Below, piece after piece: positions 1 through 43,909 of a DNA stretch of 43,909 nt. A program made the translations under genes and the position numbers. The notes under the pieces were generated by a model, which was not told the DNA's origin, ran no database searches, and worked only from the letters and a program-made list of their open reading frames with translations. Numbering within the stretch: the first letter of the stretch is position 1; every line of letters starts with the position of its first letter. The stretch lies in the NCBI GenBank assembly GCA_007375725.1, contig VMEV01000017.1, positions 1-43,909 of the forward strand, in the 5' to 3' direction. The stretch comes from Parcubacteria group bacterium Greene0416_36. GTDB lineage: Bacteria > Patescibacteriota > Patescibacteriia > VMEV01.

Positions 1-201
1 AATTACCATCAAGCTATTTTCGGAAATTTAAATCGTCATTTCGCCCAATCCATCAGCCCTTCTAAATAGTTTTACACAGGATTAGTTGACACTACCTCAT
101 ACTAGTCTCCTGTTTGTAGTCTGTTCACTTCTAATCGTACACTTTACTAGATCATATGGTATCAGATTCACGGAATTATTTCAATTCAGATAATCTTAAA
201 A
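1..201. other. Unassigned left edge of window
   Basis: I see no convincing gene, RNA or strong hairpin in these bases. They lie downstream of the STAS-like gene, which reads toward the edge. A TTGACA hexamer at about 94 on the plus strand has no good -10 partner. Confidence 0.5.
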
Positions 202-498
202 TCAGATAATCGTGAATTTACTTTTATTTATTTCCTCCAATAATTCCAAGGTCGCTCTGACCGATATATTATCGGTATTTTGTAAAATCAATCTCTTTCC
301 ATATTCCTTCATTAAGGGAGTTAAAAATTCATCTCCCCAAGACGGAGAAAACGTGATGACTCCTTCAAAATCCACAAAAAGTTGTTCCTCCCCAGACAAA
401 GCCGACAAATTTGGCCTAAACGCAAGATAAGCTTCTTTCCCAAGCTGTCTGGATGTTAATGTTGTTCCAAATTTTACTAATGATATATTCATAAACAA
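202..498 (-). CDS. STAS-like protein (DUF4325 type)
   Basis: A 98-residue soluble protein. It has the features of the short STAS-like family DUF4325: a central 'LFVDFEGVITFSPSWGDEF' stretch where a strand is followed by a Ser-containing loop, and a Leu/Ile-rich C-terminal helix. In classical partner-switching systems STAS proteins bind GHKL kinases; whether this small family does the same is inference. It begins 3 nt after the stop of the upstream gene, which encodes a GHKL ATPase fused to a DNA-binding domain, so the two are almost certainly co-translated. The ATG at 498 has an in-frame ATG two codons later (492) that could also serve. Confidence 0.7.
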   Translation of the reverse strand: MFMNISLVKFGTTLTSRQLGKEAYLAFRPNLSALSGEEQLFVDFEGVITFSPSWGDEFLTPLMKEYGKRLILQNTDNISVRATLELLEEINKSKFTII

Positions 499-501
499 AT
501 A

Positions 502-1233
502 TTAAAACTCTATTTTCGCAATACACCCTCTAATAAAATCAGACACTTCTTCAATATTTAAATCTTTTTTTCTTTCACTAAGCCTTAATTGAGCATTCCC
601 TGTTTGAAAAAATAATTTGACTCCCGATTTTTCGATATTTCGTCTTACGAATTTCAAACCATTCCCTCTCTGTTCTGGTGCTCTTCCTGTAACAATTTCG
701 GTAAAAGCAACATATAATGCCTGACTAGGCGTTTCCAATTCCGGCTTGACTCTTTTCAATGTTTTTAATATCCCTTGTCCTCTATCCGCCAGGACAATCG
801 TTTTTCTAGAGAGATCATAAGCGAAAAAAATCCCAGGTATATCCGCCCAATTGCCAATATTATGATCAAAAGAATTATTTCCGATTTCTCCAACCATGGC
901 TGTGATGAGAGGATAAATGGATTCTAATCCTTGCAAGTGACTCAATTCATTCCCGAATCTTTGGAGCCGAGCATTAAAAATCGAAAAGTCACTGCAATAA
1001 TAACCTGAATAAGGCTCGAAACCTTTTTCATCCGAACTCCAGCTCCATCCTAATTTAAAAATATTAGCTTTTTTGATGAGCTCATCGACGTCTTCTCTTT
1101 TGTAATAACGATGTTTGACAATTTCGGTTCTGGGAAAAGATTCTAATTTTTTGGCTTTATCCCAACGCCTCAGCGTATCTTTTGAAACTCCCAATAATTC
1201 AGATGCCCTGCCAATCGATATTTTATTCTCCAT
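502..1233 (-). CDS. MerR-like HTH fused to GHKL ATPase domain
   Basis: 243 residues. Residues 1-55 form a MerR/excisionase-type helix-turn-helix ('ASELLGVSKDTLRRWDKAKK', then the wing 'RYYKREDVDEL'). From about residue 120 the GHKL fold is visible: N-box 'EIGNNSFDHN', G1 'DRGQGI', G2 'RGNGLKFV'. No HisA-type phosphoacceptor or sensor domain is present, so this looks like an anti-sigma-like ATPase rather than a histidine kinase. It is followed after 3 nt by the STAS-like gene. The promoter at 1262-1290 overlaps a direct repeat that could be its own operator. There is no SD before the ATG. ATP binding is supported by motifs; the target DNA is unknown. Confidence 0.75.
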   Translation of the reverse strand: MENKISIGRASELLGVSKDTLRRWDKAKKLESFPRTEIVKHRYYKREDVDELIKKANIFKLGWSWSSDEKGFEPYSGYYCSDFSIFNARLQRFGNELSHLQGLESIYPLITAMVGEIGNNSFDHNIGNWADIPGIFFAYDLSRKTIVLADRGQGILKTLKRVKPELETPSQALYVAFTEIVTGRAPEQRGNGLKFVRRNIEKSGVKLFFQTGNAQLRLSERKKDLNIEEVSDFIRGCIAKIEF

Positions 1234-1261
1234 ATATAATCAAAAAATAGTATCTAAATAC

Positions 1262-1290
1262 AGAATACACAAAAAACCAAACCTATGCAA
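1262..1290 (-). promoter_or_regulatory. Sigma70-type promoter of HTH-GHKL gene
   Basis: On the minus strand TTGCAT (1285-1290), 17 bp, TATTCT (1262-1267). The predicted start lies about 22 nt before the ATG at 1233. The -35 box is inside the repeated motif at 1277-1299. Confidence 0.5.
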
Positions 1291-1397
1291 ATGGTAATTA
1301 GCAGATTATATAAAAAGACAGATATTTATCTTATATTAGCTATTTTTTATATCTTATCTACTTTTTAAGAAATATCAAACCTATGCAAATAGCAATT
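1277..1397. repeat. Two direct repeats upstream of HTH-GHKL gene
   Basis: The motif CAAACCTATGCAAAT occurs at 1278-1292 and again at 1377-1391, about 98 bp apart, with similar bases (AATT) downstream of both. The nearer copy covers the -35 box of the HTH-GHKL gene. Placement and spacing fit a pair of operator sites; binding is inference. Confidence 0.55.
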
Positions 1398-1419
1398 TAG
1401 TTTTTTTCAAACACCCCCC

Positions 1420-1458
1420 AAAAAACTTCGCCACGTCGCCCTTAGGGCGACGTGGCGA
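1420..1458 (-). terminator. Intrinsic terminator after small basic ORF
   Basis: A perfect 14-bp G/C-rich stem (TCGCCACGTCGCCC, 1428-1441, and its complement at 1445-1458) with a 3-nt loop. On the minus strand the stem is followed by AGTTTTTT. It lies downstream of the small basic gene ending at 1494. Confidence 0.75.
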
Positions 1459-1493
1459 GCCACGACACATTAAAAAATATCTTCGAAAAAAAA

Positions 1494-1619
1494 CTATTTC
1501 TTCTTTCTCTTGGCCGCTTTTTTCTCCAGCATCACTTTTTTGATGGCCAATCGCTTCTTAGTTTTGGGAGAATGTTTTGATTTTTTGTGAGGACCAAGAG
1601 ACCCGATTCTTTTTCCCAT
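1494..1619 (-). CDS. Tiny highly basic protein (41 aa)
   Basis: The ATG at 1619 starts a 41-residue product in which roughly half of the residues are Lys or Arg, beginning 'MGKRIGSLGPHKKSKHS' and ending in a run of Lys/Arg. An upstream in-frame ATG (1688) would add an unrelated hydrophobic stretch, so I prefer the shorter form. Composition resembles small ribosomal or nucleic-acid-binding proteins, but I recognise no family. It is bracketed by its own terminator (1420-1458) and the terminator of the pilin unit (1696-1723), so it appears to be an independent transcript. A possible -10 (TATTCT) lies at about 1657-1662. Confidence 0.55.
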   Translation of the reverse strand: MGKRIGSLGPHKKSKHSPKTKKRLAIKKVMLEKKAAKRKKK

Positions 1620-1695
1620 ATAATTTTTTTCATTTAATAAAAGATTTCTTTTTAAGAATACTGGATAATTAAGAAACAATCCAATCACGAAAAAT

Positions 1696-1723
1696 AAAAA
1701 AACTCTCGTTGAAGAGTTTTTTT
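1696..1723 (-). terminator. Terminator at end of pilus set 1
   Basis: An 11-bp stem AAAAAAACTCT (1696-1706), loop CGTTGA, then the complement (1713-1723). It is A/T-flanked on both sides and so may work in both directions. It lies just beyond the pilin stop at 1742. Confidence 0.75.
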
Positions 1724-1741
1724 ATTTTTTTTGAATAAATT

Positions 1742-2209
1742 CTATCGGGTAACCGTAATAGTGGCTGCCTGTTCGGCATCCGGCGCGCAGACCGTCACCC
1801 GGCCATTGGCGCTTTTGGCGATATGGTATCCTGCCCCGTTAGTCGTAGATCCGGTTGGATCAGTTGGAACGGAAACAACATATTTTTGATTGGCAGTGAT
1901 CACCGAGAGGTCAACAAGTCCTGTACAGGCGCCGCCCGTCTTGCAGACTTCATTCGTTGCGGTTGTGGCGCAAGTGTCGTTCGCTGGAATCGAGGCTGGA
2001 ATAGTGCCATTATTATCCAACATATATTGATAAACCGCGTTTAAAATTGTATTTACATCTGATCGCCGCTGTGAATTGCGAGTATCTGCCAATTGTTTCG
2101 CTGGGTTGATGGCCACAATGACGATGCCCGCAAGAATGGCAATAGCTGCCACGACCAAAAGAATTTCCAATAATGTAAATCCTCGATGCTGATTATTAAA
2201 AATATTCAT
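1742..2209 (-). CDS. Type IV pilin / major-type prepilin
   Basis: 155 residues with a class III leader: a short N-terminus, the cleavage motif G|FTLLE (Glu at mature position 5), then the hydrophobic helix 'ILLVVAAIAILAGIVIVA'. The motif 'NPAKQLADTRNSQRRSDVN' continues the alpha1 helix, as in many Gram-positive and CPR pilins. The C-terminal domain has four Cys that could form disulfides. It would be processed by PilD and assembled into the fibre at the membrane. It is last in pilus set 1 and has a possible promoter of its own (2258-2287). The pilin at 36885 has the same layout. There is no SD. Confidence 0.9.
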   Translation of the reverse strand: MNIFNNQHRGFTLLEILLVVAAIAILAGIVIVAINPAKQLADTRNSQRRSDVNTILNAVYQYMLDNNGTIPASIPANDTCATTATNEVCKTGGACTGLVDLSVITANQKYVVSVPTDPTGSTTNGAGYHIAKSANGRVTVCAPDAEQAATITVTR

Positions 2210-2257
2210 AAAATGAATTAGAAATTTTTTTTTGAAATAAAAAGAAAAATTTTATTT

Positions 2258-2287
2258 ATTGTAACATTTTTTAGTATTCAATACCAA
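2258..2287 (-). promoter_or_regulatory. Possible promoter of pilin gene
   Basis: TTGGTA (2282-2287), 18 bp, TACAAT (2258-2263) on the minus strand, in the 96-bp gap before the pilin ATG at 2209. The match is moderate. A separate promoter would suit a highly expressed pilin. Confidence 0.4.
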
Positions 2288-2305
2288 AAAGCACGGTGGA
2301 CAAGA

Positions 2306-2758
2306 TTAGGAAGAAAAATCAGCTACTTCTCTCCAAGAAGAAATTTGTATCTGGGGAATTACGGTTGCAATTACGATTTCTACTTTGCGAACAACATCCC
2401 CTTCTTGTGCTTTTGTACGGATTTTAAGATTAACGCCGCCTCCACCTAATACTGACAAAATTTCGCACTGCTTGCCATCAATCGTCCGGGTTTCATTGCC
2501 AATATAGTTGGCACCCAAGCGTACTTTATTGAGCGCATATTCAGCGCAGGCATTGGCCAGGGCTTTCGCTGATTGCGATTGGTAGGCCACTAAATTATTT
2601 TTGGATACCCCCGTTGATAATACTAATAATGACACATTGACGACTAATCCGACCGCGCTGACAATCAGAATACTCAAAAGGGTATTAAACCCGCATCTAA
2701 ACCATCGATTATCGCAGCGAGGCGGACCCATAAAATGTTTTTGTAAACTCATAGGCAT
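2306..2758 (-). CDS. PilX-like minor pilus protein
   Basis: 150 residues with one N-terminal hydrophobic helix ('GFNTLLSILIVSAVGLVVNV'). This resembles PilX/GspK-type minor pilins, which often lack the Glu at +5. The segment 'AKALANACAEYALNKVRLG' after the helix matches the conserved start of these proteins. The first ATG overlaps the upstream prepilin gene by about 50 nt; the ATG at 2731 would reduce this to 23 nt. Its role would be in pilus priming complexes (family knowledge). Position after PilV- and PilW-like genes supports the call. Confidence 0.65.
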   Translation of the reverse strand: MPMSLQKHFMGPPRCDNRWFRCGFNTLLSILIVSAVGLVVNVSLLVLSTGVSKNNLVAYQSQSAKALANACAEYALNKVRLGANYIGNETRTIDGKQCEILSVLGGGGVNLKIRTKAQEGDVVRKVEIVIATVIPQIQISSWREVADFSS

Positions 2759-3221
2759 TTCTATTATTGGGGTTTGTATGGGAGAAAGTCAACTCCACAG
2801 AAATGATTCCCCGCGTTCCAGCGCGAGACAGATTTTTGAAGGCGACACTTTCAACAATAATCGAAGCCGACGTTAAAGATATGGGGCTTCCAGAGCCTTC
2901 AGTCATTCGGAGAACAGAATTCGACAGATCTATTACGGTTGGGTTTTTGGAATTATCATCTATATTGATGGAAAGCGTGGCGCTACTATTTCCTACGGCA
3001 GGACTGTTGACGGCGGCCGCGTTGCGGAGTGTCTGCAATAGGAGATCCAGGGTCTGTCTGCCCGAAGTCTCCACCTCTGCAATCGTTTGATGTTTGACTC
3101 TTGTTTCTACGAGCGACAGCGCCAATAGAGACAAGGCAATCAAAATAAAAGCAGCAATGCTCATGGAAAGCAAAAGTTCAACTAACGTGAATCCTTTTGG
3201 ACTGGTAAACAACATAATCAT
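2709..3221 (-). CDS. PilW/GspJ-like minor prepilin
   Basis: 170 residues. The leader 'SPKG|FTLVELLLSMSIAAF' has Glu at +5 and a hydrophobic helix. The rest is a beta-rich domain ('SGRQTLDLLLQTLRNAAAV') typical of PilW/GspJ minor pilins. It starts 6 nt after the stop of the PilV-like gene and overlaps the next gene, so it is translationally coupled within set 1. The exact subtype is inferred from gene order. Confidence 0.8.
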   Translation of the reverse strand: MIMLFTSPKGFTLVELLLSMSIAAFILIALSLLALSLVETRVKHQTIAEVETSGRQTLDLLLQTLRNAAAVNSPAVGNSSATLSINIDDNSKNPTVIDLSNSVLRMTEGSGSPISLTSASIIVESVAFKNLSRAGTRGIISVELTFSHTNPNNRNAYEFTKTFYGSASLR

Positions 3222-3227
3222 TTAATT

Positions 3228-4085
3228 TTAGCCACCACCTACTGCAAAATTGACGGTTTTTTGGCTGCTGTCTCCCATCGTAAAGGTGATCGACATATTG
3301 GTATTTTCCATGGGAAGACTGAATTTCATATTATCAATATCCACCGTAGTCGTCCCATTGATCGAATAATCTACGATATTCAGTTCGGTTCCTCGAGGCT
3401 GGCTGCCTGTCGGAGTCCCCGGGCCGGTTAAAGACCAGACGGTATCCACTCCAATACGGATGCGTTCAATCAGCGAACTGTCATTTCCTGTCCAGGACAC
3501 GGTCATTTTGTCGATGGTGATAGGCGTGGTGCCCGTATTTTGGAGATGTAGGCTACGGATTTCTTTATTATCTCCGCTCAATGTGATATCCGCAGTATTG
3601 ATGTTCAAACTGTTCGCTTGCCAAGCTGACGGCTGTCTCCAATAAATCAGCTCGGTGACCAGAGAAACATTTCCCTGCCTTTGCGGATTTTGCTGCCAAG
3701 TTATATTGGAAGTGATTTGTTTAGTATCGGCATCGACATCGGCAATCACGATTGAACGGGTAAAAATATCTTTAATATCCTGGGTGCCCAAGAATCCCCA
3801 TTGTCCTCCTGACTGAACCAAGCCGCGGGTGCCTGCAGTAAGATTACCGAAATTTTCTTCTCCAATATTTCGTGTCGCCTCCAGGCCTTCCTCGGCCAAA
3901 TAAAGCGCCCGAAGCTGCGCTCCGCTATAGAATAAGCTCTCCCGGGAAGTAATCAAGGCGCTCATAAACACTCCAATAACAATCATAAAAGTAGCGCTGG
4001 AAAGCAACACTTCCACCAAAGTCAGGCCCGAATGGCTAGTAGCTAACGGTGCCTTTGGAATTAATCGTGACCGAGCGCGTTTCAT
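3228..4085 (-). CDS. PilV-like minor prepilin with long C-terminal domain
   Basis: 285 residues. The leader is 'SHSG|LTLVEVLLSSATFMI', with Leu instead of Phe at +1 and Glu at +5. The segment 'RALYLAEEGLEATRNI' after the helix is characteristic of PilV/GspI-like and CPR minor pilins. The extra C-terminal half is beta-rich with many Thr/Ser and Asn and could be a tip or adhesive domain (inference). It overlaps the preceding FimT/GspH-like gene by 50 nt. An N-terminal extension of about 20 charged residues precedes the cleavage site. Confidence 0.8.
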   Translation of the reverse strand: MKRARSRLIPKAPLATSHSGLTLVEVLLSSATFMIVIGVFMSALITSRESLFYSGAQLRALYLAEEGLEATRNIGEENFGNLTAGTRGLVQSGGQWGFLGTQDIKDIFTRSIVIADVDADTKQITSNITWQQNPQRQGNVSLVTELIYWRQPSAWQANSLNINTADITLSGDNKEIRSLHLQNTGTTPITIDKMTVSWTGNDSSLIERIRIGVDTVWSLTGPGTPTGSQPRGTELNIVDYSINGTTTVDIDNMKFSLPMENTNMSITFTMGDSSQKTVNFAVGGG

Positions 4086-4467
4086 TGTTCGGAGAAGTTA
4101 AAATTAAAGTGCCTGTAGTTTGCGGCAAGCCTGTAAATTTGGCAAATATCACTTCAGTCACCCCCGATAGAATTATACTCTCATAAATGGAGGATATTTG
4201 ATCGTAAGCCGTATCGCGCGACGCATAGCTAGATCCCTTAAAAAGCAAAATGCTTCCAGTATCCGCCTTAACACCCCAGCTGGAATCTCCACTGGAAGCT
4301 TGAGCCAAGGTTTGGGCGCTACGCAGAGATTGCGTAAAAGAATAAGATGCAATGTCGAGTCCTGTTCTATTTTGAAATTGAATGGAAATAGGAAAAGCCA
4401 CGAGAGCTAAAATAGCCACAACAGAGACAGACAAAAGCGCCTCGAGCAAAGTGAAGCCTTGGGGCAT
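4036..4467 (-). CDS. FimT/GspH-like minor prepilin
   Basis: The ATG at 4467 gives 143 residues starting 'MPQG|FTLLEALLSVSVVAI', a clean prepilin leader. The longer reading frame (to 4551) would overlap the platform gene and add a non-leader stretch, so it is rejected. The body ('SFTQSLRSAQTLAQAS') resembles FimT/GspH. The ATG follows the stop of the platform protein by 1 nt, so coupling is tight. It is the first of four minor pilins in set 1. Confidence 0.8.
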   Translation of the reverse strand: MPQGFTLLEALLSVSVVAILALVAFPISIQFQNRTGLDIASYSFTQSLRSAQTLAQASSGDSSWGVKADTGSILLFKGSSYASRDTAYDQISSIYESIILSGVTEVIFAKFTGLPQTTGTLILTSPNNETRSVTINSKGTVSY

Positions 4468-4468
4468 A

Positions 4469-5527
4469 TTAAATCGTATTAAGCCCGCCGATGAGGCCAT
4501 AAATAGGCATAATGACAGCCAAAGCCACCCCCAGCACCGCCAGCCATACAATCACTAGTAGCAAGGGCTCTATTAAAACGGCGACATTTTTGGTGGCCTC
4601 TTCCGTGCGCACTTCAAAAATTTCTCCAATTCGCAAAAAAGTATCATAGAGCTTTCCCGATTGTTCCCCAGCTACGATCATCTGCTGAATAGCGATAGGA
4701 ATGAGCTTGTTTGATTTCGGGTATAGGGAAAAAGACCGGCTGAAAGTATTGCCATTGGATAGAGACTCAACAAAATAATGGTACAAATTTCGATAAGCTT
4801 CAAAGGAGGCTGTATCGCGAAGCGACCGCAGTGAATCTATAATGGGAACTCCGGCATGAAGCAAGGTCCCCATTACATAACCGATGCGGGCGAGTTCCAC
4901 TTCTTGAATCAATTTGTTGATGACAGGGGTTGATAAAATGATTCCTTGTCCTATCCAGCGAGTTTTTCGGAAAAAAAAGATAAAATAAATGATGACTAAA
5001 AAACCGCCAATGCCTCCAGGAATGGCCCAAATGCCATTTTCTTTCAAAAAAGCCCCCACTTTGATAAGGATTTTTGTAATCAAGGGAAGCTCGATATGGA
5101 GCTGAGAAAAAACAGAAGAAAGGTTCGGCAGAATCCACCACGCTACTCCAATTCCGATCACTGAAGCCAAGGACAATATAAAAACAGGATAAAGCATGGC
5201 AGAGCGGATTTTGGATTCAAAAAGGCGGTCTTTTTTTTGCTGGACAACAATCACTTCAAGGTTTTGAAACAGATTGCCGGACTGCTCTCCCAGCTTAATC
5301 AGCTCAATCACATGAGGCTTGAATAAATGAGTTTTTTCCAAAGCTCGATCCATAGGCTCTCCGGCCATAATGGATTCTTTTACGCTCCGAATCACCTCTT
5401 TCATGGTACGCGATTTTATCTCTCCGCCCATGACATCGAGAGCGGATATGATATCCATACCCGCATTCAGGAGCATGATTAGGTTTTCGATAAAATATTC
5501 TTTTTCCTTGCCTCCATTAAAGATCAT
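4469..5527 (-). CDS. pilC: Type IV pilus inner-membrane platform protein (set 1)
   Basis: 352 residues of the PilC/GspF family: two T2SSF repeats (about 10-135 and 215-340), each with the 'G..L..AL' pattern and the motif 'LGEQSGNLFQNLE' / 'AGEQSGKLYDTFL', and three membrane segments (about 108-133, 160-185, 320-345). It lacks the extra N-terminal domain seen in the set 2 homologue (38585-39805) and is about 50 residues shorter. Its start overlaps the ATPase stop by 4 nt (ATGA). It anchors the assembly ATPase and extrudes pilins at the cytoplasmic membrane. Confidence 0.9.
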   Translation of the reverse strand: MIFNGGKEKEYFIENLIMLLNAGMDIISALDVMGGEIKSRTMKEVIRSVKESIMAGEPMDRALEKTHLFKPHVIELIKLGEQSGNLFQNLEVIVVQQKKDRLFESKIRSAMLYPVFILSLASVIGIGVAWWILPNLSSVFSQLHIELPLITKILIKVGAFLKENGIWAIPGGIGGFLVIIYFIFFFRKTRWIGQGIILSTPVINKLIQEVELARIGYVMGTLLHAGVPIIDSLRSLRDTASFEAYRNLYHYFVESLSNGNTFSRSFSLYPKSNKLIPIAIQQMIVAGEQSGKLYDTFLRIGEIFEVRTEEATKNVAVLIEPLLLVIVWLAVLGVALAVIMPIYGLIGGLNTI

Positions 5528-6717
5528 AAAGATTCTTCCTTAAAAAACTCTTCAGGTGCCTGGGCAACGCGGAGCACTTCAGCAAAAGTGGTTACTCCCT
5601 GGCTGACCTTCTCCAGACCATCTTCAAACATACTGACGGTTCCTTCTTTTCGTGCCAAGGCCGCTATTTCACGTTTGGAGACATTTTTTAGAATCAGCTC
5701 CTGCATGGAGGGCGTATTTTTTATGAATTCAAATAAAGCAATGCGGCCTTTATAACCTGTTTCCGAGCAAGTCGAACATCCTTTCCCTTTAAAAAGTTTG
5801 GTTCCGCGAAATAGTTTGTGGGCTTTGCCTCCAAAATCAAGATCCTCCTCTTTACAATTGTCACAAATGCGGCGGGCGAGCGTTTGGGCAACGACTATCT
5901 GCAGAGTAGACGCCAAAAGAAAACGCTCGGTACCCATATCCAAGAGGCGTGAAGGAGCTGTGGCGGCATCGTTGGCGTGGAAAGTAGAAAGAAGCAGGTG
6001 ACCCGTCAGAGCTGCGTTGACTGCAATTTCAGCAGAATCTTTATCCCTGATTTCACCTAAAAAAATAACATCTGGGTCTTGGCGAACAATGGATCGAAGG
6101 CCTCTGGAAAAAGTCAGGCCGGTTTGAGTATTGACTTGGATATGATTCACTCCTGCAAGTTTATATTCCACCGGATCCTCGATCGTGGTGATGTTCACGT
6201 CTGGCTGGTTCAGATGCTTTAGAAGAGCATATAATGTCGTTGTTTTTCCGGATCCTGTCGGCCCTACGACCAAAATCATTCCAAAAGGCTTTTCAGCCGC
6301 TTCTACCAGAAGCTTCTGGTTGGGCTCCGAGAGACCCAAGTCGCCAAGGCTGTATTCGCGGACATATTCAGTCAGGATACGCATCACCACTTTTTCACCA
6401 TCCAAGGTCGGCATGATTGAGACGCGGACATTAATTCTCTGTTCTCCTTTCTGGTAGCGCAAGCTACCGTCCTGTGCCGAAAAATGTTCATCCGTTCGCA
6501 GATGGGACAAAACCTTGATGCGGTTGAGCACGTTCTCATAATAGATTTTTTCAAAAGATCCCATGGGGTGCAGCACTCCGTCAATGCGGAAGCGCACTCC
6601 CACTTTTGCTTCTTGAGGCTCCATGTGGATATCAGAAGCGCGATGCTGCACGGCATTCTCAAAAATCTTATCAAAGATTTCAGCAGACATCTGAATAATT
6701 TTATCTTGTATCAACAT
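5524..6717 (-). CDS. PilB/GspE-family assembly ATPase lacking N1 domain (set 1)
   Basis: 397 residues. Visible motifs: the N2 start 'RASDIHMEPQ', Walker A 'GPTGSGKTTTLYALL', the Asp-box region 'TTIEDPVEY', Walker B 'DPDVIFLGEIRD', His-box 'TGHLLLSTFHAND', and a CxxC...CxxC zinc module ('CDNC', 'CSTC'). The zinc module marks an extension-type ATPase rather than PilT. The N-terminal T2SSE_N domain present in set 2 PilB is absent. It follows the histidine kinase by 46 nt and overlaps the platform gene by 4 nt. It probably powers assembly of the fibre built from the adjacent minor pilins. Confidence 0.88.
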   Translation of the reverse strand: MLIQDKIIQMSAEIFDKIFENAVQHRASDIHMEPQEAKVGVRFRIDGVLHPMGSFEKIYYENVLNRIKVLSHLRTDEHFSAQDGSLRYQKGEQRINVRVSIMPTLDGEKVVMRILTEYVREYSLGDLGLSEPNQKLLVEAAEKPFGMILVVGPTGSGKTTTLYALLKHLNQPDVNITTIEDPVEYKLAGVNHIQVNTQTGLTFSRGLRSIVRQDPDVIFLGEIRDKDSAEIAVNAALTGHLLLSTFHANDAATAPSRLLDMGTERFLLASTLQIVVAQTLARRICDNCKEEDLDFGGKAHKLFRGTKLFKGKGCSTCSETGYKGRIALFEFIKNTPSMQELILKNVSKREIAALARKEGTVSMFEDGLEKVSQGVTTFAEVLRVAQAPEEFFKEESL

Positions 6718-6762
6718 AATAAGTAATTAAAACTTGAATGTAATTTGCTGCTCCTCCCTAGA

Positions 6763-8790
6763 CTAAGCTGGAAGCGACAAATAAAAGGTCGTACCTTTAT
6801 TTTGTTCTGATTTAAACCAAATTTTGCCACCTAGAATCTGTATAGTTTCCTTAGCTATAAAAAGACCTAGTCCGCCGCCAACACTGTCTTCTGGCACATT
6901 TTGACCACGAAAAAATTTGGTAAATATTAAAGCCTGCTGTTCGGATGGTATACCAATACCAAAGTCGTTTATTTCAACCAAGATGCCTTCGGCTTGCGAA
7001 ATCGTCCGAATCACAACCTTTGAGCCTTTACCACTGTAGAGAATAGCATTTTGAATCAACTCAAATAAAATACGAGTAAATAATTTTTTGTCGGTGAAAA
7101 TCCCCAAGGCCGTTGAAATGGGTTCAATTATCAAAGCCACTCCTTTTTTTTCCGCCTCCTGTGCTAAGGATCTGGTCACTTCATCCATCATATCAAGCAA
7201 CCGCAAATTTTCCTTACTGGGAAGAATTGTTCTCTGGTCAATGTCAGAAACTATTAACAATCCTTCGACTAATTTAGCTACACTCTTTAATGAGATATAG
7301 GCAACGCTTAATTTATCAATAATTGCCTCTTTTCTTTTTTCTTCCAAAGCAATTTCTAAACTCCATAGTGCCCGATTGACGGGCGTTCTTAATTGATGTG
7401 AGGCATAGGTAAAATCTGAACGCATTCTTTTGGCCTCCCTTTCCGCTGAGACGTCACGAAAAATAATTATCGCGCCAATGACCTGTCCCTTCTCGTCAAA
7501 AATTGGCGAAGCACAATCACCGACAGGCATTTCTTGACCGTCTTTTTTCATCAAAACAGTGTTACTTTCCATAAAATATACTTTGCCATAAAGCATTGCT
7601 TCTTCAATGAAGGTGATATTTTCTTTCCAGTCATGTTCGCGAATAAATTTGACGAAATTCCGAAAAGGTTTCTCCAGCACTTCTTCTTCAGTCCAGCCCG
7701 TTATTCTTTCGGCCGCCTTGTTCCATTGCGTGATATTCCAATATCGATCAATGGAAAAGACTCCATCGCCAATACTCCGGAGGAGCGTACTTTCTCTATC
7801 TCGTTGAGCCTTTATAAGGCTTCTATCTCGCAATAATCGATAAGTAAAAAAACCCACAACAAAAATGGCAAGTGTCCAAATAGCGGCCACGCGTCCAACC
7901 GCTCTATTCCTCTCAATGAAAGCAATACGGGTGGGTTGTACCACAATTGCGCCCCATCCGTAGTCCGGAACCGGTGCATACGCGGTTATCCTTTCTTCAT
8001 TTTCAATTGGATTAAAAAGAACCTCAACGCCCTGTTCTCCCTTAAGAACCCTTTGGATTGTTGGTACTGAGAAGTAATCCACAATATCTCCTTCGGCTGA
8101 AAGAGTCGGATGTGCGGCCAGATGCCCCTTCCGATCTACAATGTATACAAACCCAGCGGGTCCAACATCAATATTTTTACTCCAGGCAACAATGGCATCG
8201 AGTTTTATCGTCAAAAGTAATATGCCCAATATTTTGTCTGACTTAATTGGAATGGCAATACTGACCACTTTATATTGCGGCTTGGGAGCTCTTTTAAATA
8301 CTTCTGAAACATATGGCTCCCAGTTTTTCGCTATTCCTTGATAATAATCGCGAGACGAAAAGTCTTTTCCTATCAAGGGTGCGATTTCGAGTGTGAGCGG
8401 TGTTACTGCCCAAACGGTGCCTGTTGTGTCAAAAAGAGCTACAGTGTCTATATATTGAAAATTTTTGGGCACATCTTCCATAATTTTAATTGCCTCATCC
8501 CATTTTCCGGCCTCAACCAACTCTTGAAACCGCACCCGCGTGGAAAGTGAAATACCAACGTCAATCACCCGATCAAACTTTTCTTTAATCATTATTGCGG
8601 CTAGCGACGCGAACCCCTCTCTGCGAGACAAGGTGAAATTATGAAGCTCGCGAAACGTCTGAAAAGAGACATAAAATGCCGCCAGAATCAGCGGTAAGAT
8701 GATGAGAGATAGTACCGCAAATATGGGCCAATGCCACGTCGCCTTCTTGGTCGCATTGTGATTCGGGGACTTTCCCGTTTCCGATAGCAT
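6763..8790 (-). CDS. Membrane sensor histidine kinase (Cache-PAS-HisKA-HATPase)
   Basis: 675 residues. TM1 is about 21-43, followed by a large extracytoplasmic Cache-type sensor (about 50-295; 'GKDFSSRDYYQGIAKNWEPY' and 'FVYIVDRKGHLAAHP' are typical), then TM2 about 308-328 and a PAS domain about 335-455 ('GDGVFSIDRYWNITQWNKAA'). HisKA carries the phospho-acceptor in 'SHQLRTP' (His465). The HATPase shows N-box 'ELIQNAILYS', G1 'DFGIGIP' and G2 'GGGLGLFIAKE'. No response regulator is adjacent; the nearest is the single-domain receiver at 41548. It sits at the head of pilus set 1, so it may control piliation (inference). A TATAAT at about 8808 may be its -10. Confidence 0.9.
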   Translation of the reverse strand: MLSETGKSPNHNATKKATWHWPIFAVLSLIILPLILAAFYVSFQTFRELHNFTLSRREGFASLAAIMIKEKFDRVIDVGISLSTRVRFQELVEAGKWDEAIKIMEDVPKNFQYIDTVALFDTTGTVWAVTPLTLEIAPLIGKDFSSRDYYQGIAKNWEPYVSEVFKRAPKPQYKVVSIAIPIKSDKILGILLLTIKLDAIVAWSKNIDVGPAGFVYIVDRKGHLAAHPTLSAEGDIVDYFSVPTIQRVLKGEQGVEVLFNPIENEERITAYAPVPDYGWGAIVVQPTRIAFIERNRAVGRVAAIWTLAIFVVGFFTYRLLRDRSLIKAQRDRESTLLRSIGDGVFSIDRYWNITQWNKAAERITGWTEEEVLEKPFRNFVKFIREHDWKENITFIEEAMLYGKVYFMESNTVLMKKDGQEMPVGDCASPIFDEKGQVIGAIIIFRDVSAEREAKRMRSDFTYASHQLRTPVNRALWSLEIALEEKRKEAIIDKLSVAYISLKSVAKLVEGLLIVSDIDQRTILPSKENLRLLDMMDEVTRSLAQEAEKKGVALIIEPISTALGIFTDKKLFTRILFELIQNAILYSGKGSKVVIRTISQAEGILVEINDFGIGIPSEQQALIFTKFFRGQNVPEDSVGGGLGLFIAKETIQILGGKIWFKSEQNKGTTFYLSLPA

Positions 8791-8895
8791 AAAAATTTAG
8801 ATTCAAATTATATCTGAAAAAAATTTCATTTCTTCATATTTATAATTTACTACTTTTTACCCCACGGAGCTACTCACTATTTTTTAAAACCAAAT

Positions 8896-9748
8896 TTATC
8901 TCTTGAAAAGCTCAAGATATTCGTGCAAAACGAAAATCCGGTTGCGTGAAAAACCGGTTATTTCTTTGATAATTCCTGCGTTTTCCATCTCGTGGATCAA
9001 TCTGTTGGTTGCAGTAATGGACGCATTGAGATATTGGGCGGCATCAACGACTTTAAATGCCGGCATTCTAAATAGATGGAGTAGCAATTTATGAGCTGAT
9101 TTGGCTCGGCGGCCAAGATCTATAATTTGTTTCTCATATCTGGCGCGCAATTCGATAATTCTTTCAAACGTATCTTTGCTTTTTTTTGCCGTTTGGATCA
9201 CCGCTGAAAGGAAAAAAATGATCCATTGATCCATGTCACTACGTTCGCGGACAAAGGTGAGCGCATCATAATAAGACCCGTTATTTCTCTCAAAAAAATC
9301 TGAAAGATACAAAGTCGGTTTTCGCAAAATACCAAGCTCGATGAGATGTAGCGCTATTAGCATGCGGCCGATGCGTCCATTGCCTTGATATAATTTTGGA
9401 CCTCGGACCAGTCATCTCTTTTCTCGGGAGCAATTTCTTCTTCCGGCAATATGGCTTCATCCATTCCGGTTCGGGTTCCTTCGATTCTGCTTGACTCAAC
9501 AGCTTCGTTGCGCACATGCATCTGAATGAAAAAATCGACATCCGGTACAAGAATAGAATAAGCGTTCAGTTCTCCAACGAACCGAATAGCTTCTTCTAAA
9601 AGCACGGGGATTCTTTTGTCTTGCCATATTCGTATGGCTGATTAATAGGAGATGGCAAAAAACTCCGGTATTCATAATCTTTGCCCGAGAAATGCTTTTT
9701 ATAGATGCCCGCTGTATATTTGATGTTTTGGTTAGCTATTGTTTGCAT
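8896..9748 (-). pseudogene. fic: Broken Fic-family protein gene
   Basis: Three fragments in different frames. The first, ATG 9748 to stop 9596, ends '...[15 protein letters not shown]' and runs out of frame near 9605-9615. The second, from about 9610 to 9357, carries '[14 protein letters not shown]', the Fic inhibitory helix motif. The third, from about 9379 to 8896, begins '[16 protein letters not shown]' and continues with the C-terminal winged-helix part. Between 'VQNYIKAM' and 'GRIGRM' the whole catalytic core (HPFxDGN) is missing, so no AMPylation activity is possible. One single-base frameshift plus one large internal deletion explain the pattern. Known full-length relatives are about 370 residues; the remnants cover about 280. 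Confidence 0.88.
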
Positions 9749-9857
9749 AAAATTCGCTAAGTTGAAATATATGTATTTATATTATCATATAATACGTAAA
9801 AGTACAATATGGATATCTATATTACATCTTTTATAAAAAACAATATGATAATAAAAC

Positions 9858-9886
9858 AAAAAACTATCTGCAAGCGATAGTTTTTT
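9858..9886 (-). terminator. Terminator downstream of membrane-anchored protein gene
   Basis: 11-bp stem AAAAAACTATC (9858-9868), loop TGCAAGC, complement 9876-9886, flanked by A/T tracts on both sides and so usable in both directions. It lies after the gene that ends at 9942. Confidence 0.7.
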
Positions 9887-9888
9887 TG

Positions 9889-9940
9889 TTCGAACTTCGT
9901 TCTATTGGCTCGGCGTCGTGAACGATGTTCGAACTTTTTT
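9889..9940 (+). repeat. Imperfect inverted repeat with GTTCGAAC ends
   Basis: GTTCGAACTTCGTTC near 9888-9902 pairs with GAACGATGTTCGAAC near 9920-9934 (14 of 15), with a G/C-rich loop and a T run after it on the plus strand. It is a second hairpin beside the terminator at 9858. Its role is unknown; it could be a plus-strand terminator. Confidence 0.5.
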
Positions 9941-9941
9941 A

Positions 9942-11081
9942 TCAATTTAAAGGAGGCAAAATTATATAATTTACTAATAGACTATCAAGAATTTGATAAA
10001 ATATTTTTTCATATTCCTTTTTTGAAGCAATTCCAAGGTTACTATCAACCCTATAACTTATTCCTATTTTAGGATCAATGCTATAAGCGTAATAAAGATC
10101 AAATTCCATATCAAATCCTCGTTGTATTTTATTAGCCTTACAAATTTTAAAGATAATTCTACCGTTACTATATTCAATATTTTCTGCGGGATATTCAGTA
10201 CATTCCTCTTCTGGCGATTGATCAGTAATCTTCTGAAAAAAAATCAAACTAGCCTCTGGCTTATTTAAAGTAGAGATACCTCCCATATCCCCATATGGAT
10301 AATCAGAATATTTTCCTGAATCAATGGTCATTGAATCTTTCTCTAGCCATTTTGGTGGAATTTTTACTGAAAAATTTGTTTCAATACTAACACTTCCAGG
10401 AACTACAATGTAATTTACTTCAAAACTTTTCTCAATCCAATTTTCCGTTTTTGCATCGTTTTTTATTTGAATATTGTTTAGTATGATAAATTTAAAAGTA
10501 GAGGTCATCTGATTATAAATATTGATGATCGTATTTTTTATTTCACTTAATTCAAAATTTGGCGTGAATAATATAATTTTCTCGTCATTGTGAATAAAAA
10601 CAGTTTGTATTCCTAAATTATCAATGATTTGAAAAGCTTTTTCATTGCCTATGATTATGTTTTTAATTTCACCGTTAATATTTTTTTTCCTTTGTTTTAG
10701 TTCAGCCACTAATTGACTTGCATCACTATCTGATAAAAAAGAAATTGCAATATCCCCATTCTTTATTAGATTATCTGGTAAAGCAGTCTTTTGTATTTTT
10801 CGAAAGGCAACTCCATCTGGTTGGCCTAACACTTGCCAACCATTCGGAAATTTCATTTCAAAGCCATATTTTTCGTCACGATAAGTATTCCAATCCAACG
10901 TTGAGTCTGTTAATTTATTGTTTATAATATTCATCCTTGTTTGTTCAATTGGCTCAGTTTTTATCCAATAAATCACCCAACCTGTCATTATAAGACTAAC
11001 AAACATCGCCATTATAATAATGGTGGAATATTTAATGCTGCCTTTTTTAATCGATTTTATCAATGAAATAACTTTGTCCAA
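9942..11081 (-). CDS. Membrane-anchored protein of unknown function
   Basis: 379 residues, starting at TTG (11081), 10 nt after the stop of the upstream gene. There is one N-terminal membrane segment (about 19-41) and the rest should be extracytoplasmic. After it comes 'WNTYRDEKYGFEMKFPNGW', a segment typical of PsbP-like or related domains in CPR exported proteins. A second similar-sized half begins near residue 215 ('VNYIVVPGSVSIETNFSVKI'). I recognise no catalytic motif. The DNA is clearly more A/T-rich than the flanking pilus and recQ regions, which suggests acquisition. The ATG at residue 24 would cut the membrane helix and is less likely. Confidence 0.6.
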   Translation of the reverse strand: MDKVISLIKSIKKGSIKYSTIIIMAMFVSLIMTGWVIYWIKTEPIEQTRMNIINNKLTDSTLDWNTYRDEKYGFEMKFPNGWQVLGQPDGVAFRKIQKTALPDNLIKNGDIAISFLSDSDASQLVAELKQRKKNINGEIKNIIIGNEKAFQIIDNLGIQTVFIHNDEKIILFTPNFELSEIKNTIINIYNQMTSTFKFIILNNIQIKNDAKTENWIEKSFEVNYIVVPGSVSIETNFSVKIPPKWLEKDSMTIDSGKYSDYPYGDMGGISTLNKPEASLIFFQKITDQSPEEECTEYPAENIEYSNGRIIFKICKANKIQRGFDMEFDLYYAYSIDPKIGISYRVDSNLGIASKKEYEKIFYQILDSLLVNYIILPPLN

Positions 11082-11091
11082 CCTTATAATT

Positions 11092-11634
11092 TTAAACCTC
11101 TAAAATCTCACACCCAGCCACATCAATCCCCCCCCTATACAAAATATGCACCAAATTCACAAAAGGCAAACATCTCCGATCTGATTTTACACAATCTTTG
11201 TAATATTCGAGAGTTTGAGGATTCATTGCGGCGTATTCAGACATTTTTTCCATTTTGAAATCTTCCCATTCACTCGGGGCAATCTCAAACTGTCCTCCAG
11301 TGTCTTTTTTCTTGTAAAGATAGACGGAGAGGTTGGCTTGATTGAGCTTTGCCGGGTCAATCTTATAAAATCGTGCTTTCCAATTGAGATTTACCCCTGT
11401 TTTCTTTAAGGCTTCTTTAACTTCCAACGGATTCACGGCCAGCATATGCAAGACATCATTCCATTTGCAGTTCAGCGCGGGAATAATCTGTTCCATTAAC
11501 TCTTTTCGGCCTTCATATTTTTTCACATACTGATTGTAAAGTTCAGAATGTTTATCTTTGAGTTCGTTGAGGGGGAATAAAATAGAGCCTTTCATGTTTT
11601 CGGGGACGAGGTGGTAGAGATAGGAGTTTATCAT
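11092..11634 (-). CDS. Conserved hypothetical protein
   Basis: 180 residues, apparently soluble, starting 'MINSYLYHLVPENMKGSIL'. The opening 'YHLVPENMKGSILFPLN' looks like a conserved domain start, and 'FVNLVHILYRGGIDVAGCEI' is the C-terminus, but I cannot assign a family. There is no signal peptide or membrane segment. It lies 10 nt upstream of the membrane-anchored protein gene on the same strand, probably co-transcribed, in a stretch with a broken fic gene and a GIY-YIG nuclease, which suggests accessory content. Confidence 0.6.
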   Translation of the reverse strand: MINSYLYHLVPENMKGSILFPLNELKDKHSELYNQYVKKYEGRKELMEQIIPALNCKWNDVLHMLAVNPLEVKEALKKTGVNLNWKARFYKIDPAKLNQANLSVYLYKKKDTGGQFEIAPSEWEDFKMEKMSEYAAMNPQTLEYYKDCVKSDRRCLPFVNLVHILYRGGIDVAGCEILEV

Positions 11635-11648
11635 ATTTTGGGAGTTGG

Positions 11649-11918
11649 TTAATTGGAGATTAACATTAAAGACTCTTTTAGCATATTTTTTAGAATGGCT
11701 TTGCCTTTGGTTGTCTTAAAGTAATGTTCTCTTCGCAATGCGTCTTTTTTTGATAAATAGGCTTCGTAGAAGATCAGTTGTAAGGGGAGGCGTGTAGCGG
11801 TGGAAGTATTTTCACCTCGTTGATGTTCAAAATATCGTCTTTTAAAATCGTTTGTACATCCAATATAAAATTTATAATCTTTTTTACTTAGTAAAATATA
11901 CACGTAATAAAATTTCAT
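11649..11918 (-). CDS. GIY-YIG nuclease domain protein (UvrC/URI type)
   Basis: 89 residues from the ATG at 11918 (a start at 11933 would add five residues). It has all parts of the single-domain GIY-YIG fold: 'YYVYILLS', 'FYIGCTNDFKRRYFEHQRG', 'STATRLPLQLIFYEAY' and 'DALRREHYFKTTKG'. The two Tyr, the Arg in 'KRR' and the Glu in 'RRE' are the expected catalytic residues. Stand-alone members are very common in CPR genomes, and their substrate is usually unknown. The gene lies 14 nt upstream of the hypothetical gene at 11092-11634. Confidence 0.88.
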   Translation of the reverse strand: MKFYYVYILLSKKDYKFYIGCTNDFKRRYFEHQRGENTSTATRLPLQLIFYEAYLSKKDALRREHYFKTTKGKAILKNMLKESLMLISN

Positions 11919-11962
11919 AAAAAAATCCAACACCTATAAAAAGTGAAGGATTTTTATTGCCA

Positions 11963-12207
11963 TGTACCACTCGGCTAATCGCCTCGGGTACAGGGCGTTC
12001 ACCACTCGCTATGTTCTGAAAAGCAGAACTGGGTTCACACCACACTTTTCTCAATGAAATGGCGTGCCGTGAACCCGAGCAACGCGAGTGGTTCACGGCT
12101 CGGCGGGTAGGGCTCGAACCTACAACCAATGGATTAACAGTCCACTGCTCTACCATTGAGCTACCACCGAATGAACCCTGCACCCGAGGCCTTAGCCGAG
12201 TGGTACA
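11963..12207. repeat. Four REP-like palindromic units around tRNA-Asn
   Basis: Units share ACCACTCG...CTCGGGT or close variants. Copies 1 (11963-11992) and 2 (11998-12038) read forward; copies 3 (12069-12096) and 4 (12179-12207) are inverted. ACCACTCGC/GCGAGTGGT and GGGTTCAC/GTGAACCC pair between copies 2 and 3, and copies 1 and 4 pair over about 25 bases. Copy 2 carries an inserted hairpin (GTTCTG-CAGAAC). Confidence 0.6.
12099..12170 (-). tRNA. tRNA-Asn (GTT)
   Basis: A 72-nt cloverleaf. Acceptor TCGGTGG/CCGCCGA, D-arm with 'AGCTCAATGGTAGAGCA', anticodon loop CTGTTAA (GUU), T-arm 'TAGGTTCGAGCCCTA', discriminator G as expected for Asn. No CCA is encoded. Confidence 0.95.
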
Positions 12208-12295
12208 GGGAAATGACCACCCACATATTATAAATTCCACCAAAATTTGTAAAGAGTGTATGATATTGGAAATATAATCAATATCGATCAAAAAT

Positions 12296-13468
12296 ATGAC
12301 ACACCGCAAAAAAATCAAAAGCGATTTTCTGATAATCGGATCCTCCGGAATGCAAGGACGAATTGTGGCCAGAGACCTTTTGGAATCAGGATATAAAGTC
12401 GTGTGTGCGGATTTTTATCGCGATGGTTCGGAAAAAAACTTAGGCCAATATCCGGGAACCCCATTTGAGTTTGTGGACTTACGAAAATTTGGAGAATTAT
12501 CAAATTTTATCAAACAAGTCGATACTCCCATCGTGATCAATTGCGCGGAAGGTGACTGGAATCATGATGTGTATCGAATCTGCCTAGAGGAGAAAAAACA
12601 TGTTTTGGACCTGGGTTCCGATATCCCGATGACACAATCCCAACTTGAAATGGATAAAAAATTTAAAAAAGCAGACCGAGTAGCCATAACTGGATGCGGT
12701 TCCACTCCCGGAATCAATAACATTATGTTCGCTCATGCAGCAAAAGGCTTTAGCGAAATAGACACCGTGGAGCTGGGATTCGCTTGGGATTCGAGCGTAA
12801 AAAAATTCGTGGTGCCTTTTTCCATGGAAAGCATTATAGAAGAACTGACCGAACCCGCCCCTGTAGTAGAAGGAGGAAAATGGGGAGAAAAAAATCCTTT
12901 TGACACGGAAGTAGTCAAAGAATTTCGAGAAATAGGTTCGGAAAAGTGCTATCTCGTCAGACATCCGGAAACCTATACTTTTTTTGAAGATTATAAAGAA
13001 TATGGCATCAAAAACATACGATTTTATGCTGGTTTTCCAGACCACTCGCTCGAAGTGATTCGACGGTTAATTGAATTAGGACTCGGCGAAAAAAATTTGC
13101 TGAATTTTGAAAAAAGCGATATACGTCCAATTGACGCACTCTCCAGAATCCTTACTCGGCTCGAAAAGCCCGATAACTATACGGAAAAAGAAAATTTATG
13201 GGTTGAAATCTCAGGCAAAGACAAAGAGGGAGCTATTCGAATCACAAAAATGGAATGTCTCGTCTCCACGATTCCCGGATGGGTGGAAGAAGGATGCAAT
13301 ATCGACACCGGATTTCCCGCTTCCATTATCGCGCAGATGATTCTCGATGGGCGCATCTCGGCGCGCGGCAGTTTTGCTCCCGACCGGGCTGTCCCATCTG
13401 ATGAATTTTTCAAAGAATTAAAGAAAAAGGGCATCACGATTTACCAAGACGGGAATGCCGTAAACTAA
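12296..13468 (+). CDS. Saccharopine dehydrogenase-family oxidoreductase
   Basis: 390 residues. The N-terminal Rossmann motif is 'FLIIGSSGMQGRIVARDLLE' (GxxGxxG-like), followed by 'VINCAEGDWNHDVYRICLEE' and 'AITGCGSTPGINNIMFAHAA', which match the saccharopine dehydrogenase / carboxynorspermidine synthase superfamily. The C-terminal part ('NCIDTGFPASI'-like region 'EGCNIDTGFPASIIAQMI') also fits. Members act on lysine, saccharopine or carboxynorspermidine with NAD(P); I cannot tell the substrate here. No lysine or polyamine genes are adjacent. A TATAAT lies about 20 bp before the ATG. The gene is followed by a dispersed palindromic element and is convergent with recQ. Confidence 0.8.
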   Translation: MTHRKKIKSDFLIIGSSGMQGRIVARDLLESGYKVVCADFYRDGSEKNLGQYPGTPFEFVDLRKFGELSNFIKQVDTPIVINCAEGDWNHDVYRICLEEKKHVLDLGSDIPMTQSQLEMDKKFKKADRVAITGCGSTPGINNIMFAHAAKGFSEIDTVELGFAWDSSVKKFVVPFSMESIIEELTEPAPVVEGGKWGEKNPFDTEVVKEFREIGSEKCYLVRHPETYTFFEDYKEYGIKNIRFYAGFPDHSLEVIRRLIELGLGEKNLLNFEKSDIRPIDALSRILTRLEKPDNYTEKENLWVEISGKDKEGAIRITKMECLVSTIPGWVEEGCNIDTGFPASIIAQMILDGRISARGSFAPDRAVPSDEFFKELKKKGITIYQDGNAVN

Positions 13469-13479
13469 AATCACCAACA

Positions 13480-13633
13480 ATTGAATGTTCCAGCAACAAA
13501 TCCCTCCCCAGCCCTCCCTTTGACAAGGGAGGGAGCTATCTCCCCCTTGTCAAAGGGGGATTAAGGGGGATTTGTTGTTTAGCCTTTTTTCAAAAGGCTT
13601 AAAATGATAATAAGTTATCTAAATTTTGGATTA
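13480..13633. repeat. Dispersed palindromic element, copy 1
   Basis: Core from CAACAAATCC (13494) to GGATTTGTTG (about 13577), with the two internal hairpins CCCTCCCTT/AAGGGAGGG and CCCCCTT/AAGGGGG. The right flank AGCC...GGCT and the terminal AAATTTTGGAT match the right end of the full copy at the window end; the left flank is degenerate. The right end touches the recQ stop codon (13631-13633). Confidence 0.85.
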
Positions 13634-15772
13634 CCTCCTGATAAAAAGTCTAAAAATCCGGAGCTCATCATATGACAACTCCCCGCCCAGACGTTCCCGG
13701 GCCGGAGATAAGGCCCATTTTTCATCTTCGCGGAAAGCGGAGAGGATTTCATCGAAACGCTCGGTTTCGGGTTTGAGATAGTCGATATCGAGATTCGGGT
13801 CGGTTTCCATGAGTTTCTCGACATGAGAAGCGATGGTCCCGATCACCATCCCCCGCCGCCGAGCGATTTCCGCGAGCGGGACTTTGTCCAGAAGCATTTT
13901 TTTCGTTTCCCCGTAAGTGGTCCCGACAAGGGCGGCTTTCCGGACAGGAGCACGAGACACGGACCCAACTTTCGGCTTTTCCGAGATCCCCTTCTCCCGC
14001 GCATAATCCACTATCACTCCCAAAAACAAATCCCCCCACTGCTCGAGTTTTTGCTGGCCGATGCCGGAGATGCGAGACAGGGAGTCCCGAGACTGCGGAA
14101 AATACACGGCCATTTCTTCCAGCGACGCGTTCCCGCACACCACATACGGAGGCCAGCCGCGCTTGTCGGCCAATTGCTTCCTGAGCGCACGAAGCCGCGC
14201 GTACAGCTCCTGGTCATAATCCACAGACTTCTCGGCTTCTTCATCTACCCCTACGACCTCTTGGGGTTCACGCAGTGAAATAGAAGCTCGGTCCCGGAGA
14301 AAAACCATACCCACGGAAGTGACTTTCAAAATAGGATATTGGCCAGAGGCTTTCTCTACCAGTCCTTTTTCAATCAATTGCGCGATAATCTGGCGGAGAA
14401 ACTCTTCGGAAAAATCCTTCGCGATACCAAATACCGTGATCCTGTCATGCCCCCGCTCGAGTACCTTGGCCAGCGACCGACCTAGAAGCACGTCAATGAC
14501 ATGTTTGGCGCCAAACGCCGATCCCGTCCGGATAATGGCCGACAAAATTTTCTGCGCAATCAAAGTGCCGTCAAAGGTGGCGGAAGGCGCCAAACACCGG
14601 TCACATGTCCCGCAATTTTGCCTCTCCCATGGCTCACCAAAGTAGCGGAGCAAATACTCGCGGCGACACCCAGAAATCTCGCCATAGGCCGAAATCTGCT
14701 CGAGTTTCCGATAGCCATTGTCCCGTTCTGCCGGATCCGAAATCTCGCGGAGAAATACTTCTTGCTTCATACGATCCGCCGGAGAAAAAAACAAAACGCA
14801 CTCAGCAGGGAGGCCATCTCTGCCTGCGCGCCCGGTCTCCTGATAATACCCTTCCACGGATTTTGGGAGTCCATAATGCACGACGAGACGCACATCCGGC
14901 TTGTCGATGCCCATGCCAAAAGCAATGGTCGCGACAATAATGGCGACATCATCGCGGATAAACCGCTCCTGCGTCTCTTGGCGCACTTCGCCGTCCAGAC
15001 CCGCATGATACGGCAGGGCCGAAAAACCAGCCAACACCAAAGACTCTGCCACGGACTCAGTTTCTTTTCTCGAAAAACAATAGATAATCACGCTTTCGTC
15101 GGGATACTTGCCGAGCAGTTTGACCAGAGAATCAAAGGTATTTTTCTTTGGGAGGACGGAATAATGTAGGTTCGGCCGATTGAAACTGGACGAAAATACT
15201 TTATAATCCGTCATTTTGAGTTGAGCGAGAATATCATCGCGCACACGAGAAGTAGCGGTAGCCGTCAAAGCCACTACCGGAATTTTCAAAAACTTATCCC
15301 GCAAATTTTTGAGGTTACGATATTCCGGACGAAAATCATGCCCCCATTCCGAGATACAATGAGCTTCGTCGATGGCAAAAAAAGAAATCGGAGTGTCTCT
15401 CAGAAAATTCAAAAAAAACCCCATAGACAAACGTTCCGGAGCCACATATAAAATTTTAAGAGCGCCACTACGCGCACTTTCCTGAATAGTATCAATTTCA
15501 AAAGCCGAAATGGAACTATTGATAAAAGCCGCGGAAATACCGTTGGAGAGTAGTGCGTCGACCTGATCTTTCATGAGGGCAATCAGAGGCGACACCACGA
15601 CCGCCATTCCTTCCAAAACCAAGGCCGGAAGCTGATAACAAAGAGACTTACCTCCTCCTGTAGGCATGAGAACGAGCGTATCGCGACCGGAGAGCACATG
15701 CTCGACGATCTCCTTTTGCAGGGGACGAAACGTATCATAGCCAAAAAAATTCTTGAGTTTCTGTTCAATCAT
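13631..15772 (-). CDS. recQ: ATP-dependent DNA helicase RecQ
   Basis: 713 residues. Helicase core: motif I 'MPTGGGKSLCYQLPAL', DEAH box 'FAIDEAHCISEWGHDFRPEY', motif IV region 'SVIIYCFSRKETE', motif VI 'QETGRAGRDG'. The zinc-binding set is 'CRREYLLRYF' plus 'CGTCDRC'; a winged helix follows, then an HRDC domain (about 515-590) and an extra C-terminal HTH_40-like part (about 615-700). This is the normal bacterial architecture with the optional C-terminal extension. RecQ unwinds recombination and stalled-fork intermediates with 3'-5' polarity. The coding DNA is richer in G+C than most of the window. The stop codon lies at the edge of palindromic element copy 1. Confidence 0.95.
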   Translation of the reverse strand: MIEQKLKNFFGYDTFRPLQKEIVEHVLSGRDTLVLMPTGGGKSLCYQLPALVLEGMAVVVSPLIALMKDQVDALLSNGISAAFINSSISAFEIDTIQESARSGALKILYVAPERLSMGFFLNFLRDTPISFFAIDEAHCISEWGHDFRPEYRNLKNLRDKFLKIPVVALTATATSRVRDDILAQLKMTDYKVFSSSFNRPNLHYSVLPKKNTFDSLVKLLGKYPDESVIIYCFSRKETESVAESLVLAGFSALPYHAGLDGEVRQETQERFIRDDVAIIVATIAFGMGIDKPDVRLVVHYGLPKSVEGYYQETGRAGRDGLPAECVLFFSPADRMKQEVFLREISDPAERDNGYRKLEQISAYGEISGCRREYLLRYFGEPWERQNCGTCDRCLAPSATFDGTLIAQKILSAIIRTGSAFGAKHVIDVLLGRSLAKVLERGHDRITVFGIAKDFSEEFLRQIIAQLIEKGLVEKASGQYPILKVTSVGMVFLRDRASISLREPQEVVGVDEEAEKSVDYDQELYARLRALRKQLADKRGWPPYVVCGNASLEEMAVYFPQSRDSLSRISGIGQQKLEQWGDLFLGVIVDYAREKGISEKPKVGSVSRAPVRKAALVGTTYGETKKMLLDKVPLAEIARRRGMVIGTIASHVEKLMETDPNLDIDYLKPETERFDEILSAFREDEKWALSPARERLGGELSYDELRIFRLFIRR

Positions 15773-15879
15773 AAAAAAAAGAATTTAATTGGGGCACCGT
15801 GTTCGGTGATCTTAATCTAAAATAAGGCACAAAAGCAAATCTCACCTATTTTTTCTTCTTATGTTATGATATTCAAAAT

Positions 15880-16431
15880 ATGAATAGAGAAACTCTGCCG
15901 CCCGGATGGTTCACAGAAAAAGATATCGAAACCTATCGCAAACTCATTTCTATCCTTCCTAATCAGGGATCATTCATCGAAATGGGTAATTGGAAAGGCC
16001 GATCGCTGTGTTCGATTTCAGATATCATCCGCTCCAAAAAATTAAAAGTCATTGCCATCGACACATTCGAGGGTACCGAAGATCCCCTTTTTCGGCATGA
16101 ATACAAAGAAGCGGATCAATTGAATATCCGCCAAGAATTTGAAAAAAATATCGCGCGATTCGGAATCGCGGAATATATGACCATCATCCAATCCCCCACC
16201 CCGGAAGCCGCGGCAAAAATCGCCGATGGATCCGTGGATTTGGTTTTCATCGACGCCGGCCACACACTCGAAGCCGCAAAGGGAGACATCGCTCTCTATC
16301 GGACCAAACTCAAACCCGGCGGAATTTTGGCCGGACATGACTGGGAAATATTCGAATCCGTACGAGATGCCGTCCACCAATCCGGATTAAAACCAATCAT
16401 TGACGGAAATATTTTTTATCAGAAGATGTAG
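15880..16431 (+). CDS. Class I SAM-dependent methyltransferase
   Basis: 183 residues of the Methyltransf_24 type. SAM-binding motif I is 'GSFIEMGNWKGRSLCSI', the acidic residue after strand 2 is in 'KVIAIDTFEG', 'GSVDLVFIDAGHTLEAAKGD' is motif IV, and 'LKPGGILAGHDW' follows. These enzymes often modify sugars or small molecules; the acceptor cannot be told. It is convergent with endonuclease III, with 7 nt between the stops. A TATGAT at about 15863 is a plausible -10; there is no SD. Confidence 0.85.
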   Translation: MNRETLPPGWFTEKDIETYRKLISILPNQGSFIEMGNWKGRSLCSISDIIRSKKLKVIAIDTFEGTEDPLFRHEYKEADQLNIRQEFEKNIARFGIAEYMTIIQSPTPEAAAKIADGSVDLVFIDAGHTLEAAKGDIALYRTKLKPGGILAGHDWEIFESVRDAVHQSGLKPIIDGNIFYQKM

Positions 16432-16438
16432 AATTGCC

Positions 16439-17065
16439 TCAATCCCCCTTAGCTGAGGGGCAAATATCCCTCAAAAAACATTCCCTGCACTTCGGACTCC
16501 TCGCAGGACACAGACTCCGTCCGTGAGCGATCAGGCGATGAGCCAAGCTGATTCGCTCGTCTTTTGGAACGATTCGGATCAAATCTATCTCGATATCTTT
16601 CGGGGTCTTCTTCTTCGCCAGGCCCAGCCTTCTGGATAATCGAATCACATGTGTATCCACCGTGAAGCCTTCCGAGGTGCCATATAGCTCCCCCAGCACC
16701 ACATTGGCCGTCTTCCTCGCCACGCCGGGCAATTCGAGCATCTCTTCGATCGTGGAGGGCAATTTCCCGCCGAATTTCGATTCAAGAATAGTGGCCATCC
16801 CCTTTATATTTTTTGCCTTTGCCCGATAAAATCCGGCTGAAAAAATCAGCCGCTCCAACTCTTCCTTCGGCGCCTCGATATAATCCCGGCATGTTTTGTA
16901 TTTCGCGAATAAGGCCGGAGTGATAAGATTCACTCTCTTATCCGTACACTGCGCCGACAAAATCACCGCCACGACCAGTTCGAGGGGAGTTTGGTAATCC
17001 AATGAAATTTTCGCGGCAGGATAATGCTCTTTGAGTCGTTTTATAATTTGTCCAATATCAGCCAT
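16439..17065 (-). CDS. nth: Endonuclease III
   Basis: 208 residues from the ATG at 17065; the frame could begin at a GTG (17080), which is less likely. Helix-hairpin-helix 'LPGVARKTANVVLGELYG' with the catalytic Lys, then 'FTVDTHVIRLSRRLGL' with the catalytic Asp. The C-terminal 4Fe-4S ligands are spaced C-x6-C-x2-C-x5-C ('CPARSPKCRECFLRDICP'). It removes oxidised pyrimidines and cleaves the abasic strand in base excision repair. Length and motifs are all standard. Confidence 0.95.
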   Translation of the reverse strand: MADIGQIIKRLKEHYPAAKISLDYQTPLELVVAVILSAQCTDKRVNLITPALFAKYKTCRDYIEAPKEELERLIFSAGFYRAKAKNIKGMATILESKFGGKLPSTIEEMLELPGVARKTANVVLGELYGTSEGFTVDTHVIRLSRRLGLAKKKTPKDIEIDLIRIVPKDERISLAHRLIAHGRSLCPARSPKCRECFLRDICPSAKGD

Positions 17066-17114
17066 ATTTATAAACTTCACAAATTCGAATGTCTTTGCTA
17101 TATTGCAACCGTCC

Positions 17115-17186
17115 GCGGGTATCGTATAGCGGTTATTATATCAGCCTTCCAAGCTGAGGATAAGGGTTCGATTCCCTTTACCCGCT
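17115..17186 (+). tRNA. tRNA-Gly (TCC)
   Basis: A 72-nt cloverleaf. Acceptor GCGGGTA/TACCCGC, anticodon loop CTTCCAA (UCC), T-arm 'AGGGTTCGATTCCCT', discriminator U as usual for Gly. No CCA is encoded. Confidence 0.95.
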
Positions 17187-17264
17187 CCCTTCGCCCGCCA
17201 TAGTCCGCTTTAGGACGACGGCGAGACACTTCACTGGGGGAGCCCTTTCAAATATGTAGTTCCA

Positions 17265-17306
17265 TACAAAGACAAGGGTGTATCACAATACGCCCTTGTC
17301 TTTGTA
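17265..17306 (+). promoter_or_regulatory. Strong hairpin just before glycosyltransferase start
   Basis: TACAAAGACAAGGGTG (17265-17280) pairs with CGCCCTTGTCTTTGTA (17291-17306), 16 bp with one G-T pair and a 10-nt loop. It ends 12 nt before the ATG at 17319. No T tract follows, so it is not a standard terminator. It could block or stabilise the mRNA 5' end, or mark the 3' end of the tRNA-Gly transcript. Confidence 0.55.
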
Positions 17307-17318
17307 TAAAGAACCTTT

Positions 17319-18443
17319 ATGAAAAAAATCCTGATTGTATACGCTCAAGCCGGAAACGGACACAAAAGAGCGGCATTTGCAGTCAAAGAAGCTTTTAATG
17401 CTTTACAGCCGAATACTGAAGTGGCATGCGTAGACATACTCCTATATTTTTCTTTTTTATATAAAAAAATCTATGAACTAAACTATCTCTTTTTTTCAGA
17501 ATATATTCCAAGTATTTACAACCTCTTTTACAATTTTTTTGAATCCAAACAAGCAGGCAGACTTTTCAGAGATATCCTAGAAATGCTGGAAAGTCTGCAA
17601 TCAAAAAAATTCAAAAAACTAGTTGAGACAATGAAACCGGACATCATTATTTCTACTCATTTTTTAACTCCGCATGCTCTTTCAAGCATAAAAGACAAAA
17701 CATGGAGAGGAAAACAAATAATGATCATGACTGATTACGGACACCACGCCATCTGGACCCACCCTTTGATAGACCATTATTTTGTAGCCACTCCCGAGCT
17801 GAAAAACACATTGGCCCAAAATTTTGATATCCCATCCTCGTCCATTACCGCTTCCGGCATACCCATTTCACAAGCCTTCAATAAAACTCTCGCTCGAGAT
17901 CATTTCCAAAAGAAATATAATCTGAATCCACAATATAAAACTCTCCTATTCCTTTCCGGCAGACTTTCAAATTTAGATCTGATCCGATACATCAAAAAAA
18001 TGATAAATAACAAATCCGCCTACAATATAATTGCAATTTGTGGAACAAATTATTCATTAAAAGAAAAATTGAAAAAACTCTCTCCAAAAGGAAAAAACAA
18101 CTTTCTGGTATTAGGATTTGTGAAAAACATGGAAGACTGGATGAATATTTCCGATATCATTATTACCAAGCCGGGAGGATTGACACTATCCGAAGGAAGC
18201 TCACTGGAAAAACCTTTCATTTTAATTTCTCCTGTCCCCAAACAAGAACAAAAAAACGCAGAATTTTTCCGGCAAAAAGGCGCGGCGACAATCATTCGCA
18301 ACGAAGAAGAATTAGAGCTCATATTAGAAGATATATTTCACTCGCCTGCAAAACTCCAAAACATGAGCAAGGCATCCCGAAAACTGGGACGAGTAGAGGC
18401 AAGCAGACAGATTGTCGAGGAGATCATCAAATTGGAGAGATAA
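17319..18443 (+). CDS. MGDG synthase/UgtP-like glycolipid glycosyltransferase
   Basis: 374 residues of GT family 28. The N-terminal 'YAQAGNGHKRAAFAVKEAF' is the MGDG-synthase/processive diacylglycerol glucosyltransferase start, followed by 'DIIISTHFLTPHALSSI' and 'GIPISQAF'. The C-terminal nucleotide-sugar site is 'LGFVKNMEDWMNISDIIITK' followed by 'PGGLTLSEG'. These enzymes add sugars to diacylglycerol at the cytoplasmic face of the membrane. It is A/T-rich, single-gene, and lies between tRNA-Gly and tRNA-Cys. Whether it is processive cannot be told. Confidence 0.85.
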   Translation: MKKILIVYAQAGNGHKRAAFAVKEAFNALQPNTEVACVDILLYFSFLYKKIYELNYLFFSEYIPSIYNLFYNFFESKQAGRLFRDILEMLESLQSKKFKKLVETMKPDIIISTHFLTPHALSSIKDKTWRGKQIMIMTDYGHHAIWTHPLIDHYFVATPELKNTLAQNFDIPSSSITASGIPISQAFNKTLARDHFQKKYNLNPQYKTLLFLSGRLSNLDLIRYIKKMINNKSAYNIIAICGTNYSLKEKLKKLSPKGKNNFLVLGFVKNMEDWMNISDIIITKPGGLTLSEGSSLEKPFILISPVPKQEQKNAEFFRQKGAATIIRNEEELELILEDIFHSPAKLQNMSKASRKLGRVEASRQIVEEIIKLER

Positions 18444-18489
18444 AACCATTTTGCCTTAATGAACATTTTGTGATTATATATTAGCGATC

Positions 18490-18564
18490 GGCGTGGTTGC
18501 CAAGTGGGAAGGCAGGAGTCTGCAAAACTTCTACGAGCGAGTTCGATTCTCGCCCACGCCTCCA
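18490..18564 (+). tRNA. tRNA-Cys (GCA)
   Basis: Acceptor GGCGTGG/CCACGCC, anticodon loop CTGCAAA (GCA), T-arm 'GCGAGTTCGATTCTCGC', discriminator U. CCA is encoded (18562-18564), unlike the other three tRNAs here. Confidence 0.95.
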
Positions 18565-18597
18565 AAAAAAAGGATTTAGGATTCAGAAATCCTGCTT

Positions 18598-18717
18598 ATA
18601 CCAAATTCAAATAAGCGTTAAGCATTTTCAAAAATGCTACAAACAACAAATCCCCCTCAGTCCCCCTTTGACAAGGGGGAGGCTGCTACTCCCTGAGAAA
18701 GGGGGGGTGGGTTTATT
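18598..18717. repeat. Dispersed palindromic element, copy 2
   Basis: Begins with the terminal repeat ATACCAAATTCAAATAAG, then hairpin AGCATTTTCAAAAATGCT, then the core CAACAAATCCCCCTCAGTCC with hairpin CCCCCTTTGACAAGGGGG. The far half is degenerate (GGGGGGGTGGGTTTA). Orientation is opposite to copy 1. It lies between tRNA-Cys and the 16S terminator. Confidence 0.8.
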
Positions 18718-18729
18718 TTTTCCCAAACA

Positions 18730-18755
18730 AAAAAATGTCTATACAGACATTTTTT
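18730..18755 (-). terminator. Terminator of the 16S rRNA unit
   Basis: 11-bp stem AAAAAATGTCT (18730-18740), loop ATAC, complement 18745-18755. It lies directly beyond the 16S trailer half of the processing stem (18771-18787) and ends the transcript before any 23S could follow. Confidence 0.8.
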
Positions 18756-18770
18756 GTATTTTCACCTCTC

Positions 18771-18818
18771 GAATACCAAATAGAAAGCCAGCCACGAATG
18801 ACTAGAAAATCAATTTCC
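18771..18818 (-). other. 16S trailer half of rRNA processing stem
   Basis: GAATACCAAATAGAAAG (18771-18787, plus strand) is the exact complement of 20472-20488 in the opposite flank of the 16S gene. A second block AATCAATTTCC (18808-18818) nearly matches the complement of 20456-20464. In the transcript the two flanks would pair into a long stem enclosing 16S, the usual RNase III substrate. Confidence 0.75.
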
Positions 18819-18900
18819 TTCTTGGAAATGTTCGTAAACATTCCAGACGACCGTCTTGGTTCCCTTTGCCGAAGCAATAAGGAAAGATTTTATCTCCTAG

Positions 18901-20384
<1,484 letters not shown>

Positions 20385-20455
20385 TATTCTATTTTTTAGA
20401 TAAAATATCTAGTTCATTTTTTAGAAAAACGAACCGAAAAAAAAGTTGATATAAA

Positions 20456-20488
20456 GGAATTGATCTTGTCTCTTTCTATTTGGTATTC
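20456..20488 (-). other. 16S leader half of rRNA processing stem
   Basis: CTTTCTATTTGGTATTC (20472-20488, plus strand) complements 18771-18787, and GGAATTGAT (20456-20464) complements part of 18808-18818. It lies between the promoter and the mature 5' end. Confidence 0.75.
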
Positions 20489-20546
20489 CAGTTGTGAAAA
20501 AACTTTAAAATTTCTTGAATCTTTATCAGATTCAGTTCGCAAAAGC

Positions 20547-20575
20547 ATATTATATAAATCCCAAAATCCTGTCAA
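20547..20575 (-). promoter_or_regulatory. 16S rRNA promoter
   Basis: Consensus TTGACA (20570-20575), 17 bp, TAATAT (20547-20552) on the minus strand. The start would be near 20540, about 155 nt upstream of the mature 16S. No second promoter is obvious up to 20650. Confidence 0.8.
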
Positions 20576-20652
20576 CACCCGGCCGGCCCCGATTTACCCA
20601 CAGTATATCCTCTCTTGGTCCGGGCAGACAGGGCAAGCCCCGTGAGCGTATT

Positions 20653-20681
20653 TAAAAAAGCCCTCTTTTTAGCGAGAGCTT
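20653..20681 (-). terminator. Terminator of the 20704-21522 gene
   Basis: 8-bp stem AAGCTCTC/GAGGGCTT (20674-20681 with 20658-20665) followed by TTTTT on the minus strand. Confidence 0.65.
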
Positions 20682-20703
20682 AAAACAAGGTGGTAAAAAA
20701 ATT

Positions 20704-21522
20704 TTAATTGTTTTCGTAGGGATTAGGCCTGCCAAGACCGGAATCAAAATCATCTTCGTCCTCGGTATAGTACTCTCCTTTCTTCAATTCTTCAAGATCA
20801 TCCGGATCATTGTCAAACATTTCTTCTTGCGGAATATCTCTCCAATACCTGCGATGCAAATCCGTGATGGGTCCAAAAATGACGCCATTATCATCGGACA
20901 ATATTTGGACAGCTTCCGAAAAAGAAATATTTTTCGTTCGATTTCCAAGGACCGAACCCGCGGCATATTCTCGAATGGAAGGTCCGCCATAGCCTCCCGA
21001 TACACCCGTCAAGGCATAAGCAACGGAGTTTGCAAATGCCGCGCGGTGATAATTGGAGGCGTTCTTTTTGGTCGTATCAGCAAAGTCTTTCGCGGCTTCC
21101 AAAACAACATCATACAAGCGAAAGAAGAAACGGCTTTCATCGATATCTCCGGAATGACTAATCCCACCCTCAACCGCGCGCTTGAGTTCGTACAGCAGAA
21201 GAAATACTTCCAAAGGGCTTTGCTCTGGAATTTTGACCAAAGCAATATTCCCTTTAAAATTTTCCACAATCACATGGCCTGCATAGCCCGGAGTTCCCGC
21301 GAACCACTTTCCCACATTATCGATGGGAATTTTTTTCCCGCTATCAGAGATTCCGGAAACCAATGGATCTAGGACAATAGGTGTGAAATATAAAGAAAAC
21401 AATTCTTTATTTTCAGGCATTTTTGCGATATTTCGCAAATAAATTTTCGCACCGCCTCCCATATATTCAGGAAGCCTAATAGGGAGAATAATATTTCTAC
21501 CGTGCAGACGCGCCGGATACAC
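20704..21522 (-). CDS. Hypothetical protein with an interrupted start
   Basis: 272 residues from a GTG at 21522; I recognise no family. It is soluble, with a glycine-rich stretch ('GVSGGYGGPSIREYAAGSVL') and a strongly acidic tail ('EDEDDFDSGLGRPNPYENN'). A good SD (GGAGG) lies 7 nt before an in-frame ATG at 21540, but that frame reads ATG AGC TAA, so codon 3 is a stop; 'MS*KAK' then joins the GTG start. A CAA-to-TAA change would explain this. Translation may restart at GTG, or the gene may be inactivated, or the base may be an assembly error. The body shows no other damage. A terminator follows (20653-20681). Confidence 0.65.
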   Translation of the reverse strand: MYPARLHGRNIILPIRLPEYMGGGAKIYLRNIAKMPENKELFSLYFTPIVLDPLVSGISDSGKKIPIDNVGKWFAGTPGYAGHVIVENFKGNIALVKIPEQSPLEVFLLLYELKRAVEGGISHSGDIDESRFFFRLYDVVLEAAKDFADTTKKNASNYHRAAFANSVAYALTGVSGGYGGPSIREYAAGSVLGNRTKNISFSEAVQILSDDNGVIFGPITDLHRRYWRDIPQEEMFDNDPDDLEELKKGEYYTEDEDDFDSGLGRPNPYENN

Positions 21523-21537
21523 TTTCGCTTTTTAGCT

Positions 21538-21555
21538 CATCACTGAACCTCCAAA
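21538..21555 (-). promoter_or_regulatory. Ribosome binding site before interrupted ATG
   Basis: GGAGG on the minus strand (about 21548-21552), 7 nt before ATG (21538-21540). It is the strongest SD in this part of the window and points to the ATG, not the GTG, as the original start of the 20704-21522 gene. Confidence 0.7.
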
Positions 21556-21631
21556 AAAAATAACAATCAGAATATGTAACGGTTTATAATACACTATTTA
21601 CAGTGGATGTCAATATAAGCCAAGCACAAAT

Positions 21632-21666
21632 AAAAAATCATCGCTATGGGATAGCGATGATTTTTT
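21632..21666 (-). terminator. Terminator after hicB remnant
   Basis: A perfect 16-bp stem AAAAAATCATCGCTAT (21632-21647), loop GGG, complement 21651-21666. It is A/T-flanked on both sides and begins at the stop codon of the HicB-like remnant. Confidence 0.75.
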
Positions 21667-21770
21667 AGCAGTGAAGCTCAATGGCCTCTCTCGCCATTTT
21701 CTTTGCTTCTGCCAGAGAATGGCCAAAAGTCACAATCCCCGGAAGACCCGGAACATCTACCAAAATAGAA
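21665..21770 (-). pseudogene. Remnant of HicB-type antitoxin gene
   Basis: The minus-strand frame reads '...SSILVDVPGLPGIVTFGHSL' then 'AEAKKMAREAIELHC' and stop (21665-21667). This matches the N-terminal partner-folding part of HicB antitoxins ('vPdLPGcvT.GdtleEA...EAIelh'). There is no start codon or N-terminus, as the frame runs into the hairpin at 21772-21805, and the C-terminal DNA-binding part is missing. No hicA is adjacent. The assignment rests on this one motif. Confidence 0.5.
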
Positions 21771-21771
21771 G

Positions 21772-21810
21772 AAGCACCCGATTGTTTTTAGACAACCGAG
21801 TGCTTTATTA
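21772..21810 (+). terminator. Hairpin upstream of hicB remnant
   Basis: AAGCACCCGATTGT (21772-21785), loop TTTTAG, ACAACCGAGTGCTT (21792-21805), 14 bp with two wobble pairs, followed by TATTATT on the plus strand. Confidence 0.5.
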
Positions 21811-22249
21811 TTCATTCACCTTTAAGGTCGGAATGTGTCGACCTTTTTTGCATTTGTAGTGCCACCTCTCAAACCCAGGCGGTGCGGGTTGTGCTTGGTT
21901 AATATATTTAAAAATTTATTAACCAAGCACCTACAAGTAATGGCCAAACATATTTTGGCCTCCTTTCTTGTAAGAACTCTCCCCATCCGAATTTGCAGAT
22001 AAAATTGCTATTCGATTATTCGGATGGAAAGAAAAGCCTATTTTGATTTCTGATTTTTTTTATAACGAGGGATCAGTCAACCCTCTCTCAACTTTGGTTT
22101 TCATTCCGGCCCCCCTTTCGTTGGGTAAAAGAAATGAACCAATTGAGGTCTGTTTTTGTCAAAATTGCGGGGATCACAGACAACCCCATTGCATTATGAA
22201 TTTACGATTCCCTATTTTTTTTACAAGGTTAGGGATCCTTGCCAAAATC
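21811..22249. other. Gene-free, hairpin-rich stretch
   Basis: Three clean hairpins follow each other: GTGCTTGGTTAATA (21891-21904) with 21917-21930; GGCCAAA (21942-21948) with 21954-21960; CATCCGAAT (21984-21992) with 22018-22026. A weak plus-strand frame (22043-22300) has no recognisable content. No other gene is visible. This may be a structured 3' UTR or an unrecognised RNA. Confidence 0.5.
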
Positions 22250-22756
22250 TTAGACCAGCTCTTTCACTTCGATTTTGGTAATTGTTGGAACAAATTTTGA
22301 TGGTTTTGTTTCCTTATCCGCAGGAATTTCACCTGCTAACCACTTTACAACAACTACTTTATAGATATAGTTCCCATCTTCAAAGACTTGTTGAAAGTCG
22401 TCATCCGCTGAAAACTGTTTCAATATCAAACTAGATTGAGCACCTGGGTCCTTTGGGCCCCCAGGTCCCGCTACTGTAAACACTGAACTAATTCCAGCTG
22501 TTTGAAACAGTAAGGTTAACATCGGTTTCCAGTATTGAGCAGCGGGTTGTCCGCTGTTAGGGACAAATTTAGAGAAAATTTTTCGTCCCTTTTCGTCTTG
22601 CACGCACGCTGAAACCAATACAGGTTTTGGTTTTAGAGCAGCAACCTGCGCCTGCAATCTTTTTGCTCGAAGGTTGATTAAAACCGTATACGCGATTGTG
22701 AGAACTGCAACTAAATTAATTCCAACAACGGAAGTTAAGAAATTCAATAAATCCAT
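22250..22756 (-). CDS. Small membrane-anchored hypothetical protein
   Basis: 168 residues from the ATG at 22756, preceded by SD-like GAGAGGA at good spacing; the longer GTG start (22795) is unlikely. There is one N-terminal membrane helix (about 8-30, 'VVGINLVAVLTIAYTVLINL'), then a basic stretch ('RAKRLQAQ') indicating the N-terminus is outside and the body inside, or the reverse. The middle has a collagen-like 'GPGGPKDPGAQ' turn. No family is recognised. The neighbouring DNA on both sides is non-coding. Confidence 0.6.
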   Translation of the reverse strand: MDLLNFLTSVVGINLVAVLTIAYTVLINLRAKRLQAQVAALKPKPVLVSACVQDEKGRKIFSKFVPNSGQPAAQYWKPMLTLLFQTAGISSVFTVAGPGGPKDPGAQSSLILKQFSADDDFQQVFEDGNYIYKVVVVKWLAGEIPADKETKPSKFVPTITKIEVKELV

Positions 22757-22984
22757 TTTTAATCCTCTCAAATCCCTCCCCTTCCCCCTCCGCACACGCG
22801 TCGAGTTCAGGTTCGGAAAATTATTTTTTGTTTAATTTGTACCTTCAAGCCTTCATCACAAATCGCTCAGAAGAGCGGGACAAAGGCTGAAAGGGACAAA
22901 CTAAACATATTGGGAAGATCAAAGGCGAAAAAGGTGTAGAGGGCCAGAGAAGAATCGACAGCGCAAAGTTAAAAAATAAGATTG

Positions 22985-23175
22985 AGCCTGATTCTTCATG
23001 TGTCCATAGAGAGGAACACCTCGGATACGCGTTCCGGGCATCTCGGCGCCCAACAGGCATTGCTGCACTGCTATGGCACTCAAGTGGTAGCCCAAAACCG
23101 TTATCCCAAGAATTCCAGTTCACTCGGTTAAGAGTGGTGAGGACTTTTAGATGAACCGGAAACTTTTCTCCACGA
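22985..23175 (-). ncRNA. Candidate structured RNA of unknown class
   Basis: A G+C-rich block inside A/T-rich DNA. On the minus strand CCGGTTCA...TGAACTGG closes a stem over a CACTC/GAGTG hairpin, and GTGCCATAG...CTATGGACAC closes a branched region holding hairpins GGGC...GCCC and GGAAC...GTTCC. Two consensus promoters (23349-23377 and 23427-23455) fire into it. A 119-residue frame (22845-23204) covers it but looks like a by-product (no family, low-complexity end, no SD). No RNase P, tmRNA, SRP or 6S signature was found. The strand is set by the promoters; the ends are uncertain. Confidence 0.4.
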
Positions 23176-23348
23176 CAAGCAAAGAAAAGGATCTTTATAT
23201 TCATTTAATGGGTCCTCTACATTTTTTTCGTTTTGATCTATATTGTCAATGTAACACTTACTACCTAGCTTTTGAAAAGCGAATCAACTTCGCTTGGCCT
23301 GCTCTACTTGTAACTTGTAATTTGTGACTTCTTCGATCTTATGTTACC

Positions 23349-23377
23349 AGTATAGCATACCGCTTTGTTTGTGTCAA
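23349..23377 (-). promoter_or_regulatory. Strong promoter P2 (tandem)
   Basis: TTGACA (23372-23377), 17 bp, TATACT (23349-23354), with extended -10 TGC. It reads left toward the candidate RNA. Confidence 0.75.
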
Positions 23378-23426
23378 GTAGACGCTTTCTTGTTTTGATC
23401 AACTCTTCTTGTCTAGCATTGTATAT

Positions 23427-23455
23427 ATAATAGCATACTTATATAATATTGTCAA
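23427..23455 (-). promoter_or_regulatory. Strong promoter P1 (tandem)
   Basis: TTGACA (23450-23455), 17 bp, TATTAT (23427-23432), again with GTATGC before the -10. It lies 78 bp upstream of P2 with the same layout. Confidence 0.75.
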
Positions 23456-23592
23456 TAAGACACCAACAAGGAGGGCAGGGATAAAGGCTCATCGCCCCTA
23501 CCATATAGCCAATAAATAAAAAACCACCCTCCTATTTCAGGAACCGTGGCCACAAAAAAGGCTAATATTATAGCCTCTTTAAAAACGCAAAA

Positions 23593-23879
23593 AATGTGAA
23601 TATTGAAACCTCAATTAGCAATAAAATGGAGAGTCAGAGCAACAAACCCATCCCCGACCCTTCCCTTAAACAAGGAAGGGGGAACAACAGTCCGGCCCTT
23701 GTTTCGGGGCTAGCTGTTGCTCCCTCCTTGTTAAGGGAGGGCTGCGTGCCGGCCGTAGCTTTTTAGCGAAGGCTGGGGGTGGGTTTGTTGCTCAATTGCC
23801 TAAGTGGGCAAATAAAAATCATTCATTAATTTAAAAAAATACTTTTAAAACTTCAAAAATCAGGTTTCAATATTCACAT
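23593..23879. repeat. MITE-like element with 18-bp perfect terminal inverted repeats
   Basis: ATGTGAATATTGAAACCT (23593-23610) and its exact complement (23862-23879) bound 287 bp without a gene. Inside (23640-23790) is a core from CAACAAACCCATCCCC to GGGGTGGGTTTGTTG, related to the other palindromic elements but with further nested inverted repeats (GGAACAACAG/CTGTTGCTCC). It ends 10 bp before the -35 of the DksA-like gene. Confidence 0.8.
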
Positions 23880-23888
23880 CGAAAATAA

Positions 23889-23917
23889 TTGACAATAACA
23901 CAAGATAGTAGTAATAT
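23889..23917 (+). promoter_or_regulatory. Promoter of DksA-like gene
   Basis: TTGACA (23889-23894), 17 bp, TAATAT (23912-23917). The start is near 23924, about 45 nt before the ATG, with an AGGAAAG SD in between. Confidence 0.8.
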
Positions 23918-23967
23918 TTCTCTATTATTTTACTGACCGACACTCTAGATCAAAAAAGGAAAGAAAA

Positions 23968-24546
23968 ATGGCAAATAATATAAAAGAAGTTGAAATCTAT
24001 CTGGAGGCCCGTTCTTTTTTAAAAGATAAAGATATTCCTTTCATGAAAGAATATCTGGCACAAATGACAGAAAAAGAAAGAGAAGCTTTCTTTCTGCGGT
24101 TCGAAGATGCCAATGCACTTGAAGCCACAGAAAAACAGAAAGTATTAAGTCTTATGCAGTATTTTCATCAAGAAAGGCTTAAAAATACTGTAAATCAATA
24201 CATCATCAATCAACAAATCACACCCAATAGCCAAGACAAATTGACGTGTGATTGCCTGAACTGCGATCATCCTTATTGCCCCGCTTTTCGAAAATATAGA
24301 AAAGCGCATCTAATCAATAAGTTGATCAAAACTCGAGAATCCCTTGCCACACCTAACCTGAGCGAAACCCTTCTAGCAGAAAAAGCTCGTGAGATGATAG
24401 ATATTCCATTATCACTCCAAAAACTGGAAAATCGGGGTTATGGAATCTGCGAGGACTGCCTCGAATATATCAGCAAAAAAAGACTGGAAAAACTACCCGA
24501 GGCAAGACGCTGTCTGGAGTGCCAGACTCGGGTCGATAAAAAATAA
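23968..24546 (+). CDS. DksA/TraR-type zinc-finger protein
   Basis: 192 residues. The C-terminal zinc finger is C-x2-C-x17-C-x2-C ('CEDCLEYISKKRLEKLPEAR' then 'RCLEC'), the hallmark of DksA/TraR. A second Cys cluster precedes it ('CDCLNCDHPYC'), which classical DksA lacks. The N-terminal 80 residues are helical and charged and could be the coiled coil or a separate domain; I do not see the usual Asp-x-x-Asp tip. DksA-type proteins bind RNA polymerase through its secondary channel. It has a consensus promoter, SD and terminator of its own, so it is probably well expressed. Confidence 0.75.
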   Translation: MANNIKEVEIYLEARSFLKDKDIPFMKEYLAQMTEKEREAFFLRFEDANALEATEKQKVLSLMQYFHQERLKNTVNQYIINQQITPNSQDKLTCDCLNCDHPYCPAFRKYRKAHLINKLIKTRESLATPNLSETLLAEKAREMIDIPLSLQKLENRGYGICEDCLEYISKKRLEKLPEARRCLECQTRVDKK

Positions 24547-24564
24547 AAATCTGATTTTTATTTT

Positions 24565-24591
24565 AAAAAAGAGTAGAAAATACTCTTTTTT
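24565..24591 (+). terminator. Terminator of DksA-like gene (bidirectional)
   Basis: AAAAAAGAGTA (24565-24575), loop GAAAA, TACTC plus T run (24581-24591). It lies between the convergent DksA-like gene and the 24606-25436 gene and can serve both. Confidence 0.8.
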
Positions 24592-24605
24592 TCATATTTT
24601 CATAT

Positions 24606-25436
24606 CTAATTTTTACCCACAGGCTCTTTTGAAGATGAAGTCAGTTTTGCTTCTTTTTTTGCCCGTGAAACCGGGCTAAAAACCAAAATTTTTCCTGGCC
24701 CCTTTTTCCCCTCGTCATTCACTCCACTGGGACGGACAGCGCAGTAGATTAGATCTTCAGGTTCAATACTACCATTAAATATATAATTTCCTTGCTGACT
24801 TTGAGCTAAAGCACGTATCTCAGTATCAATTGGAGCAGGATAAACACTCCCGTGTTTCGGCTCAAATCCTATCGCCACATTAAAAGAATATTCATTCTTC
24901 TGACCTGTCTGCACCCCTTCCACAATCCCGCGATAAGCAATCGAGGTAGCGATCGTCTCTGAAACATTAGCACGAGAAGAGAATAACTTCAGTTCCTCCT
25001 TCTCTAGAACCAATGGCAAAAGCTTTAAAGGATGATCTCCTCTCCAGTAGATTTTTTTCCCTAATTGCCCCGCCTGCAAGGATTTCCCAGCCTCCCAGCT
25101 CAATTCGTGATTAGCTTCGTCTGAATTTTGAAATTCACCCACAAATGAAAACCCCTCCTTTAAAAAATGGAGCTTCAAAATATTCTCACGAACCCAAATA
25201 TTCTCATTTTGCAACAATTCTTTTTGTAGTTGAGCCAAAAAACTATCTGTATTCAAAACAAATTCAGGCTTTTCACGGATCTTTCCTACACTTTTCTTAT
25301 TTTTTTCCTCACTTTCTGCAATCTCTTGCCCAGAAGGCGTGCCTGCAGATAAACCCGGATTTTCAAAAGTAGACATACCCAAAAAACTTAATTCTAAAAT
25401 ATTTGTTGTATCAGCAACAAATACTACCTCTATCAT
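24606..25436 (-). CDS. Hypothetical protein, last gene of redox operon
   Basis: 276 residues; no family is recognised. The N-terminus ('MIEVVFVADTTNILELSFLG') is hydrophobic but lacks a basic start, so export is doubtful. After an acidic/polar linker (about 25-55) comes a mixed alpha/beta body with 'GKKIYWRGDHPLKLLPLVLE' and 'IEPEDLIYCAVRPSGVNDEG'. The start overlaps the stop of the thioredoxin gene by 4 nt (ATGA), so it is made together with it. A role in thiol redox control or in handling the exported substrate is only an inference from the operon. Confidence 0.6.
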   Translation of the reverse strand: MIEVVFVADTTNILELSFLGMSTFENPGLSAGTPSGQEIAESEEKNKKSVGKIREKPEFVLNTDSFLAQLQKELLQNENIWVRENILKLHFLKEGFSFVGEFQNSDEANHELSWEAGKSLQAGQLGKKIYWRGDHPLKLLPLVLEKEELKLFSSRANVSETIATSIAYRGIVEGVQTGQKNEYSFNVAIGFEPKHGSVYPAPIDTEIRALAQSQQGNYIFNGSIEPEDLIYCAVRPSGVNDEGKKGPGKILVFSPVSRAKKEAKLTSSSKEPVGKN

Positions 25437-26572
25437 CCAAACGTAAACGTATACACCTCCACCCCTGCCCCATCGGCTTCGAGTTCTAGAACATGCTCTT
25501 CATTGGATGAATGATGAATGATGTGATAAAGACGATCTTCGGAGATAAAAAGGCTCTCTGAGGAAGAAGCTGCCAAATCAAAACCCATTGAAGATTCAAC
25601 TTTTTTTCCATCAAGAAATACATGTAACAAGGTGCCTTTGGAAGCCCTCGCCACCATATACACATCCTTCCCCTCATATCGAAACACAATCTTCGCGCCT
25701 TTGGATTCACTGCGGGCATATTCGTCGGTCAGGGTCCATTTTCCTCCCAGATAAAGACGGTTTTTCACGAACTCGGCCGGCAAGGTGAACGCCACTGATC
25801 CATTTTTTCCGGGCGTGCCATTGGAGAGGAGTTCATTGCGGGTGGAACCAAAATACACTTCAGGACTGCCGGGCTGGATCGCCCCAGCACCCGTGGACTT
25901 ATCCACGCCTCCTACGGGCATGTCAAGTGGGTTCTTCATCTCCAAACCTAATGCCTTCGCCCGCTCGGCCAAGAGTTCCTGAATTTTCGCCTCAGTCTCG
26001 TCATATCCGCCCTCGCCAATATGGTCATAGACAATATAACCGTCAATATCAATCAGATATTTTCGTGGCCAGTAGCGGTTCTGATAATCGCGCCAAGTCG
26101 AAAAATCATTGTCCAGGACGACAGGATACTTGATGCCAAATTTCTCCACAGCTTTGGTGACATTGGCGTAATTTTTTTCAAATTCAAACTCCGGCGTGTG
26201 CACTCCAATAATTTCGAGTCCCAAATCTTTGTATTTCACGTACCAATCATTGAGGTAAGGCGTGGTTCTCTGGCAATTGATGCAGGAGTAAGTCCAAAAG
26301 TCGACAAGAATCACTTTTTTCCCGATCAAATCCCCGATCTTGAATTGTTGAGGCTCCCCTCCGGCCGAAAGCCCCGTATTGATATAGCCATCAATCGAAG
26401 AAAGCTCATAGGCCCACGGATACTTCTTTTGTTTTTCGGCCTTGGTCATGCCCATGATCTGAGACTGACCGTCGGTTGAGGCAGGAGCCTTATCGACTGT
26501 TTGATTCTCTATATAATAGATCGAGCCGATGATGGCGATCAAGGCTAGAATCAGCAGGATTTTTCGAGGCAT
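25433..26572 (-). CDS. Exported TlpA/DipZ-like thioredoxin protein
   Basis: 379 residues from the ATG at 26572 (the frame begins earlier at 26596). There is an N-terminal signal anchor (about 4-22, 'ILLILALIAIIGSIYYI'). The TlpA_like_DipZ domain (about 60-190) has the active site 'WTYSCINCQRTTPYLNDWY' (CxxC) and 'IIGVHTPEFEFE'. The C-terminal part (about 225-378; 'LYLGGKWTLTDEYARS') matches the extra domain found in DipZ proteins. In full DipZ the CcdA membrane part is fused in front; here it is the separate gene 26730-27440. The protein would receive electrons from CcdA and reduce exported disulfides. Confidence 0.88.
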   Translation of the reverse strand: MPRKILLILALIAIIGSIYYIENQTVDKAPASTDGQSQIMGMTKAEKQKKYPWAYELSSIDGYINTGLSAGGEPQQFKIGDLIGKKVILVDFWTYSCINCQRTTPYLNDWYVKYKDLGLEIIGVHTPEFEFEKNYANVTKAVEKFGIKYPVVLDNDFSTWRDYQNRYWPRKYLIDIDGYIVYDHIGEGGYDETEAKIQELLAERAKALGLEMKNPLDMPVGGVDKSTGAGAIQPGSPEVYFGSTRNELLSNGTPGKNGSVAFTLPAEFVKNRLYLGGKWTLTDEYARSESKGAKIVFRYEGKDVYMVARASKGTLLHVFLDGKKVESSMGFDLAASSSESLFISEDRLYHIIHHSSNEEHVLELEADGAGVEVYTFTFG

Positions 26573-26598
26573 AAAAATATGATGATATAGAATCAAAG

Positions 26599-26718
26599 CA
26601 ACAAATCCCCCTTAGTCCCCCTTTGACAAGGGGGAAACCGCGCCCTCCCTTGTTAAAGGGAGGGTTGGCCTGTCCCTCGTAGCCCGTCTTAGGGCGAAGA
26701 GGGAGGAGGGATTTGTTG
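26599..26718. repeat. Dispersed palindromic element, copy 4 (between dipZ-like and ccdA)
   Basis: Core from CAACAAATCC to GGATTTGTTG (about 120 bp), with hairpins CCCCCTTTGACAAGGGGG and CCCTCCCTTGTTAAAGGGAG. An extra piece with TAGCCCGTCTTAGGGCGA lies in the right half. No ATACC ends are present. It sits between two genes of one operon. Confidence 0.8.
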
Positions 26719-26729
26719 TCGAGACATAC

Positions 26730-27440
26730 CTATTTCAATAAAAAATCATTAAGCAAACCCACATTCGCCAATCGGCTCAAATTACCGGTGAATACCAACA
26801 CCCCCATTATAATCAAAATCACACCGAATAAGCGATTGATCCAAGGGAGTAGAGAGGCGTAACGAGAAATATATCGGGTGAGACTCGAACCGAAAAGCCC
26901 TAGAATCAAAAAAGGAATTCCCAGTCCCACCGAATAAGCGAATAAAAGCCCGAAAGACGAGCCCGGCGACGTCGAAGCCAAAGCGAGAATGCTTCCCAAC
27001 ACCGCTCCCACGCACGGAGTCCAGCCCGCCGCGAAGGCCGCGCCAAAAAGAAAGGCCGAAAAATAACGGGATCCGAAACGAATTTTGGGATGAAATTTCC
27101 ACTCTTTCTCGAGAAATCCCACGCGGAGGAGTCCAGCCAGATAAAGACCGAAAAAAATAATGACCACTCCCCCAATTCGGGATCCCCACTCTTCTACAGA
27201 GTAAGCGAATTGGGACAAAAGGCTATTGAGGAGTACCCCCAACAGAGAAAACACGGATGAAAATCCCAAGACAAAAAACAAGCTGGCCAAAAACGTCCCG
27301 CTTCGAGTCGGAGTAGACTTGCCATCCCCCGCCCCGCCGGCCAAATACGCAAAAAAAGCTGGCACAAGCGGCAATACACACGGAGAAAGAAATGAAACGA
27401 GTCCAGCGGAAAGCGCGAATAGAAGAGATATGTCGGACAT
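26730..27440 (-). CDS. ccdA: CcdA/DsbD-type membrane electron transporter
   Basis: 236 residues from the ATG at 27440; the frame could start at a TTG two codons earlier. Six membrane helices. TM1 has the conserved 'SFLSPCVLPLVPAFFAYLAG' (first redox Cys), and a later helix has 'AFAAGWTPCVGAVLGSI' (second redox Cys). It passes electrons from cytoplasmic thioredoxin to exported thiol proteins. The adjacent TlpA/DipZ-like gene is its probable partner, and together they equal a split DipZ. Palindromic elements flank it on both sides. Confidence 0.9.
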   Translation of the reverse strand: MSDISLLFALSAGLVSFLSPCVLPLVPAFFAYLAGGAGDGKSTPTRSGTFLASLFFVLGFSSVFSLLGVLLNSLLSQFAYSVEEWGSRIGGVVIIFFGLYLAGLLRVGFLEKEWKFHPKIRFGSRYFSAFLFGAAFAAGWTPCVGAVLGSILALASTSPGSSFGLLFAYSVGLGIPFLILGLFGSSLTRYISRYASLLPWINRLFGVILIIMGVLVFTGNLSRLANVGLLNDFLLK

Positions 27441-27459
27441 ATGCAAAAATAAACAGAAG

Positions 27460-27543
27460 CAACAAATCCCCCTTAGTCCCCCTTTGACAAGGGGGAAACA
27501 GCGCCCTCCCTTGTCAAAGGGAGGGTTGGGGAGGGATTTGTTG
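27460..27543. repeat. Dispersed palindromic element, copy 5
   Basis: A clean 84-bp core from CAACAAATCC to GGATTTGTTG with hairpins CCCCCTTTGACAAGGGGG and CCCTCCCTTGTCAAAGGGAG. No ATACC flanks. Its right half supplies the last codons and stop of the small membrane gene 27514-27693. Confidence 0.85.
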
Positions 27544-27693
27544 CTCTCCCGTCTTAAACGTCATCACCGGAGAGGCTTTTTTGGGTTCGAGAGGCTCGAC
27601 GATGCGATACACAATGCTCAAGAGGACCAAGGCGCCGATGAGCCCCACCACAATAAGAGGCAATCCAATATGATTGAAAAAGTCTTTCTGCAT
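27514..27693 (-). CDS. Small single-span membrane protein
   Basis: 59 residues from the ATG at 27693. One membrane helix lies about 9-29 ('IGLPLIVVGLIGALVLLSI'), then 'VYRIVEPLEPKKASPVMTF'. The last ten or so residues ('[10 protein letters not shown]') and the TGA stop are encoded by palindromic element copy 5, so the original C-terminus may have been different. It starts 12 nt after the DCC gene. A small partner of the CcdA/thioredoxin system is possible; this is inference from position only. Confidence 0.65.
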   Translation of the reverse strand: MQKDFFNHIGLPLIVVGLIGALVLLSIVYRIVEPLEPKKASPVMTFKTGEQQIPPQPSL

Positions 27694-27704
27694 ATACGAA
27701 AAAA

Positions 27705-28208
27705 CTAATAAATCCAGCTTGATAAACCCAGCGATTCAGCCAGTAATGCCAAAATAATACAAACCAACAGGCCCCAGAGTAAGAAAAGCATTTGAACTCC
27801 ATGATGCTCGAGCACGTCCCAATGATCACCGGCTAAAAATCGAAGAGCCCGGTAACACCAGGGCCGATGGGCCGAGATCCACGAATAAACAAGCTCGGAA
27901 ATCCACGAAAATCCCAAGACATGATCATAAACCCATAGCCCCAAAGTCCTCTTCGAATCCACGGAGATCAAATGAAAATACGCTGCGGCTCCTTTAAAAA
28001 AACGCCCATCCGGCATGATCAAATAAATGGAACGGCGAAAATCATCTTTGGAAATAACGGAAGAAAATGAACCAGCAGCTTCTTGGCTGGAGGCATATTT
28101 GATCTTGCCGTTTGTAATTGTCTTGAAATAAGAGACCAAAGCCAAACAAAACTGGCATCCGCCGTCGTAAATAAATAAAGGTATGGGAAGATGAGTGAAT
28201 GTTTGCAT
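27705..28208 (-). CDS. DCC-family (DUF393) thiol-disulfide oxidoreductase-like protein
   Basis: 167 residues. The family signature 'IYDGGCQFCLALVSYFKTI' (DGxCxxC) is at residues 13-31, followed by 'IKYASSQEAAG' and 'SIYLIMPDGRFFKGAAAYFH', all typical of DUF393. A C-terminal hydrophobic helix (about 141-162) is present. First gene of the redox operon, 15 bp downstream of palindromic element copy 6, whose end contains a possible outward -10. The role is presumed thiol chemistry; the substrate is unknown. Confidence 0.85.
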   Translation of the reverse strand: MQTFTHLPIPLFIYDGGCQFCLALVSYFKTITNGKIKYASSQEAAGSFSSVISKDDFRRSIYLIMPDGRFFKGAAAYFHLISVDSKRTLGLWVYDHVLGFSWISELVYSWISAHRPWCYRALRFLAGDHWDVLEHHGVQMLFLLWGLLVCIILALLAESLGLSSWIY

Positions 28209-28222
28209 AAATAGATGATCTT

Positions 28223-28324
28223 ATACCATTTTCAATTAACCAATCATCAAAACATCTGAATGCTCCAGCAACAAATCCCTCCCCAACCCTCCCTTTGACA
28301 AGGGAGGGCGCTGTTTCCCCCTTA
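28223..28324. repeat. Dispersed palindromic element, copy 6 (truncated)
   Basis: Starts with the ATACC terminal repeat (ATACCATTTTCAATTAACC) followed by CATCTGAATGCTCCAG and the core to CCCCCTT; the rest is lost. It lies 15 bp upstream of the DCC gene start. The lost half is replaced by DNA next to the orphan antitoxin. Confidence 0.85.
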
Positions 28325-28366
28325 TCTCATGCCAAACCCAGTCTCACAAATTTTTCACAAAAATTA

Positions 28367-28639
28367 CTATAATCCCAGATGCCTCTTTACCTCTTCATGA
28401 GTATAAAATCGTCCAGCACGAACATCCGCTCGAGCTTTTTCTATTTTCCTTAAAATAGATGGTTTTATTTCACCTTCCATATCTATCGGAACAACAGAAT
28501 CCAACGGGACCACTTCAAAAATAGGAACATTTCTTCGTAAAATCATCAGTTTCGTCTTATTGCGGCGAGACTGCCGAATATGCCCGGACATATTCTGCCG
28601 GAATTCTTTCACCCCAACATATTGGATAGCTGTAGACAT
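28367..28639 (-). CDS. Phd/YefM-type antitoxin without a toxin
   Basis: 90 residues. The start 'VGVKEFRQNMSGHIRQSRRN' and 'LMILRRNVPIFEVVPLD' are the Phd/YefM DNA-binding part. The C-terminal 'ARADVRAGRFYTHEEVKRHL' is the usual toxin-binding tail. No RelE/Doc/PIN toxin follows; downstream is a truncated palindromic element, so the toxin may have been lost when that arrangement formed. A perfect palindrome at 28660-28692, 21 bp before the start, could be an operator. Confidence 0.85.
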   Translation of the reverse strand: MSTAIQYVGVKEFRQNMSGHIRQSRRNKTKLMILRRNVPIFEVVPLDSVVPIDMEGEIKPSILRKIEKARADVRAGRFYTHEEVKRHLGL

Positions 28640-28659
28640 AAATAAAAATATTTAAATTA

Positions 28660-28692
28660 ATAGAAGTGTACACAACAAATGTACACTTCTAT
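28660..28692. promoter_or_regulatory. Perfect palindrome upstream of antitoxin
   Basis: ATAGAAGTGTACA (28660-28672), 7-nt loop, and its complement (28680-28692). It contains two GTGTACA half-sites. It could be the Phd operator, or a terminator for the CARDB-protein gene that ends at 28716. Confidence 0.55.
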
Positions 28693-28715
28693 CTACAATG
28701 AAGCAATCAGGAGTG

Positions 28716-30320
28716 CTATCTTTTCGATCCCCCATACGCAATTCCCTGCACAATATTCCAGTCTCTGGCGTCTTTGGGCACCCTTTTATAAAGAGACTTA
28801 AACGTGGTGATTGCGACACGTTCATTGGGAAGGCGCCGATTGCCAAAAGTCTGGCGAATACCATAAGCCATGATATGGATCGTGTTTTTATCCTGGCGGC
28901 TTCCTACCAGATTTGCGGGACGTTTGAATACGAATAAGAAATCCTCAAAGGCGATTTTTTCTACCGCCACATTGCTTCGCGAAGGGAGGCGGCCCGTGGA
29001 AATTTTGATAATATCGAGCATTTCCTCTTTGTTCTGAGGAACATTGCCAAAGGCGCGTTTGAAGGATTCAAGAACCGCGGTTCGTTCGCCCTCGCCCAAA
29101 TAATAAGTATTGTAATCGCATCCGTAACTCACGTAGAAAACAAGAAAATTATCAATCACCGTGGTATTGCTTTGGGCTAATCCCTTCTTCAGGGGAGTAA
29201 TATATTTCTGATAATTTTGGCTTTCAGTGAAGGTATTGCGCACCACATTGAGACCACGGGACAAGACTTCAAAACTGGGATTCTTGATGAAGGCCTCGAG
29301 ATTCTGCTCACAGCTGGGGCCTGCTGGAGAAGGGCCTGCCTTTGGAGGAGCCACCACGGCTCGAGTCGTTAAAAATCGCTCAACGGTACGAAACACATTA
29401 TTATCCTCATTATTTTCCTTGATCACATTTTCCGTATCCACTCTGGCGACTAAAATAATCGAATCTTTGTCAATGCGGTTATTCGGAGACAAATCAATGC
29501 CATTTAAAAATACATTTTTCTCTTCCCCTGCATTCCAGGAGAGGCCCGCAAATTTGGAAGTACCGGCAATGAATTGATTATCGCGGTCGTAGACAAAGAG
29601 AGAAACGATCACGCGGGAGAGATCAAGCGCGACCTGTCCGGAATTGCGAACCGTGACGAAAAAAGTGCTCGTGAACGGCTCATTTCTAAAAATATCATTC
29701 GAGGAACCCGCGAAAGTAATGGTGAGATCCTTCTCGCGTGGAGTCCCGTAAGTGATTTCTAAAAAAGGATAGTCAATCGAGCGGTTGGCGGACCCCAAAA
29801 AGGCCACACCCGCACTTCCTTCGCTCACTTTTTGAATCATGAATCCTTCATTACCCTTCTCAAACCATTCTTTGGAAATATCCGTCACGTCAAACACCAC
29901 TTCAAAAAAAGTTTTATTTCCAAAAGAAGATAAAAGGGTTTTAGTTCCCGTGACCGCGGCATTACCAAAGTTAAGGGTAGTATTACCGGTCACGGTTCGG
30001 ATATCCCAAGGAGTCACGACTTTTTGCAATTGAAAAGAAATGCCGGAATCCGTGCTGTTTCCGCGCACCTTCAGAAGTGCCTTCTCGATTTCCTGTCCTT
30101 TGGGAAAATTGCCGAGATTCACTTTCCCTAAATATCGGGCAGTTTCGGAACCTTCACGGCCTACTTTTACTTCAATATTAGTATCGGTTTTATATTCGAG
30201 TGTCGAAATCTCAATATCCGTTACATGATAACGCTCATTGATATCAAGCGCCGCGTGTACCCCGCTGGCCAAGCCAAACAAGCAAAAAAGGCTAATTAGA
30301 GAGAATAAAATCTTATTCAT
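28716..30320 (-). CDS. Exported DNRLRE/CARDB-domain protein
   Basis: 534 residues with a signal peptide (about 1-23, 'ILFSLISLFCLFGLASGVHA'). Residues about 30-195 resemble the DNRLRE beta-sandwich ('IEKALLKVRGNSTDSGISFQ', 'FFEVVFDVTDISKEWFEKG'). About 205-325 is CARDB-like ('TFFVTVRNSGQVALDLSRV', then 'NVIKENNEDNNVF'). After a Pro-rich linker the C-terminal region (about 345-534) is of unknown fold, with 'KRVPKDARDWNIVQGIAYGG' at its end, a pattern I have seen in CPR surface proteins. Likely a cell-surface protein for adhesion or envelope structure. It starts 22 bp downstream of palindromic element copy 7. Confidence 0.7.
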   Translation of the reverse strand: MNKILFSLISLFCLFGLASGVHAALDINERYHVTDIEISTLEYKTDTNIEVKVGREGSETARYLGKVNLGNFPKGQEIEKALLKVRGNSTDSGISFQLQKVVTPWDIRTVTGNTTLNFGNAAVTGTKTLLSSFGNKTFFEVVFDVTDISKEWFEKGNEGFMIQKVSEGSAGVAFLGSANRSIDYPFLEITYGTPREKDLTITFAGSSNDIFRNEPFTSTFFVTVRNSGQVALDLSRVIVSLFVYDRDNQFIAGTSKFAGLSWNAGEEKNVFLNGIDLSPNNRIDKDSIILVARVDTENVIKENNEDNNVFRTVERFLTTRAVVAPPKAGPSPAGPSCEQNLEAFIKNPSFEVLSRGLNVVRNTFTESQNYQKYITPLKKGLAQSNTTVIDNFLVFYVSYGCDYNTYYLGEGERTAVLESFKRAFGNVPQNKEEMLDIIKISTGRLPSRSNVAVEKIAFEDFLFVFKRPANLVGSRQDKNTIHIMAYGIRQTFGNRRLPNERVAITTFKSLYKRVPKDARDWNIVQGIAYGGSKR

Positions 30321-30341
30321 AGGTATAGTTAAAGTCTATTA

Positions 30342-30472
30342 ATACCATTTTCAATTAACCAATTATCAAAACATCTGAATGCTCCAGCAACAAATCCCTC
30401 CCCAACCCTCCCTTTGACAAGGGAGGGCGCTGTTTCCCCCTTGTCAAAGGGGGACTAAGGGGGTTGGGTATA
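30342..30472. repeat. Dispersed palindromic element, copy 7
   Basis: Left terminal repeat ATACCATTTTCAATTAACC, the CATCTGAATGCTCCAG flank, the full core to CCCCCTTGTCAAAGGGGG, then a shortened right end (GGGGGTTGGGTATA). It lies 22 bp upstream of the start at 30320. Confidence 0.85.
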
Positions 30473-30499
30473 ACATTTAATTATAGCAATTTTAGAGCA

Positions 30500-30556
30500 A
30501 AAAGAAAACCCCGCTTCGCCCATTCGATGGCAAAAGCCATCGAGGGCTACGCGGGG
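30500..30556 (-). terminator. Terminator of Cys-rich repeat protein gene
   Basis: CCCCGC (30509-30514) pairs with GCGGGG (30551-30556) and encloses a second stem TCGATGGC/GCCATCGA. On the minus strand it is followed by TTTTCTTTTT. It lies 60 bp after the stop at 30616. Confidence 0.8.
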
Positions 30557-30615
30557 CAAGGCCCCATCCATCAAAAACAGGATCGGGTTCAGGGCCAAAG
30601 CCTAATTGTATAGTA

Positions 30616-32805
30616 CTAGTTGCTGATAAGTGCCTCTTTCAACTCAAACCTCTGGCTGTCAGGAACCAATGGTTCCTGGAATAACTTCTCAAATTCCTTT
30701 TCAAATGAAGGAGCTACTAGGAGATCCAGCTGTTCTTTTATTTCATTGATAGACTCGAATAACTCTCCCAAAACGTCAAAGAGTTCCGCTCTTGTCTCGG
30801 CACTGGGTTTAGCCACCACCCATTTTCCAAGCAAGGTCAGATGAGTCTTGATTTCTCCAAGCTTAGCTTTCTCTTCTCTGACATCTTCCTTATTTTTCTC
30901 CCGAGTGGCAATCTCTCGTTCTATACTACGAATATCTCGAGTGAAAATCGACAATTGTCTCCTAGCATCCGCAACACTCTGTATAACCTGGGCCCTATCG
31001 CGGACCTCTTCCAGACTCTCCATAATGCTCTCCCTGACAAACTCGTCCACATCATCTTCGAAATTGCCTGATTTGATCTGCGCCATGGTCACTCCAACTA
31101 GAGACATAAGCTTTTTCATGGCAAGCAGTTCTTCGGTGGCATCCAATTTTAATTTTTTTACAGTAGATTCCGCCCGCTTGACGGCAATATCCGTACTTCG
31201 AATTTGGCGCTCGAGAAATGCGATCATCTGAGGCAATCGCGCCAATAGTTCCAATCGTGGCAATACCTCATTAAGGGACTGGGCCACATCCGGCATTTCT
31301 TCGATGATATCTTCAATCTCATCAAATGACTTTGCAGCTTTTATCCTAGCTAATATTTCTTCGGCTCTCTTCAAATTTTCTAGAATCTCTGAATCTATTT
31401 TTATTTTCTTAGCCTCTAATTTTTTGATCTTATTCTTAATCTGATTCAAGAATCGTTCAAAAGGCTTAATGCGCTGCTGCATTTCCTTAAGCATCCTCTT
31501 CTTAAACTCTTGGTCGCGTTTTTGCTGCTCTTTTTCACCTTCTTTTTGTCGAAGTTCATCGACCCGCATGCGAATGGACTGCATCTCATCATGAATGGAC
31601 CGGAGCATATCCGGAAGCTCTTCGGGCAAGACCCCCTCCAATTTTTCGATTCTAACACGAAGCAAAGCCATTTGCGCTAATAATTCTTTATCACCGACCC
31701 GTTTAGCAGATACTTCTAAACTCGACAACTCTTTGAACAGAAATTGCTTCTGAGACGAAAATTGTTCCCCAGACATATGAGGTTTTTCGAATTGAGGCAT
31801 CATCCCTTCCTGCCCCATACCCATCGGTTTACCATCCATAGGGGGACATTGATCCATGCTTCCCACCATCATCCCATTCGAACATTTGAATCCTTGGAAA
31901 TTACTTTCACTGCACATCTTGATATCTGGAACCATTCGGCCATCGGGGCAGCGTATTCCTTCTTGAGGAGGACACATTTTTCCAGCAGGCACCCTCAGGC
32001 CGCCAGGACAAATTGTTTCCTGCTGATTCGGAACGGGACACACCACTCCCATTGTGGCACAGTAACCCATTCCGCCCATCTCGCACCAAGGCCGATTTTG
32101 AGAAACACATTGCTCTTTACTCATCATCTGGGGACATTCCTTACTATGATAATTGCAAAATCCTTTCTGCGGCAGAGTCATATCGGGACACCATAATCCA
32201 CTCTCCAGCGCACAATCCGATGGATTATAAACGGGACATTTCTGATTAGGATCTAGGGCACAATATCCCCCAACTCCATCAGGGGTCTTGCACCAATGAC
32301 CTCCTTTATCGGTACACATCTTTACCTGATCCGCTGAAGGAGCCTGGAAAGGACAATTATCCGTACACCAGCCAACGGACCCTGCGCGATTGGGATCCAC
32401 ACACCAGATCTTATTTTGGGTCCGACAATCCCCTTCATTGTAGGCAGGACAAACGCCTTTTGGATCCCGATTACACCAGCCGCTTTGACCATCGAAATTG
32501 AGACACCACTTTCCTCCCTCCGAAGCACAATCCTGCTGCATATTTACAGGCGGGGGAGTAGGATTTGTACCTGTCTGGTCTGGTGACGGACACTGTTTGG
32601 CGGGATCCACAAGACAAAATCCACCGATATCCAATCCGCACCATCTGAATCCGTTTGCCGTACACATGGCTTTTGGATCCTGTGTGCCCCAATTGGCGGA
32701 TTCCTCCGCAAATCCTTGCGCTACCAAAAGAAAACCCGACAAAAGAACCGCTAGCAATGCCAGCAGTATTTCCAGCTTCGAAAAAGAACGATCATGACGT
32801 TTCAT
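30616..32805 (-). CDS. Exported protein with repeated Cys/Trp modules and a long coiled coil
   Basis: 729 residues with a signal peptide (about 1-33). Residues about 45-260 hold six modules of roughly 35 residues with the pattern C-x6-WC-x(n)-G(F/W/Y)C-x(n)-CP, for example 'CTDKGGHWCKTPDGVGGYC' and 'CVSQNRPWCEMGGMGYC'. Three shorter units follow, C-P-x-G-x-x-V-x5-C ('CPGGLRVPAGKMCP', 'CPDGRMVPDIKMCS'). From about 345 the protein is charged and helical, with long coiled-coil stretches to the end. I recognise no catalytic domain. It would sit outside the membrane and need disulfide bonding, for which the nearby redox operon is a candidate. Possible roles (adhesion, wall binding) are inference. 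Confidence 0.75.
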   Translation of the reverse strand: MKRHDRSFSKLEILLALLAVLLSGFLLVAQGFAEESANWGTQDPKAMCTANGFRWCGLDIGGFCLVDPAKQCPSPDQTGTNPTPPPVNMQQDCASEGGKWCLNFDGQSGWCNRDPKGVCPAYNEGDCRTQNKIWCVDPNRAGSVGWCTDNCPFQAPSADQVKMCTDKGGHWCKTPDGVGGYCALDPNQKCPVYNPSDCALESGLWCPDMTLPQKGFCNYHSKECPQMMSKEQCVSQNRPWCEMGGMGYCATMGVVCPVPNQQETICPGGLRVPAGKMCPPQEGIRCPDGRMVPDIKMCSESNFQGFKCSNGMMVGSMDQCPPMDGKPMGMGQEGMMPQFEKPHMSGEQFSSQKQFLFKELSSLEVSAKRVGDKELLAQMALLRVRIEKLEGVLPEELPDMLRSIHDEMQSIRMRVDELRQKEGEKEQQKRDQEFKKRMLKEMQQRIKPFERFLNQIKNKIKKLEAKKIKIDSEILENLKRAEEILARIKAAKSFDEIEDIIEEMPDVAQSLNEVLPRLELLARLPQMIAFLERQIRSTDIAVKRAESTVKKLKLDATEELLAMKKLMSLVGVTMAQIKSGNFEDDVDEFVRESIMESLEEVRDRAQVIQSVADARRQLSIFTRDIRSIEREIATREKNKEDVREEKAKLGEIKTHLTLLGKWVVAKPSAETRAELFDVLGELFESINEIKEQLDLLVAPSFEKEFEKLFQEPLVPDSQRFELKEALISN

Positions 32806-32988
32806 ATGATTAATAAAAAATCTCTTCGGGGATCTAAAGAGAAATTTAAAAAATCCCCTCCTTTTTTTTAAAAAAAAATGTACGTTTATTATCTTTCAGT
32901 CAAATTTTTTTACAAACAAGCCAAACTATATTTCAGTATAAAATAAAAAAAAATAAGATACAAAATTATTCAAAACCCCGGCCACTGA

Positions 32989-33705
32989 CTATCTCAATAA
33001 AGCCAGATTTTCTCTAGTCAAATATTTCCATTTCCCCTCTTCGAGTCCTCCCAGCTCCAGCTTGCCGATCTGGGTGCGCCGGAGTTCGAGGACGAGATTG
33101 CCGAGGTGCTCGAACATGCGGCGGATCTGCCGATTTTTCCCTTCGCGCAAAATAATTTCGGCCCAATATCCCGGCTCGTTTTTCTCAAAAGTGCTGATCT
33201 CGGCAGGCAGTAACTCTTCCCCGTCCAGAGACATACCCGACCGGATAGCACCCAAAGCCAGCGGGTCCAGAGGCTTGCCGAGACGAACCTCGTAGGTTTT
33301 GGCAGAGTGCTTTTGCGGGTTAGTGATCTTTTCTCCCAGCTGAGTGTCGTTGGTCAGGATGAGCAAACCCGCGGTATCTTTGTCCAGCCTTCCGACAGGC
33401 GCCAGCCATTGCCCCATTTCCCCTAGCACGTCATAAATCGTTTTCCTCCCCAATTCATCTTCCCGAGTGGTCACCACTCCAGATGGCTTATGGAAAGCGA
33501 TGGTCACAAACTCTTTTTTTCCGACCAATTTCCCATCCACGCGCAGATTATCCTTTTCCGGCACACACCAAAAATGGGGGTCGGTAATCACCTTCCCCTT
33601 GAGAGACACTCTTCCCTCGAGCACGAGCTTCTCTCCCTCTCTCCGCGAGCAATAGCCCATTTTGGAAAGAGCGCGCGCCAGAGTGACTTTATTTTGAATC
33701 AGCAT
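32989..33705 (-). CDS. RsuA/RluB-family rRNA pseudouridine synthase
   Basis: 238 residues from the ATG at 33705. An upstream extension to 33786 would run into tRNA-Arg and is rejected. An N-terminal S4 RNA-binding domain (about 5-60, 'TLARALSKMGYCSRREGEKL') precedes the catalytic domain: 'FHKPSGVVTT' and 'LAPVGRLDKDTAGLLILTND' with the catalytic Asp in GRLD, then 'EIILREGKNRQIRRMFEHLG'. This matches RsuA/RluB/RluE. The exact rRNA site (16S or 23S) cannot be told from sequence alone; RluB-like is my guess. Confidence 0.9.
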   Translation of the reverse strand: MLIQNKVTLARALSKMGYCSRREGEKLVLEGRVSLKGKVITDPHFWCVPEKDNLRVDGKLVGKKEFVTIAFHKPSGVVTTREDELGRKTIYDVLGEMGQWLAPVGRLDKDTAGLLILTNDTQLGEKITNPQKHSAKTYEVRLGKPLDPLALGAIRSGMSLDGEELLPAEISTFEKNEPGYWAEIILREGKNRQIRRMFEHLGNLVLELRRTQIGKLELGGLEEGKWKYLTRENLALLR

Positions 33706-33774
33706 ATATATATTAGAAGGAGGGCCTGCCCCGCGTAGCTCGCCTATAAGCGTAGCGATGGCAGCGAAGTGGGG

Positions 33775-33848
33775 TGTGCCCATCAAGGCTTGAACTTGAA
33801 ACCTACAGCTTAGAAGGCTGTCGCTCTATCCAGTTGAGCTATGGGCAC
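33775..33848 (-). tRNA. tRNA-Arg (TCT)
   Basis: A 74-nt cloverleaf. Acceptor GTGCCCA/TGGGCAC, anticodon loop CTTCTAA (UCU), D-arm 'AGCTCAACTGGATAGAGC', T-arm 'TTTCAAGTTCAAGCCTTG' with weak stem pairing, discriminator A. No CCA is encoded. The T-stem is unusual, so decay or a sequence variant is possible. Confidence 0.85.
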
Positions 33849-34016
33849 GTATGATCTAGTTGCTTGTCCCGCGGAGTCCTGCGAAGCCGAAAGGCGTAGA
33901 AGGACAAAGTAGGAAGCTACACCGAAACGTATCAAAAATGGACCTTGGCGTCAAAAAAGACCATTTCTGATACAATAAAAATAAAAAGTACCGCACTAAA
34001 AAGGATATTGCGCGGT

Positions 34017-36062
34017 ATGATTTTGTCAAACCATATGCTTTTTTCAAAAAAAATACTAAACAAAGCCCTTTTCTTCATCCCCCTCCAAATCATTGCGCTT
34101 TCTCTACTGGGATACCTCGTGGCCGCGGGGCATCTTTTCTATTCGATAGAAAACAGAATTATGGATTTCCACTATATCGGATACACCCCGCATTCCGATA
34201 TCGTAATCGTGGCCATCGACAATCCGAGCCTGCAGAAAATAGGACGGTGGCCATGGGACCGCTCGAAAATCGCGGAGTTGATCGGCGTCATACAAGAGCA
34301 GTCACCAAAAGCCATCGGAGTCGATATCGCCTTTCCAGAACCTCAAAATGACCGGGCGGACTCCGCGCTCGCCTCGGCCATTGGCGAAAACAACAACGTG
34401 ATTTTGCCCATCGAAGCCGAACTCTATTCCAAGCCCGGTTCGCCACTCCTGGCCGCCCGGAGCCTGCTCTCCCCCATCCCGCACCTAGCCTCCAACGCTT
34501 GGTCTAGCGGAATCGTCAATACACCTCTGGACGGAGACGGTATTTTCCGCAAAATTCCCCTCTCGATCCAAGATCCATCGGGAAATATCCTAGAAAACTT
34601 TTCCGCCAAAATCATCCGCAAATACTTAGATATTCCCAATAATGAAAATACTCAAAAAACCAGTCAGCACTACCGCCTGGCAGATTTCTTGATCCCTACG
34701 GATGAATTATCCCGCATGTGGGTCAATTTTTCAGGGCCGAGAGGAACTTATAAAATGATTTCCGCCTCGGACTTTGTTGAAGGCAAAATCGAGCCAGGAA
34801 TTCTATCAGGCAAAATCGTCCTAGTCGGAGCCACCGCTCCCGATCTTCACGATGAACAGCTCGCTCCCCTATCCAAAGGAGTACCGCTCTCCGGCGTAGA
34901 GCTTCATGCCAATACGATCCAGACGATTCTGGAGCGAAAGTTTCTGACTCCCCTTTCCTCCGGCCAATTATGGATTTTATGCCTTGCCCTAGCCGGATTC
35001 TGGACCTGGATTTTCTTTCATACAAGAGTCCTTTTATCATCCACGCTCGCGGTCATTTTCGCAACAAGCGCGATGGTTGCTTCCTTCCTATTTTTTGAGA
35101 ATGGAATATTGTTTCCTCTCTTAGCTGCTCTGATAATCCTAGTCCTATCCTATTTCGGCGCTTTACTTTGGCGGTATTTTCAGACCCGAGACCAAAAACG
35201 CCTGATTAAAAAACTCTTTGAAAATTATGTGGACCCACAAATAGTGGCACAAATTCTGGATCATCCTGATTCCGTAAAACTCGGCGGAGAAAAAAAAGAA
35301 GTCACGATTTTTTTCTCAGACATCCGTGGATTCACCGCTATTTCTGAAAAGATGGAACCCGAAACCCTCATGAACTATCTCAATGAATATCTCTCCATCA
35401 TGACGGACATTGTGATCAAAAACAAAGGAATCGTGGACAAATTCATCGGCGATGCCATCATGGCCTTCTGGAACGCGCCGCTGGATCTGACGGATCACCC
35501 CCAATGGGCCGCTAAGACGACCCAGGACATGTCCGCCGCGCTCGTAGACTTCAACCGCAAATGGACCGCCCAAGGATACCCGCCCGTCGATATCGGAATC
35601 GGGCTCAATACCGGAGCGGCAATTGTTGGAAACGTGGGTTCCTCTAACCGATTCGATTATACCCTGATCGGAGACTCCGTGAATCTGGCCTCTCGAGTCG
35701 AGGGGCTCAATAAAGAGTATGGGACCCAAATCCTCGTGACGGAATCGACATATACGAAAATAAAAGCACAATTTCTCTGCCGCTATGTAGATTTAGTCGC
35801 GGTCAAAGGCAAAACAAAAGGCGTATCGCTCTATGAAATACTCAATAAACCTTATACACCTCAATACCTGAAGCTTTACCAAGAGGCCGTGCAAAATTAT
35901 AAAGAACGGCGATTCAACCAAGCCGCGCTCGAATTCGAGAAATTATCCAAAATGGAAAACGCGGACACCGTGGTTGCAAAATACATCGTACGTTGCCGCG
36001 AATATATCAAAAATCCCCCCCCAGGAGACTGGACGGGGATCTGGGAGATGAAACACAAGTAA
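34017..36062 (+). CDS. CHASE2-domain class III adenylate cyclase
   Basis: 681 residues from the ATG at 34017; a TTG at 33945 would add 24 residues. TM1 is about 16-40. An extracytoplasmic CHASE2 sensor (about 45-305) shows 'GYTPHSDIVIVAIDNPSL', 'IGRWPWDR' and 'KAIGVDIAFPE'. Three membrane helices follow (about 315-395). The cyclase domain (about 430-615) has metal-binding Asp in 'FFSDIRGFTAIS' and 'DAIMAFWNAP', the adenine-specifying Lys in 'DKFIGDAIMA', Asp in 'FDYTLIGDSVNLASRVEGL', and the transition-state Asn and Arg in the same stretch. These residues favour ATP. It makes cAMP in response to an external signal. A TPR-like tail follows ('YKERRFNQAALEFEKLSKM'). Confidence 0.88.
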   Translation: MILSNHMLFSKKILNKALFFIPLQIIALSLLGYLVAAGHLFYSIENRIMDFHYIGYTPHSDIVIVAIDNPSLQKIGRWPWDRSKIAELIGVIQEQSPKAIGVDIAFPEPQNDRADSALASAIGENNNVILPIEAELYSKPGSPLLAARSLLSPIPHLASNAWSSGIVNTPLDGDGIFRKIPLSIQDPSGNILENFSAKIIRKYLDIPNNENTQKTSQHYRLADFLIPTDELSRMWVNFSGPRGTYKMISASDFVEGKIEPGILSGKIVLVGATAPDLHDEQLAPLSKGVPLSGVELHANTIQTILERKFLTPLSSGQLWILCLALAGFWTWIFFHTRVLLSSTLAVIFATSAMVASFLFFENGILFPLLAALIILVLSYFGALLWRYFQTRDQKRLIKKLFENYVDPQIVAQILDHPDSVKLGGEKKEVTIFFSDIRGFTAISEKMEPETLMNYLNEYLSIMTDIVIKNKGIVDKFIGDAIMAFWNAPLDLTDHPQWAAKTTQDMSAALVDFNRKWTAQGYPPVDIGIGLNTGAAIVGNVGSSNRFDYTLIGDSVNLASRVEGLNKEYGTQILVTESTYTKIKAQFLCRYVDLVAVKGKTKGVSLYEILNKPYTPQYLKLYQEAVQNYKERRFNQAALEFEKLSKMENADTVVAKYIVRCREYIKNPPPGDWTGIWEMKHK

Positions 36063-36089
36063 ATGAGAGGAATTTGTTGTTGGCTGTCT

Positions 36090-36114
36090 CATTCGTAATT
36101 CGTCATTCGTAATT
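36090..36114. repeat. Short tandem repeat CATTCGTAATT
   Basis: CATTCGTAATT at 36090-36100 and 36104-36114, 14-bp period, in the gap between the cyclase and the glycosyltransferase. It overlaps the stop codon of the glycosyltransferase gene by two bases. Confidence 0.5.
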
Positions 36115-36799
36115 ATTTTAGCCTCACCAGCTCCCCCAGCGTCCTCCACAGATCCCGAATCGGCCTGATTTTCCCTCCGGTTTTATAAATCCAGTCCACG
36201 GGTACTTCGCAAATAGAAAATCCTTTTTCCCTCGCCAAATAAAGCAATTCAAAATCAAATCCCCAACGGTCAATAGTTAGTTGAGGAAAAAGAGATAAAG
36301 CGGCCCCTCTCTGAAAAAGCTTGAATCCACACTGAGTATCTCGAATTCCAGGCAGCAACAGGAGCCGAATCATGCAGTTGGATATCCTGCCAACCCACCT
36401 CCGAATCAGCGGCATAATAACACGAGTATCTCCTCTCGAATAACGCGATCCGATCACAATGGGATGAGTATTAATATAAGGCAATAACCGATCCAGCTCC
36501 GAAATCGAGGTGGACCCATCCGCGTCCATGAATAAAATCAAATCACCGCTTCCAGCGAGTACTCCTTTTTTGACTGAAAAGCCTTTTCCGGAATTCACCG
36601 AATTTTTTAATATTCGAAAGGGCATTTTTTGGGACTGACAAAAAGACTCGACCACTCCAGCAGTCGGGTCAGCGGAACCATCATCCACCACAATTAATTC
36701 ATAATCCTGTTTTTTTTCTTTAAAATACAAAAAAATGTCTTCCAGTGTCGGCAGAATTCGTGAAGCTTCATTGTAGGCGGGGATAATGATGGAGAGCAT
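36113..36799 (-). CDS. Family 2 glycosyltransferase, dolichyl/polyprenyl-phosphate glucosyltransferase-like
   Basis: 228 residues from the ATG at 36799. The GT-A start is 'MLSIIIPAYNEASRILPTLE', followed by 'DYELIVVDDGSADPTAGVVE', the DxD motif 'LILFMDADGST', and 'RDTQCGFKLFQRGAA' and 'RWGFDFELLYLAREKG', matching the DPG-synthase/ALG5 group. These enzymes load a sugar onto a polyprenyl phosphate for later use outside the cell. It is last in pilus set 2, which suggests pilin or surface glycosylation (inference). Upstream codons to 36865 run through a palindrome and are not the real start. Confidence 0.85.
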   Translation of the reverse strand: MLSIIIPAYNEASRILPTLEDIFLYFKEKKQDYELIVVDDGSADPTAGVVESFCQSQKMPFRILKNSVNSGKGFSVKKGVLAGSGDLILFMDADGSTSISELDRLLPYINTHPIVIGSRYSRGDTRVIMPLIRRWVGRISNCMIRLLLLPGIRDTQCGFKLFQRGAALSLFPQLTIDRWGFDFELLYLAREKGFSICEVPVDWIYKTGGKIRPIRDLWRTLGELVRLK

Positions 36800-36862
36800 A
36801 AAAAGTGATGGGTCATGAGTAGGGGTAGGTTTCAAACCTACCCCTACTACCCACCACTTTTT
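36800..36862 (-). terminator. Large palindrome between pilin and glycosyltransferase
   Basis: AAAAAGTG (36800-36807) and CACTTTTT (36855-36862) form the base; TAGGGGTAGGTTT and its complement form the tip. It is A/T-flanked on both sides like a bidirectional terminator. If translated it gives the GVGLKPTPT-type peptide often annotated wrongly. It lies 1 nt before the glycosyltransferase ATG, so it may uncouple it from the pilin. Confidence 0.65.
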
Positions 36863-36884
36863 CATAATCCCGATTTTTTTTCAA

Positions 36885-37391
36885 TCATCTCTGCACTGAG
36901 ATCACCACACTATTTTCAGCGGCACAGGAGCCCACTTTGAGGCGTCCGTTTGCAGTTTTATTGACATAATAGAGAGTCTTGGTAGATGAACCGCCTTCGG
37001 TATCGATAGGCATTTCGGCCAAGTACTGATCAATAAAGGCAACAGCTGCCGGCGTCAGATTCGCGCAGGCCGCCAGCGTCGTCCCCGCCGCAGCACAGCC
37101 CGTATCGCAACCCGAAGCACCGGAGCCAAAAATCTGAGAAGTCAGCGCATCAGAGTCAATAATATTGAAACCTGTTCCATTATTGGGGAGCTTCCCTCTT
37201 TGATCAATCTGGTAGGTGAGCAAAGCCTCGAGAATAGAGTTTACTTCGCTAAACCTCCTGGCATTTCGCGCATCGGCAAAACGTTTGGCCGGATCCACTG
37301 CCACAAAGATCACTACCGCCAAAATGCCGATGATCACAATGACAATCAAGAGTTCGATAAGAGTAAAACCTTTTTGTTGGCGAGAGTTCAT
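36885..37391 (-). CDS. Type IV pilin (set 2)
   Basis: 168 residues. Leader 'MNSRQQKG|FTLIELLIVIVI' with Glu at +5, then 'VDPAKRFADARNARRFSEVN'. This 'DPAKRFADARN' block is the counterpart of 'NPAKQLADTRN' in the pilin at 1742. The C-terminal domain carries four Cys and the shared end 'YYVNKTANGRLKVGSCA', close to 'YHIAKSANGRVTVCA' in the other pilin. The two are therefore paralogues. A TATAAT (about 37429-37434) suggests its own promoter. It lies after pilM. Confidence 0.92.
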   Translation of the reverse strand: MNSRQQKGFTLIELLIVIVIIGILAVVIFVAVDPAKRFADARNARRFSEVNSILEALLTYQIDQRGKLPNNGTGFNIIDSDALTSQIFGSGASGCDTGCAAAGTTLAACANLTPAAVAFIDQYLAEMPIDTEGGSSTKTLYYVNKTANGRLKVGSCAAENSVVISVQR

Positions 37392-37477
37392 AAGATAAAC
37401 ATTTTTTAGTCTCTAATTTTTATTTCTATATTATAACAAAAAAAATAAAAATAAACATCCATTCTCAACAAAAAAAA

Positions 37478-38575
37478 TTACAGTTTCAAATCAGGATCTG
37501 CCAAAAAATTAATTCCAGTCCCGTTTTTCAGTGTCGGAAAAATCCCCTTCGCCGCAGCGCCCCACGCAACCGGAAACAAACACTTCCAAGAGTTTTCAAA
37601 ACTTCCAGATGAATCATCGATCATTCCCACGGTTACTTTTGCTTCCAAATCGGACTCCAAATAGCGGTCAAGTCCTGGAATCAAAGCCCCCCCTCCTGTA
37701 CATATAATAGCCGAGACGGCTCTTCCAGTTTCGCCAAAATAAGTTTTCATCATAAGGCGCGCTTCCAAAATAAGATCCTGCAGCTCGCCTTGCATGACGG
37801 AAAAAATCCTTCCGCCCTCGATTTCAGGATCAAAACCCTCTTTGCGCTTTTTGATTTCAGCTTCTTTAGAACCAATATTGAGTTCTTTGGCGACTTTTTC
37901 AGTAAGCAAATCACTGCCGAGAGACACAGACATATTTTTTCGAATCGCACTCCCATCATAGATAAAACACAGAGTATTTCGAGCTCCCATATCTATGATT
38001 AAAATAGGATGGTCTTCGGGCGCATGGACTAAAGCCCTAACCAAACAATGTGACTCCAGTTCAACGTTTTTGGTATTCCATCCTGCAAATTTAAAAATTT
38101 CTAGATAGTCCTTCAATATAGATAAGGGAATCAGCGAAACATTCACTAGCTGTTTTTTCTTATCTCCAGAATATTCATAATAATCAAAAGCCAATTCAGT
38201 CAGAGGAAAAGGGATATGCTTTTCAAGTTCAGCCTCCAACATTTCGCGCTGCAGAGCATCCTCCAGACCCGACGCAATAGAAAGATCCAAGATATAGGCT
38301 TGAGATTCCGATAAAGCGAAATATAAATTTTTTGAAGAGAAAATTCCAAAGTGAGGTTTTTGATATAAAGTCGCCAAAAGCGTGACTAGGTATTCTTTAT
38401 TCGCGATCGCCCCTCCGACCACAATTCCCTTGGGCAACGCAGACCGAGACCACGCTTCCACAACAGGAAACTCCTTCTTCGATCCGTCCGGACCGAGCTG
38501 AATCAGCTCAATTGAGTTATCCGAAATATTGAGCCCCAATGCTGAATTCTGTTTGGATAGCCAATTTGGCAGCAT
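37478..38575 (-). CDS. pilM: Type IV pilus assembly protein PilM
   Basis: 365 residues with the actin-like fold of PilM: 'ALGLNISDNSIELIQLG' (phosphate 1), 'HPILIIDMGARNTLCFI' (phosphate 2), 'AIICTGGGALIPGLDRYLES' (adenosine loop), and C-terminal 'PVAWGAAAKGIFP' and 'GINFLADPD'. PilM binds ATP at the inner face of the membrane and links PilN to the motor. No pilN or pilO follows; the next gene is the pilin. It starts 10 nt downstream of the platform gene. Confidence 0.9.
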   Translation of the reverse strand: MLPNWLSKQNSALGLNISDNSIELIQLGPDGSKKEFPVVEAWSRSALPKGIVVGGAIANKEYLVTLLATLYQKPHFGIFSSKNLYFALSESQAYILDLSIASGLEDALQREMLEAELEKHIPFPLTELAFDYYEYSGDKKKQLVNVSLIPLSILKDYLEIFKFAGWNTKNVELESHCLVRALVHAPEDHPILIIDMGARNTLCFIYDGSAIRKNMSVSLGSDLLTEKVAKELNIGSKEAEIKKRKEGFDPEIEGGRIFSVMQGELQDLILEARLMMKTYFGETGRAVSAIICTGGGALIPGLDRYLESDLEAKVTVGMIDDSSGSFENSWKCLFPVAWGAAAKGIFPTLKNGTGINFLADPDLKL

Positions 38576-38584
38576 AATAAAAAT

Positions 38585-39805
38585 TTATCGCACGCTGCGG
38601 AAAGAACCCGTAATCTGATAGATCGGCATGATAATTGAAAGCGCAACAACCGCGACAGCCGCGCCAATCACGAGTAGAAGCAGGGGTTCTATCACGGTCG
38701 AGAGATTTTTTGTAGTGGTATCAACCTCGGTTTCAAAAAATTCCGCTAAGTAAAATAATACTTCCTCGAGCCTGCCGGTCTCCTCTCCCACCGCCACCAT
38801 TCGATACACAATCGGCGGGAATAGATGATGATATTTCTCCAAGCTCGAAGCAACCGAATTCCCCTTGGACACCTCTTCAGCAATAGCGGCAAGGGAACTT
38901 CTGTAAATCAAATTATTAAAAGTTTCAGATGTATATTGGAGCGACTCCACGATAGGCACCCCGCTTTTTATAAGTGTTCCCAAGGTTCTTGAAAATATTC
39001 CCAGATTAAAATCCGAAATCAATTTCCCAAATAACGGACTTTTGAGCATGAGGCGATGAACCGGGTAGCGCACCGCACGAAACTGCAAAATCCAAAGCCA
39101 TAACGCAATCCCCACTACAACCCCTAAAAACACCAGAATTCCATAATGCTGAAAAAAGGACGAAAAAGCAATGAGTGCCCGGGTAGCCCACGGAAGTTCA
39201 ACCCGAAAAGATGAAAATAGCGTGGTGATTTTGGGCAAGACAAAAGTCGCCAAAAACAATCCCAGAATAAAGGTCAAAGACAGCACCAATGCCGGATAAA
39301 AAAGGGCGCTTTTTATTTTTTGCCGAAGTTCATAAGCCTTGGTCATCTGGATAGACAAACTCTCTAGACTTTGTTCGAGGGTCCCGGAACGTTCGCCGGC
39401 TCGCAGAACATTAACGAACAAAGGGCCAAAGACTTTCGGGAAATGCTCCAGAGAACGGGACAGGGTCTGGCCATTGAGCACAGAATCCAAAGCAAATTCC
39501 AGAATGCTTTTCATTTTCCAACCTGAAGCTTGCTCCTTGAGAATGAAAATTGATTCGTCCAGAGCGATTTGAGAACGCACCAGTACAGCCAGATGCTTGG
39601 TGAACATCACTTTTTCTATCAAGCTTACCCCCCCGATTTGAAATCGGAGCCAATCTTGAAAACTCTTCCATATATCGCGACGGATTTCCGCCCCGACTAC
39701 GCCCGTTCCGGAGACCAGCTTAGCCGCTTCTTCGGGAGAGTCCGCACTGACAAATCCTTCCTGAATTTTCCCATTAGAATCCGTGCTTTTGTAATGATAT
39801 TTCAT
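38585..39805 (-). CDS. pilC: Type IV pilus platform protein PilC (set 2)
   Basis: 406 residues with the full N-terminal start ('MKYHYKSTDSNGKIQEGFVS') and two T2SSF repeats (about 60-185 and 270-395) with 'AGERSGTLEQSLESLS' and 'VGEETGRLEEVLFYLAEFF'. Membrane segments lie about 165-190, 218-240 and 375-398. The SD AAGGAGGT lies only 1 nt before the ATG, an unusually short spacing. It anchors the PilB made by the preceding gene, 39 nt away. Confidence 0.92.
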   Translation of the reverse strand: MKYHYKSTDSNGKIQEGFVSADSPEEAAKLVSGTGVVGAEIRRDIWKSFQDWLRFQIGGVSLIEKVMFTKHLAVLVRSQIALDESIFILKEQASGWKMKSILEFALDSVLNGQTLSRSLEHFPKVFGPLFVNVLRAGERSGTLEQSLESLSIQMTKAYELRQKIKSALFYPALVLSLTFILGLFLATFVLPKITTLFSSFRVELPWATRALIAFSSFFQHYGILVFLGVVVGIALWLWILQFRAVRYPVHRLMLKSPLFGKLISDFNLGIFSRTLGTLIKSGVPIVESLQYTSETFNNLIYRSSLAAIAEEVSKGNSVASSLEKYHHLFPPIVYRMVAVGEETGRLEEVLFYLAEFFETEVDTTTKNLSTVIEPLLLLVIGAAVAVVALSIIMPIYQITGSFRSVR

Positions 39806-39844
39806 ACCTCCTTATTGTATAGTGAGATGGGTCAAAACAACAGC

Positions 39845-41542
39845 CTAATCAATAGCGACACGCAAGACTTCTGCAATCGTAGTATCTCCTCTTAGGACCT
39901 TCTCTATCCCATCCTCAATCAGAGGAATCATGCCTTCGCGGATCGCCTGGTGCCGGATTTCAGAAGCATTGCGGTTCGACATGACCATATCGCGAATAGT
40001 ATCAGTCATTTCCAACACTTCAAAAATACCCAAACGCCCTGCGTATCCACTGCCTCGGCACACCAAACAGCCTTTTCCTCTATAAAGCACCACGTCTTTG
40101 AAATGGGTAATTCCAAATTTCTTCTTTAGATCCACACTTTTGGCAACCTCTTCCAGGGCCTTTGGGTCCGTAGTGGAAATGATACACTTCGGACAAATTT
40201 TACGGATGAGTCGCTGCGCAATGGCAATATTGACGGATGACGCAACCAAAAAAGACTCCACGTGCATGTCAATGAGCCGAGGGAGCGTGGTCGCCGCGTC
40301 ATTGGTATGAAGGGTCGAGAGAACCAAGTGACCGGTCAAGGCCGCGTTAATCGAAATTCCAGCCGTTTCTTGGTCTCGAATTTCGCCAACCATGATCACA
40401 TCGGGATCCTGTCGCAAAATCGAACGCAGTCCCGAAGCAAAGGTCAAATTGGTCCGTGAGTTCACCTGAATTTGATTCACTCCGCCTAAATGATATTCGA
40501 CTGGGTCTTCGATAGTCGAAATATTGATGGAACGCTTATTCAGTATCTGCAAAATCGCATAAAGCGTGGTTGTTTTTCCAGAACCCGTGGGACCCGTTGC
40601 CAGAATCATGCCATGAGGGCGCTTCATATTGCGCTTGACTATTTCATAACAGGCATCCGAAAAACCAAGATCTTGAAGGGTTAGGGTCTTGGACTTCTCG
40701 GTCAAGAGGCGCATGACGATTTTCTCTCCCTCGGTAATGGGAATGACCGAAACACGCACATCAAAACGATAACCCTTCTCGCGGATACGGAATTTGCCGT
40801 CTTGAGCAGACATATGCTCGTCCGTTCGCAGGCGAGACATAACCTTGATGCGGCTGACCACCAGCGGATGCAAAAATTTGGGAACCGAGAGCACATCTTG
40901 AAGCATTCCATCGACTCGAAATCGGACAAAGACTTCGGATTCTTGAGGTTCGAGATGAATATCAGACGCGCGGCTATTGTAAGCATACTTGAGAACCGTA
41001 TCCACCATATTCACAATGGGAATAGCGGTTTCCTCTTCTTCCTGAGCTGTTTTGGCAGCCTCTTCCGCCTGGGCCACGCTTTCGGCAATCAAAGCGGCAA
41101 ACTCGTCTTTGAGATTTTTCTTATAAAGCACTAGGGCGTCCATGATATCGGATTCCGAGGCCAAATAAATCAGTACCCCACCCAAAAACCGCCGTTTGAG
41201 CAACCGGATGGTTTCTGTATCATCGGGATCCATCATCGCGACCTTAATGCCGCTGGCAGATTTTTCAAACACAATCAATCCTCGGTCGCTAGCCATGGAT
41301 TCGGGTACAAGCCTGATGACATCCGGAGACAAATTCACTTTTTTCAAAAATACAAAAGGGACTTTTTTATAATCCGCGATCAACTGGCCTAGCTCTTCCG
41401 CCTTGAGGATATTTTTGTAGACCAGATATTTCTCAAACGAAATCCCTTCTTCTTTGGCAGAACTAAACAATTCTTCCGCCTGTTTGTCTCCTATAATCTG
41501 ATAATCCAGAATCAATTTTTTAACCTCCTCGGAGGTAACCAT
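39845..41542 (-). CDS. pilB: Type IV pilus assembly ATPase PilB (set 2)
   Basis: 565 residues. The N-terminal T2SSE_N domain (about 1-150; 'AEELGQLIADYKKVPFVFLK') is followed by the ATPase core: 'RASDIHLEPQ', Walker A 'GPTGSGKTTTLYAIL', 'STIEDPVEYHLGGVNQIQVN', Walker B 'DPDVIMVGEIRD', His-box 'TGHLVLSTLHTNDAATTLPR', and zinc Cys pairs 'CPKC' and 'CLVC'. It is the normal PilB size. It powers pilus extension. It differs from the set 1 ATPase by the added N-domain, and the cores are alike. Confidence 0.95.
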   Translation of the reverse strand: MVTSEEVKKLILDYQIIGDKQAEELFSSAKEEGISFEKYLVYKNILKAEELGQLIADYKKVPFVFLKKVNLSPDVIRLVPESMASDRGLIVFEKSASGIKVAMMDPDDTETIRLLKRRFLGGVLIYLASESDIMDALVLYKKNLKDEFAALIAESVAQAEEAAKTAQEEEETAIPIVNMVDTVLKYAYNSRASDIHLEPQESEVFVRFRVDGMLQDVLSVPKFLHPLVVSRIKVMSRLRTDEHMSAQDGKFRIREKGYRFDVRVSVIPITEGEKIVMRLLTEKSKTLTLQDLGFSDACYEIVKRNMKRPHGMILATGPTGSGKTTTLYAILQILNKRSINISTIEDPVEYHLGGVNQIQVNSRTNLTFASGLRSILRQDPDVIMVGEIRDQETAGISINAALTGHLVLSTLHTNDAATTLPRLIDMHVESFLVASSVNIAIAQRLIRKICPKCIISTTDPKALEEVAKSVDLKKKFGITHFKDVVLYRGKGCLVCRGSGYAGRLGIFEVLEMTDTIRDMVMSNRNASEIRHQAIREGMIPLIEDGIEKVLRGDTTIAEVLRVAID

Positions 41543-41547
41543 AAATA

Positions 41548-41952
41548 CTATTTTTTGAGAGATGATTTTACCACATAATCCTGAACCTTTCGGACCACGT
41601 CATGAATACTGAGATTCGTTTTGACCAAATAATCGACAGCTCCCAGCTCCATTCCCTTTTTGACATCGTCTTCCTGCCCCAAATTGGACAAAATGATAAT
41701 CGGAATATCCTTGGTTTTAGATGAAGATTTCACTTCTCGCAGAACATCAAAGCCATTTTTCTTGGGCATTACGATATCCAAAAGCACTAGATCGGGCAGA
41801 TCTTCAGCCACCCTGCGGGCTCCCTCCTCACCATCTCCAGCTAAGAGTGTCTCATATCCTCCAGCTGTGAGCTTGGTCGAATAAACCTTGCTCAAAAAAC
41901 GATCATCTTCCACCACGAGTATTTTGGCTTTTGCTTTGTCTTTATGGATCAT
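41548..41952 (-). CDS. Single-domain response regulator (CheY/PilH-like)
   Basis: 134 residues: a receiver domain alone. The acidic pair is in 'ILVVEDDRF', the phospho-acceptor Asp in 'LVLLDIVMPKKNGF', Ser/Thr in 'IIILSNLGQ' and Lys in 'DYLVKTN'. No output domain is present, so it must act by protein contact. It is the first gene of pilus set 2, 5 nt before pilB, and could tune PilB (inference). The unpaired histidine kinase of set 1 is a possible partner. Confidence 0.92.
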   Translation of the reverse strand: MIHKDKAKAKILVVEDDRFLSKVYSTKLTAGGYETLLAGDGEEGARRVAEDLPDLVLLDIVMPKKNGFDVLREVKSSSKTKDIPIIILSNLGQEDDVKKGMELGAVDYLVKTNLSIHDVVRKVQDYVVKSSLKK

Positions 41953-42118
41953 ATGGTTTCACAAAAAAATACTTTAGCCCTCCTATTCAAAATAATAATA
42001 ACAATTTTTGTTTGATTCTACCACTTAATCAAAACTAATTTCATTTGCCAAAAGGTCAAAAATAAGAAAAGATGAAGAAATATAATTTGACGCGGCCGCT
42101 GATCGCGTCCCACCTGAT

Positions 42119-43123
42119 ATGTCCGAATTGCTACAACCCCAAGCGACCGCTCTAGAAGTACCGCAAGAGCAGGGTCTGCGCCCCAAAACATTATCTGAAT
42201 ATATCGGACAGGAATCCATCAAAAAGAATCTGGACATCTTCATTTCCGCGGCTAGGAAACGGAAAGATCCTCTCGAACATGTCCTGCTCTACGGCAGTGC
42301 GGGACTAGGAAAAACCACCCTCGCCCACGTCATTGCCCATGAGATGAATGCCAATATCCGCGTTACTTCCGGCCCGGCCATCGAGAAAAGCGGGGATCTG
42401 GCCGCAATTTTGTCTTCTCTCCAAGAGGGGGATATTTTATTCGTTGATGAAATCCACCGCCTGAACCGAAACATCGAAGAAGTGCTCTATCCAGCCATGG
42501 AGGATTTCGCTCTGGACATCATCATTGGTAAAGGGCCGTCAGCCAAGACTATCCGGCTGGCCCTGCCGCCCTTCACTCTCATCGGCGCGACCACCAAAAT
42601 CAGTTCGCTTTCTTCACCGCTTCGAGATCGTTTCGGCAATATCCTGCACCTAGATTTTTATAACCACGAAGACATCACCAAAATCATCACCCGCAGTTCG
42701 AAGATTCTTAGCATTCCCATCCAAAATGACGCAGCAGAGGCCGTGGCTTCCCGGTCCCGCCGAACTCCTCGCGTCGCCAACCGCCTCCTCAAAAGAGTCC
42801 GAGACATGGCGCAGGTGCACGACAAAGAAAATATCGACAACCAAACCGTCGAAGACACCATGAAGATACTCGGCATTGATCTCTTGGGACTCGATGCCAT
42901 CGATCGTTTACTGCTCCGAACCATCATCGAAAAATATAAAGGCGGTCCGGTTGGACTGGGAACCCTCTCGGCCGCAACCGGCGAAGAAATACGCACCATC
43001 GAAGAAGTCTACGAGCCCTATTTACTGCAACTAGGTTTCCTCAATAGAACTCCTAAGGGCCGAGAAGTCACGCATATGGCAAGGGAACATTTGGGATTGG
43101 GAGGACAGAAGGCGTTATTATAA
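42119..43123 (+). CDS. ruvB: Holliday junction branch migration ATPase RuvB
   Basis: 334 residues of normal RuvB length. Walker A is '[15 protein letters not shown]' (usually GPPGLGKT, here GSAGLGKT), Walker B '[17 protein letters not shown]', sensor 1 'TLIGATTK', Arg finger 'SPLRDRFG', and the C-terminal DNA-binding winged helix '[20 protein letters not shown]'. With RuvA it moves Holliday junctions during recombination. ruvA and ruvC are not in the window. The stop codon (43121-43123) is directly followed by palindromic element copy 8. A TATAAT lies at 42081-42086; there is no SD. Confidence 0.96.
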
Positions 43124-43207
43124 CAACAAATCCCCCTTAGTCCCCCTTTGACAAGGGGGAGACAGCTCCCTCCCTTGTCAAAGGGAGGGTTGGGGAGGGA
43201 TTTGTTG
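43124..43207. repeat. Dispersed palindromic element, copy 8
   Basis: An 84-bp core from CAACAAATCC to GGATTTGTTG with both hairpins. No ATACC ends. It begins at the base right after the ruvB stop codon and ends 29 bp before the msrB ATG, and it is the same type as copy 5. Confidence 0.85.
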
Positions 43208-43235
43208 CTTACATTCCATATCATTGTATTATATT

Positions 43236-43619
43236 ATGACCATCAACGAAGAATCTTTGAAACAAAAACTTACACCCGATGAATATCGCGTGCTCCGGGA
43301 AAAAGGCACAGAAATGCCGTTCTCCGGAAAATACGTGGATTCAAAAGAAAAGGGCATGTTCATATGCAAAGCTTGCGGCGCCGAACTGTTTTCGTCTGAT
43401 GCAAAATTTGATTCGGGAACCGGATGGCCGAGCTTTGATAACCCCGCCAATACAGAAAATATCGAACTCAAAACCGATTTCTCTGGCGGCATGGCACGGA
43501 CAGAAGTACTTTGCCGTCAATGCGGTTCTCATTTGGGTCATGTTTTCCCCGACGGTCCCACCCAAACTGGACAGAGGTATTGCATCAATTCCATTTGCCT
43601 CGATCTCAAAAAATCTTAA
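43236..43619 (+). CDS. msrB: Peptide methionine (R)-S-oxide reductase MsrB
   Basis: 127 residues from the ATG at 43236 (another start at 43224 would add four). Motifs: '[20 protein letters not shown]' with zinc pair CxxC, '[13 protein letters not shown]', '[18 protein letters not shown]' with the second CxxC, and the catalytic Cys in '[12 protein letters not shown]'. It reduces methionine-R-sulfoxide in proteins using thioredoxin. The last part has 'ICLD' instead of the common 'SLKF'. It is likely part of the cell's oxidative repair along with the nearby CcdA/thioredoxin system, but it is 15 kb from those genes. Confidence 0.95.
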
Positions 43620-43622
43620 AAA

Positions 43623-43730
43623 CTAGGCTTCAGCAAAATCCACTCCCCCAAAGACCAGCGGCCTTTTTTTATATTCAGCCAAAGCCTCTAGCCAATAGGA
43701 ATCTCTCATCTTGCCGACTGATAATACCAT
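43623..43730 (-). pseudogene. rlmH: Remnant of rlmH (23S rRNA methyltransferase H) N-terminus
   Basis: The minus-strand frame reads 'MVLSVGKMRDSYWLEALAEY' then 'KKRPLVFGGVDFAEA' and stop. The first 23 residues match the start of RlmH ('iLaVGKlKekYW..ai.EYekRl'); the last 12 do not, and the remaining about 130 residues of RlmH are absent. The ATG itself falls in the terminal repeat of palindromic element copy 9, so the native first residues are lost too. The msrB stop is 4 bp from its end. Fragment identity is by motif recall only. Confidence 0.6.
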
Positions 43731-43907
43731 TTTCAATTAACCAATCATCAAAACATCTGAATGCTCCAGCAACAAATCCCTCCCCAACCCTCCCTTTGAC
43801 AAGGGAGGGGGCTGTTTCCCCCTTGTCAAAGGGGGACTAAGGGGGATTTGTTGTTAGGCTATTTTCAAAAGGCTTTTAATTGATAATGGGTTATTTAAAT
43901 TTGGTAT
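43724..43907. repeat. Dispersed palindromic element, copy 9 (full length)
   Basis: The most complete copy, 184 bp. The left end ATACCATTTTCAATTAACC and right end TTTAAATTTGGTAT form imperfect terminal inverted repeats. Between them are CATCTGAATGCTCCAG, the core with both hairpins, and AGGCTATTTTCAAAAGGCT. It lies at the break point of the rlmH remnant. No coding sequence is inside. Confidence 0.9.
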
Positions 43908-43909
43908 AA

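Follow-up and report, generated by a model that had tools for sequence, protein, structure and literature searches.

A candidate lineage-restricted structured RNA behind twin near-consensus promoters in a parcubacterial genome

In the window, i.e., the whole 43,909-nt stretch of DNA analyzed, the minus-strand segment 23343-22820 is on balance best read as a lineage-restricted structured RNA that would be transcribed from two tandem promoters, P1 and P2, and probably on through the adjacent orphan gene ORF168 (Table 1). This reading is plausible, drawn as it is from a single sequence, and held with moderate confidence. Direct support comes from the promoter match, a well-defined and strand-specific fold, the absence of a codon signal and the absence of a match to known RNA families. 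An undescribed structured RNA had already been proposed at this locus by a previous sequence-only reading; of that proposal, the non-coding character and the minus-strand fold outside Rfam stand, for the one sequence at hand, while the argument from the promoters turned out to be weak.

The source genome has a size of 1.03 Mb on 25 contigs and is rated 100% complete, the window being contig 6. RNA genes of the window are a lone 16S rRNA gene at 20382-18901 (minus strand) and four tRNA genes. The candidate RNA block itself is flanked by a divergently oriented gene for a DksA/TraR-like protein and by ORF168 on the minus strand.

Table 1. Predicted features of the candidate RNA locus, given in window positions.
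Feature	Positions	Strand	Description
DksA/TraR-like gene	23968-24546	plus	flanking gene, divergent from candidate RNA
Promoter P1	23455-23427	minus	TTGACA-17-TATTAT, extended -10 (TGC); predicted start about 23420
Promoter P2	23377-23349	minus	TTGACA-17-TATACT, extended -10 (TGC); predicted start about 23342
5' stretch	23343-23238	minus	weakly folded (z -0.7), heptamer repeats (ACAAGTT type), one small hairpin
Structured RNA core	23237-22914	minus	113 predicted pairs, -120 kcal/mol
Helix H1, 5' strand	23237-23211	minus	closing helix, 23 pairs with 22945-22918
Arm H2	23208-23147	minus	irregular hairpin, 22 pairs
Helix H3, 5' strand	23144-23141	minus	4 pairs with 23005-23002, enclosing H4 and H5
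Arm H4	23136-23121	minus	hairpin CACTC/GAGTG
Arm H5	23116-23013	minus	42-pair stem, long and richer in G+C, with strong strand specificity
Arm H6	22997-22949	minus	hairpin, 17 pairs
Helix H1, 3' strand	22945-22918	minus	predicted fold
Arm H7	22907-22829	minus	79-nt near-palindromic hairpin directly 3' of the core, outside H1; z -10.5
ORF168	22756-22250	minus	orphan of 168 aa with a hydrophobic N-terminal segment; ribosome-binding site GAGAGGA
First good intrinsic terminator after the promoters	21805-21772	minus	with T-run, beyond ORF168

As had been noticed from the sequence, P1 and P2 are near-perfect promoters of the same layout, each with 11 of 12 consensus matches, equal 17-bp spacers and GTATGC preceding the -10, and they are 78 bp apart. 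Within the window, the extended promoter pattern is found three times when allowing for at most one mismatch, compared to 0.08 expected occurrences, and the third copy is located directly upstream of tRNA-Gly. Throughout the 1.03-Mb genome, 37 sites with at most one mismatch are present versus four with a reversed-pattern control, and seven perfect extended -10 promoters, two of them being P1 and P2. Among seven random sites, the chance expectation for same-strand pairs not more than 100 bp apart is about 0.002. The GTATGC shared by both promoters corresponds to the extended -10 (TATGCTATNNT) and also occurs at unrelated genes in related genomes, and it reads as no special feature of the pair. 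Strong promoters of the relatives show the sequence (A/G)TATGCTATNAT and mostly precede small orphan proteins with hydrophobic N-termini. Near-identical extended -10 promoters (TTGACA...ATGCTATTAT) stand before orphan proteins at five loci of related genomes; several of these proteins are small and have a hydrophobic N-terminus, and they possibly represent a shared high-expression class.

The earlier claim that twin strong promoters are typical of stable RNA genes finds little backing in this genome, as four of the other five perfect promoters lead to protein genes, namely one for NusA, as identified by its sequence, and three for small or orphan proteins, and the fifth to a non-coding folded stretch (locus L097). 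Loci with one mismatch include tmRNA and tRNA-Glu. Because most of their counterparts drive protein genes, promoters of the P1/P2 type mark strong expression, not RNA genes per se, and on their own are no proof that a stable RNA is encoded. It also weighs against the candidate RNA that the promoter region has been rearranged, as shown by the tandem direct repeats surrounding it.

The fold of the core is both deep and well defined. Its z-score of -8.5 compares with -7.35 for the RNase P RNA and -2.3 for the tmRNA of the same genome, and its mean positional entropy of 0.25 compares with a shuffle mean of 1.08, none of 200 dinucleotide shuffles being as low, and with 0.35 for the RNase P RNA. Accordingly, the core is more stable and better defined than its shuffles, as examined in a general test for structured non-coding RNAs. 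When scanning 1247 segments of 324 nt from both strands of the 44 kb, the two lowest entropies belong to the core and a segment overlapping it. Considering G+C-corrected stability alone, however, the core ranks only 15th of 1247, because palindromic elements also fold strongly. In such elements the two strands fold alike, whereas the fold inside the closing helix is strand-specific (z -6.1 on the minus versus -2.2 on the plus strand), and the core is therefore not simply palindromic DNA. For a 110-nt slice over H5, the minus strand likewise reaches -56.1 kcal/mol (z -5.5), compared to -33.4 kcal/mol (z -1.3) for the plus strand. G-U pairs account for part of this asymmetry, which suggests that any selection acts on the minus-strand RNA. 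Hence, the description of the block as foldable was strongly confirmed for the core on the minus strand, while its description as G+C-rich hardly applies, with 44.4% G+C in the core versus 43.6% in the window and 56% in the central stem alone.

A further point against the candidate is that strong folding of both strands, owing to palindromes and terminators, is also seen in other intergenic stretches of the genome. In the window, the most stable segment after G+C correction (-159.5 kcal/mol per 324 nt) is a self-complementary block of about 240 nt with a long closing helix (11904-12227, minus strand), within which the tRNA-Asn gene is located (12170-12097) and where Rfam matched the tRNA alone. 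Between the two orphan genes, a 727-nt non-coding stretch (21523-22249) can form several strong hairpins on either strand, with z about -7 to -8. The 286-bp element at 23594-23879 is bordered by 23-nt terminal inverted repeats that are 91% complementary and contains a segment of about 50 nt (about 23639-23690) with about 30 further matches in the genome, which together form a family of dispersed palindromic repeats. The 5' stretch of the candidate RNA contains, at 23300-23335, heptamer repeats of the ACTTGTA/ACTTGTG type, and tandem arrays of this type occur at seven other loci, in this genome as well as in further members of the phylum. At L097 (G000:C15, promoter 67557-67529, minus strand), the perfect promoter is followed by a non-coding stretch of about 180 nt with a long closing helix and a T-run at its end (z -8.2 versus -5.4 for the antisense strand), for which no Rfam match was obtained. 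It is a second candidate for an orphan RNA in this genome and might represent the 6S- or SRP-like RNA that is missing from it. In a related genome (L011, from about position 617, G080:C67), the same promoter type precedes a folded stretch of about 200 nt with a clear intrinsic terminator and no Rfam match, its fold being moderately better than shuffles (z -2.5).

Arm H7 is not a canonical terminator, as no U-tract follows. Between the candidate RNA and ORF168, no intrinsic terminator was found; the first good one is located after that gene. Co-transcription is thus the simplest reading, and both are probably part of one transcript. For the same reason, a free-standing gene is no more likely than a leader or a processed RNA. 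P1 and P2 would function as tandem vegetative-type promoters of an RNA consisting of a multi-branched domain of about 324 nt with a 23-pair closing helix, followed by the 79-nt hairpin, and transcription would most likely run through ORF168 to the terminator behind it. The domain might either constitute the structured 5' part of the ORF168 mRNA or be cut out and persist as an RNA of its own, in which case H1 and H7 might represent protective or RNase III-type ends. Excision to a stable product and function as a leader are each given a little less than an even chance. Transcription, co-transcription, processing and any function of the candidate RNA are inferred.

A free-standing gene for a stable non-coding RNA, which would end at or near H7 and act in trans without relation to ORF168, can be considered only tentatively. 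The very strong tandem promoters, the compact, self-closed domain with a fold as well defined as that of RNase P RNA and the occurrence of L097 as a second non-coding structured stretch behind a perfect promoter are all in line with such a gene. However, H7 is followed by an A-rich stretch and not by an intrinsic terminator, most other perfect promoters of the genome drive protein genes, and no homologue was found, whereas stable housekeeping RNAs are conserved. It is likewise possible, but somewhat doubtful, that the block is a long structured 5' leader controlling expression of ORF168 in cis. The gene starts about 75 nt beyond H7 on the same strand, has a good ribosome-binding site and shares the terminator; the same promoter type is found before small orphan membrane proteins in relatives, and locus L098 of this genome combines a folded leader with an orphan gene behind such a promoter. 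On the other hand, the core is closed on itself, showing no evident switch pairing with the ORF168 start, and does not match a riboswitch family.

Searching 95 relatives and, across the phylum, 287 genomes with blastn did not detect a homologue of the block, only promoter matches, heptamer repeats and scattered chance matches of 20-30 nt being returned. A covariance model, insensitive because built from a single sequence, recovered only the candidate itself and one 57-nt chance match from 334 genomes of the class and 37 searched with laxer filters. Neither exact 19-mers in viral contigs nor blastn in plasmids and phages gave a match. Synteny via the DksA/TraR-like gene led only to distant homologues, with nothing similar beside them in the loci examined. 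A contig scan with the neighboring gene did not reveal a close relative, the best match showing 49% identity in an Azambacteria genome. The closest proteins found for this gene belong to Azambacteria and Kaiserbacteria, which marks the source genome as parcubacterial. Collecting homologues had been advised by the sequence-only reading; none was found in parcubacterial relatives, plasmids, phages or viral contigs, a result that does not extend to close kin, as the collections may omit records very near the source genome and the nearest genomes compared share only the class with it.

A remnant of a mobile element, or an inverted-repeat DNA element with the fold as a by-product, is quite unlikely: the closing helix does resemble terminal inverted repeats of about 26 nt, and a 286-bp inverted-repeat element just upstream as well as partial direct repeats nearby would fit, but the core occurs only once in the source genome and its fold is strand-specific inside the closing helix. 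The statement that the block holds no convincing protein was substantiated by a score of -0.146 bits per codon for its 119-residue frame, which is below all 29 training genes (29 of 29 at or above -0.01) and falls among frames antisense to real genes (-0.08 to -0.27 bits per codon), by G+C flat across the three codon positions and by the lack of a family match in Pfam and NCBIfam. Although its ATG is preceded at 8 nt by AGAGGA, a small protein gene explaining the block is highly improbable and was rejected, considering these codon statistics, the missing family and the ribosome-binding site (Shine-Dalgarno), which is buried in H1 by complete pairing.

Very small parcubacterial genomes have little spare DNA, and hardly any charting of non-coding RNAs exists for this radiation. 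The structured RNA favored here, with a promoter arrangement among the strongest of the genome and an RNase P-grade fold, might qualify as an abundant RNA missed by Rfam-based annotation; as a leader, it would reveal how these cells control the orphan membrane proteins behind their strongest promoters. That it represents an undescribed class of highly expressed, complex-folded RNA with its own function, confined to a single order-level lineage among ultra-small parcubacteria, is rather unlikely.

Among known RNA families, none could be assigned to the block. The minus-strand Rfam comparison that had been recommended gave nothing at the gathering threshold and nothing credible at E-values up to 10, the best relaxed matches being leader and microRNA models positioned on H7, and a description of this RNA was not found in the literature. 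In agreement with the initial impression, the block does not match RNase P RNA, tmRNA, SRP RNA or 6S RNA. The genome's own RNase P RNA (RF00010) resembles the candidate in length class, fold depth and fold definition, but is encoded at G000:C14:65778-66219, and an RF00010/RF00011-type match is missing in the block. The tmRNA (RF00023), of similar size (about 400 nt) and situated close to a promoter-like site of this type that is near-perfect, is located at G000:C3:27499-27908, and ARAGORN did not detect a tRNA-like domain with a tag reading frame in the candidate. The bacterial SRP RNA models, with their conserved apical domain, gave no match for the region at the relaxed threshold; RF00169 is absent from the genome, and the small SRP models match nowhere in it. 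Likewise, 6S models have no match anywhere in the genome, including RF00013 in the block. In E. coli, 6S RNA has tandem promoters and a long closing helix, and the candidate shares both; however, 6S RNA is one rod with a central bubble, whereas the candidate is predicted to form a longer, multi-branched domain. GOLLD, ROOL and OLE are large, ornate bacterial non-coding RNAs with intricate folds, whose roles are unknown or poorly known (PMC12286853), which the candidate resembles as a long, intricate non-coding RNA, although models for these three, as well as for group I/II introns and riboswitches, do not match the block at the gathering or relaxed threshold. Motifs from intergenic searches and long structured mRNA leaders rest on comparative sequence analysis (PMC6429828, PMC8632094), in contrast to the single sequence available here; like them, the candidate is structured and precedes a gene within a long intergenic region.
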